Source: Burkholderiales bacterium (GTDB lineage Bacteria; Pseudomonadota; Gammaproteobacteria; Burkholderiales; Burkholderiaceae_C). Taken from it: 64,000 nt of DNA. The notes below the pieces were generated by a model that was not told the origin of the DNA, did not search any database, and worked only from the letters and a program-made list of their open reading frames with translations. Shown in pieces: positions 1 through 64,000 of the stretch. How positions within the stretch are numbered: position 1 is the first letter of the stretch; every line of letters begins with the position of its first letter. A program made the position numbers and the translations under genes. The DNA lies in the NCBI GenBank assembly GCA_026932235.1, contig JAIXKR010000006.1:104476-168475 (forward strand). Reading direction: 5' to 3'.

Positions 1-2
1 TC

Positions 3-440
3 ATCGTCGTCGTCTGCGTCGCCCTGGCGCTGGCGCTGCAGGCCATCCTTGCCTTCACGCGCTTCGGCAGCCGGCTGCGCGCGGCGGTGGACGACCCGCG
101 CGTGGCCGCCGGGCTCGGCATCCCGGTCGATCGCGTCTTCCTGCTCACCTTCGCTTTCGGTTCGGGGCTGGCCGGATTGGGCGGCGCCCTGGGCGTGGAC
201 GTGCTCGGCCTGGACCCGAGCTTCCCGTTCAAGTTCATGGTGTATTTCCTCATCGTGTGCTCGGTGGGCGGCACGAGCTCGATCACCGGTCCGCTGGTGG
301 CGGCGCTTCTGCTGGGTCTGGCCGACGTGTTCGGCAAGTACTACGTTCCCAAGCTCGGCGGCTTCATCGTCTACGGGCTGATGATCGCGATCCTGCTGTG
401 GCGGCCGCAGGGCCTGTTCTCGGCCATGGCGCGCAAATGA
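3..440 (+). CDS. ABC transporter permease, LivH type (5' end outside window)
   Basis: This is the C-terminal part of an inner-membrane permease of the branched-chain amino acid (HAAT) importer family. The open frame runs in from the left edge, so the start is not seen. The visible 145 residues contain several hydrophobic segments and the family-typical ending in which a membrane helix is followed by RPQGLF. The stop overlaps the next permease start as ATGA, so the genes are an operon. The substrate cannot be read from the sequence. The purine-degradation genes just downstream make a purine-derived or other nitrogenous solute possible, but that is inference. It does not look like UrtB of the urea importer. 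Confidence 0.85.
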   Translation: MVVVCVALALALQAILAFTRFGSRLRAAVDDPRVAAGLGIPVDRVFLLTFAFGSGLAGLGGALGVDVLGLDPSFPFKFMVYFLIVCSVGGTSSITGPLVAALLLGLADVFGKYYVPKLGGFIVYGLMIAILLWRPQGLFSAMARK

Positions 441-1438
441 AGGACGCTGCCGCCCCCAAGGACGCGGCGCCGGCGCCGGGCGCGGCGCTGCTGCTGCTGG
501 CGCCGACGAAGTGGCGCCCCTGGGAATACGCGCTGTGGCTCCTGATCGCCGCCACGCCCTTCGTCTTTGCGCAGCATGGCGCGCTCATCAACGAGATCGC
601 CATCCTGGCGCTGTTCGCGCTGTCGCTGGACCTGATCCTCGGCTACGCCGGCATCGTCTCGCTGGGCCACGCCGCCTACTTCGGCGTCGGCGCCTACGGC
701 GCCGCGCTGTTCGCCAAGCACGTGATGCCCGATCCGCTGGTCGGGCTCGCGGTGGGGACGGCGCTGGGGGCGGTGCTGGGGCTGCTGACGAGCCCGATGA
801 TCGTGCGCGGCACCGACCTCACGCGCTTGATGGTGACCATGGGGATCGCGCTCGTGCTGTACGAACTGGCGAACCAGTTCGGCGAGTTCACCGGCGGCGC
901 CGACGGCCTGCAGGGCGTGGTGCTGGGGCCGCTGCTGGGACGCTTCGAGTTCGACCTCGCCGGGCGCGTGGCCTCCTTCTATTCGCTGGCGGTGCTCTTC
1001 GTCGCCTTCGTGCTCATGCGGCGCATCGTGCATTCGCCGCTGGGCCTGTCGATGCAGGCGCTGCGCGACAACCGGCTGCGCCTGCAGGCGCTGGGAATGA
1101 GCGTCAACGCGCGGCTCACGACCGTCTACACCGTGGGTTCGGCCCTCGCCGGAAGCGCGGGGGCGCTGCTTTCGCAGACCACGGGCTTCGCCAGCCTGGA
1201 CGTGCTCGATTTCCACCGCAGCGCCGACGTCATGACGACGCTGATCATCGGCGGCGCCGGCTGGCTCTGGGGCGGGCTGATCGGCGCGGTGGCCTTCAAG
1301 GTGCTGCACGACCTGATCTCGTCTGTGACGACGCAGTACTGGACCTTCTGGATCGGCCTCTTCCTCGTGCTGCTGATGCTCGTGGGCCGCGAGCGCCTGT
1401 TCCGGCCCTGGACCTGGGTGCGGCGGAGCGCGGGATGA
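437..1438 (+). CDS. ABC transporter permease, LivM type
   Basis: This is the second membrane subunit of the importer, 333 residues. The start is the ATG in the ATGA overlap with the preceding stop; an upstream extension of the frame lies wholly inside the first permease gene and is not used. The protein has a soluble proline/alanine-rich N-terminus, about eight hydrophobic segments, and the LivM-typical stretch LSLDLILGYAGIVSLGHAA. It ends with basic residues after a RERLFRPW motif. It should pair with the LivH-type subunit to form the transmembrane channel. Confidence 0.88.
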   Translation: MKDAAAPKDAAPAPGAALLLLAPTKWRPWEYALWLLIAATPFVFAQHGALINEIAILALFALSLDLILGYAGIVSLGHAAYFGVGAYGAALFAKHVMPDPLVGLAVGTALGAVLGLLTSPMIVRGTDLTRLMVTMGIALVLYELANQFGEFTGGADGLQGVVLGPLLGRFEFDLAGRVASFYSLAVLFVAFVLMRRIVHSPLGLSMQALRDNRLRLQALGMSVNARLTTVYTVGSALAGSAGALLSQTTGFASLDVLDFHRSADVMTTLIIGGAGWLWGGLIGAVAFKVLHDLISSVTTQYWTFWIGLFLVLLMLVGRERLFRPWTWVRRSAG

Positions 1439-1460
1439 GCAGGCCGGGAACGCGCGGGGC

Positions 1461-2225
1461 GTGGACGTGAGCGTGGTCCTGCACACCGAGCGGCTGAACA
1501 AGCGCTTCGGCGGCATCGTCGCCACCAGCGACGTGAGCCTGCGCGTCACCCGCGGCGCGCGCCACGCATTGATCGGGCCCAACGGCGCCGGCAAGACGAC
1601 GCTCATCAACCAGTTGACCGGGGTCACGGCGCCGACCTCGGGTCGCGTGCACCTGATGGGGCGCGACATCACCGACCTGGCGCCGCACAAGCGTGTCGCG
1701 CTGGGTCTGGTGCGAACCTTCCAGATCAACCAGTTGTTCGCGTCGCTGACGCCGCTGCAGAGCCTGGCGCTGGCCGTGGCCAGCCGCGAAGGGGTGGCGC
1801 GGCGCTGGTGGCAGCCGATGGGCGCGCACGCCGCCATCGCCGCCGAATGCGAAGCGCTGCTGCGGCAGTTCCGCCTGCTCGAGCAGGCGGGGCGGGCGAC
1901 GCGCGAACTGCCCTACGGCAAGCGGCGGCTCCTCGAGATCGCGCTCGCCATGGCGATGAAGCCGCGCGTGCTGCTGCTGGACGAGCCCGCCGCCGGCGTG
2001 CCGGCGGCCGAGCGCCAGGACATCCTCGACACCGTGGCGGCGTTGCCCGAGGACGTGAGCGTGCTGCTGATCGAGCACGACATGGACCTGGTGTTCAGCT
2101 TCGCGCGCTCGATGACCGTGCTCGTCAACGGCGCCGTGCTGACCGAGGGCACGCCGGCTCAGATCGCCGCCGATGCGCGCGTCAAGGCCGTGTACCTCGG
2201 CGAGACGGAGCCGACCCATGCCTGA
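1461..2225 (+). CDS. ABC transporter ATP-binding protein, LivG type
   Basis: This is a cytoplasmic ATPase subunit of 254 residues. Walker A is GPNGAGKTT near residue 35 and Walker B is VLLLDEPAAG. The signature region reads LPYGKRR, a degenerate form common in LivG proteins. The start is taken as GTG 1461; a second GTG two codons later (1467) is equally possible. It follows the LivM-type gene after 22 bases and overlaps the LivF-type gene by 8 bases, so all four genes are co-translated. It hydrolyses ATP to drive the importer. Confidence 0.88.
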   Translation: MDVSVVLHTERLNKRFGGIVATSDVSLRVTRGARHALIGPNGAGKTTLINQLTGVTAPTSGRVHLMGRDITDLAPHKRVALGLVRTFQINQLFASLTPLQSLALAVASREGVARRWWQPMGAHAAIAAECEALLRQFRLLEQAGRATRELPYGKRRLLEIALAMAMKPRVLLLDEPAAGVPAAERQDILDTVAALPEDVSVLLIEHDMDLVFSFARSMTVLVNGAVLTEGTPAQIAADARVKAVYLGETEPTHA

Positions 2226-2928
2226 GCCGCTCCTCGAGGTCGAAGGCCTGAGCTGCGGCTGGGGCGACGCCGTGGTGCTCAGCGACGTCAGCTTCACGCT
2301 GCCCGCGGGTCGCTCGCTGGCGCTGCTGGGCCGCAACGGCACGGGCAAGACGACCCTGCTGGAGACGCTCGTCGGCGTCACGCGGCGCTATGCGGGCAGG
2401 GTGCACCTGGGCGGCCGGCCGATCCATACCCTGGCGGTGCACCAGCGCGCCGAGGCCGGCATCGGCTGGGTGCCGCAGGAGCGCAACATCTTCAAGTCGC
2501 TGACGGTCGAGGAGAACCTGAGCGCCGTCGCGCGCCCCGGGCCCTGGAGCCCGCAGCGCGTGTTCGAGCTCTTCCCGCGCCTGCAGGAGCGCCGGCGCAA
2601 CCTGGGCACCGCCTTGTCCGGCGGCGAGCAGCAGATGCTCGCCTTCGGCCGCGCGCTCGTGCTCAATCCCAGGCTGCTGCTGCTGGACGAGCCACTGGAG
2701 GGTCTGGCACCGATCATCGTCGCCGAACTGCTGCAGGCGATCCGCCGCGTCGCGCGCGACGAGGGCCTGCCCTCGATCGTCGTCGAACAGCACCCGCACA
2801 TGGTGCTCGGCGTCACCGACGACGCGCTGGTGCTGGACCGCGGCAGCATCGTCTATCGCGCCACGAGCCAGGCGCTGCGCGATGACCCGACGCCGCTCGA
2901 CGCCTGGCTCGGGGTGTCCAAGCATTGA
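2218..2928 (+). CDS. ABC transporter ATP-binding protein, LivF type
   Basis: This is the second ATPase subunit, 236 residues. Walker A is GRNGTGKTT, the signature is LSGGEQQ, and Walker B is LLLLDEPLEG with the H-loop in VVEQHPHMV. ATG 2218 lies inside the end of the LivG-type gene. The gene is the last of its operon and runs convergently into the urate hydroxylase gene, with 42 bases between the two stops. No solute-binding protein gene is seen in this window for this transporter; it would lie to the left. Confidence 0.88.
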   Translation: MPEPLLEVEGLSCGWGDAVVLSDVSFTLPAGRSLALLGRNGTGKTTLLETLVGVTRRYAGRVHLGGRPIHTLAVHQRAEAGIGWVPQERNIFKSLTVEENLSAVARPGPWSPQRVFELFPRLQERRRNLGTALSGGEQQMLAFGRALVLNPRLLLLDEPLEGLAPIIVAELLQAIRRVARDEGLPSIVVEQHPHMVLGVTDDALVLDRGSIVYRATSQALRDDPTPLDAWLGVSKH

Positions 2929-2970
2929 GGGCAAGGGGCAAGGCGCGCGCCGGCGCCTGCCAGGGGCTGC

Positions 2971-4194
2971 CTATTGGAGCGGCGCCCCCGCCTCGAACCA
3001 GCGCTTGATCAGCGCGCGTTCCGGCTCGGTCATCTGCGTCGCGTTGCTCAGCGGCATGAGCCTGAGCACCGTCACCTGCTGGTAGACCATCTGCGCGTTC
3101 TTCCCGAGGCCCGCCGCGTCGTGCAGGTCGACGCCCTTTTCCTTCAGCGCCGTGCCGTGGCACATGATGCAGCGCTGGTCGACGACGGCGCGCACCTCGG
3201 CGTAGCTGGCCGGCCGGGCGGCCGCGGCCTGGGCCGCCGCGATCTCCTCGGCGCTCTTCGGCGCGGGTGCGAGCCAGAAGGCCAGCCCCGCCAGCACGAG
3301 CGTGCCCACCACGGCGTGCTCCCAGGGCGTGCGCCTGCCCAGCACGTGCGCCTTGTGGCGCGCGACGAAGCTGTGGCGGATGAGCGCGCCGGCCAGCATG
3401 AGCAGCACCAGCACGATCCAGTTGTGTTCGCCCTGGTAGAGCCAGCCGTAGTGGTTGGAGATCATCGCGATCAGCACCGGCAGCGTGAAGTAGGTGTTGT
3501 GCACGCTGCGCTGCTTGCCGCGCCGGCCGTGGATGGGGTCGGGCGTCTGCCCCGCGCGCAGCTGCGCCACCACCTTGCGCTGCCCGGGGATGATCCAGAA
3601 GAAGACGTTGGCGCTCATGGTCGTGGCCAGCATCGCGCCCACGAGCAGGAAGGCCGCGCGCCCGGCGAAGAGCCGGCAGGCGAGCCAGGAGGCGAAGACG
3701 ACGAGCGCGAACACGCACAGGCCGACGACGAGGTCGCCGCCTTCGCGCTGGCCCAGCGTGCGGCAGATGAGGTCGTAGACGACCCAGCAGACGACGAGAA
3801 AGCCGAGCGAGGCCGCGATCGCGGCCTGCGCCGACCAGTCGAAGACGCTCTTGTCGACGAGGAAGCTGCCGGCGTTGAAGAGGTAGAGCACCGTGAAGAG
3901 GCCGAAACCGGTGAGCCAGGTGGAGTAGCTCTCCCAGTAGGACCAGTGCAGGTTCTCCGGCAGCGGGCGCCAGCGCGGCGCCACCATGTACTTGTTGGCG
4001 TGATAGAAGCCGCCGCCGTGCACGGCCCACATCTCGCCGTCCACGCCCTTCTTCTTCGGGTCCTCGTGCTCGGGCGGCGTGAGGCTGTTGTCGAGCAGCA
4101 CGAAGTAGAAGGACGAGCCGATCCAGGCGATGGCGGTGACGATGTGCGCCCAGCGCAGCAGCAGATTGGCCCAGTCGAGCAGGTAGGCGTCCAT
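2971..4194 (-). CDS. puuD: Membrane urate hydroxylase with cytochrome c domain (PuuD)
   Basis: The protein (407 residues) matches the PuuD family: about eight hydrophobic helices (start MDAYLLDWANLLLRW) followed by a C-terminal cytochrome c domain with the haem site CIMCH near residue 343 and a downstream Met (TQMTEPERAL). The family oxidises urate to 5-hydroxyisourate and passes electrons through its own haem to the respiratory chain instead of making hydrogen peroxide. A GTG four codons upstream is also in frame, but the ATG gives the family-typical N-terminus. It is divergent from the GntR gene across about 41 bases. That layout, and the purine genes beyond it, support the role. No HIU hydrolase gene is visible nearby. 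Confidence 0.88.
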   Translation of the reverse strand: MDAYLLDWANLLLRWAHIVTAIAWIGSSFYFVLLDNSLTPPEHEDPKKKGVDGEMWAVHGGGFYHANKYMVAPRWRPLPENLHWSYWESYSTWLTGFGLFTVLYLFNAGSFLVDKSVFDWSAQAAIAASLGFLVVCWVVYDLICRTLGQREGGDLVVGLCVFALVVFASWLACRLFAGRAAFLLVGAMLATTMSANVFFWIIPGQRKVVAQLRAGQTPDPIHGRRGKQRSVHNTYFTLPVLIAMISNHYGWLYQGEHNWIVLVLLMLAGALIRHSFVARHKAHVLGRRTPWEHAVVGTLVLAGLAFWLAPAPKSAEEIAAAQAAAARPASYAEVRAVVDQRCIMCHGTALKEKGVDLHDAAGLGKNAQMVYQQVTVLRLMPLSNATQMTEPERALIKRWFEAGAPLQ

Positions 4195-4235
4195 ATCTGT
4201 ATACACTTTTGTATCGAATCCATGCTACCCGAATC
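4195..4235. promoter_or_regulatory. Divergent puuD/gntR control region with candidate GntR operator
   Basis: The 41 bases between the two divergent starts hold the perfect palindrome TGTATACA (4198-4205), and a second similar half, TTGTATCGAA, lies 4 bases later. This is strikingly AT-rich for the window. GntR/FCD regulators often bind short palindromes of this type in their own promoters, so this is a plausible operator for both genes. The protein-DNA match is inferred. Confidence 0.5.
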
Positions 4236-4958
4236 GTGGCCCGCACCCCCGCCGCCGCCCTGCGCCTCGTCGAGCCGAACACCGCCGCCAGCGCCACCGA
4301 ACGCATCGTCGAGGCGGTGACGACGGCCATCGTCGAGCGCCGCCTCATGCCCGGCACCAAGCTCGTCGAACAGCAGATCGCCGACCTCTTCTCGGTCTCG
4401 CGCACGGTGGTGCGCCAGGCGCTCAATCGCCTGAGCCGCGACCGCCTGGTGACGCTCGAGCCCGCGCGCGGCGCCTTCGTCGCCATGCCCAGCATCGACG
4501 AGGCGCGCCAGGTGTTCGAGGTGCGGCGCCTGCTCGAGGGCAGCATCGTGCGCCAGCTCGCGCGCCGCATCGACGAGGCCCAGCTCGCCGAGCTTCGCGC
4601 CCATCTGCGCGAGGAGCGCCAGGCGGTGGCGCGCGAGGACGTGGGCGCGCGCACGCGGCTGCTGGCGGACTTCCACGTCGTGCTCGCGCGGCTGCTGGGC
4701 AACGAGGTGCTCGTGCAGATGATCGCCGACCTGCTCTCGCGTTCGCAGCTGATCGCGCTCATGTACCAGTCGGGCCACTCGGCCGACCACTCGCAGGCCG
4801 AGCACGTCGAGATCGTGCAGGCGCTCGAGCGCCGCGACGGCCGCCTCGCGGCGCGGCTGATGGAGCAGCACATCACGAGCGTCGAGCGCAACCTGCGCCT
4901 GGATCCGCGTTCGCCGGACCTGGCCTCGGTGCTCAAGCCCAGGGGAGACAAGCCATGA
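4236..4958 (+). CDS. GntR-family regulator with FCD domain
   Basis: This is a DNA-binding regulator of about 240 residues. The winged helix-turn-helix lies around residues 20-85 (EQQIADLFSVSRTVVRQAL) and is followed by an alpha-helical FCD ligand-binding domain with metal-type His/Asp residues (for example DFHVVLARLLGN and HVEIVQALERRD). GTG 4236 is preferred as start. A TTG at 4209 would also be in frame but would put the N-terminus inside the operator region. The stop overlaps puuE as ATGA, so it is the first gene of the purine operon. It probably senses a purine breakdown intermediate and controls itself, puuE and puuD. Confidence 0.85.
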   Translation: MARTPAAALRLVEPNTAASATERIVEAVTTAIVERRLMPGTKLVEQQIADLFSVSRTVVRQALNRLSRDRLVTLEPARGAFVAMPSIDEARQVFEVRRLLEGSIVRQLARRIDEAQLAELRAHLREERQAVAREDVGARTRLLADFHVVLARLLGNEVLVQMIADLLSRSQLIALMYQSGHSADHSQAEHVEIVQALERRDGRLAARLMEQHITSVERNLRLDPRSPDLASVLKPRGDKP

Positions 4959-5944
4959 CCGCCGCTTCCACCGCTTCCACTGCGTCGGCGCCCCGCTACC
5001 CGCGCGACCTGCGCGGCTACGGCCGCACGCCGCCGCATCCGCAATGGCCGAGCCAGGCGCGCGTGGCGCTGCAGTTCGTCCTCAACTACGAGGAAGGCGG
5101 CGAGAACTGCGTGCTGCACGGCGACGCCGGCAGCGAGCAGTTCCTCTCCGAGATGTTCAACCCGGCCTCCTACCCCTCCCGCCATCTGAGCATGGAGGGC
5201 ATCTACGAATACGGCTCGCGCGTCGGCGTCTGGCGGCTGCTGCGCGAATTCGAGCGCCGCGGCCTGCCGCTGACGGTCTTCGGCGTCGGCATGGCGCTCG
5301 AGCGCAGCCCCGAGGTGACGGCCGCCTTCGTCGAGCTCGGCCACGAGATCGCCTCGCACGGCTGGCGCTGGATCCACTACCAGAACCTCGACGAGAGCGT
5401 CGAGCGCGAGCACATGGCGCGCGCGATGGAGGCCATCGCGCGCCTCACCGGCGACCGCGAGCGCAGGCTGCACGGCGCGGGCTGGTACACCGGGCGCGAC
5501 AGCCCGGCCACACGGCGCCTGGTCGCCGACTTCGGCGGCTTCGCCTACGACAGCGACTACTACGGCGACGACCTGCCCTTCTGGCTGCACGTGCGGAAGA
5601 GCGACGGCAGCCTGGCGCCGCAGTTGGTCGTGCCCTACACGCTGGACTGCAACGACATGCGCTTCGCGCTGCCGCAGGGCTTCAGCCACGGCGAGCCCTT
5701 CTTCCAGTACCTGAAGGACGCCTTCGACCTGCACTACGCCGAAGGGCAGGAGCGGCCGGCGATGATGAGCATCGGCATGCACTGCCGGCTGCTCGGGCGG
5801 CCCGGGCGCATGCGCGCGCTGCAGCGCTTTCTCGACCACGTGCAGGCGCACGAGCGCGTCTGGATCGCGCGCCGCATCGACATCGCGCGCCACTGGGCGC
5901 AGCGACACCCCTTCGACGCGCGCACGGCCTTCGTCTGGGAGTGA
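4955..5944 (+). CDS. puuE: Allantoinase, polysaccharide-deacetylase type (PuuE)
   Basis: This protein of 329 residues resembles the metal-independent allantoinase PuuE, which opens the allantoin ring to allantoate. It carries the family features FVLNYEEGGENCVLHGD near the N-terminus, SRVGVWRLLREFERR, and GHEIASHGWRWIHY, with a HIRKSDG-like stretch near the middle. It has no signal peptide, so it is cytoplasmic. It overlaps the regulator by ATGA and is followed after 2 bases by the next gene. The neighbouring UraD and allantoate hydrolase domains fit a linear urate-to-ureidoglycolate pathway. Confidence 0.87.
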   Translation: MTAASTASTASAPRYPRDLRGYGRTPPHPQWPSQARVALQFVLNYEEGGENCVLHGDAGSEQFLSEMFNPASYPSRHLSMEGIYEYGSRVGVWRLLREFERRGLPLTVFGVGMALERSPEVTAAFVELGHEIASHGWRWIHYQNLDESVEREHMARAMEAIARLTGDRERRLHGAGWYTGRDSPATRRLVADFGGFAYDSDYYGDDLPFWLHVRKSDGSLAPQLVVPYTLDCNDMRFALPQGFSHGEPFFQYLKDAFDLHYAEGQERPAMMSIGMHCRLLGRPGRMRALQRFLDHVQAHERVWIARRIDIARHWAQRHPFDARTAFVWE

Positions 5945-5946
5945 GC

Positions 5947-7731
5947 ATGAGCCAGCCGCTGACGCTGCAGGAACTCAACACCGCCACGCGCGAGGCCTTT
6001 ACCGCGCTGCTGGAAGGCATTTACGAGCACTCGCCCTGGATCGCCGCCAAGGCCTGGGAGACGCGCCCCTTTGTCAGCCTGGCCGCGCTCGAGCAGGCGC
6101 TCGTGCGCGCCGTGCGCGAAGCCGAAGCGGCGGCGCAGATGGCCCTCATCCGCGCGCACCCGGAGCTGGCCGGCAAGGCGATGGTCGCGAAGACGCTGAC
6201 CGCCGAATCGACGCAGGAGCAGAACAGGGCGGGCCTCACGCAGTGCACGCCCGCGGAGTTCGAGCGCATCCAGCAGCTCAACGCGGCCTACAACGCGCGC
6301 TTTGGCTTTCCATTCATCCTCGCCGTGCGCGGGCCGCGCGGCGAGGGCCTGAGCAGGCAGCAGATCATCGCCGCGTTCGAACGGCGGCTCGCGCATCCGG
6401 CGGACTTCGAGTTCGCCGAGGCGCTGCGCAACGTGCATCGCATCGCGCAGCTGCGCCTGGCCGACCGCTTCGACGCGCAGCCCGTGCTCGGCAACGCCGT
6501 CTGGGACTGGGCCGAACGCCTGGCCGTGCACAGCGAGCCGCCCTACGCCGAGCGCGGCGAACTCACCGTGACCTACCTGAGCGACGCGCACCGCGCCGCC
6601 GCGCAGCGCCTGGCGCACTGGATGCGCGCCGACTGCGGCTTCGACGCGGTCGAGATCGACGCCGTCGGCAACGTCGTCGGCGTCTATCACGGCACGGACC
6701 GCAACGCGCAGCGCCTGCTCACCGGCAGCCACTACGACACCGTGCGCAATGCCGGCAAGTACGACGGGCGTCTGGGCATCCTCGTGGCCATGGCCTGCGT
6801 GCGCGAGCTCGCGCGTGCCGGGCGGCGCCTGCCCTTCGGCCTGGAGGTGATCGGCTTCGCCGAGGAGGAGGGGCAGCGCTACAAGGCGACCTTCCTCGGT
6901 TCGGGGGCGCTGATCGGCGACTTCGACCCCGCCTGGCTCGAGCAGCGCGACGCCGAGGGCATCACGATGCGCGAGGCGATGGAACACGCGGGCCTGTGCA
7001 TCGCCGACATCCCCAGGCTGCGGCGCGACGCCTCGCGCTACCTGGGCTTCGTCGAGGTGCACATCGAGCAGGGGCCGGTGCTCAATGCACTCGATCTGCC
7101 GCTCGGCATCGTCACCTCGATCAACGGCAGCGCGCGCCTGCACGGCGAGATCGTCGGCATGGCCAGCCACGCCGGCACCACGCCCATGGGCCAGCGCCGC
7201 GACGCCGCCGCCGCCGCCGCCGAGTTCGTGCTCGCCGTGGAGCGCCGCGGCGCCGCCGCGCCCGAGCTCGTCGCCACCGTGGGCATGCTGGACGTGCCCA
7301 GCGGCTCGATCAACGTCGTTCCCGGACGCTGCCGCTTCAGCCTGGACGTGCGCGCCACCACCGACGCCGTGCGCGACGCCTGCGTGCGCGACCTGCGCGC
7401 CGAGCTCGAGGACATCTGCGCGCGCCGTGGCCTCGCGCATCGCCTCGACGAAGCCATGCGCGTGCCCGCCGCACCCAGCGCGCCGGCCTGGCAGGCGCGC
7501 TGGGAGGCGGCCGTGCAGGCGCTCGGCCTGCCGATCGAGCGCATGCCCAGCGGCGCCGGCCACGACGCCATGAAGCTGCACGCGCTTCTGCCGCAGGCCA
7601 TGCTCTTCGTGCGCGGCGAGAACGCCGGCATCAGCCACAACCCGCTGGAGTCCAGCACCAGCCACGACATCGAGCTGGCGGTGCGCGCGCTGCAGCACCT
7701 CATCGAGCAACTCGCCACGGAGATGGCATGA
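5947..7731 (+). CDS. Fusion of OHCU decarboxylase (UraD) and allantoate amidohydrolase
   Basis: The protein of 594 residues is two enzymes in one chain. Residues 1-170 are an OHCU decarboxylase domain with the typical RAHPELAGKAM and an EQNRAGL...FPFILAVRG ending; it makes S-allantoin. Residues about 175-594 are an M20/hydantoinase-type amidohydrolase with metal-site motifs GSHYDTV, KYDGRLG, AEEEGQRYK, VEVHIEQGP and ISHNPLESS. It releases ammonia from allantoate. Start ATG 5947 matches the UraD N-terminus; a longer open frame upstream is shadow inside puuE. There is no stop or frameshift between the domains. Such fusions are remembered from related bacteria, so the fusion is unusual rather than unique. 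Confidence 0.85.
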   Translation: MSQPLTLQELNTATREAFTALLEGIYEHSPWIAAKAWETRPFVSLAALEQALVRAVREAEAAAQMALIRAHPELAGKAMVAKTLTAESTQEQNRAGLTQCTPAEFERIQQLNAAYNARFGFPFILAVRGPRGEGLSRQQIIAAFERRLAHPADFEFAEALRNVHRIAQLRLADRFDAQPVLGNAVWDWAERLAVHSEPPYAERGELTVTYLSDAHRAAAQRLAHWMRADCGFDAVEIDAVGNVVGVYHGTDRNAQRLLTGSHYDTVRNAGKYDGRLGILVAMACVRELARAGRRLPFGLEVIGFAEEEGQRYKATFLGSGALIGDFDPAWLEQRDAEGITMREAMEHAGLCIADIPRLRRDASRYLGFVEVHIEQGPVLNALDLPLGIVTSINGSARLHGEIVGMASHAGTTPMGQRRDAAAAAAEFVLAVERRGAAAPELVATVGMLDVPSGSINVVPGRCRFSLDVRATTDAVRDACVRDLRAELEDICARRGLAHRLDEAMRVPAAPSAPAWQARWEAAVQALGLPIERMPSGAGHDAMKLHALLPQAMLFVRGENAGISHNPLESSTSHDIELAVRALQHLIEQLATEMA

Positions 7732-8966
7732 AGCAAGCGCAAGCCTATGCCGCGCTCGACGCCTACGTCGATGCGCATTTCGACGCCCAGGTGCGCATGC
7801 TGCAGGCCCTGGTGCGCGTGCCCACCGACACGCCGCCGGGCGACAACAGCCCGCACGCGCTGAAGACGCGCGCGCTACTCGCGGAACTGGGCTTCGACGC
7901 CGTCGCGCACGAGGTGCCGGCCGCGCAGGTGCGCGACTACGGGCTGCAGTCCCTGACCAACCTCGTCGTGCAGCGCCGCTATGCGCCCGGCGGCCCCATC
8001 GTCGCGCTCAACGCGCACGGCGACGTCGTGCCTCCGGGCGAAGGCTGGACGCGGAACCCCTACGGCGGCGAGATCGAGGACGGCAAGCTCTACGGCCGCG
8101 CCGCCGCGGTGAGCAAGTGCGACTTCACGACCTTCAGCTTCGCCACGCGCGCGCTCGAAGCCGCGGGCGTGCCGCTGCGCGGCGGCATCGACCTGCTCTT
8201 CACCTACGACGAGGAGTTCGGCGGCCTGCTCGGCCCGGGCTGGCTGCTCGAACAGGGGCTGACGCGGCCCGACCTCGAGATCGCCGCGGGCTTCAGCTAC
8301 CAGGTGGTGACGGCGCACAACGGCTGCCTGCAGCTGCAGGCCACGGTGCACGGCAAGATGGGCCACGCCGCGGTGCCGGCCACGGCGGTCGACGCGCTGC
8401 AGGCGGCCACGCGCGTGCTGGTGGCGCTCTACGCCGAGAACGAGCGCCTGCGCGCGCACCGCAGCGCGGTCCCCGGCATCGAGCACGGCTACATCAACGT
8501 CGGCCGCATCGAAGGCGGCACCAACACCAACGTCGTGCCGGGCACGGTGCTGCTGAAGATCGACCGCCGCATGATCCCCGAGGAGGACCCGGCGCAGATC
8601 GAAGCGGGCCTCAGGCGGATGATCGAGGCCGCGGTGGCGACGCTGCCCGGTGCGCGCGTCGACATCAAGCGCCTGCTGCTGGCGCACGCCATGCGGCCGC
8701 TGGCGGGCAACGCGCCGCTCGTGGAGGCGCTCACGCGGCACGCCAGCGCGCTCTTCGGCGAGCCGGTCGAGGCCTGCGGCACACCGCTCTACACCGACGC
8801 GCGCCTCTTCGCCGAGCGCGGCATCCCGGCCGTGATCTACGGCGCCGGCCCGCGCACCGTGCTCGAATCGAACGCCAAGCGCGCCGACGAGCACATCGTG
8901 CTCGAAGACCTGCGCCGCGCGACCCAGGTCGTGGCGCGCACGCTGCTCGACCTGCTCGCGGCCTGA
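7728..8966 (+). CDS. M20-family metallohydrolase (ArgE/DapE type)
   Basis: This protein of 412 residues has an M20 fold. The metal motifs are ALNAHGDVVPP, a GRAAAVSKCD stretch, and TYDEEFGG, with a dimerisation domain in the middle (HGKMGHAAVPATAVDAL) and a final GAGPRTVLESNAKRADEH. It overlaps the fusion gene by ATGA and is probably the last gene of the purine operon. The substrate is not clear: an N-carbamoyl or ureido compound from purine breakdown would fit the location, but an amino-acid deacylase is possible. Confidence 0.75.
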   Translation: MKQAQAYAALDAYVDAHFDAQVRMLQALVRVPTDTPPGDNSPHALKTRALLAELGFDAVAHEVPAAQVRDYGLQSLTNLVVQRRYAPGGPIVALNAHGDVVPPGEGWTRNPYGGEIEDGKLYGRAAAVSKCDFTTFSFATRALEAAGVPLRGGIDLLFTYDEEFGGLLGPGWLLEQGLTRPDLEIAAGFSYQVVTAHNGCLQLQATVHGKMGHAAVPATAVDALQAATRVLVALYAENERLRAHRSAVPGIEHGYINVGRIEGGTNTNVVPGTVLLKIDRRMIPEEDPAQIEAGLRRMIEAAVATLPGARVDIKRLLLAHAMRPLAGNAPLVEALTRHASALFGEPVEACGTPLYTDARLFAERGIPAVIYGAGPRTVLESNAKRADEHIVLEDLRRATQVVARTLLDLLAA

Positions 8967-9342
8967 GCGCGGGCGGCGCAAGCGCCGCAGCAGGCGCGAA
9001 GCCGTGTGTGTCGATCAGGCCCCGGCGTGCGCGCCCTCGGTGCGGCCGCCGCCCTCGAGGTCGCGCAGCATGGAGGCGGTGACGGTCGATTCGCGCTGCG
9101 TGAAGAGGGCGCGAAAGTGCTGCATCACCTTCGCCCGCAGCGCCTGCCCGGCGGCGCGCAGTTGCGCCAGCCGGCGCTCGCGCGAGAAAGCGCACGTCGC
9201 CACCGGCTTGCACGAGGCGGGCCCCGCGCCCCTTGCGGCCGTATCTTGCCTCGATCCGAACCGCCGATGCGGCCACACCCGCATGCGCGCTCAGGGTCTT
9301 GCCGACTGCGTCATATTCGCGCTCGATGCCGAACCGAAGGAG
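8967..9342. other. Region without a convincing gene
   Basis: This 376-base stretch separates the purine operon from the hemerythrin gene. A perfect GCGGCGC / GCGCCGC hairpin with a two-base loop (8973-8988) follows the M20 stop and may end the operon, although no T-run follows. An 89-codon open frame on the minus strand (9015-9284) has a helical end (ALRAKVMQHFRALFTQRES) that looks more protein-like than a random frame, but I recognise no family. Treat it as a possible gene remnant. Confidence 0.4.
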
Positions 9343-9855
9343 ATGGCGATGACGACGCTTGCGCACGCGCTGCAGAAGGAACACGAGGACATCGACGCCG
9401 CGTTCGCCGCCTACAAGACTGCCCTGGCGGATGGCCGCGCCGCGCAGCCCGTCCCGCGCGCGGCGATGCAGGCGGCGCTTGCGGCGCTGCGCCGGCACAT
9501 CTACATCGAGGAGACCATGCTCTTCCCGGACATGCGCAAGGGCAGCGCCTTCGCCGCCATCTTCGTCATGCTGCGCGAGCACGGCCAGATGTGGCCGTTG
9601 CTGGACGAGCTCGACGCACTGCTGGCCCAGGACGCGCCCGCCGCGCGCAGCAGCGAGCTGCTGGCCGAACTCGGGCAGGTGCTTTCGCCGCACAACGACA
9701 AGGAGGAGAAGATCGTCTACGCCCTGGCCGACGCCGCGCACGCCGGCGCCTCGGGCCAGGCCATCCACGACTTCCTCGCCACCGGCACCCTGCCCGCAGG
9801 CTGGACCTGCGACCGCGCCGCCGGCGCAGCGACGATGCGGCCGGGGGCGTCCTGA
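9343..9855 (+). CDS. Hemerythrin-domain protein
   Basis: This is a soluble protein of 170 residues with the set of residues that binds a di-iron centre in hemerythrin-like proteins: H14, H52 and E56 (HIYIEE), H80, then H117 and E121 (HNDKE). Such proteins bind oxygen or nitric oxide or help repair iron clusters; which one applies here is not readable. ATG 9343 has a good ribosome site (AAGGAG) just upstream. It stands alone, between the purine operon and a scrap of an EAL domain. Confidence 0.85.
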   Translation: MAMTTLAHALQKEHEDIDAAFAAYKTALADGRAAQPVPRAAMQAALAALRRHIYIEETMLFPDMRKGSAFAAIFVMLREHGQMWPLLDELDALLAQDAPAARSSELLAELGQVLSPHNDKEEKIVYALADAAHAGASGQAIHDFLATGTLPAGWTCDRAAGAATMRPGAS

Positions 9856-9872
9856 GCGGCGGCGTAGGGGGC

Positions 9873-9962
9873 TCACACGCCTTCGGCGATGACGCCCAGG
9901 CCCAGGCTGGCGGCCCGGGCGATGATGGAGCGGCAGATCGCCGGGTCGTTGGGACGGCCGCA
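9873..9962 (-). pseudogene. C-terminal scrap of an EAL-domain protein
   Basis: About 29 codons on the minus strand read RPNDPAICRSIIARAASLG followed by LGVIAEGV and a stop. This is the characteristic end of the EAL cyclic-di-GMP phosphodiesterase domain (family pattern: D.AI.RAII.LA.SLGL.VIAEGVE). Nothing upstream continues the domain, so it is a fragment too short to fold. It sits between two intact genes and marks a rearrangement point. Confidence 0.55.
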
Positions 9963-9985
9963 TCCCCCCGGGTGGCGCTACGTGG

Positions 9986-10966
9986 TCATCTCGGCGACGT
10001 GTCGAGGATGATCTGGACGCCAGGCTTGACGCCGGCAATCCAGCCTTTGTCCTGTGCCTGCAACATCAGCGGCGCGCCCTTGCCCTTCAGGAAGCAGCGC
10101 GGGTGCTCGATGAAGTAGCTGCCGGTGGGTTCGTAGTGCCAGCCGGCGCAGGCGGCATTGGCATTGCAGGCCGCCTGGCAATCCTTGGCGGTCTGGCTGG
10201 TGCGGAAATCGATCGCCTGTGTGCCGCCGCCGTCTTCCACGCCCTCCAGTTGGGTGCCCGGCACCCAATCCAGCGAGTAGCCGGGGATCCAATCCTGCGC
10301 CTGCTTGACCTTGGGCGAGGGCGGTGCCGGTGTCTTTGCGATCCTGCCCAGCGCATCGTCGAGTTCGGCCGCGTTGCCTGCATGGACGTAGCGCCCGCCA
10401 GTATGGGCGGCCAGACATTGCAGCTGACGGTCGGCCTTGCTGCCTTTCTCGATGTCGAAGCCGACCACGTGCGCGGTGAAATCCACGCCCGTCGCTTCCA
10501 GCTCCTTGCCCAGCGCACAGGGGTCGGCGTTGCAGGTTTCCTCGCCGTCGCTGACCAAGATCACGGTGGCCTTCTGCTCGGTGTAGCGCAGTTGCTCGGC
10601 CGCCATCCGCACCGAGGCGGTGATGGGCGTCATCCCCTTGGGATTGAGGGCATCGACCTGCTTGCGGATGCCGGCCGCGTTGCTCGGGCCGATGGCTTGC
10701 AGCACTTCGATGTCGGCACAGTCGCCCTTGCGGCGGTGGCCGTAGGCCATCAGGCCCAGCTCTCCCCCTCGCCAGCCGTCCAGCATCGTCCCCACCGCCT
10801 CCCGGGCGATGGCGATCTTCGTCTTGCCGTCGATCTGGCCCCACATCGAGCCGGAGGCATCCAGTACCAGCATGGTCCTGGGTGCCTGCTGGTCTGCAGC
10901 GTGCAGGCCGGTCGCAGCGGCGATGGCGGCGGCCAGCAGGCCGAACGTCAGCAGGGGTTTGATCAT
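9986..10966 (-). CDS. Secreted von Willebrand factor A protein with a PAN/apple-like C-terminus
   Basis: The protein has 326 residues. Residues 1-24 are a signal peptide (MIKPLLTFGLLAAAIAAATG, cleaved after LHA). The VWA domain begins with the metal-site motif LVLDASGSMW and contains VILVSDGEETC. After about residue 225 a Cys-rich segment (DCQAACNANAACAGWHYEP, then HPRCFLKG) resembles PAN/apple domains, which bind proteins or sugars. The protein is therefore probably periplasmic or exported and adhesive or scaffolding. ATG 10966 is preferred over longer options because it starts the signal peptide. It is a single-gene unit. Confidence 0.8.
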   Translation of the reverse strand: MIKPLLTFGLLAAAIAAATGLHAADQQAPRTMLVLDASGSMWGQIDGKTKIAIAREAVGTMLDGWRGGELGLMAYGHRRKGDCADIEVLQAIGPSNAAGIRKQVDALNPKGMTPITASVRMAAEQLRYTEQKATVILVSDGEETCNADPCALGKELEATGVDFTAHVVGFDIEKGSKADRQLQCLAAHTGGRYVHAGNAAELDDALGRIAKTPAPPSPKVKQAQDWIPGYSLDWVPGTQLEGVEDGGGTQAIDFRTSQTAKDCQAACNANAACAGWHYEPTGSYFIEHPRCFLKGKGAPLMLQAQDKGWIAGVKPGVQIILDTSPR

Positions 10967-11091
10967 GGCAAGTCCTGGATGAGCGAATGGCAGACGGCGG
11001 AGGGGGCGGGTACCGCCGCATTGAAACGTCGGAGAACCGAGCATCCTGAGCGCCCCAAGGCCGGCCAAAGCCAGCCGTCCCCCGTGGGGAT

Positions 11092-11121
11092 CAAGCAAAG
11101 TGGCAGAGCCACATTTGCTTG
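11092..11121. repeat. Imperfect 13-bp inverted repeat (hairpin)
   Basis: CAAGCAAAGTGGC, a three-base loop AGA, then GCCACATTTGCTTG form a 13-bp stem with a single bulged base. It lies about 90 bases beyond the broken end of the IS91-type transposase fragment. IS91-type elements carry short palindromes near their ends, so it may be an element end; it could also be a terminator for the divergent VWA region. Confidence 0.4.
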
Positions 11122-11212
11122 AGAGGAATCGTACAAAGCGCTCCCATCGCGCGTAGTGCGTGTGCAAGGGTGGCTGTGACATTCGTCCGGAACCGATCAT
11201 GTTGCTCCAGCG

Positions 11213-11296
11213 GGCTCATGACCAGGTGCGTGGTGCCGTCGCGCCACGGCGTCTTGAGCTTCAGCTCCACCCGGCCCGCGGCGGCCTGACTGTTCG
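11213..11296 (-). pseudogene. IS91-family transposase fragment (middle/C-terminal part)
   Basis: On the minus strand this reads AAGRVELKLKTPWRDGTTHL followed by VMSPLE, which I recognise as the conserved segment of IS91-family (Y2) transposases that normally continues with F-x-x-RLAALVPRPR. It breaks off right after MSPLE. Its first codons overlap in content with the last codons of the other IS91 fragment at 25553-26172, which carries the preceding part of the protein. Confidence 0.65.
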
Positions 11297-11459
11297 ACCG
11301 ACCCAGGGGTAGGGTCGTCTGGATCGCGTGAGGTGAGTGTTGTTCACTTCGACCCGTCGATCCGTCCATCCGCCGCTGCCAGCGCCTGGCGTCGAGAACC
11401 GGATCGTTGCTGCTGCGCGTCCGGCAGCCAACTGTACGCGGGCAGGGTTTGTACGGTAT

Positions 11460-11478
11460 TAATGAGGTGCACTCATTA
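11460..11478. promoter_or_regulatory. Perfect palindrome, candidate TetR operator
   Basis: TAATGAG, five-base spacer GTGCA, CTCATTA: seven-base arms with perfect symmetry. It lies 112 bases upstream of the first gene of the liv/acyl-CoA cluster, whose last gene encodes a TetR regulator. A weak -35 (TTGTAC, 11449) would place the palindrome over the -10 region, a position suited to repression. The link to that TetR protein is inference. Confidence 0.55.
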
Positions 11479-11590
11479 CGTAGAGTCGCGGTATCCGATC
11501 AAGCGGTTCTCCACGGACCTGGTCGCCTTCGCAGATGAGCCCAGACCATCCGGGCAGACAACGACCGAAGCAAGTACCCGGCGCGACGAA

Positions 11591-12382
11591 ATGCTGACGA
11601 TCACCAACCTGCGCGTGCTCTACGACGGGGTCGTCGAAGGCGTGCGCGACGTCTCGCTGCAGGTGGAGCCAGGTCGGATCGTGGCCTTGCTGGGCAGCAA
11701 CGGCGCGGGCAAGTCCACCACGCTGAAGGCGCTGTCCGGCGTGCTGTACGCCGAGGACGGTGCCATCACCGAAGGACGGATCACCCTCGACGGCGAGGAT
11801 CTGGCCGCCTGGGCGCCTCAGGACATCGTTCGCCGCGGCGTGGTGCAAGTGCCCGAAGGGCGGCGCCTGTTCGACACGCTGACGGTCGACGAGAACCTGG
11901 ACGCCGGCGCCCTGGCGCGCCCGTCGGCGGCGGCCGCGCGCGCCCGCGAACGCGCGCTCGCGCTGTTCCCCGAGATCGTGCCGCACCGGCGTCGCGTGGC
12001 CGGCCTGCTGTCCGGCGGCCAGCAGCAGATGGTGGCCATTGCGCGGGCGTTGATGAGTGAGCCTCGGTACCTTCTTCTGGACGAGCCCTCGCTGGGCCTC
12101 GCGCCGCAGGTGATCGACGTCATCTTCGACGCCATCCGGCGCCTGCGCGACGAGGGCGAGCTCGCGGTGCTGCTGGTCGAGCAGAACGCCCGCCTGGCGC
12201 TGGAGCTCGCCGACCACGGGTACGTGATGGACCGCGGTCGCATCGTCCTCGACGGTCCCTCGGCACGCCTGCAGGCCAATGACGACGTGCGCGAGTTCTA
12301 CCTCGGCCTGGGCGACGCCGGCGAACGCCGCAGCATGCGCGAGGTCAAGCACTACCGGCGCCGCAAGCGCTGGCTGTCGTGA
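11591..12382 (+). CDS. ABC transporter ATP-binding protein, LivF type (acyl-CoA cluster)
   Basis: This ATPase subunit has 263 residues, with Walker A GSNGAGKST, signature LSGGQQQMVAIARAL and Walker B YLLLDEPSLGLAP. It has a basic tail (REVKHYRRRKRWLS) beyond the usual LivF end. The start is ATG 11591. It opens a ten-gene run that overlaps or nearly abuts throughout: two ATPases, an acyl-CoA ligase, two permeases, a binding protein, then beta-oxidation-type enzymes. The transporter probably imports a carboxylic acid that the ligase then activates. Confidence 0.88.
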   Translation: MLTITNLRVLYDGVVEGVRDVSLQVEPGRIVALLGSNGAGKSTTLKALSGVLYAEDGAITEGRITLDGEDLAAWAPQDIVRRGVVQVPEGRRLFDTLTVDENLDAGALARPSAAAARARERALALFPEIVPHRRRVAGLLSGGQQQMVAIARALMSEPRYLLLDEPSLGLAPQVIDVIFDAIRRLRDEGELAVLLVEQNARLALELADHGYVMDRGRIVLDGPSARLQANDDVREFYLGLGDAGERRSMREVKHYRRRKRWLS

Positions 12383-13178
12383 TCGTCAGCGGCATGGGCG
12401 CGATCGATACCCCGATGCTCGAGATCGCTGGCGCGGCCAAGCGCTTCGGCGGCGTGCAGGCGCTGGCTGAGGTCAGCCTGACGGTGGCCCCGGGCGCGAT
12501 CTGCTCGGTGATCGGTCCCAACGGCGCCGGCAAGACGACGCTGTTCAACCTCGTGTCGTGCTTCTTCCGCCCAGACAGCGGCACGATCCGCGTCGACGGC
12601 CGTTCGCTGGCGGGCCGCGCGCCGCATCATCTGCCGGACTTCGGGGTCGCGCGCACCTTCCAGAACCTGGCGGTGTTCAAGCACCGAAGCGTGGTCGAGA
12701 ACATCCTGGTCGGCATGCACAGCCGCATCCACGCAGATCCGTTCTCGGCGGCGGCCTTCCTGCCGTGGGTGCGGCGCAGCGAGGTCGTGGCGCGCGAGCG
12801 CGCCGAGGAAATCATCGAGTTCCTGGAGATCGAGGCCTGGCGCGACGCGACCGTCGGCGGGCTGTCCTACGGACTGCAGAAGCGGGTCGAGCTCGGCCGC
12901 GCGCTGGCCATGCAGCCGCGGCTGCTGCTGCTCGACGAGATGGTCTCCGGCATGAACCAGGAGGAGACCGAGGACATCGCGCGCTTCATCCTCGACATCC
13001 GTGAGGAACGCGGTGTGACCGTCGTGATGATCGAGCACGAGATGGGCATCGTGATGGACATCTCCGACCAGGTGATGGTGCTGAACTTCGGGCGCAGCAT
13101 CGCGGCCGGTACGCCGGCCGAGGTGGCGCAGGACGAACGCGTGGTCGCCGCCTACCTGGGAAGCACGAGGCTCGCCGC

Positions 13179-13182
<4 letters not shown>
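12379..13182 (+). CDS. ABC transporter ATP-binding protein, LivG type (acyl-CoA cluster)
   Basis: This protein of 267 residues has Walker A GPNGAGKTT, signature LSYGLQKRVELGRAL and Walker B LLLLDEMVSG. In Walker B a Met takes the place of the usual Pro (DEM rather than DEP), a small oddity; the catalytic Glu is kept. GTG 12379 overlaps the previous stop by four bases; ATG 12394 is an alternative. It partners with the LivF-type subunit. Confidence 0.88.
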
Positions 13183-15089
<1,907 letters not shown>

Positions 15090-15092
15090 GCG

Positions 15093-15989
15093 ATGGACTT
15101 CTTGTTCAACCTGCTGGTGTCGGGACTCGTGGTCGGCGGCGTCTACGGCCTGATCGCGATGGGCTTCGCGGTCATCTACCGCGCCACCGGGATGCTCAAC
15201 TTCGCCCAGGGCGAGCTGATGATGCTGGCCGCCTACATCGCCTATGCGCTGGCGACCTGGATGCCGGCCGGACCGCAAGGGCCGGATGCCGGTGCGCTGT
15301 GGCTGGTGGTGCCGGGCACGCTGGCGGCGGCCATGGTCGCCGCGGTGTTGCTCGAGGCGCTGTTCATCCGGCCGATGGCCGGTGAATCGATGTTCGCCAA
15401 GGTGATGGTCACGATCGCGCTGGCGGTGATGATCCGCGCGGTCATCGTGCTCGCCTGGGGCAACGAGCCGCAGCTGATGCCGCGCCTGCTGGGCAACGCG
15501 CTGATACGCCTGGGGCCGGTGGCGTTGTACACGCCCCAGGTCGTGGTGCTGCTGGCGCTGGCGCTCACCAGCGCAGCCACCTGGGCGCTGTTCGCCCGCT
15601 CGCGCGCCGGCCTGGCGATGCGTGCCACCGCCAACGACGAATCGGCGGCGCTGCTGATGGGCATCGACGTCAGGCGCGTCTACACGCTCGCCTGGGCGCT
15701 CGCGGCGCTGTATGCCGGCCTTGCCGGCCTGGCGTGCGCCTTCCTGTTCAGCGTCGACCCGACCGTGTACAGCCTCGGCCTGCGCTCCTTCCCGGCGACC
15801 ATCCTGGGCGGGCTCGATTCCGTGCTGGGCGGCGCACTCGGCGGTCTCGTGATCGGCGTGCTCGAGAACCTGGCCGGCGGCTACCTGGGCCGCGGCATGA
15901 AGGACATCGTCGGCTTCCTGCTGATCATCGTCGTGCTGATGGTCAAGCCCTACGGCCTGTTCGGCACGCGGCGGATCGAGAGGGTCTGA
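15093..15989 (+). CDS. ABC transporter permease, LivH type (acyl-CoA cluster)
   Basis: This is an inner-membrane protein of 298 residues, beginning MDFLFNLLVSGLVVGGVYGL with the typical LivH start GVYGLIAMGFAVIYRATG and LNFAQGELMML. About eight hydrophobic segments are seen, and it ends with the usual MVKPYGLFG. It starts 3 bases after the ligase stop. It should form the channel with the next gene product. Confidence 0.9.
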   Translation: MDFLFNLLVSGLVVGGVYGLIAMGFAVIYRATGMLNFAQGELMMLAAYIAYALATWMPAGPQGPDAGALWLVVPGTLAAAMVAAVLLEALFIRPMAGESMFAKVMVTIALAVMIRAVIVLAWGNEPQLMPRLLGNALIRLGPVALYTPQVVVLLALALTSAATWALFARSRAGLAMRATANDESAALLMGIDVRRVYTLAWALAALYAGLAGLACAFLFSVDPTVYSLGLRSFPATILGGLDSVLGGALGGLVIGVLENLAGGYLGRGMKDIVGFLLIIVVLMVKPYGLFGTRRIERV

Positions 15990-17035
15990 TGCGCAGCGGC
16001 ACCTTCAAGCAAAGCTACGCCGAACTCGTCGCACTCAGCGACAACCCGGTCAAGTGGGCCTGGTGCGCGCTGGCGCTGGCCGCCGCGCTGGCGCTGCCGG
16101 CACTGGCGAACAGCTACGTGCTGGGGCTGGCGACGACGATCGCGGTCACGGCCATCGCGGTGCTCGGGTTGAACCTGCTGACCGGCGTGGCCGGCCAGCT
16201 GTCGCTCGGTCATGCCGGCTTCCTCGCGCTGGGCGCCTACACCCAGGCCATCCTCGGCACCGACCACGGCTGGCCCGCGCTGCCGGCGCTGGCCGCGGCG
16301 GGCATGGTGGCGGCGCTGTCGAGCCTGGCCGTCGGCATCCCCTCGCTGCGCCTGAAGGGCCTGTACCTGGCGCTGACCACGCTCGGCTTCTCGGTCATCG
16401 TCAGCTACCTGCTGGTGATGTTCGAGGGCATCACGCGCGGGCCGAGCGGCATGCCGGTGCCGGCACTGATGCCGCTCGTGTCCGGACTCGACCACGGCCG
16501 CAGCGTCTACCTGCTCGCGCTGCTGCTGCTGGTGGCCTTCGTGCTGGCGACGCTGAACCTGATGCGCAGCAAGATCGGCCGCGCCTGGGCCGCGCTGCAC
16601 GAGCACGACATCGCCGCCAGCGCGATGGGTATCAACCTCACCGCCTACAAGCTGCTGGCGTTCGTCGTCAGCGCCTTCTACGCCGGCGTGGCCGGCGGGC
16701 TGCTGGCGCTGCAGACGCGCTACGTCAACGTCGACACCTTCGGCGTGCTGCTCAGCGTCGAGGCGCTGGCGATGGTCATCGTCGGCGGCATCGGCCGCGT
16801 CACCGGCGCGTTGCTCGGCACGGCGTTCCTGGTCGGACTGCCCGAGCTGATCCGCCTCGGCTTCGGCGGCACCGGGTCGTGGTTCGACACGCTGTTCGCC
16901 AACCACGCGCACGAGGTCAAGGAACTGCTCTACGGCGCGGTGATCCTGCTGTTCCTGCGCCTGGAGCCCGAAGGGCTGGCCGGCATCTGGCGCAAGGCCA
17001 AGCGCTTCTGGGTCCTGTGGCCCCTGTCGAAGTGA
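15989..17035 (+). CDS. ABC transporter permease, LivM type (acyl-CoA cluster)
   Basis: This membrane protein has 348 residues. The start ATG shares one base with the previous stop (TGATG). The LivM hallmark LNLLTGVAGQLSLGHAGFLA is near residue 55, and the protein ends LEPEGLAGIWRKAKRFW, where the family usually has RPEGLAG. A hairpin immediately at and after its stop separates it from the binding-protein gene. Confidence 0.9.
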   Translation: MRSGTFKQSYAELVALSDNPVKWAWCALALAAALALPALANSYVLGLATTIAVTAIAVLGLNLLTGVAGQLSLGHAGFLALGAYTQAILGTDHGWPALPALAAAGMVAALSSLAVGIPSLRLKGLYLALTTLGFSVIVSYLLVMFEGITRGPSGMPVPALMPLVSGLDHGRSVYLLALLLLVAFVLATLNLMRSKIGRAWAALHEHDIAASAMGINLTAYKLLAFVVSAFYAGVAGGLLALQTRYVNVDTFGVLLSVEALAMVIVGGIGRVTGALLGTAFLVGLPELIRLGFGGTGSWFDTLFANHAHEVKELLYGAVILLFLRLEPEGLAGIWRKAKRFWVLWPLSK

Positions 17036-17047
17036 GATTCGTCTCAC
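17032..17047 (+). promoter_or_regulatory. UUCG-tetraloop hairpin between permease and binding-protein genes
   Basis: GTGAGA, TTCG, TCTCAC: a perfect 6-bp stem with the very stable UUCG loop, starting at the LivM-type stop codon. No T-run follows, so it is more likely a processing or mRNA-stabilising element that sets the binding protein at a higher level than the permeases, a common arrangement in ABC importer operons. Confidence 0.5.
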
Positions 17048-17081
17048 ACCCTTCCTGTCCCCCTTCACTGGAGTGCAACGC

Positions 17082-18272
17082 ATGAAGCTCACAGCCCAAC
17101 TTCGCCGCTGGCTGCTCGCGCCGGCGCTGGCCCTGGCCGCCGCCCAGCCGCTGCTCGCGCAGGAGCCCGGGGTTTCGGACGACGAGATCCTGATCGGCGA
17201 GGTCCTGATGCTGTCGGGCCCGGCCGCCTTCATCGGCAAGTCGGCCTATGCCGGCTCCAAGCTGGCCGCGGCCGAGATCAACGCCGCCGGCGGCATCAAC
17301 GGCCGCAAGCTGCGCGTGCTGTACGAGGACGACGGCTACGTGCCGGCGCGCTCGGTCAGTGCGATGCGCAAGCTGATCGACGTCGACAAGGTGTTCGCCG
17401 TCACCGGCACCACCGGCGGCTCGGGTGTCACCGCGGTGATGCCGGTGGTCGAGGAAAAGGGCGTGCCGACGATCGTGCACGTCGCTCCCAACCCGACCGT
17501 GCTGAACCCGCGCCGCGCCAACGTCTTCATGGTCGGGCCCGACTACGACGTCGCCGCCTACGAGGGCATGCGCTACCTCGCCGACAAGCAGGGCAAGCGC
17601 AGCGCGCGCTTCGGCCTGCTATACCAGAACGACGACTACGGCAAGGGTGTGCTCAAGGGCTACCAGAAGGCCGTCGCCGAGCTGAAGCTGAAGGACGTCG
17701 TCGAGGTGCCGTATCAGCGCGGGGCGAAGGACTTCTCGGCCGAGGCGCTGCGCCTCAAGGAAGCCGGCGTCGAGGTGCTGGTGCTGGGCACCGTCGTCAG
17801 CGAGGTCGCTGGCATCCTGTCCGAGACGCGCCGCCTGGGCATGGACCTCACCGTCGTCGGCAACTGGGCCGCCGGCCTGCCGGCGACGATCAAGCTCGCG
17901 GCGCCCTACGGCTACGACTACTACTTCGACGACTACTACGCGAGCCTCAGCGACCCCGCCGGCCAGCGCCTGATGGACAGCGCGCGCAAGCACCTGGCAC
18001 CCGACGAGGTGGCAGCGATGAGCCGCTACGCCGTCAGCGGCTACGTCGGCATCAAGCTGATGGCCGACGCCATCCGCCGCTGCGGCCGCAGCGTCACGCG
18101 CGCCTGCGTCATCGCCGAGCTGGGCAAGACGCGCAACTTCGACACCGGCGGCCTGAGCGGCGCGATCTCGCTGGACAACCCGGCCGGTCACGCCGCGCCG
18201 CCGCTGAAGATGTTCCAGCTCAACGCGCGCGACGGCAGCGTCAAGGCGTTGACCGAGTTCGGCGCGCACTGA
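17082..18272 (+). CDS. ABC transporter substrate-binding protein, LivK type
   Basis: This periplasmic protein has 396 residues, with a signal peptide in residues 1-27 (basic MKLTAQLRRW, hydrophobic ALALAAAQPLLAQ). The Peripla_BP_6 fold follows: ILIGEVLMLSGPAA, GGINGRKLRVLYEDDG, and the YDYYFDDYYAS segment near the end. The start is ATG 17082, with GGAG nine bases upstream; an in-frame GTG at 17073 is less likely. It determines the specificity of the importer. The aromatic-rich Tyr/Asp segment may line the binding site, but the ligand cannot be named. Confidence 0.88.
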   Translation: MKLTAQLRRWLLAPALALAAAQPLLAQEPGVSDDEILIGEVLMLSGPAAFIGKSAYAGSKLAAAEINAAGGINGRKLRVLYEDDGYVPARSVSAMRKLIDVDKVFAVTGTTGGSGVTAVMPVVEEKGVPTIVHVAPNPTVLNPRRANVFMVGPDYDVAAYEGMRYLADKQGKRSARFGLLYQNDDYGKGVLKGYQKAVAELKLKDVVEVPYQRGAKDFSAEALRLKEAGVEVLVLGTVVSEVAGILSETRRLGMDLTVVGNWAAGLPATIKLAAPYGYDYYFDDYYASLSDPAGQRLMDSARKHLAPDEVAAMSRYAVSGYVGIKLMADAIRRCGRSVTRACVIAELGKTRNFDTGGLSGAISLDNPAGHAAPPLKMFQLNARDGSVKALTEFGAH

Positions 18273-18297
18273 CGCCACGCGTTCAGGAGCGACCCGC

Positions 18298-19089
18298 ATG
18301 AGCGTGGACTACCGCCTGCAGGGCCCGGTGGCCTGGCTGCAGCTGAACCGGCCACAGGCGCTGAATGCGCTGGACCGTCCGGCGCTGGAGGCGCTGGCCG
18401 ACGGCGTCGCCCGGGCGCAGGCCGACCCGGCGGTGCGCGTGGTGGTGCTCACCGGCACCGGCCGCGCCTTCTGCGCCGGCGGCGACATCAAGGCACTGCA
18501 GCACGACGTCGTCGCCGGTGGTCGTGCCGTGGCCGCCGGCGAGGAGGACTACATCGACACGGTGGCGCGCTGCTTCGCTGCCGTGCGCGCGCTGCGCAAG
18601 CCGCTGATCGGCGCCGTCAACGGTGTTGCCGTAGGCGGCGGGCTCGAGCTGCTGCTGTGCTGCGACCTCGTGATCGCCGCCGACACCGCCACGCTCGGCG
18701 ACGGCCACGCCAACTACGGCATCTTCCCAGGCGGCGGCTCGGCCGCGTTGCTGCCGCGGCGGCTGCCGCTGAACGTGGCCAAGCAGCTGCTGTTCACCGG
18801 CGAGCTGCAGCCGGCGGCGCAGTGGCAGGCCTGGGGCCTGGTCAACGAGGTGGTGCCGCCCGCGGCCTTGGCCGGGCGTGTGCAGGCGCTCGCCGAAGCG
18901 CTGGCACGCAAGAGCCCCTTGCTGCTGGCACGCCTGAAGCACCTGGCCGACACGAGCGCCGACAAGCCGCTGGCCGACGCGCTGCGCCAGGAGCTGTTCG
19001 AGCTGCGCGCGCACATGCGTACGCAGGACATGCGCGAGGGCACCAGTGCCTTCGTCGAGAAGCGCGAGCCGGTCTACGTTGGCCGCTAG
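18298..19089 (+). CDS. Enoyl-CoA hydratase/isomerase family protein
   Basis: This crotonase-fold protein has 263 residues. The oxyanion-hole segments are GRAFCAGGDIKAL and AVNGVAVGGGLELLLCCDLVIA, and the region after them carries LGDGHANYGIFPGGGS, where catalytic acidic residues are usually found. It would hydrate an enoyl-CoA or act on another CoA ester in the degradation of the imported acid. It starts 25 bases after the binding protein gene. No acyl-CoA dehydrogenase to supply an enoyl-CoA is encoded in the cluster, so its true reaction may differ. Confidence 0.85.
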   Translation: MSVDYRLQGPVAWLQLNRPQALNALDRPALEALADGVARAQADPAVRVVVLTGTGRAFCAGGDIKALQHDVVAGGRAVAAGEEDYIDTVARCFAAVRALRKPLIGAVNGVAVGGGLELLLCCDLVIAADTATLGDGHANYGIFPGGGSAALLPRRLPLNVAKQLLFTGELQPAAQWQAWGLVNEVVPPAALAGRVQALAEALARKSPLLLARLKHLADTSADKPLADALRQELFELRAHMRTQDMREGTSAFVEKREPVYVGR

Positions 19090-19167
19090 GACCTTGCAAC
19101 CCCGCGAACGGCACGGCGTGAAGAGCGCCAGGCGAGCCCCCCGCCGCACCAGACAGCCCCGAGATCC

Positions 19168-20412
19168 ATGGACAACATCTACATCGTCGGCGTCGGCATG
19201 ACGCCCTTCACCCGCCACCCGGCGCGCTCGGTCAAGGAGCTGGTGGCCTGGGCCGTGCAGGACACGCTGCGCGACGCCGGCTGCACCGTGGCCGACGTGC
19301 GCGCCGCCTTCTACGGCAACTGCGCGCAGGGCTACCTCGAGGGTCAGCACCTGGTGGGCGCGCAGGTGGCGCTGCTGCCGCTGGGGCTGCAGGGCATCCC
19401 GATGTTCAACGTCGAGAATGCCTGCGCCACCGCGAGCACGGCGCTGCACATGGCCTACCACTACCTGCGCTCCGGCGCCTGCGACGTGGCGCTGGCCGTG
19501 GGCAGCGACAAGATGTACACCGAGGACCGCGCGCGGCGCTTCGGCATCTTCGACGCCGCCTGGGACGTGCAGACGCCCGCGCAGAACCACCGCACCATCC
19601 TCGCGCTGGGCGAGGGCGTGACGCCGCCACCGGGCAGCACCTCGCCCAGCCAGTACAGCCCGTTCATGGACGTCTACGCGTCCTTCGCGCGCCAGTACGA
19701 GCGCCGCTTCGGCATCACGCAGCGGCAGCTGGCCGCGATCGCCTCGAAGAACCGCGGCCACGCCTGTGCCAACGAACGCGCCCAGTTCCGCCAGGCGATG
19801 ACGGTGCAGGAGGTGCTCGCTGCGCCGCCCATCACCTACCCGCTGACGCTGCCGATGTGCTCGCCGATCTCCGACGGCGCCGCCGCGGCGCTGCTGTGCA
19901 ACGAGGAAGGCTTCCGGCGGCTGCGCGCCGATCGTTCGCGCGCAGTGGTGGTGCTGGCCAGCGTGCTGCGCACGGCCAGCGCGCGCGATGGCGACGACCT
20001 GGAGCACCACCTCACGCGCCTGGCCGCGGCCGATGCCTACGCCGCCGCCGGCCTCGGGCCCGAGGACATCCACGTCGCCGAGGTGCACGACGCCACCGCG
20101 ATGGGCGAGCTGATGCAAAGCGAGAACCTGGGCTTCTGCGCGCTGGGCGAAGGCGGTGCTTTCGCCGAGTCCGGCGCCACCACGCTGGGCGGGCGCATCC
20201 CGATCAACCCCTCGGGCGGGTTGGAGAGCAAGGGCCATCCGATCGGCGCCACCGGGCTCGGGCAGGTGTTCGAGCTCGTCAGCCAGCTGCGCGGCGAGTG
20301 CGGCCCGCGCCAGGTCGAAGGCGCGCGCCACGCGATCCAGGAGAACGGTGGCGGCATCTGGGGCGTCGAGGAGTCCTGCGCGCACATCGGCGTCTACGGG
20401 CGCGCCGCATGA
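19168..20412 (+). CDS. Thiolase-family protein (SCP-x/lipid-transfer type)
   Basis: This protein of 414 residues has a thiolase fold. The nucleophile region reads FNVENACATASTAL and the late motif is NPSGGLESKGHPIGATGLGQ. The usual HDCF segment of SCP-x thiolases is EVHDATAMGEL here, so the residue normally Cys is Ala; this variant occurs in a subgroup. It would cleave a 3-ketoacyl-CoA or condense acyl-CoAs. Start ATG 19168 gives the typical MDNIYIVGVGMTPF. The stop overlaps the SDR gene as ATGA. Confidence 0.85.
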   Translation: MDNIYIVGVGMTPFTRHPARSVKELVAWAVQDTLRDAGCTVADVRAAFYGNCAQGYLEGQHLVGAQVALLPLGLQGIPMFNVENACATASTALHMAYHYLRSGACDVALAVGSDKMYTEDRARRFGIFDAAWDVQTPAQNHRTILALGEGVTPPPGSTSPSQYSPFMDVYASFARQYERRFGITQRQLAAIASKNRGHACANERAQFRQAMTVQEVLAAPPITYPLTLPMCSPISDGAAAALLCNEEGFRRLRADRSRAVVVLASVLRTASARDGDDLEHHLTRLAAADAYAAAGLGPEDIHVAEVHDATAMGELMQSENLGFCALGEGGAFAESGATTLGGRIPINPSGGLESKGHPIGATGLGQVFELVSQLRGECGPRQVEGARHAIQENGGGIWGVEESCAHIGVYGRAA

Positions 20413-21185
20413 AGCTCGCGGGCAAGACGGTCGTCGTCTCCGGAGGCGCCTCGGGCCTGGGCGAGGGCGCGGTGCGCTACCTGCTGCGCGCGCACGACGC
20501 GCGCGTGCTGGTGCTGGACCACAACGCGCAGGCCGGCAGCTCGCTGGCCGCCGAGCTGGGCGCCGAGCGGGTGCTCTTTGCCGCCGTCGACATCGCCGAC
20601 GAGGCGCAGGTTGCCGCGGCGGTGGCGCAGGGGCGCGCGCACTTCGGCGCGCTGCACGCCTGCTTCAACTTTGCCGGCATCGTCAGCCCGCTGCGCATCC
20701 TCGACCGCGAAGGCCGCGCCAGCGCGGGCGAGCGCTTCCGCCGCACGCTGATGGTCAACCTGGCCGGCACCTTCCATGTCATGTCCCACTGCGTGCAGGC
20801 CATGCGCGAGAACCCGCCCGACGCCGACGGCGAACGGGGCGTGGTCGTCAACATCGCCTCGGGCGCTGCCTTCGACGGCCAGGTCGGGCAGAGCGCCTAC
20901 AGCGCCAGCAAGGCCGGCGTCGTCGGGTTGAGCCTGCCGGCCGCGCGCGAGCTGGCGCCGCTGGGCATCCGCGTGAACGCGATCGCGCCCGGCGCCTTCT
21001 GGACGCCGATGCTGCAGAGCCTGCCTGCCGGCGTGGTCGATCGCATCGCCGCGGACTTCCAGTTCCCCAAGCGCTTCGGCCAGCCCGACGAGATCGCCAG
21101 CCTGTGCTGCACCATCGTCGAGAATGCCTACCTGAACGGCGAGTGCATCCGGCTCGACGGCGCGTTCCGTCTGCCGCCTCGCTGA
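20409..21185 (+). CDS. Short-chain dehydrogenase/reductase (3-hydroxyacyl-CoA dehydrogenase type)
   Basis: This NAD(P)-dependent enzyme has 258 residues. The cofactor loop is VVSGGASGLGEG, the central motif reads NFAGIVSP (usually NNAG) and the catalytic YxxxK is SAYSASKAG. It resembles type-10 3-hydroxyacyl-CoA dehydrogenases, which would feed the thiolase encoded just before it. ATGA overlap with the thiolase gene supports joint function. Confidence 0.85.
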   Translation: MKLAGKTVVVSGGASGLGEGAVRYLLRAHDARVLVLDHNAQAGSSLAAELGAERVLFAAVDIADEAQVAAAVAQGRAHFGALHACFNFAGIVSPLRILDREGRASAGERFRRTLMVNLAGTFHVMSHCVQAMRENPPDADGERGVVVNIASGAAFDGQVGQSAYSASKAGVVGLSLPAARELAPLGIRVNAIAPGAFWTPMLQSLPAGVVDRIAADFQFPKRFGQPDEIASLCCTIVENAYLNGECIRLDGAFRLPPR

Positions 21186-21220
21186 GCGCCCAGTCCCCAC
21201 CGCACCGTCTGCCGTTGTCC

Positions 21221-21886
21221 ATGCCCGCACGGGTCCGATCCCCGGCTGCGCCGGCGCGCAAGCGTCTGCCCAAGGCCGAACGCTACGAAGGCATCCTGGC
21301 TGCTGCCGAGCAGGTGTTCTGCCAGCTCGGCTACGACGCGGCCACCATGGCCGACGTGGCACAACGCGCAGGCGTGGTGGAAGGCAACGTCTACCGCTAC
21401 TTCAAGTCCAAGCGCGAACTCGTGGCGCGGGTGGTGTCCGACTGGTACAGCCGCAAGCTCGACGAACTCGAGCGGGAAGTGCGGCAGATCGCCTCCGTGC
21501 GCAGCCGGCTGCGCTACCTGATCGCCGCCCACCTGCGCTCGCTGCGCGACAGCCCCGGCCTGATGCGCTTGATCATCCGCGAGCTGCGCACCGGCGACCC
21601 CGAGTTCAGCCGCATCGTCGGCGGACTCAACCAGCGCTACACCGCCTTCCTGCGCCTGGCGCTCGAGGAAGGGGTGCGCACCGGCGAGCTGCGGCCGGAC
21701 ACACCGGTGCGCCTGCTGCGCGACATGGTCTTCGGTGGTATCGAGCACCACGCCGCGCGCTACCTGGCCGGCATCGGCACGCTGGACGTGGAGACCGCCG
21801 CCGACCAGATGCTGGCGCTGGTGCTGCAAGGCGCGGGCCGGGTGCCGACCATGAGTGCGCCGTCCCAGGCCGAGGACCCAGCCTGA
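21221..21886 (+). CDS. TetR-family regulator
   Basis: This is a repressor-type protein of 221 residues. The N-terminal helix-turn-helix (residues about 20-65) reads AAEQVFCQLGYDAATMADVA then AGVVEGNVYRYFKSK, a clear TetR pattern. The C-terminal domain is helical (LRYLIAAHLRSLRDSPGLM) and resembles regulators that sense acyl-CoA esters. Being last in the cluster, it is a natural controller; the palindrome at 11460-11478 in front of the first gene is the best operator candidate. Confidence 0.87.
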   Translation: MPARVRSPAAPARKRLPKAERYEGILAAAEQVFCQLGYDAATMADVAQRAGVVEGNVYRYFKSKRELVARVVSDWYSRKLDELEREVRQIASVRSRLRYLIAAHLRSLRDSPGLMRLIIRELRTGDPEFSRIVGGLNQRYTAFLRLALEEGVRTGELRPDTPVRLLRDMVFGGIEHHAARYLAGIGTLDVETAADQMLALVLQGAGRVPTMSAPSQAEDPA

Positions 21887-22188
21887 CCGGGACCGCGGCG
21901 CGGCCGCGGCCGAGCCAGCGTTTGCGCCGCTTGGCGTGCACGGCATGCACAGGGCTCGATGGGAGACCTCCACCGTCTCAGGATCACCCTGCTCTTGGCT
22001 TCGCCCGTCGGTCGGGCTTGTGGGGGCAAGAAGATGGCCCTCCACCGCGTGCAACCGATGGCGTGTGCCAGCCCTCGGCAGGACTTCCGCACTTCTCGTG
22101 ATGCCGATATCACCGTGCCTTTGAGGTCGTTCCGGCCCGACGCCTTCGGCACATCGCTTCAGGATCCACGCCCCCCGAGGAGCGACGC
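21887..22188. other. Region without a recognised gene
   Basis: These 302 bases follow the TetR gene. No promoter, repeat or protein family is recognised. The last bases (GAGGAGCGACGC) form a good ribosome site for the traG remnant. Confidence 0.5.
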
Positions 22189-22411
22189 ATGTGGGAGATC
22201 TGCGCCTACCAGAACGCCGACAGCCTGTTCGGCATCTTCAACGCCGCGGCGGCCATCCACGGCTCCGGCGACTACATGGCGGCGGTCGCCGCCGTGGCCT
22301 TCCTCGGCAGCGTCACCAGCACGGTCGGGCACGCGCTCACCGGCCTGCTCGGGACTGCCTTCCAGGTCATCCCGGGTGTCGGTGCCCGAGGATCGCCGGG
22401 GCCCCGTGAAG
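22189..22411 (+). pseudogene. traG-like conjugation gene remnant with internal deletion
   Basis: The frame opens with an intact ribosome site and reads MWEICAYQNADSLFGIFNAA, the start of the TraG-N protein of integrative conjugative elements. After AAVAAVAFLG it jumps to SVTSTVGHALTGLLGTAFQV then IPG, which in intact homologues lies several dozen residues further on. So there is an in-frame deletion, followed by loss of the rest of the gene where it meets an oppositely oriented ATPase fragment. It marks a decayed conjugative element. Family recognition is from memory of the conserved N-terminus. Confidence 0.6.
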
Positions 22412-22676
22412 GAAAGGGTTCGCGCTGGACCTCGTCGAGCGTCAGCGGATCGGCGCCGCCCAGCAGGGCCTCGGGGTCGCGACGCGCCGCATCGCGCACG
22501 TCGAAGTCGTCGAGCGAGCGGTAGCGCCGTTCGCCCGGCACGAGCTTCTCGACCAGGGTGCTCTTGCCTGTCTGCCGCGCGCCGGTGAGCACGACGGCCG
22601 GCATCACGCGCAGCCGCGCGGCGAGCGCGTCGTCCACCAGGCGGGGAAGAGTCCTCACGGCATGGATGATGTTCAT
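22412..22676 (-). pseudogene. N-terminal fragment of an AAA ATPase (DUF4143 family)
   Basis: On the minus strand the frame begins MNIIHAVRTLPRLVDDALA and contains the Walker A motif VVLTGARQTGKSTLVEKL, then YRSLDDFDVRDAARRDPEAL and LTLDEVQREP. This is the usual first quarter of a DUF4143-type ATP-binding protein. After EVQREP the match stops and the sequence runs into the traG remnant, so about three quarters of the protein is missing. These ATPases are common in accessory DNA. Confidence 0.65.
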
Positions 22677-22958
22677 TCACGGCGCGGATTGGCAAACCCG
22701 GCGCATGGTGTTTTCAAACGCCCTCGAGGTCGACCTGTGGCGGTCCTGCGGCGGTTCGAGGTGCCTGGTTCTGGCGAGCGTGACGTCGCGTATGGCGGCT
22801 TTGGTAGGCCCTTCGTCGCTCATGACGCTCGCGGGCGACCTCGCTGTCAGTGTCGACCCTGATTCCGATCGCGCCGCGCTGACGAGTCGCGCGACGCCGC
22901 CCCGGCTGCGGTGTGGTGTTGCAGCCTTGGGGTAGGTGTCTATGACGGCCGGCTCGGC

Positions 22959-24113
22959 TCAGGCGGCCGGACCGGGCCGCCGCGCGCGGCCGGCGGCACG
23001 CCGCAGCACGACGCCCAGGCCGCCGAGCATCAGCGCCCAGGCCGCAGGCTCGGGCACGACGCTGACGGTGTAGGCCGTCCCGCTGGCGAATGCGAGCGAC
23101 TGCCCTGGCGCGACGAGGATGCGTTCGAGCTCGGCGGTGCCGTACATGTCGATGCGTGCGTTGTTGTAGGCGGACAGCGTCAGCCGAGACACCAACGCAT
23201 AGCGCGTGCCGGCCAGCGCGTCGAAGCTCAGCTGGAAGTGGTCGCTGCCCGCACCGTCGGTCCAGTCGCGGACCAGGCTGTCCGCTGCGACCAACGCCGG
23301 GCCGTCGACATAGTGGCCGTCGCCGAGGTCGTAGGTGACGATGGTGTCCAGGTCGAAGAGCTGCACCTCGAGCGCGCCCTCGCCGTCGTCCCAGTAGGGA
23401 ACGAACGGCCCGGGCATTCCTACGTCCACGGGGGGGCTCACCGTGCCGTGCTGGCGCAGCACGAACGCCAGCGCGATCGGCCCGTCGGCATCCGGGACGA
23501 GGACCTCGCTCCACAGGCTGTCGGCGAAGGCCCAGGCACTCGATGCGCCCTCGATGGTGAAGGTCGTCGGATCCCATGCGTGGTTGACGCGAGTCTCGGT
23601 CCAGAGGAACGAGGTGACCGCATGGGCCTCGGCGCGGTTGCTGCCGAAGCCGCTGCGTGCACGAGCCCACGACTCGGCATGCGTGTGGTCGACACGCGGG
23701 AACACGCCGGTTCGCCGTTCCGCGGCCGCGATGCCGTCGTCGGCGCGCTGCGTGCGGTCCTCGCCGGCGTCGGTGTACCGCTCGCGGCACGACCAGAACG
23801 ACCAGTTGTCGTCGCAGGTGGTCGTGCGCCGGCTGCCCTTGAAGTCGCTCAGCGCCACCGCGCCCGAGGACAGCTGGGGCGTGGGTGTGGCGTACTCCAG
23901 CAGCGCCGGCGGTCGCTGGCCGATCGCTAAGTCGGCTCGGGCCGCGCTGACCGCGGCGGCACCCAGCAGCAGCGCACCGACCATGCGCACGATGCGCGTC
24001 GCGGGCAGCAGCCAGTGCCTGCCCCTGGCCACCGGCAGCGCGCGGGTGCCGCCGCCGAGGGCGTGTGCGCCAGGTGCTGGCGGCAGGTCGGCGATCGTTC
24101 GGATGATGTTCAT
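22959..24113 (-). CDS. PEP-CTERM anchored exported protein
   Basis: This protein of up to 384 residues ends with a PEP-CTERM sorting signal: VVPEPAAWALMLGGLGVV then an arginine-rich tail. Such proteins are exported, cut and attached or released by an exosortase. A hydrophobic signal segment (MVGALLLGAAAVSAARA) begins 43 residues after the chosen ATG, so the true start may be GTG 24032. ATG 24164, which overlaps the upstream stop as ATGA, is another option. The mature part has many Trp, Ser and Asp residues and no enzyme motif I recognise. It follows another PEP-CTERM gene in the same direction. Confidence 0.75.
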   Translation of the reverse strand: MNIIRTIADLPPAPGAHALGGGTRALPVARGRHWLLPATRIVRMVGALLLGAAAVSAARADLAIGQRPPALLEYATPTPQLSSGAVALSDFKGSRRTTTCDDNWSFWSCRERYTDAGEDRTQRADDGIAAAERRTGVFPRVDHTHAESWARARSGFGSNRAEAHAVTSFLWTETRVNHAWDPTTFTIEGASSAWAFADSLWSEVLVPDADGPIALAFVLRQHGTVSPPVDVGMPGPFVPYWDDGEGALEVQLFDLDTIVTYDLGDGHYVDGPALVAADSLVRDWTDGAGSDHFQLSFDALAGTRYALVSRLTLSAYNNARIDMYGTAELERILVAPGQSLAFASGTAYTVSVVPEPAAWALMLGGLGVVLRRAAGRARRPGPAA

Positions 24114-24160
24114 GTCATGGGCATCGTGCAAGCGGTTGTTGGAATGGGGTCGATGCAGCT

Positions 24161-25156
24161 TCATGGGGTAGCCGAGGGTTCGCGCAGGCGACGCCGTCCA
24201 AGCCGGCCGACGACGCCCAGGCCGCAGAGCATGAGCGCCCAGGTCCCAGGCTCGGGGATCGCCGGGATGCCCTGCGGGCGCGCCACGTCGCCGGGCGACA
24301 GCGCGATCCAGTCGAACTCGAAGGTCTGCCCGGTGGTGTTGCGCAGCACGACGCGGCGCAGCGCGCCCGGCAACAGCACCGCCGGCGCGACGTCCACGGT
24401 GGCCAGGCCGCCGTGGTCGGTGGCGAAGAAGCCGAAGGTGTCGAAGGAACCGGCACGCAGATGGGCGCCGATCTCGAAGATCGTCGCCTCCAGCCTGGAC
24501 GCCGTGGCCGCACGCAGTTCCGCGCCGACCATGCCGGCGCTGCTGGCGTCCCCGGCACCGCCCAGGAAGACCGCGCCGACCCCGCTGCGGTTGCGCGTGG
24601 CGTCGTGGATGTCGCGCAGGTCGTCCCAGTCCAGCGACTCCGGCTTCCCGGCGTAGGCCAGCACGAAGGTGTTGCCCAGGCCCAGTTGCGACCAGCCGAT
24701 CCGCCGGTCGGCATCGCCCTGGATCAACGGCGTCTCCTGGGCACAGGCGCCAAAGATGCCCTGGTCGTGCACCCCGGCGGCGCTCGTGTACGGCGAGAAG
24801 GCCGCCGCTGCGGAGCGGTGGTAACCGTTGTAGTAGCTGAGGTCGCCGGCCCTGTCCGCCGAGGCCACGGTGGCTTCGGTGAAGCGCCAGCGGTCGTACA
24901 AGCCATAGAGCTGGGCCTCGAAGGGGGTGGCGTTGAAGCTGGCCAGCCAGTTGCCCCCGAAGCACTGCGTGAAGAACATCGTGATCGAGGTGTTGACGGT
25001 GGTGTCGCCGTCGTTGAAGGCGTGCGCGATCCAGTCGGCGACATGCCACTGGTAGATGCGGCTGCCGTCATGGGTGGGCAGCGTGCCCCAGTAGGCGACG
25101 GCAGCATCGGCCGGCGGCGGCGCCAGCAGCATCGCGGCCTTCGCTTCGGTCTTCAT
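24161..25156 (-). CDS. PEP-CTERM anchored exported protein
   Basis: This protein of 331 residues has the sorting signal AIPEPGTWALMLCGLGVVG and a basic end. The N-terminus (MKTEAKAAMLLAPPPADAA) makes only a weak signal peptide, so either the start is misjudged or the N-terminus has been damaged. The body contains HVADWIAHAFNDGDTTVNTS and FFTQCFGGNWLASF, which suggest a secreted hydrolase-like or caspase-like fold, but I cannot name a family with confidence. It is the first gene of a two-gene PEP-CTERM unit set among broken mobile-element genes. Confidence 0.7.
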   Translation of the reverse strand: MKTEAKAAMLLAPPPADAAVAYWGTLPTHDGSRIYQWHVADWIAHAFNDGDTTVNTSITMFFTQCFGGNWLASFNATPFEAQLYGLYDRWRFTEATVASADRAGDLSYYNGYHRSAAAAFSPYTSAAGVHDQGIFGACAQETPLIQGDADRRIGWSQLGLGNTFVLAYAGKPESLDWDDLRDIHDATRNRSGVGAVFLGGAGDASSAGMVGAELRAATASRLEATIFEIGAHLRAGSFDTFGFFATDHGGLATVDVAPAVLLPGALRRVVLRNTTGQTFEFDWIALSPGDVARPQGIPAIPEPGTWALMLCGLGVVGRLGRRRLREPSATP

Positions 25157-25222
25157 CGGTCCCTCGGGTTCGCCCGTGTCGGGCGCTGCGTTGTCGTCGG
25201 AACCGATTGAGCCGCCGGCAGC

Positions 25223-25244
25223 GTTGCAAAACCGTTGCACAACC
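25223..25244. repeat. 11-bp tandem repeat upstream of the PEP-CTERM pair
   Basis: GTTGCAAAACC is followed at once by GTTGCACAACC, identical at 10 of 11 positions. It lies about 67 bases upstream of the first PEP-CTERM start and could be a paired binding site, but no regulator is known for it. Confidence 0.35.
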
Positions 25245-25306
25245 GGCGCCGGCGGCGCCCGGCGCGCCTGCGCTCCCCGCGAACGCGGGGGTGCACGCGG
25301 GGGCCC

Positions 25307-25552
25307 GGCCGCGCGATCCAGATCATGAAGGCCGCCGGCGCCAGGGACGTGGCCACCTTCAACGTCCTGGAGGACGACGAGGTCCGCCAGGGCATCAAGG
25401 ACTATGCGCAGTGGCCGACCATCCCGCAGCTGTACGTGGGCGGCGAGTTCGTCGGCGGCTCGGGCCTCATGATGGAGATGTACGAGAGCGGCGAGCTGCA
25501 CGCCGTGCGGCTGCTCGAGCGCGCGCGTGCGCTGGGCCTGCACACGCACCTG
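25307..25552 (+). pseudogene. Monothiol glutaredoxin (Grx4 type) fragment lacking its active site
   Basis: The frame reads GRAIQIMKAAGARDVATFNV, then LEDDEVRQGIKDYAQWPTIP, QLYVGGEFVGGS and MMEMYESGEL. This is the C-terminal two thirds of a Grx4/GrxD glutaredoxin. The catalytic CGFS motif, which should lie directly before GRAIQ, is gone: the sequence upstream is unrelated. The end is extended (HAVRLLERARALGLHTHLAS) and then meets an IS91 remnant. It cannot work as a glutaredoxin. Confidence 0.7.
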
Positions 25553-26172
25553 GCGTCTCGAGCTTCAGCTCCACCTGGCCCGCATCGTTGAGCTTTACGG
25601 GTTCGTCCGGCAGCGCCGGCAGCGTGATGAAGCGGCACAGCTGCTCCAGCCGCTCGCGGTCGTCCGCCTCGACCCGCACCGCGGCGTGCAGGCTGAAACC
25701 GTCGATGTCGGCGCACAGCGGCTGGCGCCCCCGTCCTCGACCAGCACGCTCCGGCGCGTGCGCATCTTCATGAGCCGCGCGATGAGGGTCTGCAGCAGCG
25801 CATGCACCTCGTCAGTGGGCGCGCCCACTGACGACGAACTGCGCCTCGCCATCGGCACCACACCGGTACACGCCGTCCAGCACCAGGCCGTGCCGGTGAA
25901 TGTTGAGCTTGGCGGCCGACCCCAAGCGCTGGATCAGCGTGACCGCGCCGCCGTGGCCGTCCTCAGACTTCAGCCCGGCAGCCTCCAGCAGATGACGCGC
26001 GACCACGCGCTGCACCACCTGCAGCACCGGCGTGACCAGTTCGAGCTGCGCGGCCAGCAGCACGCGCAGCGGGATCGGCAGCGACAGCAACCACTGCCGC
26101 ACCGGCACATGCGGGATGACGGCGAGGTCGTACTCGTCTGGAAACGCGGCGCGCCGACGGGGTCGCCAGGGC
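25553..26172 (-). pseudogene. Decayed IS91-family transposase (middle part, several frameshifts)
   Basis: Read on the minus strand in changing frames, this matches an IS91-type Y2 transposase in order: FPDEYDLAVIPHVPVRQWLL, LPIPLRVLLAAQLELVTPVL, GAVTLIQRLGSAAKLNIHRH, LVLDGVYRCGADGEAQFV, APTDEVHALLQTLIARLMKM, then VEADDRERLEQLCRFITLPA and AGQVELKLETP. At least two frameshifts are needed. The N-terminus is missing, and the protein stops at the point where the fragment at 11213-11296 takes up the sequence. Confidence 0.7.
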
Positions 26173-26440
26173 GGGCAGGCGGGGTAGCGGCATCGTCATG
26201 GCTCCAGGATCGGAGCGGGCCCAGGCGCCCGTCGAGGGTGGCGTGGTGGCCGGTGCGAAGGTCGCGCGCGGTCGCAGCGGTCGCCATCGTAGCCCGCGGC
26301 GCGTCTCGATGCCTCGCGCCCGGCTTGCCCGGAGCACCACCGGGCCAGGAGCGAAGCTGCCACGGACGCGGCCGGGCAGCGATCGGCACGGTTGACCGAA
26401 GTAAAGCCGGCGCAAGGTCGCGGCTCGACAATCCGGCCCC

Positions 26441-27175
26441 ATGCTGGCGCAACCGGTCGAGTCGCCGGCCGCCGCACCGGTGCTGGTCGCGCGCGGCCTG
26501 ACCAAGGTCTACCGCACGGGCGAGGTCGAGGTCGTCGCGCTGCGCGACGTCGACCTCGACGTCGCGCAAGGGGAGTTCATCGTCCTGCTCGGCGCGTCGG
26601 GCAGCGGCAAGTCCACGCTGCTGAACATCCTCGGCGGGCTGGACGTGCCGACCTCGGGCACGCTGAAGTTCCGCGACAAGACGCTCAGCGGCGCCGGCGA
26701 GGCGGCACTGACCGCGTACCGGCGCGAGCATGTCGGCTTCGTATTCCAGTTCTACAACCTGATTCCCAGCCTGACGGTGCGCGAGAACGTGGCGCTGGTG
26801 ACCGACATCGCCGAGGATCCGATGGACATCGACGAGGCCGTCGCGAGGGTCGGGCTGGCGCCGCGCCGCGACCACTTCCCGGCCCAGCTCTCCGGCGGCG
26901 AGCAGCAGCGCGTGGCGATCGCGCGCGCGATCGTCAAGCGCCCCGACCTGCTGCTGTGCGACGAGCCCACCGGCGCGCTGGACGTCCAGACCGGCCGCCT
27001 GGTGCTGGAGGTCATCGAGCAGGTCAACCGCGAGATCGGTACCACGACGATGGTGATCACGCACAACGCCGCCATCGCCGGCATGGCCGACCGGGTGCTG
27101 CACCTGGGCGACGGCCGGCTGGCGGGCATCGATCGCAACGCGCGCAAGATCAGCCCGGCCGAGCTGCACTGGTAG
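26441..27175 (+). CDS. ABC exporter ATP-binding protein (LolD/MacB type)
   Basis: This ATPase has 244 residues. Walker A is [18 protein letters not shown], the signature is [20 protein letters not shown] and Walker B is [12 protein letters not shown]; the GALD ending is typical of the MacB/LolD/FtsE branch. It is followed after 10 bases by an FtsX-type permease and then a HlyD-type adaptor, giving a complete tripartite-like export unit. No promoter is identified with confidence upstream. Confidence 0.88.
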
Positions 27176-27185
27176 CGTGCGGGCG

Positions 27186-29558
27186 ATGAAGGCGCTGGAC
27201 ATCAAGCTGCTGCGCGACCTGCGGCTGCTGTGGAGCCAGGCGCTGACGATCGCGCTCGTCGTCGGCAGCGGGGTGGCGGGCTACGTGACGACGCTGTCGG
27301 CGGTCGACTCGCTGGAGCACGCGCGCGACAGCTTCTACGCCAGCGGCGCCTTCGCCGACGTCTTCGCCGCCGTCGAGCGCGCGCCGCGCGCGGTCGTCGA
27401 CGAGCTGCGCGCGCTGCCCGGCGTGGCCGACGTGCAGGTCACGGCCGAGCACGCGGTACGCATCGAGATCGCCGACGTCACCGACCCCATCATCGGCCAG
27501 CTCATCGGCGTGCCGCGCGAGCGGCCGCTGGCGATGAACCGCGTCTCGCTGCGCGGCGGCCGCACCGAGGACGGCCCCGGGCCGGCGCTGGCCGACGGGG
27601 CGCTGCCGGCATGGGTGTCGGAGAACTTCGCGCTCGCGCACGGCCTGACGCCGGGCGACCGGCTGCAGGCGCTGGTCAACGGCCGGCTGCGGACGCTGCA
27701 GGTCGCGGCGCTCGCGCTGTCGCCCGAGTACGTCTTCGCCGGCAGCTTCGGCTCGCCCGACCGGCGCGGCTTCGGCGTCTTCTGGATCGACGGCGACGCG
27801 ATGGACGCCGCCTGGGACATGCGCGGCGCGTTCAACCGGGTCGCGGTCAAGCTCGCGCCGCACGCCAGCGAGCGCGCGGTGGTGGACGCGCTGACGCGCG
27901 CGCTCGCGCCCTACGGCGCCAGCCTCGCGCACGGCCGCGACGACCAGGTCTCGCACTCGATGCTCGCCACCGAGATCGCCGAGCAGCGCGTGCTGGGCAC
28001 CATCATGCCGGCGATCTTCCTCGCCGTCGCAGCCTTCTTGCTCAACGTCGTCGTCTCGCGCCTGGTGGCGACGCAGCGCGAGCAGATCGCGGCGCTGAAG
28101 GCGCTGGGCTACGCCAACCGCGCGATCGCGCGCCACTATCTGCAGCTCGTCGGCGTGATCGTGGCGCTCGGGCTCGCGATCGGCGTGGCGCTGGGCAAGT
28201 GGCTGGGCACGATGATGCTGGGGTTGTACGCCGAGTTCTTCCGCTTCCCGCGCTTCGACCACATCCTGGAGCCCTCGCTGGTGTGGGTCGCCGCGGGCCT
28301 GAGCGTGCTGACGGCGCTGGCCGGCACGCTGGGCGCGATCGCCTCGACCGTGCGGCTGGCGCCGGCGCAGGCGATGCGCCCGCCTGCCCCGGGGCGCTAC
28401 CGGCCCACGTTGCTCGAGCGCATGGGCCTGACGAGGTTGCCGACGGTGCTGCGCATGATCCTGCGCCAGATGGAGCGCCGGCCCTGGCGCACGCTGCTGG
28501 CGGCCGGCGGCGTGGCGGCGGCGGTGGCGATCGTCGTGCTGGGCAACTTCTTCCGCGACGCGGTCGACACCCTCGTCGACACCCAGTTCAACCGCTCGAT
28601 GCGCTTCGACGTCTCGGTCTGGACGCTGAAGGCGACGAGCGACCGTGCGGCCGGCGAGCTGGCGCGGCTGCCGGGGGTGACGATGGTCGAGTCGTCGCGC
28701 TACGTCGAGGCCACGCTCGTCAACGGCCACCGGCGCGAGCGCACCCAGATCAAGGGCTACGCGACGCAGCCCGAGCTCTACCGCATCCTCGACGTCGACG
28801 GCCGCGCGACCGACCCCGTCGGCCAGGGGCTGGTGCTGACCGACCGCCTGGCCGACAAGCTCGGCCTGCGCGTGGGCGACCGGGTGCAGGCCGAGATCCT
28901 GGAGGGCCGCGCGCGCACGCTGACGCTGACCGTCGACGCCACGGTGCGCGAGATGATGGGGCTGAACGCGTACATCGACCGCCGCCTGCTCAACCGGCTG
29001 CTCGGCGACGGCGACCTGTCCAGCGGCTTCGTGCTGAAGATCGACGCCGACCGCGAGCCGGCGCTGCTGGCCGCCACGCGCGAGATGCCGCGCGTCGTCG
29101 GCGCCTTCAGCAAGGCCAGCCTGTTGCGCAACATGGAAGAGATCAGCGCGCGCAACATCCGCATCATGAGCGGGGTGCTGACCGCGTTCGCCGCCGTCAT
29201 CGCGGTCGGCGTCGTCTACAACAACGCGCGCATCGCGCTCGCCGAGCGGGCCTGGGAGCTGGCCAGTCTGCGTGTGCTGGGTTTCACGCGCACTGAGGTC
29301 TCGGCGCTGCTCCTGGGCGAGATGGCGCTGGTGATCGCAGTCGCGCTGCCGCTGGGCATGCTCGCCGGCTGGGGCCTGGTGCACGCGCTGATCGGCGCAC
29401 TCAAGAGCGACCAGTTCTTCTTCCCCATCGTCATCCTGCCGCGCACCTACGCCTGGGCCGCGATCGCCATCGTCGCAGCTGGTGCGGCCAGCGCGCTGGT
29501 CGTGCGCCGGCGCATCGACCGGCTCGACATGGTGGCGGCGCTCAAGACGCGCGAATGA
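27186..29558 (+). CDS. FtsX-like ABC transporter permease
   Basis: This membrane protein has 790 residues. It has an N-terminal helix ([19 protein letters not shown]), a large periplasmic domain, three helices around residues 270-380, then a second copy of the helix-periplasmic domain-helices pattern ending near [20 protein letters not shown]. This two-fold FtsX layout is typical of long permeases in the LolCDE/MacB superfamily that do not import. ATG 27186 is preferred to the GTG three codons earlier. It probably pulls a lipid, peptide or drug from the membrane. Confidence 0.87.
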
Positions 29559-29668
29559 TCGGCTTCGATCGCCCTGCCCCGCCCGCCTCGCGCCGCCCAT
29601 GCGCGCGCGGCACCGGCGCGTCGCGCCGCGGCATTCGCCTCGGGACCCGACCTGTCCGCTAATCCACG

Positions 29669-30883
29669 ATGAAGACCAAACCCCTGATTGCCGCGCTGGC
29701 CGGCGGCGTTGCCCTCGTCGCCCTGCTGGCCTGGGCCTTCGCGCCGCGCCCGGTGACGGTCGAGACCGCGCGCGCCGACCGCGGCCTGTTCGAGATCACG
29801 ATCGACGAGGAGGGCCGTACCGCGCTGCGCGACCGCTACGTCGTCTCCGCGCCGCTGGCCGGCCGGCTCGTGCGCATCGCGTTGCACGCCGGCGACGCGG
29901 TACGCGCCGGCGAGGTCGTCGCCACGCTCGCGCCGACCCCGGCGCCGCTGCTCGACGAGCGCACCCGGCGCGAGCTGGCCGCGCGCGTCGAGGCCGCGCG
30001 CGCCGGCGTGCAGCGCGCGGCGCGCCAGGCCGAGGCGGCGCGTGTCGCGCAGGCGCTGGCGCGCAGCGAGGCCGATCGCAGCGCGCAGCTCGAGGCGCAG
30101 GGATTCGTCTCGCCCGGGCGCGCCGAGGCCGACCGGCTGGCGCTGCAGGCCGCTGGCCAGCAGCTCGCCGCCGCCGACGCCGGCCGCCGCGTCGCCGAGC
30201 AGGAGCTGGCGATGGCGCGCGCCGCGCTCGACGCCACGCGGCCCGGCGCCGAGGCGCCGCAGGCCTTCGCGGTCGCGGCACCGATCGACGGACGCGTGCT
30301 GCGTGTGCTGCACGCCAGCGAGGGCACGGTGGCGCCGGGCACGCCGCTGCTCGAGATCGGCGACACCGCGCAGCTCGAAATCGTCGCCGAGCTGCTGACA
30401 GCCGACGCGCTGCGCGCCGCGCCGGGCAGCGAGGTGCGCATCGGGCACTGGGGTGGGGCCGGCGACCTGGCTGGCCGCGTGCTCCTGGTCGAGCCCTCGG
30501 GCTTCACCAAGATCTCGGCGCTGGGGGTCGAGGAGCAGCGCGTCAACGTGCGCATCGACATCGTCTCGCCGCGCGAGCGCTGGCAGGCGCTGGGCGACGG
30601 CTTTCGCGTCGGCGTGGCGATCCTGACGCAGCGCGTCGACGACGCGCTGCGGGTGCCGGTCAGCGCGGTCTTCCCGCTGCCGCCCGAAGGCCACGGCGCG
30701 TCGCCCGGGTTCGCAGTCTTCGTCGTCGACCGGGGCCGCGCGCGGCTGCGCCCGGTGCAGCTCGGCGGCCGCAACCCGCGCCACGCCTGGATCACCGCCG
30801 GGCTGGATGCCGGCGCCGAGGTCCTGATCTACCCGCCACCAGCGGTGGCCGACGGCGTGCGGGTGCAGCCGCGCAAACACTGA
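29669..30883 (+). CDS. HlyD-type periplasmic adaptor protein
   Basis: This protein of 404 residues has an N-terminal membrane anchor (MKTKPLIAALAGGVALVALL). It carries a biotinyl-lipoyl-like half (SAPLAGRLVRIALHAGDAVR), a long Ala/Arg-rich coiled-coil hairpin at about residues 95-195, the second lipoyl half (VAAPIDGRVLRVLHASEGTV) and a beta-barrel domain. It links the inner-membrane permease to an outer-membrane channel. No outer-membrane factor gene is in the window, so the exporter may use a shared TolC-like protein. Confidence 0.87.
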   Translation: MKTKPLIAALAGGVALVALLAWAFAPRPVTVETARADRGLFEITIDEEGRTALRDRYVVSAPLAGRLVRIALHAGDAVRAGEVVATLAPTPAPLLDERTRRELAARVEAARAGVQRAARQAEAARVAQALARSEADRSAQLEAQGFVSPGRAEADRLALQAAGQQLAAADAGRRVAEQELAMARAALDATRPGAEAPQAFAVAAPIDGRVLRVLHASEGTVAPGTPLLEIGDTAQLEIVAELLTADALRAAPGSEVRIGHWGGAGDLAGRVLLVEPSGFTKISALGVEEQRVNVRIDIVSPRERWQALGDGFRVGVAILTQRVDDALRVPVSAVFPLPPEGHGASPGFAVFVVDRGRARLRPVQLGGRNPRHAWITAGLDAGAEVLIYPPPAVADGVRVQPRKH

Positions 30884-30960
30884 ACCCAAATCCGGCAGTT
30901 CCCCCCCTCGCGATCGCCCGCTGATCAAACACTGGCGCGGGTTTCTGGGAGATTGGCACA

Positions 30961-30977
30961 CTCACCCGATGGGTGAG
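30961..30977. repeat. Short inverted repeat at the transposase stub
   Basis: CTCACCC, GAT, GGGTGAG: perfect seven-base arms that include the ATG of the transposase stub. It could be a remnant of an insertion-sequence control site or end. Confidence 0.35.
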
Positions 30978-31163
30978 AGCAAATGCAAGAGCGAGGTGGC
31001 CTTGGCGGCCGAGGCTGTGGCCGCGGTGCCGCAGGCGGTGGACACGCTGGGCGGGCGCATGCACGTGCGCTGGGACGAGGGGGCTTCGGCCACGCCGAAC
31101 GGCCAGTTGGTGTTCTTCGCCGAGTTTCTGGCCACCACCGGTGTGTTCGAGCGATGGGTGGCG
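30969..31163 (+). pseudogene. N-terminal stub of a DDE-type transposase
   Basis: The frame begins MGESKCKSEVALAAEAVAAV and continues AVDTLGGRMHVRWDEGASAT then NGQLVFFAEFLATTGVFERW, which I recall as the start of a proteobacterial transposase; I am not certain of its IS family. After VFERWV the expected sequence is lost and no catalytic DDE residues follow. Only about 65 codons remain. It lies just after the ABC exporter genes. Confidence 0.45.
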
Positions 31164-31240
31164 CATCGCCACTGCGATACTCTCGCCACATTCAGGCAGA
31201 ACTCTCACGATCGCGGCGTTCGCGCGCGCTTGGTTGCGAT

Positions 31241-31816
31241 ATGGGCATCCTGCTCGGCATCGCCCTGCTTTTCCTCGCCCTCGGGGTCGGCGCTGTATGG
31301 CTGTTTCGTCGCTCCAAGGCGGATCAGGCCGCCGCGGCGGTGGCTCTCGAAGCGCTCGCGAAGACGCTGAACGCCCAGCCAGCGTCCAGACCGTTGACGG
31401 GAACGTTCAAGGGGCGGGCATGCACGATCTCGAGGTTCGCCACCTATGGCTCCGAGGGCACCAGTCCGTATATCCGCGTCCATCTTGCGCTGAGGACGGC
31501 GACGACCTTTGAGCTGTACCCCCAGCGCTCCGGCTTGGGGGCCAGACTGGTCAACGACGTCGAAGTGGGTGATCCCGAGTTCGACCGCTGGTTCATCGTT
31601 CGGACGAACGACAGAGACAAGGTCGCACGCGCACTGGCGCCGGACATCCGGCGCACCCTCATCGACTGGCAACGAGGCGGCTGGTTCGAACGCGCCTGGG
31701 TCAGGGACGATCAGTTGACTTACGAGGTCGGCTGCGGCCTGGACAGCGCCGCAAACGTGGAACGCGTACCGGCCATTCTCGACGTGCTGGCGCGGATCGC
31801 GATGGCGTTGGAATAG
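31241..31816 (+). CDS. Membrane-anchored protein of unknown function
   Basis: This protein of 191 residues has one N-terminal membrane segment (MGILLGIALLFLALGVGAVW) followed by basic residues (LFRRSKA), so the rest faces the cytoplasm. The soluble part is mixed alpha/beta with GTFKGRACTISRFATYG and FDRWFIVRTNDRDKVARAL. I do not recognise a family; the layout recalls small DUF3137-like proteins. The start is ATG 31241. It lies between a transposase stub and a tRNA, so it may be accessory. Confidence 0.6.
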   Translation: MGILLGIALLFLALGVGAVWLFRRSKADQAAAAVALEALAKTLNAQPASRPLTGTFKGRACTISRFATYGSEGTSPYIRVHLALRTATTFELYPQRSGLGARLVNDVEVGDPEFDRWFIVRTNDRDKVARALAPDIRRTLIDWQRGGWFERAWVRDDQLTYEVGCGLDSAANVERVPAILDVLARIAMALE

Positions 31817-31976
31817 TCGGTTCCGAGCGCGTCGTGGGTGCCTGGGCGTGCTCACCCTGCGCGATGGCGCAGCTACGACATCCGTGGCATGCCGCCGCCT
31901 ACGAGCAACTCGTCCTCGATGGAGCGGCGAAATGGGTTCGGATGGTGCTGGGACTTCAGGGTGGCGCCTGCTTCGG

Positions 31977-32053
<77 letters not shown>

Positions 32054-32070
32054 CCGAAAACAAGGCGCTC

Positions 32071-32110
32071 ACGAGTCCGCCGCTCCAACCACCCGAGCGA
32101 ACGGCCCCGG
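32071..32110 (-). repeat. Decayed copy of the 5' half of the adjacent tRNA
   Basis: These 40 bases match the 5' half of the tRNA (32017-32056) at 33 of 40 positions without gaps: acceptor strand, D-arm and anticodon stem are all recognisable. Five of the seven changes are T to C on the plus strand. The copy lies 14 bases from the real tRNA. It cannot form a tRNA. It may be left from integration or excision of an element at the tRNA gene or from a slipped duplication. Confidence 0.7.
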
Positions 32111-32197
32111 GTGCGGCATGCGCCGGCGCGCGGGATTCTACGGAGTGGGGTGTCGTGCAGGCTTTGCGCGCTCGCGCGGCGAGCCGGGGCGCGGCGG

Positions 32198-33235
32198 CTA
32201 CTTGGTCGACAGGGCGTTGCCTACCAGGCGCGCGGTGATGTCGACGATCTGGATCATGCGCTCGTAGGCCATGCGCGTGGGGCCGATGACGCCCAGGGTG
32301 CCGACGATGCGGCCGTCGACCTCGTAGGGGGCGGTGACGACCGAGAGCTCCTCGAAGGGCACGACCTGGCTCTCGCCGCCGATGTAGATGCGCACGCCTT
32401 CGGCGCGGCTGGAGGTGTCGAGCAGCCGCATGAGCTCGGTCTTGTGCTCGAACATGTCGAAGAGCCGGCGCAGGCTGCCCAGGTCGTTGCCGAAGTCCTG
32501 CACGCCCAGCAGGTTGCGCTCGCCGCTGACGACGAGGTTCTCGCTGCTTTCGGCGAGGGCGTCGGTGCCGGCCTGCACCGCGGCCTGCATGAGCGTGGCG
32601 ATCTCGGCGCGCAGGGCTTCGATCTCGTGCTTGAGGCGCTCGCGCACCTCCTCGATCGACAGCCCGGCGTAGTGGCTGTTGAGGTAGCTCGTGGCCTCGG
32701 CCAGCTCGCGCTGCGAGTGGTCGCGCGCGGTCATGATGACGCGGTTCTGCACGTCGCCGTCGGGGGCGACGAGGATGACGAGCACGCGGCGCTCGCCCAG
32801 GCGCAGGAACTCGATGTGGTGGAAGACGCCGGCCTTGCGCGGCGCGGTGACGACGCCGACGAAGCTGGAAAGGCTGGAGAGCATCTGCGCGGCCTGCGCG
32901 ATGACGCGCTGCGGCTGGTCCGGATGCAGCTGCTGGCGCGCCGCGGCGACCTCGGGCGCCACGCGCGCGAGTTCGTCCAGGTTCAGCGGCTGCGCCGTGA
33001 GCATGGTGTCGACGAAGAGCCGGTAGCCGCGCGCGGTGGGCACGCGCCCGGCGCTGGTGTGCGGGCTGGCGATGAGGCCAAGCTCCTCGAGGTCGGCCAT
33101 CACGTTGCGGATGGTCGCCGCCGAGAGCTCGAGCCCCGAGGCGCGCGACAAGGTGCGCGAGCCCACGGGCTGGCCGTCGGCGATGTAGCGCTCGACCAGG
33201 GCCTTGAGCAGCGTCTTGGCGCGATCGTCCAGCAT
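32198..33235 (-). CDS. hrcA: Heat-inducible transcription repressor HrcA
   Basis: This protein of 345 residues has the HrcA N-terminal winged helix ([60 protein letters not shown]) and the conserved C-terminal domain ending [19 protein letters not shown]. It represses groE/dnaK-type operons through CIRCE sites. An ATG three codons upstream (33244) is possible. No CIRCE element is seen in front of this gene. hrcA facing nadK is a usual betaproteobacterial layout, interrupted here by a PEP-CTERM gene. Confidence 0.95.
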
Positions 33236-33549
33236 GCCGCCCATTCTACGAACGGGCGTGCTCGCGGTCGCCGCTGCAGGCTCGAGGCCGGCGCGCGGCG
33301 ACCAGCGCGAGTTGGCCTGGACACGATCGGCCCGGCCTTCGGGCAAGCGTTCCTGCCGCTGCCGCGAAGCTCCAACGCCGACGACGGCCGCTCGCCATTG
33401 GCCGGCTTGCCGTGCCGACCGTGCCCGCGCGCGACCGTCCGCGGTCGGAGCGGCGCGCTGGCTGCGCGTGTCCCTGCAACGGGCCCTGCCGCCCGCTATG
33501 TCCGTCACGAGGCGATTGCGCTCCGGCGCCGGAGCCGGCGAATCGCCGC
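33236..33549. other. Region between hrcA and the PEP-CTERM gene
   Basis: This stretch of just over 300 bases should contain the hrcA promoter, but no CIRCE element (TTAGCACTC...GAGTGCTAA) or clear -35/-10 pair is visible. At its right end is the hairpin at 33511-33547. Nothing else is recognised. Confidence 0.5.
33511..33547 (-). terminator. Hairpin downstream of the PEP-CTERM gene
   Basis: Outer arms GGCGATT / AATCGCC enclose a GCTCCGGC / GCCGGAGC inner stem. It begins three bases after the stop of the minus-strand PEP-CTERM gene, the right place for a terminator, but there is no T-run, so it may only protect the mRNA end. Confidence 0.5.
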
Positions 33550-34413
33550 TCAGCTCCGTGCCGGGCTCGCGCGGCGGCGGCGCAGCAGACCCAGCACACC
33601 CATGGCGGCCAGGGCGGCGCTCAACGTACCGGGTTCCGGAACCGTCGGCTGCGGTGGTGGCAGGCCGTCATCGGCCCTCAGGGTGAAGCCGAAGGTTGCA
33701 ACGTCGCTGGCGGTAGCGTAAACGCCGAGTATGGGCGTGGTCGATACAGCGCCGCCCACGGTGAACAGGACGTTCAGACGGCCGTAGGACATGTTGCTGT
33801 TGTACAGGCCCAGGTCCCAGGTCTCTTGCGCTGAAATCGAGTCGTTGTAGACACGCTTCTTCTCGAACGTCAGGAACGAGGAGCAGCCAGGCCCGGTCGG
33901 CCGCGGCCGGCATTCGTACCACCTGACGGTCATCTCCGCACCGCCCACGGCCTGACCCAGCATCGCGTCGTGGTTTGCGAAGAGCCACAGATTCCAGTCG
34001 AAGTAGAGATTGAACGGATCGCCATCATGATCGTCCGGCGCATGTACCGCGGCCCACCACTCGGCCGTTGCGGTGGCAGCCGCTGTTTTGCCAAACCAGC
34101 CGCCCCCAGCCACCTCTGCCGAGGTCCAGCCGAAGGCGCTGCCCCTGAACTGCCCGTTGGCCAGCCCGCTGTCGGCATCGATCTCGGCGTCGGCCCCTGA
34201 CAGCAGCCCGCCGCACCAGGGCGCGCATTGGGTGGTGGTGGTGGCGATGATGGGGCCACTCAGCGCTACCGGCGCTGCGGCCGCCTGCGGCCCCGCCAGC
34301 ACCAGCAGCATCGCGGCGACCAGTGAAACACGGGTGCGCCATCGGCCCACCCACCTCGCTCCGGCCAGCGACACCGGGTGCGCCCGGGCGGTACGGCTTG
34401 ATGAGTCCGACAT
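33550..34413 (-). CDS. PEP-CTERM anchored exported protein
   Basis: This protein of 287 residues has a long signal peptide ([20 protein letters not shown] after a basic N-region) and the sorting signal [19 protein letters not shown] followed by LLRRRRAS. The body is rich in Gly, Ala, Thr and Trp, with four Cys, and has no catalytic motif I know; it is probably a surface or matrix protein. ATG 34413 has a strong ribosome site (GAGGAG). It is inserted between hrcA and nadK, genes usually adjacent in relatives, and no exosortase gene is near. Confidence 0.82.
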
Positions 34414-34626
34414 GACAGTTCTCCTCTGGTTAGGGTTGCCGTGGTGATTCGCTCCGTCTGCGGCAATGCTGCCGAGATCGGACGCCGCGCCATTGATCTC
34501 GCGCAAGCGACTCGCATACCCTGCATCGTATCAGCTGCGGCTCTGGCCGACTGCGCGGCTACGCAAGGCCGACGCGGCCTGTTCCAGCCTCGTTCGCCCG
34601 GGCCCTATGGTCTAATGCCGCGCACC

Positions 34627-35502
34627 ATGTCCAAGCGCTTTCGCCACGCAGCGATCGTCGGCAAGTACCAGGCCCACGGGATTCGCCCGATGCTGGAGGA
34701 ACTGGCGCACTTTCTGCTCGGGCTGGGCATGGAGGTCTCGTTCGAACGCGAGACCGCGGAGGCCACGGGCGTTGCCGACTTCGACGCCGTACCGGTGGAG
34801 CAGCTCGGGCAGCGCTGCGACCTGTGCGTCGTCGTCGGCGGCGACGGCACCATGCTCGGCATCGCACGCCAGCTCGCGCGCCAGAACCTGCCGCTGGTGG
34901 GCATCAACCAGGGCCGGCTGGGCTTCATCACCGACGTGCCGCACGGCCAGTACCGCGACGCACTGCGCTCGCTGGTCGCCGGCGACTACGAGGAGGAGTA
35001 CCGCGCCATGCTCGAGAGCCAGGTCTGGCGCGACGGCGAACCGATCTTCGACGGACTCTCGCTCAACGATGTCGTCGTCTCGCGCGGCGCGACGGCCAGC
35101 ATGGTCGAGCTGCGCATCGACATCGGCGAGGACTTCGTCGCCAACATCCGCGCCGACGGCCTGATCGTGGCCACGCCCACCGGCAGCACGGCCTACGCGC
35201 TGTCGGCCGGCGGGCCCATCCTGCACCCGGGCATCGCCGGCTGGGTGCTGGTGCCGATCGCCAGCCACGTGCTGAGCAACCGGCCCATCGTGCTGCCGGA
35301 CGTCGGCGAGATCCGCATCACGATCGTCGCCGGCCGCAACGCCTCGGCCAACTTCGACATGCACAGCATCGCCAGCCTTCTGCACGGCGATCAGGTGCGC
35401 GTGCGGCGCTCGCAGCACAAGGCCTGCTTCCTGCATCCGCCGGGCTGGAGCTATTACGCCACGCTGCGGCGCAAGCTGCGCTGGTACGAGGGCGTGGTCT
35501 AG
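34627..35502 (+). CDS. nadK: NAD kinase
   Basis: This protein of 291 residues has the NAD kinase motifs VVVGGDGTMLGIARQL, GINQGRLGFITDV, SLNDVVVSRG and TPTGSTAYALSAGGPI. It phosphorylates NAD to NADP in the cytoplasm. ATG 34627 gives the usual MSKRFRHAAIVGKY; ATG 34615 is in frame four codons upstream. It is followed after 13 bases by recN, the usual order. Confidence 0.96.
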   Translation: MSKRFRHAAIVGKYQAHGIRPMLEELAHFLLGLGMEVSFERETAEATGVADFDAVPVEQLGQRCDLCVVVGGDGTMLGIARQLARQNLPLVGINQGRLGFITDVPHGQYRDALRSLVAGDYEEEYRAMLESQVWRDGEPIFDGLSLNDVVVSRGATASMVELRIDIGEDFVANIRADGLIVATPTGSTAYALSAGGPILHPGIAGWVLVPIASHVLSNRPIVLPDVGEIRITIVAGRNASANFDMHSIASLLHGDQVRVRRSQHKACFLHPPGWSYYATLRRKLRWYEGVV

Positions 35503-35515
35503 CCCGCTTGCGCTC

Positions 35516-37216
35516 ATGCTGCGCCGCCTGGCCCTTCGCGACGTCGTCCTCGTGCGCCGGCTCGAACTCGCGCTCGAGCCCGGCTTCACGGTGCTCAGCG
35601 GCGAGACCGGCGCGGGCAAGTCCATCCTCGTCGAGGCGCTGCAGCTGGCGCTGGGCAGCCGTGCCGACGCCACGCTGGTGCGCGAGGGCGCGCCGCGCGC
35701 CGAGGTCAGCGCCGAGTTCGACCTGCCGCCGCAGCTTCTGCCCTGGCTGGAGGAGGGCGGCTTCGATACCTCGGAGGGCGCGCTGCTGCTGCGGCGCGCG
35801 GTCGATGCGCAAGGCCGCAGCCGCGCCTGGATCAACGGCAGCGCGGCGACGGTGGCGCAGCTGCGCGAGCTTGCCGAGAGCCTGGTCGACATCCACGGCC
35901 AGCACGCCTGGCAGGGCTTGACGCGGCCGGCCGCGGTGCGTGCGCTGCTCGACGCGCAGGCGGGCATCGATCCGGCGCGGCTGGCCGGACGCTGGCAGGC
36001 CTGGCGGGAGGCGCTGGCGGCGCTTGCGCAGGCGCGCGCGGCGCGCGACACGCTGGAGCGCGAGCGCGAACGCCTGGCCTGGCAGCTCGCCGAGATGGAC
36101 AAGCTCGCGCCCGGCGCCGACGAGTGGGGCGAGCTGGAGGCCGAGCACCAGCGCCTGGCGCATGGCCAGGCGCTGCTCGACGCGGCGCGCGCGGCGCTCG
36201 ACGCGGTGGGCGAGGGCGAGCCCGCGGCCGACGCACTGCTCGCGCGTGCGCTCGACGCGCTCGACGACGTGGCGCGCTACGACGCCGAAGTGGAGGCGAT
36301 CGCCGAGGTGCTGCGCTCGGCGCAGGCGCAGCTGCAGGACGCGGCGCGTTCGTTGCACGCCTATCTCGGGCACCGTGAGCCCGACCCGGGGCGGCTGGCC
36401 GAACTCGATGCGCGGATCTCGGCCTGGGTGCAGCTGGCGCGGCGCTACCGGCGCAGCCCGGCCGAGCTGCCGGTGCTGCTGGGCGCGTGGAAGCAGGAAC
36501 TCCAGGCCCTGGACGCGGCGGCCGACCTCGAAGGCCTGGAGCGCGCCGCGACCGAAGCCGAGGGCGCCTGGCGCGTCGAGGCCAAGGCGGTGAGCGCAGC
36601 ACGCGCGCGCGCCGCGCCCAGGCTCGCGGCCGCGGTGACGCAGCTGATGCAGACGCTGGGCATGGCCGGCGGCCGCTTCGAGGTCGCGCTGCTGCCGCAG
36701 GACGAGCCGCAGGCCTTCGGCCTCGAGGCCGTCGAGTTGCGCGTGGCCGGGCACGCGGGCAGCTCGCCGCGCGCGCTCGCCAAGGTCGCCTCGGGCGGCG
36801 AGCTCTCGCGCCTGGCGCTGGCGGTGGCGGTGGCCACGAGCCGGCGCGCCGGCGCCCCGGCCGACGCGGCCGGGGAGGCCGGGGCGGACGATGCGCCCGT
36901 GCCGACGCTCGTCTTCGACGAGGTCGACAGCGGCGTCGGCGGCGCGGTCGCCGACAGCATCGGCGCGCTGATGAAGCGGCTCGGCCGCACGAGCCAGGTG
37001 CTGGCGGTGACGCACCTGGCGCAGGTCGCCGCCTGTGCCGACCATCACCTCGTGGTGAGCAAGGGTTGCGAGGCCGGTGCGACGACGAGCGCGCTGCACA
37101 CCGTGGCCGGCGAGGCGCGCGTGGCCGAGATCGCGCGCATGCTCGGCGGCGAGTCGCTCTCGGGCACGGCGCACGCGCAGGCGATGCTCGCGCGTGGCGA
37201 GAAGGAAGCGCGATGA
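35516..37216 (+). CDS. recN: DNA repair protein RecN
   Basis: This SMC-like ATPase has 566 residues: Walker [16 protein letters not shown] near residue 33, a long coiled-coil centre rich in Ala, Arg and Glu, the ABC signature [19 protein letters not shown] and Walker [14 protein letters not shown]. It acts in double-strand break repair. A 12-residue Ala/Gly-rich insert ([15 protein letters not shown]) between signature and Walker B is a lineage feature. ATGA overlap with rapZ. Confidence 0.95.
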
Positions 37217-38115
37217 CGCAATGGGCAGCGCTGGACGGCGTGTCCTCGCGCGACGAGGTCGTCCTCGTCACGGGCATCTCGGGCTCGGGCAAGTCGGTGG
37301 CGCTGCACGCGCTCGAGGACGCGGGCTTCTTCTGCGTCGACAACCTGCCGCCGGAGCTGCTGCGCGACTTCATCCGCCTCGAGCACGGGCGCCAGTCGCA
37401 CCGCGTGGCGGTGGCGGTGGACGTGCGCACCGCGTCCTCGCTGCCGGTGCTGCCGCCCCTGATCCGGCAGTTGCGCGAGGAGGGCCTGCACGTGCGCCCC
37501 CTCTTCCTCGACGCCAGCACCGATGCGCTGGTGCGGCGCTTCTCGGAGTCGCGCCGTCCGCATCCGCTGTCGACGCGCGCGGCGACGTCCGACTCGGCGC
37601 GCGCGCTGGTGGAGGCGATCGAGATCGAGCGCGAACTGCTGTCCGACCTGCGCAGCGTCGCCACCGTCATCGACACCAGCCAGTTGCGCCCGGCGCTGCT
37701 GCGCAGCTGGATCCGCTCCCTCGTGGGCGCGCGCGAGGCGCCGCTGACGCTGGTCTTCCAGAGCTTCGCCTTCAAGTACGGCGTGCCGCTCGACTCGGAC
37801 TACGTCTTCGATCTGCGCGTGCTGCCCAACCCCTACTACATCCGCGAGCTGCGCCCGCTCACCGGGCGCGACGCGTCGGTGGCGCGCTACCTCGAATCGC
37901 AACCCGAGGTGGCGGCCATGCTCGAGCAGATCGAGGGCTTCCTGCTGCGCTGGCTGCCGGCGTTCGAGGAGGACCAGCGCAGCTACCTGACGGTGGCCAT
38001 CGGCTGCACCGGCGGGCAGCACCGCTCGGTCTACGCGGTGGAGACACTGGCGCGGCGCTTCGCCGGCCGGCAGGTGACGCTGGTGCGCCATCGCGAGCTC
38101 GACGCGCGTGACTGA
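37213..38115 (+). CDS. rapZ: RNase adapter protein RapZ
   Basis: This protein of 300 residues has Walker [33 protein letters not shown], and the C-terminal [15 protein letters not shown] and HRE elements of RapZ. In enterobacteria it controls turnover of GlmZ RNA and so glucosamine-6-phosphate supply; in betaproteobacteria the role is less studied. It overlaps recN by ATGA and the LON gene by eight bases. Confidence 0.94.
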
Positions 38116-38791
38116 GGCGACCGAGGCGCCTGCCGCGTGCCCGCCGGGAAGGCGCCGCCTGGCGCTCTTTCCGCTGCGCGCGGTCCTCTTTCCCGGCGGC
38201 CTGCTGATGCTGCGGGTGTTCGAGGCGCGCTACCTCGATCTCGTCGCCCGTTGCCTGAAGCAGGGCGAGGACTTCGGCGTCGTGTGCCTGGTCCAGGGCG
38301 GCGAAGTGCGCCATCGTGCCGAGGCTCGGGAGCGGGAGACACGGCAGACGCAGGAGGCGCCGGTGCGCTTCGAGGCGGTGGGCGTGCGTGCGCGCATCGA
38401 CGCCGTCGACGCGCTCCAGGCGGGCCTGCTTTCGGTGCGCTGCATCGGCCAGCAGCGCTTCGCGCTCGAGGGGGAGGCGGCGCAGGCGGCGGATGGTCTC
38501 TGGACGGCCTGCGTGCGCGAGCTGGAACCCGATCCGCCCTGCGTCCCCGCGCCGGAGATGCTCGGCACCGTGAAGGCGCTGGCGGCCGCGATCGCGACAC
38601 TGCGCGAGCGTGGCGAGCTGCCTTTCGTCGCGCCGCTGCGGCTGGACGACGCCGGCTGGGTCGCAAACCGCTGGTGCGAGCTGCTGCCGACGCCGCTGGC
38701 TGCGCGGCAGCGGCTCATGGTCCTGCCCGATCCGCACGAACGCCTGTCGCTGGTCGACGCCTACCTGCGCGACAAGCGGGTCGTGCGTTAG
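38108..38791 (+). CDS. LON substrate-binding domain protein
   Basis: This protein of 227 residues consists only of the LON N-terminal domain: [20 protein letters not shown] and [20 protein letters not shown] are typical, with no ATPase or protease part. It may recognise substrates for proteolysis. The start is GTG 38108, inside the end of rapZ. The stop codon TAG overlaps the stop of the convergent mutY gene (shared TTAG at 38788-38791). Confidence 0.85.
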
Positions 38792-39879
38792 CCTCCGCTC
38801 CTCGCGCCCCTCTCCCGCCGGGCGGGAGGGGATGCGGCCGCGGCGTCGGCCAGCAGCCGGCGCAGCGGCGCCGGGATGCCGAGCGCCAGCGCCTCCTCGA
38901 TCGCCACCCAGCGTCCATCGGGCCACAGCGTCGCCAACTCGGCCTGCAGCCTGCGGCGCTCGCGCCCGCGGAGGGCCCAGTACAAGGGCTGCAGCGTCCA
39001 GTCCAGGTGCGTGAGGACGTGGACGAAGGCGGCGCCCTGCCGCGGCGCGCCGGGCAGCCCGGGCAGCGCGGCGCGCAGGGCTTCGGGCGAATCGAACTCG
39101 GGCAGGCTCCACAGTCCGGACCAGATTCCTCTTGCCGGCCGCGGCACGAGCCAGAGCGCGTCGCCCGCCTGAAGCCAGAGCCAGGTGCTGGCGCGCGCGC
39201 CGCGGCGCGCGCGGCGCGGCCGCGCCGGGTAGGCCAGCGGCTCGCCCCGCGCGTGGGCGACGCACAGCATGGCCAGCGGACAGGTGTCGCAGCGCGGCGC
39301 GCGCGGCAGGCAGACCTCGGCGCCGAGGTCCATCAAGCCCTGGGTGTAGGCCTCGATTCCCGATTCGGGCAGCAAGGAGTCGGCCAGACTCCACAGGCGC
39401 TCCCGCGCGGCCGCGGTGCCGGGATCCCCGGCGATGCCGTGCGTGCGCGCGAGCACGCGGCGCACGTTGCCGTCGAGGATCGCGGCGCGTTCGCCGAAGC
39501 AGAAGGCGGCGATGGCCGCTGCCGTCGAGCGGCCGACGCCCGGCAAGGCCTGCCAGCCGGCTGCGCTCGTCGGGAAGCGTCCGTCGAGCTCGCCGGTCAC
39601 CACCTGCGCTGCGCGCTGCAGGTGGCGCGCGCGCTGGTAATAGCCCAGTCCGCTCCAGAGCGCGAGCACCTCGTCGGGGGCTGCCGCGGCCAGGGCCCGC
39701 ACGTCCGGGAAGCGCGCGAGGAAGCGCGCGTAATAGTCGCGCACCGTGCCCACCTGCGTCTGCTGCAGCATGACTTCGGCGACCCAGACGCGGTAGGGGT
39801 CGCGCGTGCCCTGCCACGGCAGGTCGTGGCGTCCGTGCCGGCGCTGCCAGCGCTGGACGCGTTCGGCGAAGCGGCTCAG
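38788..39879 (-). CDS. mutY: A/G-specific adenine glycosylase MutY, apparent CTG start
   Basis: This protein of 363 residues has the MutY motifs MLQQTQVGTVRDYYARFLAR, helix-hairpin-helix LPGVGRSTAAAIAAF, the catalytic Asp in AILDGNVRRVLAR, the iron-sulfur Cys set C-x6-C-x2-C-x5-C (CLPRAPRCDTCPLAMLC) and a NUDIX-like C-terminal domain. The first in-frame ATG/GTG/TTG (39771) would remove 36 conserved residues, including RWQRRHGRHDLPWQGTRDP. The only fitting start is CTG at 39877-39879, which overlaps the upstream gene's stop as CTGA, the position where ATGA is usual. It removes adenine opposite 8-oxoguanine. Confidence 0.9.
   Translation of the reverse strand: MSRFAERVQRWQRRHGRHDLPWQGTRDPYRVWVAEVMLQQTQVGTVRDYYARFLARFPDVRALAAAAPDEVLALWSGLGYYQRARHLQRAAQVVTGELDGRFPTSAAGWQALPGVGRSTAAAIAAFCFGERAAILDGNVRRVLARTHGIAGDPGTAAARERLWSLADSLLPESGIEAYTQGLMDLGAEVCLPRAPRCDTCPLAMLCVAHARGEPLAYPARPRRARRGARASTWLWLQAGDALWLVPRPARGIWSGLWSLPEFDSPEALRAALPGLPGAPRQGAAFVHVLTHLDWTLQPLYWALRGRERRRLQAELATLWPDGRWVAIEEALALGIPAPLRRLLADAAAASPPARRERGARSGG
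38807..38831. repeat. C-rich/G-rich inverted repeat inside the mutY 3' end
   Basis: CTCCCGCC and GGCGGGAG arms separated by one base, flanked by further C and G runs, lie 15 bases after the LON stop and within the last codons of mutY. Similar CCCTCTCCC...GGGAGAGGG palindromes are common extragenic repeats in proteobacteria. It may terminate the LON transcript while encoding the Arg/Pro-rich MutY tail. Confidence 0.4.
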
Positions 39880-41933
39880 GCCGGTTCCTGCGCGCCGACG
39901 GGGTCTTCGACGGCGCCTTGCGCGGTTGCTGCCGATCCGGGCGCGGGCGCGGCCGCCGTGACTGCCGTCGCCGCGGCGCTGCCTTCGGGCTGCAGCCGCT
40001 GCTGCACCTCCGCTGCGCGCGAGTCGAGCAGGCGTTGCAGCGTCAGCAGTCGCTCGTCCTGCGCCTCGACGTCGGCGATGCGGCGTTCCAGTTCACCGGC
40101 CGCGGACTGGATGCGCTGCAGCGCGTCGCGCCGCTGGCGGAAGCTGCGCCGCCGGTCGCCGAGCTGCTGCTCGAGCTGGCTCGAGGCGCCGCGGCTCCAC
40201 AGTTCGAGCTCACTCGACGCGCTTTCGAAGACGCTGCGCAGCTTGGTCATCAGCATGCGCCGGAACTGCTCCATGAACCCGGGCGACGCCAGCCGCCACG
40301 CCTGCAGCAGGCCCAGGTAGCGGCTGTAGGTGTGCTCGATGAGGTCGAGCTCGCGCCCGAAGCGCTGCAGCTCGGGCGCGGGCTGCCTGGCGAAGGCCAG
40401 GGCGTAGTCGGCGTTGAGCTGCATGAAGCTGGCGTCGAGCATCTCGCGCATCTCGTCGGCGCGACGCTGTGCCGTCGCGAGCGCGTCTTGCAGGCGGCCG
40501 CACAGCGTGGCGAAGGCGGCACGTCCGCCGAGCTTGAAGGGGCCCGATCCGAGCGCCGACTGCATCGCCGACACCTCGGTGCGCAGCACCTGGTTGGAGA
40601 GGCCCGAGAGTGCGGTCTTCAGCTGCCGCTGCTGCACCGCGCGCACCGCCTGCAGGCGGGCGATGCAGGGTTCGAACTCGGCCTGCTCGGCGTCCACGCG
40701 CTGCAGCATCAGGCGCAGCTTGCCGCCGCTCTTGCCGCGCAGGCTGCGCAGCTCGGCGAGCTGCTCGGCAAGCTCGCGCCGCTTGTCGCCGATGCGGCGC
40801 GCCCCCAGCTCGCGAACGCGCGCGACGACCTGACCCACGTCCTGCGAGAGCAGCTCGCGCTGGCGCGGCAACAGGCGGTCGGTGAGCGCGTCCTCGAGTT
40901 CGCCGAGCCGGCTGCGCGCGAAGTCGTCGGCGTTGCCGGCGACGCGCGCGGCAAGACCCTCGCGCGCCGAGAGTGCGAAGATGCGCGCTGGCGGCAGGCC
41001 GAGGATGTCGGCCACCTTCTCCCGCTGCTGGCCGATCTGCGCCTGCACGGCCTCGGCGGTAGCCAGCGGGTCGTGGAGCGCGTCGATCTTGTTGAGCACG
41101 ACGAAGCGCTCGGCGACGTGCTCGCCGATGTGCTCGCGCCAGATCGCCAGGTCCGACTTGGTGACGCCGCTGTCGGCCGCGAGCACGAACACCGTGGCAT
41201 GTGCGCCCGGCAGCAGGCCCAGCGTCAGCTCGGGCTCGGCGCCGATGGCGTTGAGCCCCGGCGTGTCGATGACCACCAGGCCGCGCTGCAGCAGCGGGTG
41301 AGGGTAGTTGATGAGCGCATGCCGCCACGCCGGCACCTCGACGCGGCCCTGCGCATCCTGCGGCGGCCCGTTCCCGGTCTGCTCGGCGTCCCAGAAGCCG
41401 AGCGCGGCGGCGGTCTCGACATCGACCCACTGCGTGCGTGTCACCGCCTGCAGCGCCTGGGCCAGCGCCTGGGGGTCGTCCGGCGAAAGCGGGACGTGTT
41501 GCCAGGGCTCGTCACGCCGACGCAGGTCGGCCAGCGGCAGGCCGTGCAGCCGCGTCTCGATCGGCAGCAGCGACAGGCGCGGCGGCATCGCGGCGTCGTG
41601 AAAGATCTCGACCGGGCACATCGTCGTGCGCCCCGGGGTGGCCGGCAGCACGCGCCGCCCGGTGCCGGCGAAGAAGATGGCGTTGATCAGTTCCGACTTG
41701 CCGCGCGAGAACTCGGCGACGAAGGCCAGCACCAGCCGCTTGGACGACAGCCGCTCGCGCAGCCCGGCGAGCGCCGCGTTGTGCGGGTCGTCGATGAGTT
41801 CGTGCTCGACGAGGAAGCGGCCGAGGGCGACGACGCTGCGGTCGACTTCGGTACGCCAGCCGGCCAGTTCGTCCAGTCGGGTGGCGATGGTGCTGTGCAT
41901 GGGAGGAAGCGGAGCTTCGAAGCGGCGCCTCAT
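39876..41933 (-). CDS. Bacterial dynamin-like GTPase
   Basis: This protein of 685 residues has GTPase motifs VAEFSRGKSELINAI (P-loop), TTMCPVEI (switch), VIDTPGLNA and VLNKIDAL, followed by a long helical region with many Gln and Arg (about residues 380-640) and an Ala-rich tail. Bacterial dynamin-like proteins act on membranes; the exact job is unknown. ATG 41900 could be the start instead of 41933. It lies between mutM and mutY in the same direction, a synteny common in relatives, and its stop overlaps the CTG start of mutY. Confidence 0.85.
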   Translation of the reverse strand: MRRRFEAPLPPMHSTIATRLDELAGWRTEVDRSVVALGRFLVEHELIDDPHNAALAGLRERLSSKRLVLAFVAEFSRGKSELINAIFFAGTGRRVLPATPGRTTMCPVEIFHDAAMPPRLSLLPIETRLHGLPLADLRRRDEPWQHVPLSPDDPQALAQALQAVTRTQWVDVETAAALGFWDAEQTGNGPPQDAQGRVEVPAWRHALINYPHPLLQRGLVVIDTPGLNAIGAEPELTLGLLPGAHATVFVLAADSGVTKSDLAIWREHIGEHVAERFVVLNKIDALHDPLATAEAVQAQIGQQREKVADILGLPPARIFALSAREGLAARVAGNADDFARSRLGELEDALTDRLLPRQRELLSQDVGQVVARVRELGARRIGDKRRELAEQLAELRSLRGKSGGKLRLMLQRVDAEQAEFEPCIARLQAVRAVQQRQLKTALSGLSNQVLRTEVSAMQSALGSGPFKLGGRAAFATLCGRLQDALATAQRRADEMREMLDASFMQLNADYALAFARQPAPELQRFGRELDLIEHTYSRYLGLLQAWRLASPGFMEQFRRMLMTKLRSVFESASSELELWSRGASSQLEQQLGDRRRSFRQRRDALQRIQSAAGELERRIADVEAQDERLLTLQRLLDSRAAEVQQRLQPEGSAAATAVTAAAPAPGSAATAQGAVEDPVGAQEPA

Positions 41934-41995
41934 GCTAGCGCAAGGTCAGGGGCCAGCCCGGGCCCGCGCTTGCGCAATGTGCAACGCATTGCGGC

Positions 41996-42829
41996 TCAGC
42001 GCCGCTGGCAGCGCGGGCAGAAGTAGCTCGAGCGCTGTCCCTGCACGATGCGCCGCAGCGGCGTGCCGCAGGCCTTGCAGGGCTCGCCCTCGCGGCCGTA
42101 CACGGCGGCCTGCTGCTGGAAAGAGCCGTTCACGCCGTGCGCGTCGCGGAAGTCGCGCAGCGTCGAGCCGCCGAGCGTCATCGCCTGCGCGAGCGTCTGT
42201 CGCACGGCCTGCAGCAGACGTGCGGCGCGGGCGCGGCCGATGCGCGCGGCGCTGCAGCGCGGGTCGATGCCGGCGTGGAAGAGCGCCTCGCAGGCGTAGA
42301 TGTTGCCCGCGCCGACGATGACGCGGCCGCCCAGGAGCACGCTCTTGATCGGCGCGCGGCGCTGCTGCAGCGCGGCGTGGAAGCGTTCGTCGGTGAGTGC
42401 GGCGTCGAAGGGCTCGAAACCCAGGCCCGAGAGCAGTCCGGCCGCCGGTTCGTGGTCCAGCGCCGCGGACCAGACGACGGCGCCGAAGCGGCGCGGGTCG
42501 TGCAGCCGCAGGCTGCCGTGGTCGGTATCGAGGCGGAAATGCTCGTGCGCCTCGGGCGGCGCGGGCGCGCCGAGCAGGCGCAGTGAACCGGACATGCCCA
42601 GATGGATCAAAAGCCCTTGTGCCGGCAAGTCCGGCGCGCCTTGCAGCGGCAACCAGAGGTACTTGCCGCGCCGCTGCACGGCGCCAAGCCTCAGTCCGAC
42701 CAGCGCCTGCACCTCGCGCCCGAGCGGCCGGCGCAGCGGCTTGCCGACGTGAACGGCCAGCACCTGCGCTCCGCGCAAACGCGGGTCGATGCCGCGCCGG
42801 GTGACCTCGACTTCGGGGAGTTCGGGCAT
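41996..42829 (-). CDS. mutM: Formamidopyrimidine-DNA glycosylase MutM
   Basis: This protein of 277 residues starts with the catalytic MPELPEVEVTRRGI (Pro2 nucleophile, Glu3). It has the H2TH region (ERFHAALQQRRAPIKSVLL, VGAGNIYACEALFHAGIDP) and ends in a zinc finger (CKACG...FCPRCQRR). It removes 8-oxoguanine, working with MutY further along the same strand. The start is divergent from the TPR gene with 44 bases between. Confidence 0.96.
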   Translation of the reverse strand: MPELPEVEVTRRGIDPRLRGAQVLAVHVGKPLRRPLGREVQALVGLRLGAVQRRGKYLWLPLQGAPDLPAQGLLIHLGMSGSLRLLGAPAPPEAHEHFRLDTDHGSLRLHDPRRFGAVVWSAALDHEPAAGLLSGLGFEPFDAALTDERFHAALQQRRAPIKSVLLGGRVIVGAGNIYACEALFHAGIDPRCSAARIGRARAARLLQAVRQTLAQAMTLGGSTLRDFRDAHGVNGSFQQQAAVYGREGEPCKACGTPLRRIVQGQRSSYFCPRCQRR

Positions 42830-42873
42830 CGGATCATTATGTGAGAATGAACCTCGACCTTTTGGAGTCCGCC

Positions 42874-44670
42874 ATGCCCGTGTGCAGACGATGGCGCATC
42901 GCGTTCGCGGCGGCGGTCCTGGCGCTGGCTGCCGTACCGTCCGCGTGGGCGCAGGCGGCCGCCGAGGCCGCCGACGCCGCCGAACCCGCCGGCGCATCGA
43001 CGCCGCCGACGCGCTCGCAGCTCGACTCGCAGCTCCTGCAGCAGCTGCTGATCGGCGAAATCGAGGCGCGTCGCGGCCACACCGACGCTGCCGTGCAACT
43101 CGTGCTCGATGCCGCGCGCCGCACGCGCGATGAAGGGCTCTACCGCCGTGCGGTCGAGATCGCCCTGCAGGCGCGCAACGGCGAGCAGGCGCTGCTGGCC
43201 GTGGCCGCCTGGCGGCGCACGCTGCCGGGCTCCTTCGACGCCCTGCGCACGCAGCTGCAGATCGCCGCGGCGCTCAATCGCAGCGAGGCGATCGCGGACC
43301 CCTTGCGCGCGCTGCTGGAGCAGACGCTCGAGACCGACCGCAGCGCTCTCATCGCGCAGTTGCCGGGGCTGCTGCAGCGCATGCCCGACCGGCGCCGCAG
43401 CGCGCAGATTCTCGACGAAGTGCTGGAACCCTACCGGGCGCGCCCGGCGACGCGCGTCGCCGCGCTCGTGTCCTCCGGGCGCGCGTGGGCGCTGGCCGAT
43501 GACCCCGACGCCGCGCTGGCGCGGGCGCGCGCCGCACAGCAGGCCGACGCCAAGGCACCGGGCGCGGCGCTGCTGGCGCTCGAATTGATGCCGCAGCGCG
43601 CGGCGGCCGAGGAGGTGGTGCGCGCCTACCTGCAGGCCGAAGGCGCGGAACCGGCGGTGCGCATGGCCTATGCGCGCGCGCTGATGAACGCGCAGCGGCT
43701 GGCCGACGCCGTGGTGCAGCTCGAGCAGACGGTGCAGGAGCGGCCCGAGGCCGCGCCGCCGCTGCTGGCGCTCGGCGCGCTGCAGCTCGAATTGCACCAG
43801 CCGGGCGCGGCCGTGGCGACGCTCGAGCGCTACCTGGCGCTGCTGGATGCGCGAGGGACGGCCGCGGCGGACAACGAAGCCGACGCGGACGGCGCCGCAG
43901 CGCAGGGACGCACGCAGGCGCGGCTGATGCTGGCCCAGGCGGCCGAGCGACTCGGGCAATACGACGTGGCCGAGCGCTGGCTCGCGCGCGTCGACGATCC
44001 CGCGCGCGTGCTCGAGGTGCAGACGCGCCGCGCCTCGCTGCTGGCGCGGCAGGGCCGGCTCGAAGACGCGCGCGCGCTGCTGCGCCAGGCCCCCGAGCGC
44101 GACGGCGGCGACGCGCGCCTCAAGCTGCTCGCCGAGGCCGCGCTGCTGCGTGACGCGCGGCAGTGGGGTGATGCCTTCGAGGTGCTGGGCAGCGCGGTAC
44201 GGCGCTTCCCCGAGGACACGGACCTGCTCTACGAGCAGGCGATGATGGCCGAGAAGATGGGCCGCGTCGACGAGATGGAGCGGCTGCTGCGCCGCGTGAT
44301 CGAACTCAAGCCCGACAACGCGCATGCGCACAACGCGCTCGGCTACTCGCTGGCCGATCGCGGTCAGCGTCTTCCCGAGGCGCGCCGGCTCGTGCAGCGC
44401 GCGCTCGAGCTGGCGCCGGGCGACCCCTTCATCACCGACAGCCTGGGTTGGATCGAGTACCGCCTCGGCAACCTGGGCGAGGCGCTGCGCCTGCTGCGGC
44501 AGGCCTATGCCTCGCGTCCCGACGTCGAGATCGGCGCGCATCTGGGCGAGGTGCTGTGGGCGCTGGGCCGGCACGACGAGGCGCGTCGCGTGTGGGCCGA
44601 GTCCAAGGGGCGCGACGCCGCCAACGACGTCCTGCGCGAAACGCTGGCCCGACTCAAGGTCGAGCTCTGA
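42874..44670 (+). CDS. Exported tetratricopeptide-repeat protein
   Basis: This protein of 598 residues has a signal peptide (MPVCRRWRIAFAAAVLALAA, cleaved after AWAQ) and many TPR units. The clearest are near the end: LYEQAMMAEKMGRVDEMERL, NAHAHNALGYSLADRG and LGWIEYRLGNLGEALRLLRQ. ATG 42874 has GGAG six bases upstream; in-frame GTG 42841 and ATG 42847 would place residues before the signal peptide. It shares one base with lolB (TGATG), so a role in the envelope alongside lipoprotein sorting is plausible. Confidence 0.88.
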   Translation: MPVCRRWRIAFAAAVLALAAVPSAWAQAAAEAADAAEPAGASTPPTRSQLDSQLLQQLLIGEIEARRGHTDAAVQLVLDAARRTRDEGLYRRAVEIALQARNGEQALLAVAAWRRTLPGSFDALRTQLQIAAALNRSEAIADPLRALLEQTLETDRSALIAQLPGLLQRMPDRRRSAQILDEVLEPYRARPATRVAALVSSGRAWALADDPDAALARARAAQQADAKAPGAALLALELMPQRAAAEEVVRAYLQAEGAEPAVRMAYARALMNAQRLADAVVQLEQTVQERPEAAPPLLALGALQLELHQPGAAVATLERYLALLDARGTAAADNEADADGAAAQGRTQARLMLAQAAERLGQYDVAERWLARVDDPARVLEVQTRRASLLARQGRLEDARALLRQAPERDGGDARLKLLAEAALLRDARQWGDAFEVLGSAVRRFPEDTDLLYEQAMMAEKMGRVDEMERLLRRVIELKPDNAHAHNALGYSLADRGQRLPEARRLVQRALELAPGDPFITDSLGWIEYRLGNLGEALRLLRQAYASRPDVEIGAHLGEVLWALGRHDEARRVWAESKGRDAANDVLRETLARLKVEL

Positions 44671-45209
44671 TGTCCGCGCTGCTGCGCGCTGCCGCAGCGA
44701 CGGCGGCCCTGGTCGCGGCCGTGCTGCTGCAAGGCTGCGCCACGCCTCGCGTCGCGGACGATGGCCCGCCCTGGATGAGCGGGCGCCTGTCGGTGCGCGT
44801 GGACGCGAACGCGGGCCAGGCCGCGCGCAGCCTGGACGCCGGCTTCGACCTGCGCGGTGACGACGAGCAGGGCGAATTGCGGCTTGCGACGCCGCTCGGA
44901 ACGCAGATCGCGCGCGCGCGCTGGACGCGCGACGAGGCGCTGCTCGACCTCGGCCAGGGCGAGACCCGCTACCCGGACCTCGAGAGCCTCTCGCGCGCGG
45001 CGGTCGGCGAAGTGCTGCCGCTGCGCGCGCTTCCCGACTGGCTGGCCGGCCGGCCCTGGCCGGGAGCCGCGGTGCGGCCCGGGCCCGAGGGCTTCGAGCA
45101 ACTGGGATGGCAGGTGTCGCTGGCGCGCCTGGCCGAGCGGCGCCTCGAGGCGCTGCGCGAGCAGCCGCGGCGCGTGCTCGTGCGCGTGCGGCTCGAGCCC
45201 GCGGAGTGA
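44670..45209 (+). CDS. lolB: Outer-membrane lipoprotein insertion protein LolB
   Basis: This protein of 179 residues has a lipoprotein signal with the lipobox LLQGC (acylated Cys 23) and the LolB body: WMSGRLSVRVD, GELRLATPLGTQIARARW and DWLAGRPWPG. It accepts lipoproteins from LolA and places them in the outer membrane. Sequence conservation is low, as usual for LolB. Its position between the TPR gene and ispE agrees with the betaproteobacterial order. Confidence 0.88.
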   Translation: MSALLRAAAATAALVAAVLLQGCATPRVADDGPPWMSGRLSVRVDANAGQAARSLDAGFDLRGDDEQGELRLATPLGTQIARARWTRDEALLDLGQGETRYPDLESLSRAAVGEVLPLRALPDWLAGRPWPGAAVRPGPEGFEQLGWQVSLARLAERRLEALREQPRRVLVRVRLEPAE

Positions 45210-45214
45210 GCGCG

Positions 45215-46120
45215 ATGGGCCTGCGCGCGCTGCTCGACCTGCCGGCACCGGCCAAGCTCAACCTCTTCCTGCACGTCGTCGGGCGGCGCGCCGACGGCTA
45301 TCACCTGCTGCAGTCGGTCTTCGTGCTGATCGACTGGGTCGACGCGCTGCACCTCGAGCGCCGCGACGATGGCCGCCTGCAGCGCCACGACCTGGGTCTC
45401 GCGCTGCCCGCGGACGACCTCTGCCTGCGCGCGGCGCGCGCGCTGCAGCGCGCGAGCGGCAGCGCGCTCGGCGCCGACATCTCGATCGACAAGCGTGTTC
45501 CCTGGGGCGCGGGCCTCGGCGGGGGCAGTTCGGACGCCGCCACGACCTTGCTCGGCCTGAACCGCCTCTGGGGTCTCGCCTGGCCGCGGGAGCGGCTGCT
45601 CACGCTCGCGGCGACGCTGGGTGCGGACGTGCCGTTCTTCGTCGGCGGGCGCAATGCCGTCGTCGAGGGCGTCGGCGAGCGGCTGACGCCGATCGAGTTG
45701 CCGCGTGCCTGGTACGCGGTCGTGAAGCCGGCCTCGCCGCTGTCGACCGCGGCCGTCTTCTCCAGTCGGCTTGTCGGGCGCAGCGTGGAAGCTGATATAG
45801 TCACGGGCTCTTTCGCAGACGCGATCGCGCCCGGTGCGGTTGCCGACGAGTGGGTTTGCAAGCTGATGAGCGGCCACGGCCGCAACGACCTGCAGGCCGC
45901 CGCCGAAGACCGCTGCGACGAGGTGGCGCAAGCCGCCGCCTGGTTGCATGCCCGCTGTGGCAACAGCCGCATGACGGGTTCGGGCAGCGCCGTGTTCGCG
46001 AGGGTCGGCACCGGCGACCAGCCTGAGGCTGCGTTCCCGACGGAAGCGCTTCCGCCGGGATGGGAGGGTCGAATGTGCCGCAGCCTGACTCGGCATCCGC
46101 TCGCGGACTGGGCCGGCTGA
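45215..46120 (+). CDS. ispE: 4-diphosphocytidyl-2-C-methyl-D-erythritol kinase IspE
   Basis: This GHMP kinase has 301 residues: N-terminal LPAPAKLNLFLHVVGRRADG then YHLLQSVF, the ATP motif PWGAGLGGGSSDAATTLLGL and the C-terminal MTGSGSAVFA. It phosphorylates CDP-methylerythritol in the MEP isoprenoid pathway. It starts 5 bases after lolB. It is followed by a tRNA-Gln gene and prs, the usual order in this group. Confidence 0.95.
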   Translation: MGLRALLDLPAPAKLNLFLHVVGRRADGYHLLQSVFVLIDWVDALHLERRDDGRLQRHDLGLALPADDLCLRAARALQRASGSALGADISIDKRVPWGAGLGGGSSDAATTLLGLNRLWGLAWPRERLLTLAATLGADVPFFVGGRNAVVEGVGERLTPIELPRAWYAVVKPASPLSTAAVFSSRLVGRSVEADIVTGSFADAIAPGAVADEWVCKLMSGHGRNDLQAAAEDRCDEVAQAAAWLHARCGNSRMTGSGSAVFARVGTGDQPEAAFPTEALPPGWEGRMCRSLTRHPLADWAG

Positions 46121-46159
46121 GACGCTTTTGAAGGGCACGGAGCGATCCGGGTCCGGTGT

Positions 46160-46236
46160 AGGGGAGTAGCCAAGTTGGTTAAGGCATCGGATTTTGATTC
46201 CGACATGCGAGGGTTCGAATCCTTCCTCCCCTGCCA
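46160..46236 (+). tRNA. tRNA-Gln (TTG)
   Basis: A 77-base cloverleaf with encoded CCA. Acceptor arms AGGGGAG / CTCCCCT, the anticodon loop ATTTTGATT gives TTG, and the T-arm has GGGTTCGAATCC. It sits between ispE and prs, a conserved position in betaproteobacteria. Confidence 0.95.
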
Positions 46237-46343
46237 AACCTCCCGAGTTCACGAGTCCCTGAGATCCTGACCCGGCGGCAAGGCGCGTGCCTGGCCGGCT
46301 TCCGCGAGGCAAGCGTGCCTCGTCCGCCTGCGGAGAACCCATC

Positions 46344-47306
46344 GTGCTCTTCAATACCGTGCTCTTCACCGGCAACGCCAACCCGGTGCTGGCGCAGGAG
46401 ATTGCCAAGCACCTGGGTGTCGAGCTCGGCCGCGCGATGGTCGGTCGCTTCTCCGACGGCGAAGTCAACGTCGAGATCCGCCAGAACGTGCGCGCGCGCG
46501 ACGTCTTCGTCGTGCAGCCGACGAACTCGCCGACCAACGAGCACCTGATGGAACTGCTCTTGATGGTCGACGCGCTCAAGCGCGCGAGCGCGCGGCGCAT
46601 CACCGCGGTGATTCCCTACTTCGGCTACGCGCGCCAGGACCGCCGCCCGCGCAGCACGCGCGTTCCCATCAGCGCCCGCGTCGTCGCCAACCTGCTCGAG
46701 ACCTGCGGCGTCGAGCGCGTGCTGACGATGGACCTGCACGCCGACCAGATCCAGGGCTTCTTCGACATCCCGGTCGACAACATCTACGCCAGTCCGGTGC
46801 TGCTCTCCGACCTCAAGAGCCGCAACTACGGCAACCTGATGGTCGTCTCGCCGGACGTGGGCGGCGTCGTCCGCGCAAGGGCGCTGGCCAAGCAGCTCGG
46901 CTGCGACCTGGCGATCATCGACAAGCGCCGCCCGGCGGCCAACGTCTCCGAGGTCATGCACGTGATCGGCGACATCGAGGGCCGCAACTGCGTGATCATG
47001 GACGACATGATCGACACTGCCGGGACGCTCGTGAAGGCGGCCGAAGTGCTCAAGGAGCGCGGTGCGAGGAAGGTCTACGCCTACTGCACGCACCCGGTGT
47101 TCTCGGGCCCCGCGCTCGAGCGTCTTGCGGCCTCGTGCATCGACGAGGTCGTGATCACGAACACCATCCCGCTGTCGGACGCGGCCAAGGCCTGCGTCAA
47201 CATCCGCCAGCTCTCGGTGGCCTTCCTCTTCGCCGAGACGATCCGCCGCATCAGCGACGGCGAGTCGGTGACCTCGCTGTTCGCGGAGCAGAACAGCAAT
47301 TTCTGA
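46344..47306 (+). CDS. prs: Ribose-phosphate pyrophosphokinase Prs
   Basis: This protein of 320 residues makes PRPP from ribose 5-phosphate and ATP. Motifs: [40 protein letters not shown], the catalytic [17 protein letters not shown] and the PRPP loop [15 protein letters not shown] 46344 is preferred as start because GGAG lies eight bases upstream and it fits the normal protein length; an in-frame ATG at 46287 overextends it. PRPP also feeds the his genes in this window. Confidence 0.96.
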
Positions 47307-47380
47307 TCGAAGTGTCGGGCTCCGTCTGGAGCCCATTTCGTGCCGCCCTGGTCGCGGGGCGTTTTCAACCTGGAGCCATC

Positions 47381-48028
47381 ATGCAATTCACCGCCTACGA
47401 GCGAAGCGTCAAGGGGACCGGAGCGAGCCGCCGCCTGCGCAACGCCAACAAGGTGCCCGGCATCGTCTACGGTGCCGGCGCGCCGACGATGATCGAACTC
47501 GACCACAACGCGCTCTTCCACGCGCTGAAGAAGGAGGCCTTCCACAGCTCGATCCTCGAGATGGAACTCTCCGGCCAGACGCAGAAGGTGCTGCTGCGCG
47601 ACGTGCAGATGCACGTCTGGAAGCCGCTCGTGCTGCACGTGGACTTCCAGCGCGTCGACGAGACGACGCGTCTGCGCAAGAAGGTGCCGCTGCACTTCAC
47701 CGGCGAGGAGAACTCGCCGGCGGTGAAGACCGACAAGTGCCTGGTCAGTCGCGTGGCCACCGAGCTCGAGATCGAGTGCCTGGCCTCGCAGCTGCCCGAG
47801 TTCGTCACGATCGACCTCTCGGAGCTGGTCAAGGGCCAGTCGCTGCACGTCAGCGATCTCAAGCTGCCGGCGGGCATCCGGGCCGTCAAGCACGGCACGC
47901 TCAACCCGGTGATCGTCTCGGTCACGGTGCCCAAGGAAGAGGAGGAAACGGTGCCGACGGCCGTCGTCGCGGCCGCTCCCGACAAGAAGGGCAAGGGGAA
48001 GAAGGACGAGAAGCAGAACAAGCGTTGA
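47381..48028 (+). CDS. rplY: 50S ribosomal protein L25/Ctc
   Basis: This protein of 215 residues is the long (Ctc) form: an L25 domain ([15 protein letters not shown]), a C-terminal beta domain ([20 protein letters not shown]) and a Lys-rich tail ([15 protein letters not shown]). It binds 5S rRNA. A ribosome site (TGGAG) lies six bases before ATG 47381. In relatives pth usually follows; here 4.7 kb of accessory DNA intervenes. Confidence 0.95.
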
Positions 48029-48064
48029 GCCGGCTGCGGCGCCAAGCCGCGGTCTTGCGCAGCG

Positions 48065-48086
48065 AGGGCCCCCCATGTGGGGCCCT
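48065..48086 (+). terminator. Terminator after rplY
   Basis: AGGGCCCC, loop CCATGT, GGGGCCCT: an 8-bp perfect stem followed by TCGTCTGTG, moderately T-rich. It ends the prs-rplY transcript. Confidence 0.7.
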
Positions 48087-48286
48087 TCGTCTGTGTGCGC
48101 CCAGCCGCTTGGCAAGGCAGGGCATCAGAAGTCCGGGAGACCGGGGCGTGCGGGGGGGGGCGGGGTGCGGTGAAGCTGCACCTGAAACCGCGAGCGATGA
48201 AGCCGAGCTGGCGCGACGTGCACAAGCGGACTGCGGGGCCGGCGTCGACGGATGCACGGTGCTGGAGACGGGCGAATACCTCAAGC

Positions 48287-48448
48287 ACGCATGGCCGACA
48301 TCAACAGGGTCATGCGCCTCGCCCACTTCGACCGCCTGGGCGTCCCGAGATTCTCCTGACCTCAACTTCTCGAACCGCCCGGTGCGGACCCGCATGCCGG
48401 GTGGTGTGGGAGGGGCCCGATCAGCGATGATCGGCCCCTATCCCGATT
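48287..48448 (+). mobile_element. Group II intron 3'-end remnant, left copy
   Basis: The frame ending INRVMRLAHFDRLGVPRFS and a TGA matches the C-terminus of bacterial group II intron maturases. Twelve bases later begins a hairpin with the domain V layout: arms ACCGCCC / GGGTGGT, an inner GGTGCG stem, a short loop and a two-base bulge. A second hairpin (GGGGCC, GATCA, GCGA, TGATC, GGCCCC) then TATCCCGATT has the domain VI form with a bulged A and the usual intron 3' end. Domains I-IV and most of the maturase gene are missing. A nearly identical copy is at 52463-52651 in the same orientation. Confidence 0.65.
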
Positions 48449-48493
48449 CGCGCTCCTGCAGGCGGCCGTCGCCGGCCGCGTCAGGATTCACCG

Positions 48494-49330
48494 TCAGGCT
48501 TGCGGGCGGCGGCGGCGCGATGCGGCCACCGCACCCAGCAGGCCCAGGCCAGCCAAGGCCAGCACGCCCGGTTCCGGCACGCTGATCGGCTGGCCGGTGA
48601 TGACCAAGCCGAAGTCGATCGTCTCGGCCTGCCCTTCACCCGTCCAGAAGCCGAGGCAGCCGGACGGCGCGCCGGCGGCGGCGCAGGCCTGCGGGCTCAA
48701 GGGCGTCAGCGGGCCACTCTGCAAGTCGAGAAAGCTCACGTAGTAGGTGATGCCGTCGACGACGAACTGCTGGTTCAGGCTGCCGGCCGCCAGCACGAAG
48801 ACGTCATCGCAGACGGTGGTCGCCTCGGGGATGCAGGTGCCGGCGAGGTTGGTCGTCTCGGCAAAGTCGATCTGGAAGGTGAGCGACTGCGGAGCCAAAG
48901 GCGACCCGGCCGGGTCGGTGGGCTGCAGCGTCAGTGTCGTGATGACGCTCGCCGTCAGAAGGGTGGCGTGCAGGCCGCTGAGCGAATTGTTGACGTGCTG
49001 GAAGGTTGCCACCGGGCCGGGCACGATTGCGTTGGTGTTCACCGAGCCGTTCTGCGGCGAACCCAGGATCCTCAGGCCGCTGCGCTCGCCGCCGCCGATG
49101 ATCAGGTTACCCACTCCAGGGGCTGAGCCGTTGTTGTCGCCGCCCCAGCTGATCTCGCTGGGGGTCACGATCTGCGTGCCCGTGCCGGAGCCGAAGGTCG
49201 GCGCACCAGCGCCGGCGGTGACCCACTCCGTGGTCACGTTGTAGCTCCAGGTATTGATGAAGGCCGCCTGGGCACTCGCCCCGGCCACTGCCAGTGCTGC
49301 TGCGGCCACCATCTTGATCATCTGCTTCAT
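48494..49330 (-). CDS. PEP-CTERM anchored exported protein (THxN-like)
   Basis: This protein of 278 residues has a signal peptide (MKQMIKMVAAAALAVAGASA, cleaved after AQA), a beta-rich body starting FINTWSYNVTTEWVTAG and containing ISWGGDNNG, and a C-terminal SVPEPGVLALAGLGLLG with an RRRR tail. The body resembles the THxN subgroup of PEP-CTERM proteins. ATG 49330 has AGGAG upstream. A sigma-54 promoter lies 50-66 bases upstream, and prsT, the PEP-CTERM system TPR gene, lies further upstream on the same strand, so the pair forms one functional cassette. Confidence 0.85.
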   Translation of the reverse strand: MKQMIKMVAAAALAVAGASAQAAFINTWSYNVTTEWVTAGAGAPTFGSGTGTQIVTPSEISWGGDNNGSAPGVGNLIIGGGERSGLRILGSPQNGSVNTNAIVPGPVATFQHVNNSLSGLHATLLTASVITTLTLQPTDPAGSPLAPQSLTFQIDFAETTNLAGTCIPEATTVCDDVFVLAAGSLNQQFVVDGITYYVSFLDLQSGPLTPLSPQACAAAGAPSGCLGFWTGEGQAETIDFGLVITGQPISVPEPGVLALAGLGLLGAVAASRRRRPQA

Positions 49331-49380
49331 CTCGGTGCTCCTGCTGTAGATGCTGGGTCTCTCCCCACTGCAGCCGAGCA

Positions 49381-49396
49381 AGCATCTCCCGTGCCA
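49381..49396 (-). promoter_or_regulatory. Sigma-54 promoter of the PEP-CTERM gene
   Basis: On the minus strand the site reads TGGCACGGGAGATGCT. It agrees with the -24/-12 consensus TGGCACG-N4-TTGCW at all but one position, with the correct GG-N10-GC spacing. The predicted start of transcription (about 49370) leaves a leader of about 40 bases with an AGGAG ribosome site. PEP-CTERM systems with PrsK/PrsR use RpoN in related bacteria, which supports the call. Confidence 0.7.
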
Positions 49397-49503
49397 GACG
49401 AAATTTCCACTTCCATAGCAGGTACTTGCGTCGATGGCGGGGTGTCGGTGTTACATCTAGTGTCAAGAAATCCGACGACGTGCAGCTTGTCTGATGTCAA
49501 GAC

Positions 49504-52284
49504 TCAGAGGCGCTCGCGCAGCGCCGTCACGTCTCGCTGTCGCGGGTAGCGGTCGCCGAGCCTTGCCAGCACGTCCAGTTCGTCGCGGGCCTTGGCGCTG
49601 TCGCCGGATTCCAGCAGCAGTTCGGCCAGATGCAGGCGGTAGTCCGGCTGATTGGGCAGGCGCTGCACGAGCCGTGTCTGCGTCTCGACGGCACGCCGGA
49701 GTTGACCTTCGGCCGCCAGCGCCGTCGCCAGCGTGTCCTGGACGGCCGCACTGTAGGGTGCCGCCGCGCTCGCGCGCTCGGCGATCGCCACCGCGCCGGG
49801 CTTGCCCTGCCGCGCCAGCAGCCAGGCCAGGTTGTTCAGGGCGCCGGCGTGGGCGGGCTGCACCCGCAGCACGTCGCGGTATGCGGCTTCGGCACCCGTC
49901 AGATCACCACGTCTTACCGCCAGATCGGCGAGGTAGGCGACAAAATCGATCTGCTCCGGGTGCTCGGCCGACCAGCTCTTGGCGTGCCTGGCGGCCTCGT
50001 CGCCGCGGCCGGCCGCCAGCAGGCCGGTGTGCAGGCGAACCGCCGACTGGGCTGAGGGCTGGATCCGCAGGGCCTGGCGGTAGGCTGCGAGGGCGGCGTC
50101 CCAGCGCTGTCGCTGCAACTCGACATCACCTTCGAAGATGTACCCCACGGGGCTGCCCGGCTGGCGCTGTTGCACCTGGCGAGCAAAGGAAAGTGCGGCG
50201 TCGTGGCGGCCATTGCGCAGCAGCATGGCCAAAAGCGCCTCCTGGGCGCTCGGCATCTCGGGTGCCAGCGCAAGCGCCTGGCGAAGATGGCGCTCGGCAG
50301 CGGCCAGATCGCCCAGGCCGATGCGTGCGCTGGCCAGGTCGAGCTGGAGTTGCGGTGACTTCGGCAGCTTCTGGGCCAGGTCGGAGAAGGCGGTGACGGC
50401 CTGCTGGTGCTCCCCTGCCGCCAGCGACACCCGGCCCTGGGCGTGCAGCAGCTCGGTGTTGGCCGGAAAGGCGGCCGCGGCGTTGGCGGCCACCGTACTG
50501 GCGGCAGTGATCTGCCCGTGGCGCAACAGCGTGTTGACGAGCTGCAGCCGCAGGCCGACCGCGTCGGGGCTGGCCTCGACGGCCTTGGTGAGCTGTCCGA
50601 TGACCTCCTCGGCTGGCGCGCCGACGCGGTCCATCAGGTGCACCAGGGCAAGCTGGGCCCGCGCATCCGCCGGCCGTTCGTTCACCAGAGCCGTCAGCCG
50701 TTGGCGCGCCATCTCGGGTTTGCCGTCGAGCAGGTCCAGGCTGGCCAGCCCTTGCAGCGCGGGCAGCAGGCGCGGATCGACCTTCAGCGCGGCCTCGTAG
50801 CTGGCGCGGGCGCCGGCACGGTCGTTGCGCGCCGTGAGCACCTGGCCCCGCAATAGGTGTGCGGTGGGGCCATCGGGCTGCTTGCGGGCCAGCCCGTCGA
50901 TGGCGGTCAGTGCGCGGGGCCAGTCCTTCTTGCGCATGTGGTGGGCCACCAGCGCCAGGTCGGGTGCCGCACCCTGGCTGCGGCGCGCCAGGGCCTCCAG
51001 TTCCGCCAAGGCAGCCGCGTTGTCGCGCTGCGCCACCCGCGCGACGAGCTGCCCGAGCTGGAAGCGTTCGTCGCCTGGGCTGGCGGCCTGACCGCTGGCG
51101 AACAGCTGCTGGGCCTGGGCGGCATCGCCCGCCAGCAGGTGCGCCTGCCCCGCCATCGTGATCACCGAACCCGTGGCCTCGCCCGATTTCAGCATCGGCG
51201 CCAACGTCTCCAGCGCCGCGTCGGCCTGGCCCCTTCGCAGGTAAAGCTGCGCCAGCGTCTGCCGAGCCATCGTCAGGTTCGGCCCGCGCGCGAGCGCGGT
51301 CTTCAGCAGGGTTTCCGCCTTGTCCAGCGAATTCAGGTGGAACTCGGCCGTGCCGGCCAGCTCCAGCAGCACGGGATTGTTCGGCGATGCATTGAGCAGC
51401 GGCTGCACCTTTTCGCGCACGGCGGCGAAGTCCTTCCGAGCCAGGGCCGCCATGGCATGCAACACCTTGGCGGCGGGCTGGTTCGGCCTGGCCTTCTCCA
51501 GCGCTTCGAGTTGGGCCGTGGCAGCAGCGACGTCGCCCCGTGCCAGCAGCAGCAGCACCACGCCGCGATGGGCACCGACGTGGGCCGGGTCGGCCTGCAG
51601 TGCGCCGCGGAAGGCGGCCAGCGCCGCCTCGGAATTCTTGAACTGGGCCTGCTGGATCTCGCCGGACAGCACCCAGGCATCGGCCGTCTCGGGGCCGCCG
51701 CCGGCCTTGGCGGCTTCCAGGCGGCTCAGTGCCGCCTCGGGCCTGCCCGCTGCCAGATCCAGCCGGGCACGGAGCAGGGCCGCACGCGGCAACTCCGGCC
51801 CGGCCTTGGCCGCCTCGGCCAGCAGGCTTTCCGCCAGTGCGGCCTTGCCGGTCGCCGCCGCCGCGCCGGCCAGCGTCACCTTCAGTTCGGCCTCGGCGGC
51901 GGCATCCGACAGGCGCAGGGTGCGGTAACGGTCCAGCGCCTTGCCGGGTTCGCCGCTGCCCACCAGGGCCCGCGCCCGCGCGGGTGCGACCTCGTTGGGG
52001 TCGTGATTCAGCTCCTCGGCCTTGGCCAGTTCGATGTCGGCCGCGGCCTCATGGCCTTGCGCCAGCAAGGCCTTGCCCAGCAGATAGCGGACCGTGGGTG
52101 ACTGCGGCTCGTGCTCGAGAAAGGCCTTGAGCTCGACGACCGCCGCGGCGGGGTCCTGGCGGGCCAGCGCGGCCTCGGCCGCGGCCAGCACGTCGGCCTC
52201 GCGCCTGTCGCCGCAAGCCGCCAGCGTGGCCACCATGGCCGCCACAATCGTGACCCGAACGGTTCGCCTCGTCATTGTCATCAT
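49504..52284 (-). CDS. prsT: PEP-CTERM system TPR-repeat lipoprotein PrsT
   Basis: This protein of 926 residues has a lipoprotein signal (VAAMVATLAAC, acylated Cys) followed by DRREADVLAAAEAALARQD and about twenty TPR units to the end (for example AHVGAHRGVVLLLLARGD, HAGALNNLAWLLARQGK). Length, lipoprotein signal and the ALLAQGHEAAADIELAKAEE region match the PrsT family found with exosortase/PEP-CTERM gene sets, where it may guide export of the exopolysaccharide or the tagged proteins. ATG 52284 is preferred; ATG 52275 and TTG 52296 are in frame. It is upstream of, and on the same strand as, a PEP-CTERM gene. Confidence 0.85.
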   Translation of the reverse strand: MMTMTRRTVRVTIVAAMVATLAACGDRREADVLAAAEAALARQDPAAAVVELKAFLEHEPQSPTVRYLLGKALLAQGHEAAADIELAKAEELNHDPNEVAPARARALVGSGEPGKALDRYRTLRLSDAAAEAELKVTLAGAAAATGKAALAESLLAEAAKAGPELPRAALLRARLDLAAGRPEAALSRLEAAKAGGGPETADAWVLSGEIQQAQFKNSEAALAAFRGALQADPAHVGAHRGVVLLLLARGDVAAATAQLEALEKARPNQPAAKVLHAMAALARKDFAAVREKVQPLLNASPNNPVLLELAGTAEFHLNSLDKAETLLKTALARGPNLTMARQTLAQLYLRRGQADAALETLAPMLKSGEATGSVITMAGQAHLLAGDAAQAQQLFASGQAASPGDERFQLGQLVARVAQRDNAAALAELEALARRSQGAAPDLALVAHHMRKKDWPRALTAIDGLARKQPDGPTAHLLRGQVLTARNDRAGARASYEAALKVDPRLLPALQGLASLDLLDGKPEMARQRLTALVNERPADARAQLALVHLMDRVGAPAEEVIGQLTKAVEASPDAVGLRLQLVNTLLRHGQITAASTVAANAAAAFPANTELLHAQGRVSLAAGEHQQAVTAFSDLAQKLPKSPQLQLDLASARIGLGDLAAAERHLRQALALAPEMPSAQEALLAMLLRNGRHDAALSFARQVQQRQPGSPVGYIFEGDVELQRQRWDAALAAYRQALRIQPSAQSAVRLHTGLLAAGRGDEAARHAKSWSAEHPEQIDFVAYLADLAVRRGDLTGAEAAYRDVLRVQPAHAGALNNLAWLLARQGKPGAVAIAERASAAAPYSAAVQDTLATALAAEGQLRRAVETQTRLVQRLPNQPDYRLHLAELLLESGDSAKARDELDVLARLGDRYPRQRDVTALRERL

Positions 52285-52343
52285 GCCCCTGTCCAAGTTT
52301 CTGCCGTGCCCGGCCTCCGGCCGCCATCATCGGCAAGACTGCC

Positions 52344-52442
52344 ATGAACGCGACCGTGCGCGCCACCCTTCATGGCGGTGGCCGCGTCGCCGATGCCCTG
52401 CAGGCCGACGGCGTGCGCCAAGTCTTCACGCTGTGCGGCGTG
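52344..52442 (+). pseudogene. N-terminal scrap of a thiamine-diphosphate enzyme
   Basis: The frame opens MNATVRATLHGGGRVADALQ then ADGVRQVFTLCGV, the typical start of acetolactate-synthase-like ThDP enzymes. After about 33 codons the match ends and the sequence passes into the right-hand group II intron remnant. It lies directly behind prsT, divergently, with 59 bases between starts. Confidence 0.6.
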
Positions 52443-52462
52443 GACTCGGCCGCGCGCATTGC

Positions 52463-52651
52463 CGGCAACGCAAGACGCTGGTGGCGCAATAGCCGAATGG
52501 GGCTGAACAGGGTCGTGCCCCTCGCCCACTTCGACCGCCTGGGCGTCCCCAGATTCTCCTGACCTCAACTTCTCGAACCGCCCGGTGCGGATCCGCATTC
52601 CAGGTGGGGTGGGAGGGGCCCGATCAGCGATGATCGGCCCCTATCCCGATT
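52463..52651 (+). mobile_element. Group II intron 3'-end remnant, right copy
   Basis: The frame NARRWWRNSRMGLNRVVPLA then HFDRLGVPRFS and TGA is the end of a group II intron maturase. It is followed by the same domain V and VI hairpins as the left copy. Over 52506-52651 it matches 48303-48448 at 139 of 146 positions with no gaps. Three of the differences fall in the domain V 3' half and weaken its stem, so this copy is more decayed there. It ends 66 bases before the pth start. Confidence 0.65.
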
Positions 52652-52717
52652 GGGGCCGGTCATTCCCCCTGCACGCGCGATCGCCCGCCAGACCGCGGCT
52701 GCCTATGATCCCGCGCC

Positions 52718-53350
52718 ATGATTCGACTCTTCGTCGGCCTCGGCAATCCGGGGCCCGAATACGAGGCCACGCGCCACAATGCCGGTTTCTGGTGGCTGGA
52801 CGCGCTGGCTGCCAAGCTCGGCGCGCGCCTGGCCGCCGAGCGCAGCTACCACGCGCATGTGGCGCGCGTGAACGTGAACGGCGCCGCGGTCTGGCTGATG
52901 CAGCCGATGACCTTCATGAACCGCAGCGGGCTGTCGGTGGCCGCGCTTGCGCGCTTCTACAAGATCGCGCCGCAGGAGATCCTCGTCGTGCACGACGAGC
53001 TCGACCTCCCGCCGGGGCAGGCCAGGCTCAAGTGCGGCGGCGGCAACGGCGGACACAACGGCCTCAAGGACATCCAGGCGCAGCTCGGCAGCGCCGACTT
53101 CTGGCGCCTGCGCCTGGGCATCGGCCATCCGGGCGTGAAGGCCGAGGTCGTCGACTACGTGCTGCGCAAGCCTGCGCCCGATCAGCGTGAGGCCCTGCTG
53201 GCCAGCATCGAGCGCACGCTGGCTGCCAGCGCCGAGCTCATCGCGGGGGACATGGATCGCGCGACGATGAAGATCCACGCCGGTCCGGTGCGACCCAAGC
53301 CGCCGCGCGGGGCGGCGCCTGCTGCCGCGGCCGACGGGGACCGGCGATAG
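52718..53350 (+). CDS. pth: Peptidyl-tRNA hydrolase
   Basis: This protein of 210 residues has the Pth motifs [20 protein letters not shown] (catalytic His at the end), [21 protein letters not shown] (catalytic Asp) and [12 protein letters not shown]. It frees tRNAs from stalled peptidyl-tRNA. The C-terminal 20 residues are Ala/Pro-rich and beyond the usual end. Its usual partner rplY is 4.7 kb upstream because of the inserted cassette. Confidence 0.96.
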
Positions 53351-53359
53351 CAGCCTTGC

Positions 53360-53590
53360 GCCGATGGGCGCAGGGTCGACGTCGCCGACCCGCGTGACGA
53401 GGTGCAGCGCGCGCAGGCGCAGGCGGTCGCCGAGCGCCAGGCACTGCTGGCGCGGCAACTCGTGCAGCAGCGGCGGCGGCGTGAACTCGAGGCGTTCGCC
53501 GCGGGCCAGGGCGCGGCGCAGATCAAGCCGCGGCCGTCACAGCGCGCGGCGCGCGAGCCCGACGACTCGGTCCGGAAGAAGCCCAGGGCC
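53360..53590 (+). pseudogene. Possible fragment of a DUF4124-like protein
   Basis: A plus-strand frame reads CADGRRVDVADPRDEVQRAQ then AQAVAERQALLARQLVQQ, a charged helical stretch that recalls the latter half of DUF4124-type exported proteins of this order. No start or signal peptide precedes it, since pth stops just upstream, and no stop ends it before it runs antisense into coaD. The call is tentative. Confidence 0.3.
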
Positions 53591-53647
53591 GACGGGCACC
53601 GCCACAGGGGGGCACCGGCACGATGGTGGGCGCGGGGGTCCGCCGCG

Positions 53648-54133
53648 CTAATCGCTGCTGCGCGCGACGCGATCCTTCAGCCGGCGCAGCACCGAGGGCG
53701 CGACGAACTTCGAGACGTCGCCGCCCAGGCTCGCGATCTCGCGCACGAAGGTGCCGCTCACGAACTGGTACTGGTCCGAGGGCGTCATGAAGACCATCTC
53801 GACCTCGGGCATCAGCTGGCGGTTCATGCCGGCCATCTGGAACTCGTACTCGAAGTCGCTCACCGCGCGCAGCCCGCGCACGACGACCTGGCCGCCCTTC
53901 TCGATGACGAAGTCGCGCAGCAGGCCGCGAAACGCGGTGACTTCGACGTTGAGATAGGGCTTGGCGATCTCGCTGGCGATCTCGAGGCGCTCGCTGATCG
54001 TGAACATCGTGCGCTTGTGATGGCCCACGGCAACCGCCAGGATCAGGCGGTCGAAGAGCCGCGAAGCGCGGCGCATCAGATCCTCGTGCCCGAGCGTCAT
54101 CGGATCGAAGGTCCCGGGATAGACGGCGGTCAT
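53648..54133 (-). CDS. coaD: Phosphopantetheine adenylyltransferase CoaD
   Basis: This protein of 161 residues has the nucleotidyltransferase motif [20 protein letters not shown] and the late [14 protein letters not shown]. It transfers AMP from ATP to 4'-phosphopantetheine in CoA synthesis. ATG 54133 is preferred over ATG 54151 because it matches the family start. It follows rsmD with a short gap, as in relatives. Confidence 0.95.
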
Positions 54134-54147
54134 TTGCTTGGATGGGA

Positions 54148-54734
54148 TCACGGGCTCGTCCCTCGGCTTGCGGCTGGCGCAGTGTAGCGTCGGCGCCAGA
54201 GGCCATGGTGCACCGCACCAGCGCGCCCCTGGCGAAACGGCTCCATGCCTTGCGGTGGATCAGGCAGCGCCTGGCCGGACTCCACGTAGAGGAAGCCCCC
54301 GTCCGTCAGCAACGGCATCGCGCACGCGATCGCCTGCGCGTGCACTCCGGCGTCGAAGGGCGGGTCCAGGAAGACGAGTTGGAAATGCGCGCGCGGACCG
54401 GTGGCCATCCAGGCCAGGGCATCGGCGCGCTGCACCTGCAGCGTCGCTGCGCCCAGGCGCGCCTTGCTCTGCTGCAGGCTGCGCACCAGCGCCGGGTCGC
54501 GCTCGAGCAGCAGCACCTCGGCCGCGCCGCGCGAAGCGGCCTCGAAGCCCAGCGCGCCGCTGCCGGCGAAGGCGTCGAGCACGCGCCAGCCGGGAAGACT
54601 CTGGCCGAGCCAGTTGAAAAGCGTCTCGCGCACGCGGTCGGGGCTGGGGCGCAGGCCGGGGCGATCGGCCACGGGCAGGCGGCTGCGCTTCCACTGTCCG
54701 CCGATGAGCCGGACCTCGCGGGCGCGGCCCTCGC

Positions 54735-54738
<4 letters not shown>
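54148..54738 (-). CDS. rsmD: 16S rRNA (guanine966-N2)-methyltransferase RsmD
   Basis: This SAM-dependent methyltransferase has 196 residues: [30 protein letters not shown], the SAM motif [19 protein letters not shown] and the catalytic FLDPPFDAG. It modifies G966 of 16S rRNA. Start GTG 54738 overlaps the hisF stop as GTGA, so here rsmD-coaD are translationally joined to the his genes. Confidence 0.92.
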
Positions 54739-55514
<776 letters not shown>

Positions 55515-55563
55515 GGCGTGCGGGTGTCCTCGAGGTCGGCGACGGGCGGATGCCGTGGCGCCT

Positions 55564-56313
55564 TCAATCGTCTTCGGGCAGGAGTTCGTCGGCACGCGCC
55601 TGCGCGGCCGCGAAGTCCAGCGCGCCGGTGTAGATGCTGCGGCCGCAGATGACGCCGCTGATGCCTTCGGAAGCCACGGCGCAGAGCTGCTCGATGTCGG
55701 CCAGGCCCGAGAGCCCGCCGCTCGCCACCACCGGCGTGCGCAGCGCGCGCGCGAGCTTCACCGTGGCCTCGATGTTGATTCCCGTCATCATGCCGTCGCG
55801 GCCGATGTCGGTGTAGATGACGCCCTCGATGCCGTAGTCCTCGAAGCGCCGCGCGAGATCGACCACTTCGTGCCCGGTGAGCTTGCTCCAGCCGTCGGTG
55901 GCGACCTTGCCGTCGCGGGCGTCCAGGCCGACGAGGATGTGGCCGCCGAAGGCGCTGCAGGCGTCCTTCAGGAAACCCGGGCTCTTGACCGCGGCGGTGC
56001 CGATGATGATGGCCTCGATGCCGTCGTCGAGGTAGCGCTCGATGGTGTCGAGGTCGCGGATGCCGCCGCCCAGCTGCACCGGAATCTCGCCGTCGACCTC
56101 GCGCAGGATGGACTTCACCGCCGCCTCGTTGATCGGCTTGCCGGCGAAGGCGCCGTTGAGGTCGACCAGGTGCAGCCTGCGCGCCCCCGCATCGAGCCAG
56201 CGCCGGGCCATCGCGGCCGGGTCGTCGCCGAAGGTGGTGACGGCCTGCATGTCGCCTTGTTCCAGGCGTACGCACTTGCCGTCCTTGAGATCGATGGCGG
56301 GTATCAACAACAT
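55564..56313 (-). CDS. hisA: Phosphoribosylformimino-5-aminoimidazole carboxamide ribotide isomerase HisA
   Basis: This protein of 249 residues is a (beta/alpha)8 isomerase with [20 protein letters not shown] (Asp8), [16 protein letters not shown] and the second catalytic Asp in [12 protein letters not shown]. It performs the Amadori step of histidine synthesis. A gap of 49 bases separates it from hisF. Confidence 0.96.
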
Positions 56314-56380
56314 GGCTCGGGGGGAGCGGGGGAGTGGCGATGGGAAGACCGCCGGCCAGGCGCTGCGCGCGGTCAGCGGC

Positions 56381-57031
56381 TCAGGGCTTCCAGCGCAGGA
56401 AGTTGCGGTACAGGCTCAGGCCGTGGGCGGCGCTCTTCTCGGGATGGAACTGGGTCGCGAAAATATTATCCCGGGCCAGCACGCTGGTAAAGCGCAGCCC
56501 GTATTCGGTGCTGCCGGCGCGGTGCGCGGGGTCCGCGGGATCGGCGTGGTAGCTGTGCACGAAGTAGAACCAGCTCTCGTCGGGGACATCGCGCCACAGG
56601 GCATGTGCAAGATCCTGCCGCACGAGGTTCCAGCCCATGTGCGGCACCTTGTGGCGGCTGCCGTCGGGTTGAACGCGGCCCTCGAGTTCGAAGCGGCGTA
56701 CGGTGCCCGGAAAGAGCGCCAGCCCCGGCGTGTCCTGCTCCTGGCTGTGCGCCAGCAGCATCTGCATGCCCACGCACACGCCCAGCAGCGGCTTGTGCTC
56801 GGCGGCGTGCAGCACCGCTTCGAGCAGGCCCGATTCGCGCAGGCCCTGCATGCAGGCGCGCATCGCGCCCTGGCCGGGAAGCACGACGCGCTCGGCCGCA
56901 CGCACGACCTGCGCGTCCTGCGTCACCAGGACCTCGACCTCGCTGTCCTGCGCCACATGCCGCAGCGCCTGCGACACCGAGCGCAGATTGCCCATGCCGT
57001 AGTCGACCACGGCGACGGTGCGAGCGCCCAT
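56381..57031 (-). CDS. hisH: Imidazole glycerol phosphate synthase subunit HisH
   Basis: This glutamine amidotransferase has 216 residues: [26 protein letters not shown], the nucleophile [12 protein letters not shown] and the His-Glu pair [11 protein letters not shown]. It supplies ammonia to HisF. One base separates its start from the hisB stop. Confidence 0.96.
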
Positions 57032-57032
57032 G

Positions 57033-57635
57033 TCAGAGACTGCCCTTGGTCGAGGGGATGCGATCGGCGGCGCGCGCGTCCGGAGTCACGGCCATGCGCA
57101 GCGCGCGCGCAAAGGCCTTGAAGATCGACTCGCACTGGTGGTGCGCGTTCGTGCCGTGCAGGTTGTCGATGTGCACGGTGGCGCGGGCGTGGTTGGCCAG
57201 GCCCTGGAAGAACTCGTGCGCGAGCTGGGTGTCGAAGCCGCCGATGCTGGCGGCCGTGAAGTCCACGCGCATGTGCAGGCCGGGGCGGCCCGAGAAGTCG
57301 ACGACGACGCGCGAGAGCGCTTCGTCCAGCGGCACGTAGGCGTGGCCGTAGCGGCCGATGCCCTTCTTCTCGCCCAGCGCCTGCGCCAGCGCCTGGCCGA
57401 GCGTGATGCCGACGTCCTCCACCGTGTGGTGGCCGTCGATGTGCAGGTCGCCGACGGCCTCGACCTCGAGGTCGATCAGGCCGTGGCGGGCGATCTGCTC
57501 CAGCATGTGGTCGAAGAAGCCGATGCCGGTGGCCAGCTGCGCGCGGCCGCTGCCGTCCAGATCGACGCGCACGCGGATCTGCGTTTCCTGGGTGTCGCGC
57601 CGCACTTCGGCGACGCGGGGCGTGGGGGCGGTCAC
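57033..57635 (-). CDS. hisB: Imidazoleglycerol-phosphate dehydratase HisB
   Basis: This protein of 200 residues is monofunctional, without the phosphatase domain. Metal-binding repeats are [36 protein letters not shown] and [19 protein letters not shown]. Its start GTG overlaps the hisC stop as GTGA. Confidence 0.96.
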
Positions 57636-58720
57636 AGGCTGGCCTTCAGGGCGTCGAACATGGCCTTATTTTCCTCCGGCGTGCCCACCGTCAGGCGCAG
57701 GCAGTCGGCCAGCAGCGGATGCAGGGCGGCGACGTTCTTGACGAGCACGCCGCGCGCCTTCATGCCGGCGAAGGCGCGCGCCGAGTCGGGCACGCGCACG
57801 AGGATCATGTTGGCCTCGCTCGGGAAGGGCCGCACCCCGGGCAGCTCGCGCAGCCTGGCCTGCAGGCGCTCGCGCTCCTGGCGCAGCAGCGCCGCCTGGC
57901 GCGCGTACTCGTCCGCGTGGTCGAGCGCGAACAGCGCCGCCTCGGCGTTGAGCACGCTCACGTTGTAGGGCGGGCGCGCCTTGTCGATCTCGGCGATGAG
58001 CGCGGCCGCGCCGCAGAGGTAGCCCAGGCGCACGCCGGCGAGGCCGAACTTGGAGAGCGTGCGCAGCACCAGCACGTGCTCGTGCCGCGCCAGACTCGCC
58101 ATGCGCGTGCGCGAGGAGAAGGGCTGGTAGGCCTCGTCGAAGACGACGAGACCTCGCTGCTCGCCCACGGCGGCGACGATGCGGTCGATGACGGCGTCGT
58201 CGAAGAGGTTGGCGCTCGGGTTGTTGGGGTAGGCGATGTAGGTCAGCGCCGGGCGGTGCTGCGCGATCGCGGCGAGCATGGCCGCCTCGTCGAGCGCGAA
58301 GTCGGCGCTCAGCGGCACGCCGACGAAGCCCATGCCACGCAGCCTCGCCGACATCTCGTACATGACGAAGCCCGGCAGCGGCGCGAGCACGCTGGCGCCG
58401 GGGCGGTTGCAGGCCACCGAGAGGATGTCGATGAGCTCGTCGGAGCCGTTGCCCAGAATCAGCCGGCAGCCTGCGGGCAGCTCGGCGAAGGCGCGGAGGC
58501 GCTCGATCAGCTCGGCGTTGCGCGGCCCGGGGTAGCGGTTGATCGCCACGCGGCCCAGGCGCTGCCCCAGTTCCTGCTGCAGCTCGGGCGGCAGCGCGAA
58601 GGGGTTTTCCATCGCGTCGAGCTTGATGAGGCCGCGGCTGTCCTGGATCGCGTAGGCGTGCATCGACTGCACGTCCTGACGCAGGGTGTGCTGCAGGCGT
58701 TCGGAGAGCGTGGGCTTCAT
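57632..58720 (-). CDS. hisC: Histidinol-phosphate aminotransferase HisC
   Basis: This PLP enzyme has 362 residues: [54 protein letters not shown], and the lysine that holds PLP in [20 protein letters not shown] 58720 is preferred over an upstream start. It is the first his gene here; hisG and hisD, which usually precede it, are not in the window. Confidence 0.95.
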
Positions 58721-58854
58721 GGTGCGGCGATGTCCAGGCGCGGGCCTCGGGGCTTGGACCCGCATTCTCGCCGCAGCCCCGTCCTGGCCGGCCGAGGATG
58801 CGGCGAGGGCACAATCGCCGGCCTCCTCGATTCACCTCGTTCACCTGCGCCGGC

Positions 58855-59020
58855 GCCTGCGGGCGGCTCGCTGGGCCTGGTGCTGGCCAATGTGCCGGCG
58901 GTCTTCTTCGGCCAGGCGCTGGTGCGTCGCGTGTCGATGCGGCTCGTGCGCGGCGCGGCGGCCGCCGCGTTCGCGCTGCTGGGCTTCCTCACCCTGCCGG
59001 GCCTGCCGCGGCTGGGCTGA
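58855..59020 (+). pseudogene. C-terminal fragment of a GDT1/TMEM165-type membrane protein
   Basis: A plus-strand frame reads GSLGLVLANVPAVFFGQALV then RRVSMRLVRGAAAAAFALLG. This matches the last two helices of UPF0016/GDT1 manganese or calcium exporters (LANVPAV..G....R.PL...R..AA..F..LG). The first three quarters, including the E-x-G-D-K/R motifs, are absent. Its end overlaps the LysR gene on the other strand by 32 bases. Confidence 0.6.
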
Positions 59021-59939
59021 GCGTCGCAGGCGCATCCAGCGCCAGCGCATCGACCACGGCCAGGACCTGCTCGCGCAGCCAGCGGTGCACCGGGTGGCTC
59101 TGCTGGCGCGCGTGCCAGACCATGTAGATCGGCATCTCGGGCGTCGCCACGGGCAGGGGCGCCAGCGCCAGATCGCGCAGCAGGCCCAGGCGCAGGAGCG
59201 AAGGCAGCGTCGCCAGGAGCGGGCTGCCGCGCAGAAAGGGTGGAATGCCCGCGAAGGTGGGCACGCTGGCGACGAAGCGGCGCGGCGCCGGGACGGTCTG
59301 CGCCAGCAGGCGATCGACGTTCAAGCCCTCGCGCGAGGCGTAGACGACGGTCACGTGGCCCGCGGCGAGGTAGTCCTCCAGATCGCGCGGCGCCGCGCGC
59401 GACTGCGCGTCGTAGAAGACGGCGTAGCGATCACTGAGGAGCCGGCGCTGCAGCAGATCGGCGGCGTCCGGCGGGCGTGGCGTGATGACGAGCTGGCAGG
59501 CCTCGCTGCGCAGCAGTTCGGCCTGCGGCACCCCGGCCGGGATGACGCGCAGCGTGATGCCGGGCGCCTGCGCCTGCAGACGCCGCAGCAACGGCGGCAG
59601 CACGAGGTTGCACTCGAGGTCGTTGGCGGCGATGGTGAGGCCAAGCGTCAGCGTGGCGGCGTCGAAGTCCTGGGGCGCGGCGAAGGCGCGCAGGTCCTCG
59701 ATGAGCAGGCGTGCGCGCGTGGCCAGGGTCTCGGCGCGCGCAGTGGGCACGATGCCGCGGCCGGCCTTCACCACCAGCGGGTCGCGCACGATCCGGCGCA
59801 GCTTGTGCAGCATGTGGCTGACCGCCGACTGCGTGACGCCCAGGCGACGTGCGGCACGCGTCACCGAGCGCTCCTCGACCACCGCCAGCAGCAAGTGCAG
59901 CAGGCGGCCGTCCAGGTCCGAATGATCGAAATCACTCAT
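58989..59939 (-). CDS. LysR-family regulator, probably of ligAB
   Basis: This protein of 316 residues has an N-terminal LysR helix-turn-helix (LLLAVVEERSVTRAARRLGV then TQSAVSHMLHKLRRI) and a periplasmic-binding-like effector domain. It is divergent from ligA with about 110 bases between, the classic position for a regulator of an aromatic pathway. ATG 59948 (three codons earlier) is also possible. A symmetrical site overlaps the start. Confidence 0.87.
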   Translation of the reverse strand: MSDFDHSDLDGRLLHLLLAVVEERSVTRAARRLGVTQSAVSHMLHKLRRIVRDPLVVKAGRGIVPTARAETLATRARLLIEDLRAFAAPQDFDAATLTLGLTIAANDLECNLVLPPLLRRLQAQAPGITLRVIPAGVPQAELLRSEACQLVITPRPPDAADLLQRRLLSDRYAVFYDAQSRAAPRDLEDYLAAGHVTVVYASREGLNVDRLLAQTVPAPRRFVASVPTFAGIPPFLRGSPLLATLPSLLRLGLLRDLALAPLPVATPEMPIYMVWHARQQSHPVHRWLREQVLAVVDALALDAPATLSPAAAGPAG

Positions 59940-59951
59940 GGCTGGCATGAG
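59935..59951. promoter_or_regulatory. Dyad at the lysR start, candidate LysR binding site
   Basis: CTCATG, spacer GCTGG, CATGAG: perfect six-base arms over the LysR start codon, in the divergent lysR/ligA region. Auto-control would fit. Part of the symmetry arises from the two in-frame ATG codons, so it may be chance. Confidence 0.35.
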
Positions 59952-60050
59952 TATCGCCGCCTTGATCGCCGCCAAGGCCCGCCCGCACACTGCGGCGGGA
60001 CGCCGCGGCAGACGGCGCGCGCCATTTCCACCCCCTCCAGGAGACCCAGG

Positions 60051-60398
60051 ATGAGCCAAGCCAAGCCATCGATTCCGGGCACGACGGTGTTCGACAGCGT
60101 CGCCGCGCGCAAGGGCTACGCCCTCAACAAGATGTGCTATTCGTTCAACGAGGCCGCCAACCGCGCCGCCTTTCTCGCCGACGAGGATGCCTACTGCGCC
60201 AAGTTCGGGCTCAACGAGGCGCAGCGCGAAGCGATCCGCGCGCGCAACGTGCTGCAGCTGATCGCCGCCGGCGGCAACGTCTACTACCTGGCCAAGTTCG
60301 CCGGCATCTTCGGGCTCGACGTGCAGGACATCGGCGCGCAGCAGACCGGCATGAGCAAGGACGAATTCAAGGCCAAGCTCGTGGCCGCGCGCGGATAA
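60051..60398 (+). CDS. ligA: Protocatechuate 4,5-dioxygenase alpha subunit (LigA)
   Basis: This small subunit of an extradiol ring-cleavage dioxygenase has 115 residues. It carries the LigA features KGYALNKMCYSFNEAANRAA and NVLQLIAAGGNVYYLAKFAG. ATG 60051 has AGGAG upstream. It forms the lid of the LigB active site and is followed by ligB after 12 bases. Confidence 0.88.
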   Translation: MSQAKPSIPGTTVFDSVAARKGYALNKMCYSFNEAANRAAFLADEDAYCAKFGLNEAQREAIRARNVLQLIAAGGNVYYLAKFAGIFGLDVQDIGAQQTGMSKDEFKAKLVAARG

Positions 60399-60410
60399 GG
60401 GAGCTTCACC

Positions 60411-61250
60411 ATGGCCAACATCATCGGCGTCATCAACACCAGCCACGTGCCGGCCATCGGCGGCGCGATCGCGCGTCGGGCGCAACAGGAACCCTACTGG
60501 AAGCCCTTCTTCGACGGCTACGTGCCGGTGCAGAAGTGGGTCGCGCAGAAGAGGCCCGACGTCGTCGTCACCTTCTACAACGACCACGGCCTGAACTTCT
60601 TCCTCGACAAGATGCCGACCTTCGCCGTCGGCGCCGCGCCCGAGTACGCCAACGCCGACGAGGGCTGGGGCATCCCCACGCTGCCGGTGCTGCGCGGCAA
60701 CCAGGACCTGTCCTGGCACCTCATCGAGGCCCTGGTCGATGCCGAGTTCGACCCCGTCACCTGCCAGGAGATGGTCATCGACCACGGCGTCTCGCTGCCC
60801 ATGGCGCTGTTCTGGCCGGATCAGCAGTGGCCGGTGTCGCTGGTGCCGATCTGCATCAACACGGTGCAGCACCCCCTGCCCAGCGCCACGCGCTGCTGGA
60901 AGCTCGGCGAGGCCGTGGGCCGCGCCATCGCCAGCTTCCCCGGCGACGCGCGCGTGCTCGTCGTCGGCACCGGTGGCCTCAGTCACCAGCTCGACGGCGA
61001 GCGCGCCGGCCACATCAACCGCGACTTCGACCTGCGCTTCATCGAAAGCCTGGTCTCCGACCCGCGCTGGGCGACGCAGTACAGCAACTACGAGCTGGTC
61101 GAGAAGGTGGGTACGCAGGGCATCGAGCTGCTCATGTGGCTGGCCGCGCGCGCCACGCTGGACGAGGCGAGGAAGGTGCACTCGAACTACCACATCCCGA
61201 TCAGCAACACCGCCTCGGGCCTGCTCGTGCTGGAACCCGCCGGCAACTGA
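60411..61250 (+). CDS. ligB: Protocatechuate 4,5-dioxygenase beta subunit (LigB)
   Basis: This catalytic subunit has 279 residues. Iron ligands are expected in GVINTSHVPAIGGAI (His12) and TFYNDHGLNFF (His near 59), with Glu near residue 240, and the catalytic base in VVGTGGLSHQLDG. It opens protocatechuate, or a close relative such as gallate, between C4 and C5. No ligC, ligI, ligJ or ligK homologue is near, so later steps must be encoded elsewhere. Confidence 0.9.
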   Translation: MANIIGVINTSHVPAIGGAIARRAQQEPYWKPFFDGYVPVQKWVAQKRPDVVVTFYNDHGLNFFLDKMPTFAVGAAPEYANADEGWGIPTLPVLRGNQDLSWHLIEALVDAEFDPVTCQEMVIDHGVSLPMALFWPDQQWPVSLVPICINTVQHPLPSATRCWKLGEAVGRAIASFPGDARVLVVGTGGLSHQLDGERAGHINRDFDLRFIESLVSDPRWATQYSNYELVEKVGTQGIELLMWLAARATLDEARKVHSNYHIPISNTASGLLVLEPAGN

Positions 61251-61297
61251 CGATCGCCCTTCAGGCCCGACTGCGGGCTGCCGATAACCCCATCACG

Positions 61298-61519
61298 ATG
61301 AACGGCATTCTTGCGATCGGGGCCTCCGGCATGCGCGCCGCGATGGCCGGACTGCACGGTTCGGCCGGCCGCATCGCGCGCGCCGCGGCGGCGCCGGAGG
61401 TCGATCTCGAGGTCGAGGCCGTGCAGCAGATCCAGGCCAGCCACCAGTTCATCGCCCATGCCAAGCTGGTGAAGACGGCCGATGACATGCTCGGCACGCT
61501 GGTCGATACCTTCGCCTGA
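61298..61519 (+). CDS. Small flagellar-rod-like protein
   Basis: This protein of 73 residues has an N-terminus (MNGILAIGASGMRAAMAGLH) and C-terminus (VQQIQASHQFIAHAKLVKTA then DDMLGTLVDTFA) that recall the two ends of flagellar rod/hook proteins, with the middle missing. Short proteins of this type occur in Burkholderiales, so it may be a real small gene. It follows ligB after 47 bases and no other flagellar gene is near. Confidence 0.6.
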   Translation: MNGILAIGASGMRAAMAGLHGSAGRIARAAAAPEVDLEVEAVQQIQASHQFIAHAKLVKTADDMLGTLVDTFA

Positions 61520-61745
61520 ACCGCCTGCCTGGACCGGTCGTCAACCAGCCGCCGCGTTGGCTCGTTGAAGCCCGAGGGAGCCGGGCTGGGTGTGGTACGA
61601 ACGCCACGAAGGCACCTGGACACGTCTGCATCAAGGCGCAGACGCATCGATGGCAGACAATGGAGGGCGTTCCGGCAGTCGCCGCGCCCGCGCGGCAAGC
61701 TGGCCCGGACTCTCCTGCGATCAAGACTGAAAGGACATTTGCACC

Positions 61746-62057
61746 ATGATCCGACGCGCCCTGTTCCTGTCGGCCCTGCTGGCCACGGCCTCGGCCCCCG
61801 CCCTGGCCGATCTGGCTATGGCCAAGAAGTACAACTGCACGGCCTGCCACGCCACTGACAAGAAGCTGGTCGGCCCGGCCTACCAGGAAGTGGCCAAGAA
61901 GTACGCCGGCAAGAAGGACGCCGAGGCGGAACTGGTCACGCACATCAAGAAGGGCAGCACCGGCCGCTGGGGCCCGGTGCCGATGCCGCCGAATGCCGCG
62001 GTGCCCGATGCGGACGTCGCCTCGCTGGCGAAGTGGATCCTGGCCGGTGCCAAGTAG
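61746..62057 (+). CDS. Small periplasmic cytochrome c (class I)
   Basis: This protein of 103 residues has a signal peptide (MIRRALFLSALLATASAPAL, cleaved after AD-A), one haem site (YNCTACH), LVGPAYQEVAKKYAGK and the Met ligand in GPVPMPPNA. It is a c5/c551-type electron carrier of the periplasm. It has its own strong terminator and seems a single-gene unit. Confidence 0.92.
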   Translation: MIRRALFLSALLATASAPALADLAMAKKYNCTACHATDKKLVGPAYQEVAKKYAGKKDAEAELVTHIKKGSTGRWGPVPMPPNAAVPDADVASLAKWILAGAK

Positions 62058-62082
62058 GCCCTTGCCGAGAGCCTGATTCCTG

Positions 62083-62108
62083 GATGGGCGGCCCGCGGGC
62101 CGCCCATC
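62083..62108. terminator. Terminator after the cytochrome c gene
   Basis: GATGGGCGGCCCG followed at once by CGGGCCGCCCATC: a perfect 13-bp palindrome 25 bases after the stop, followed by TCACTTCTC. It can serve both this gene and the convergent proA. Confidence 0.75.
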
Positions 62109-62153
62109 TCACTTCTCGGGGTCGCGTTGCACCGGAGAGGGCGATGGTCGGGG

Positions 62154-63428
62154 CTACCCGCGCTGCTCGCCCTGGCCGAGAACGATCCACTTCAGCGAGG
62201 TCAGTCCCTCGAGGCCGACCGGGCCGCGGGCGTGGAACTTGTCGGTGCTGATGCCGATCTCGGCGCCCAGGCCGTACTCGAAGCCGTCGGCGAAGCGCGT
62301 GCTCGCATTGACCATGACGCTGGCCGAATCGACCTCGCGCAGGAAGCGCATCGCGTTCGGATGGTTCGTCGTCAGGATGGCGTCGGTGTGGTGCGAGCCG
62401 TAGCGGTTGATGTGCGCGATCGCTTCGTCCAGCGAGTCGACGAGCTTGATGCTGATGATGCGGTCCAGATACTCGGTGGCCCAGTCGTCCTCGCTCGCGG
62501 CGACGACCCCGGCACGCGGCGCGAGGATCGCCGCGGCGCGCGCGCAGCAGCGCATCTGGATGCCCTTGGCGACGAAGACGTCGCCGATGGCCGGCAGGAA
62601 GCCCGCAGCCTGCGCGGCGTGGACGAGCAGTGATTCGGCGGCGTTGCAGGGGCTGAGCTTCTGCGTCTTCGCGTTGTCGGTGACGGCCACCGCCATCGCC
62701 AGGTCGACCTCGGCGTCGACGTAGACGTGGCAGTTGCCGTCCAGGTGCTTGATCACCGGCACGCGCGCCTCGCGGCTGATGCGCTCGATGAGGCTCTTGC
62801 CGCCGCGCGGGATGATGACGTCCACGCTCTCGGGCATGGCAATCAGGTGGCCGACGGCGGCGCGATCGGGGGTCTCGACGAGCTGCACCGCGTCCTGCGG
62901 CAGCCCGGCTTCGGCCAGCGCGGCCTGCACCAGGCGCCAGAGCGCGAGGTTGGAGTGCAGCGCCTCCGAGCCGCCGCGCAGGATGCAGGCGTTGCCGCTC
63001 TTGATCGCCAGCGAGGCGGCCTCGATGGTGACGTTGGGGCGGCTCTCGTAGATCATGCCGAAGACGCCCAGCGGCACGCGCATGCGGCCGACGCTGATGC
63101 CGCTGGGGCGGCGTCTCATGTCGCCGATCTCGCCGATCGGATCGGGCATGGCGGCGATCTGCTCGCAGCCCTGCGCCACCGTCTCGACCGCCTGCGGTGT
63201 GAGCTTCAGGCGGTCGACCATCGGCTCGGCGAGGCCGGCGGCGCGAGCGGCGGCCAGGTCCTGCGCGTTGGCGGCGGCCAGCGGCGCGCCGGCCTTGCGC
63301 AGCCGCTGCGCCAGCGCCAGCAGCGCGGCGTTCTTGGCGGCGGTGCCGGCGGCGGCCATCCGCGTCGCCGCCGCGCGCGCGGTGGCCCCGAGGTGGGCCA
63401 TGTAGGCGGGAAGATTGCTCGCGTCCAT
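62154..63428 (-). CDS. proA: Gamma-glutamyl phosphate reductase ProA
   Basis: This protein of 424 residues reduces glutamyl 5-phosphate to the semialdehyde in proline synthesis. Motifs: [28 protein letters not shown]-like [39 protein letters not shown] and the catalytic Cys in [18 protein letters not shown] 63428 is the family start. It is convergent with the cytochrome c gene. Confidence 0.95.
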
Positions 63429-63457
63429 GAGCCGGGATTCTCCCCGATCGGGTGCGA

Positions 63458-63493
63458 TCAGGTCGACGGTCAGGTCGACGGTCAGGTCGACGC
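63458..63493. repeat. 12-bp tandem repeat, three copies
   Basis: TCAGGTCGACGG is repeated three times in a row, with one change in the last base of the third copy. It spans the gap between proA and the AEC gene and includes the AEC stop codon. Slippage could change the copy number without touching either protein. Confidence 0.7.
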
Positions 63494-64000
63494 CAGCCAG
63501 GTGAGCACGGACAGCCACAGCGAGGCCGTGGCGACGAAGGCGACCGTGCTGACGACGATGCCCGCGTTGGCCTCGGCCTCCAGCGTGCGATAGCGCTGCG
63601 CGAACATCAGCGTGTTGCTGCCCGCCGGGAGAGCGGCCATCAGCACGGCCACCGACAGCGGCAGTCCGCTGAGGCCGAAGCCCCAGCGGGCGACGAGCAG
63701 CACCAGCGCCGGTTGGACCAGCAGCTTGAGCGCGCTCGCCCGCGCGACGCCGCGCAACTGCTCGCGTCGCACCGGGTCGTAGGCCAGCGTCAGGCCGATC
63801 GAGACGAGGCACACCGGCACCACGGCCGAGCCGAGCACGGCCAGGGCCTCGTCGAGCACGGGATGCAGGCCGATTCCCGAGAGGTTCCAGAGCAGCCCGA
63901 GCAGGACCGGCAGCACGACCGGGTGGACGACGGTGTTGCGCAGCGTCGGCCCCAGTGCCGAGGCCTGCCCGTCGCGGGCGCGCGCGCGCGCCAGGTCGAG
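63482..64000 (-). CDS. AEC-family transporter (5' end outside window)
   Basis: This is the C-terminal 172 residues of an auxin-efflux-carrier-type membrane protein. Visible features are [55 protein letters not shown] and a final helix. In bacteria this family moves malate, malonate or other organic acids. The frame is open to the right edge, so start and specificity are unknown. Confidence 0.82.

Follow-up and report, generated by a model that had tools for sequence, protein, structure and literature searches.

Class C group II introns are marked by the triplet CGC at the position of the domain V catalytic triad. Insertion behind terminators is a reported habit of these introns (PMC4424553, PMC3522654), and repeated introns are described as giving homology for rearrangement and as a source of instability (PMC3522654). 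Homology-facilitated illegitimate recombination, homologous at one end of the incoming DNA and illegitimate at the other, is reported as rare in E. coli (PMC3240628). In Aquincola tertiaricarbonis, prsT is reported to be required for floc formation, with an adjacent RpoN-dependent PEP-CTERM gene also involved (PMC9850573).

Each of these ingredients is known; at the locus described here they are combined in a tidy and unusual arrangement. In a 64,000-nucleotide stretch of a Burkholderiales genome, hereafter the window, a prsT/PEP-CTERM gene pair lies between rplY and pth and is bracketed by two relics of a group II intron (Table 1). Most likely, the gene pair recombined in through the sequence that the relics had in common. 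Searches of open-licence PubMed Central text, judged by titles and abstract openings, turned up no paper on such an arrangement, which is no proof of its absence from the literature.

Table 1. Features of the rplY–pth interval (window positions)
Feature	Positions	Strand	Basis or remark
rplY (bL25), left native flank	47381..48028	+	NCBIfam
rplY intrinsic terminator stem and tail, 5′ exon of left intron	48060..48094	+	fold
Left intron relic, 353 nt	48095..48447	+	alignment to the full G473 intron, three internal deletions
First repeat copy	48303..48448	+	maturase C-terminus, domains V and VI, plus one exon base
THxN-family PEP-CTERM protein gene	48494..49330	-	NF038125 242 bits; PF07589 27.9 bits
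Sigma-54-like promoter TGGCACGGGAGATGCTTGC	49378..49396	-	48-66 nt before PEP-CTERM start
prsT, TPR-repeat lipoprotein of PEP-CTERM/XrtA system	49504..52296	-	TIGR02917 598 bits, cut-off 312
ThDP-enzyme gene, first ~32 codons, fused in frame to maturase remnant	52344..52439	+	
Right intron relic, 5′-truncated, last ~210 nt of intron	52437..52650	+	alignments to G271 and G473 introns
Second repeat copy	52506..52651	+	146-nt direct repeat
Native pth leader, 3′ exon of right intron	52651..52717	+	comparison with G402 empty site
pth, right native flank	52718..53350	+	TIGR00447 206 bits

The initial annotation had called two direct repeats of 146 nt, identical at 139 positions, and had read each as the 3′ end of a group II intron. 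A repeat search and an alignment confirmed the repeats, which differ at 7 positions and share no identical run over 43 nt. The search returned a single family in the window, extending over 151 nt (48303–48453 and 52506–52656) at 94% identity, and in the draft host genome (169 contigs, 81% complete, 5.8% contamination) the repeat is present twice in full together with one 29-nt partial match. In both copies a maturase frame ends (NRV..LAHFDRLGVPRFS stop) and is followed by domain V and domain VI hairpins. The Rfam comparison that had been proposed as a check came out differently for the two copies: the left matched RF00029 at 37.4 bits (E 4.9e-6), below the gathering score of 40, and the right gave no match at E up to 10; a scan of the whole window at gathering thresholds returned two tRNAs only and no RF00029. 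Four of the seven differences fall in domain V of the right copy, where the predicted fold is weaker than on the left (z −2.6 vs −5.4), and the intron identity of the right copy rests on 95% identity to the left copy and 87% identity to the intron of genome G473. In the left copy, CGC stands opposite AGC of RF00029 at the domain V triad position in an alignment read by eye. Judged by these sequence characters, both repeats are the 3′ parts of one group II intron lineage of class C type, and the reading as introns was borne out by the frames, the hairpins, the RF00029 match on the left and full-length relatives. Maturase-end bases GGGTC.TGC.CCTCGCCCAC are common to both relics and absent from every other locus compared; in a tree of 44 intron 3′ ends, the two are mutual nearest rows (path 0.064), within an open group of 13 rows that gives them no supported sister pairing.

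Only one of the two copies proved to be a bare 3′ end. Alignment to the full-length G473 intron moved the start of the left intron from 48303, as first annotated, to 48095, and resolved the left copy into pieces corresponding to nt 1–11, 386–516, about 590–660 and about 1693–1837 of that intron. From 48106 onwards, identity is 76% to nt 386–516, 85% to nt 590–660 and 89% from nt 1681; intron nt 12–385 and most of the reading frame are missing. Because the 5′ end, two internal pieces and the 3′ end all align, the left copy is a whole intron that has been internally deleted, and it is very likely inert. Its first 11 nt, GTGCGCCCAGC, are the start of related introns and stand directly behind the rplY hairpin. 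This 11-mer occurs twice in the window against 0.39 copies expected by chance; as two window copies also arise in 7 of 100 shuffles, its evidential weight lies in its exact place. The 5′ exon is native: it is the rplY terminator, which folds at −22.8 kcal/mol (z −4.30, 0 of 200 shuffles as good), against a z of only −1.55 for a stretch cut inside the terminator stem, and relatives carry, by eye, a hairpin-like sequence at the same place behind rplY. The 3′ exon is foreign and begins with T, the commonest first 3′-exon base of related introns (13 of 22, counted by eye). We also considered the left relic as a shared short mobile form and rejected this candidate, since five shortened related introns retain between 219 and 719 nt from the intron start and break at other points, and the left relic retains only 11 nt.

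The right copy did hold up as a 3′ end, with a 5′ truncation placed at about 52437 rather than at the annotated 52506. It is 83% identical to the intron of genome G271 over the last 214 nt of that intron, from 52438, and 87% identical to the G473 intron over 250 nt, in an alignment that takes in 31 nt of ThDP codons. No HMM matches the ThDP scrap itself; matches to it (E ≤ 0.01) are encoded in 26 of 399 family genomes (host included), of which the best two are classed by Pfam as TPP enzymes. The similarity stops at residue 32 in 21 of 25 relatives and reaches residue 48 in four (44–48% identity), so that the join between the ThDP gene and the maturase is uncertain by some codons on the ThDP side. 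The right relic is the reverse of the left in its exons, in that its own 5′ exon is lost, its 5′ side is foreign and truncated, and its 3′ exon is native: the stretches CTGCACGC and GCTGCCTATGAT of the pth leader also occur at the G402 empty site. Aligning the two exon stretches was uninformative.

The rplY–pth site was compared across relatives by a pth search of 41 genomes, which gave 39 pth matches in relatives and 29 comparable loci (23 of 24 from the same genus and 6 of 15 from other families). At 20 of the 23 same-genus loci, rplY lies 76–143 nt upstream of pth with no cassette; at the other three rplY was not found, two being ended by a contig end and one holding 1500 nt of other sequence. 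The two genes adjoin at all six loci from other families of the order, 63–143 nt apart. The annotation of rplY and pth as usual neighbours was thus upheld, and the comparison it had named as a possible refutation, prsT at this site without repeats, found prsT between adjacent rplY and pth in 0 of 26 relatives. No genome examined shows a lone intron between rplY and pth, the predicted intermediate. A misjoin at intron repeats during assembly would be in keeping with a draft of this contig number and contamination, and several related introns elsewhere do lie at contig ends. At this locus, however, two wrong joins would have to be assumed, since the native flanks on either side stand in the correct order; the repeats differ at seven sites, share only short identical runs and have just two full copies in the draft. 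We regard a misjoin as highly improbable.

The cargo was identified as annotated, namely as a PEP-CTERM gene with a sigma-54 site, prsT and a ThDP scrap, on the evidence of HMM matches, a pattern match and relatives. With prsT and the PEP-CTERM gene side by side and a sigma-54-type site in front of the latter, the pair constitutes a PEP-CTERM/prsT module. The sigma-54-like site is weak evidence by itself: a relaxed pattern has a second match, inside prsT, within the 7 kb examined. In gene content and promoter type the pair resembles the reported pepA–prsT pair of A. tertiaricarbonis, from which it differs in that the window protein belongs to the THxN family (PepA model 22 bits vs cut-off 80) and that its gene lies downstream of prsT, pepA being reported upstream (PMC9850573). 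By analogy with the A. tertiaricarbonis report, the cargo likely has a role in the surface matrix. It is likely a spare copy of a sigma-54-driven surface-protein module that is tied to exopolysaccharide and flocculation in other bacteria, and the host carries a second such pair on contig C129 (L197, 7829–11961), 44% identical in the PEP-CTERM protein and 38% in PrsT, with a similar sigma-54-like site in front of the PEP-CTERM paralogue and no repeat or RF00029 match among those listed. Samples of other genomes, with a capped number of candidates scored in each, yielded no close relative of the cassette genes: the closest other prsT reaches 45% among 60 genomes of the genus and 41% among 299 of the family (two candidates per genome), where the host's other copy also scores 41%, and the closest other THxN protein reaches 47% among 399 genomes. 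A PrsT search of genome contigs returned one distant match (22%, Chitinivibrionales). The GC content of the cassette (70.7% vs 71.3% for the window) gives no signal of foreign origin, and no replication, transfer, transposase or integrase gene was recognised in it by an HMM scan of the long frames and a listing of the short ones.

Relatives of the intron are widespread. The repeat has matches at E ≤ 0.001, some of them partial, in 63 of 399 family genomes and in 18 of 81 genomes of the genus (host included in both counts). At 18 of 29 non-host loci (L006–L034), the matching stretch closes a reading frame that bears group II maturase motifs, and several of the remaining loci run into a contig end. 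The 5′ part of the full-length relative in G271 matches RF02001 (103 bits) and RF01998 (48 bits), and its protein of 457 residues matches TIGR04416 (419 bits), PF00078 and PF08388 and has no other Pfam domain; the protein of the G489 intron matches TIGR04416 at 393 bits. The window holds only scraps of the intron protein, and the reverse transcriptase and maturase matches are those of these two intact relatives. The likeness to class C introns lies in a 5′ exon formed by a hairpin with a tail, an intron start of GTGCG, the CGC of the domain V triad, and a reverse transcriptase/maturase protein in the intact relatives (by TIGR04416 in two), which by Pfam in one lacks an endonuclease domain. The window copies differ from such introns in that one is internally deleted, the other is 5′-truncated, and both look dead. 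PF08388 has no match in the host genome, as far as the 81% complete draft shows it, and no intact ribozyme with a maturase, the mark of a mobile intron, was found there. The suggestion that the cassette is mobile now is not supported by these results or by the search for further bracketed loci described below.

A strict pattern placed both ends of 11 related introns, to which loci L099 and L135 add two full-length ones. By eye, a hairpin precedes the 5′ end in all 11; in two it is domain VI of another intron in tandem, and at L096 no clear T-run follows it. Five of the 11 are shortened (L010, 854 nt; L016, 498; L032, 523; L114, 1146; L122, 305). These keep the 5′ part and the 3′ end with much of the reading frame lost, and are possible ORF-less forms. 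At L130 (G420:C80, 1006–1007) and L032 (G141:C7), introns stand in head-to-tail tandem, the next start lying within a base of the previous 3′ end, as if the domain VI hairpin of the previous copy had served as target. Elsewhere in the host genome, G000:C125:13814-13876 (L004) is a second, different near-match to RF00029 (39.4 bits, cut-off 40).

From the exons, the truncated junction and the empty site we infer a route, an order of events and a donor. A class C-type, terminator-seeking intron A would have inserted behind the rplY terminator. Incoming DNA, or DNA of the same genome, would have contained a sister intron, B, with the end of the prsT/THxN PEP-CTERM pair as its 3′ exon, the donor sequence behind B being TCGCGCTCCTGCAGG. 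Homologous recombination inside A with B would have made the left junction, and an illegitimate join into the maturase end of A, cutting the ThDP gene, the right one. The product would read rplY, hybrid intron A/B, cassette, truncated intron A and pth, after which both relics would have decayed and the left lost most of its body. This exchange, homologous on the left and illegitimate on the right, has in our judgement about an even chance of being what the sequence records. It is favoured because one homologous and one illegitimate exchange give the gene order without a later deletion on the right, and it is supported by the native 5′ and foreign 3′ exon of the left relic, the foreign 5′ side and native 3′ exon of the right, the empty site, and the maturase-end bases and tree position that the relics share. 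Against it weigh the lack of a true donor and of a single-intron intermediate, the unsupported sisterhood of the relics, the absent GC signal and the draft state of the genome. It resembles the ectopic recombination described for bacterial group II introns in using repeated introns as homology; it differs in its apparent result, a gene pair gained between two core genes, and in that one of its junctions is illegitimate. Likewise, it shares with homology-facilitated illegitimate recombination one homologous and one illegitimate end; here that pattern is deduced from a genome sequence and the anchor is an intron.

The same hybrid exons would result if a circle bearing the cassette and one intron had integrated by a single crossover into the rplY intron, followed by a deletion that took away the 5′ portion of the right intron together with some of the ThDP gene. 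Linear DNA in E. coli is reported often to be ligated and integrated by single crossing-over (PMC3240628); nonetheless this course requires the extra deletion on the right, and the cassette has two long genes, prsT and the PEP-CTERM gene, with no replication or transfer gene recognised among the frames, so we consider it unlikely. Some intron-anchored arrival, be it by exchange between A and B or by a circle, is probable. The earlier proposal of arrival by recombination between intron copies stands as the simplest geometry given the exons and the empty site. Paired introns acting as carriers find no support: both copies look dead, the draft genome gave no maturase match, no second locus bracketed in this way was found, and the left copy is a whole deleted intron.

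Two further readings were weighed. In one, the cassette entered a first intron illegitimately, removing its 5′ part, and a second intron then homed to the same terminator. Related introns do sit behind hairpins and stand in tandem in G420 and G141, and the precise left 3′ end would be accounted for; yet the cassette edge would have to coincide with the second insertion point, beyond which no 5′ end of a first intron is found, and we think this sequence of events quite improbable. In the other, for which the head-to-tail introns of G420:C80 and G141:C7 offer a parallel, introns already stood in tandem at rplY and an unrelated event placed the cassette between them. A left boundary exactly on an intron 3′ end would then be a coincidence, and with no transposase or integrase recognised among the long cassette frames scanned, this is very unlikely.

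Returning to the proposed exchange between A and B, we scanned 72 loci, all but one (L129) of them intron loci, for genes that might point to a donor: rplY, pth, prsT and THxN. None of the 72 has rplY, pth or a THxN gene, and the many matches to the fused ThDP/maturase query fell on its maturase part. A single scanned locus has prsT beside an intron: in G489:C38 (L135, 1–4110), from the same genus, a prsT-like gene (TIGR02917 252 bits, partial gene) is followed by a VWA PEP-CTERM gene divergent from it (PF07589 28.9 bits), and then by a hairpin and a full-length intron. The intron stands directly behind the terminator-like hairpin of the VWA PEP-CTERM gene, has an open maturase frame and is 70% identical to the G473 intron. 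As a candidate donor we rejected it, on account of its other PEP-CTERM family, other strand order and the 70% identity of its intron to that of G473. It is a partial precedent, in that an intron beside a prsT/PEP-CTERM pair does occur, and it helps the proposed exchange a little; with several prsT genes per genome, a neighbour of this kind at one locus in about 70 may be due to chance.

The locus is a legible fossil of gene gain: the empty site, the foreign junction and the two native exon junctions are each located to within a few bases, which allows the order of events to be argued. Gain of genes through repeats is already known, and the anchor here is unusual; as a single case, the locus documents known repeat-based recombination with that anchor. 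Given sister introns behind many terminators in many genomes of the family, terminator-seeking introns could be recurrent docking points behind core genes, where unrelated gene pairs are swapped in between conserved neighbours as one intron recombines with another and intron decay hides the route, a generalisation we hold to be distinctly unlikely. Were the pattern to recur, accessory genes would have a docking route beside core genes that has been overlooked, namely decayed terminator introns. A search for same-strand pairs within 20 kb on one contig covered 13 intron-bearing genomes, with at most 40 candidates scored in each, and found no clear second locus with bracketed cargo; the same-strand pairs were the G420:C80 and G141:C7 tandems, which enclose no cargo, and one in G385:C3. 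The last comprises two same-strand intron 3′ ends 16.6 kb apart (G385:C3:720268-736998), and G271:C200 holds two short matches on opposite strands.
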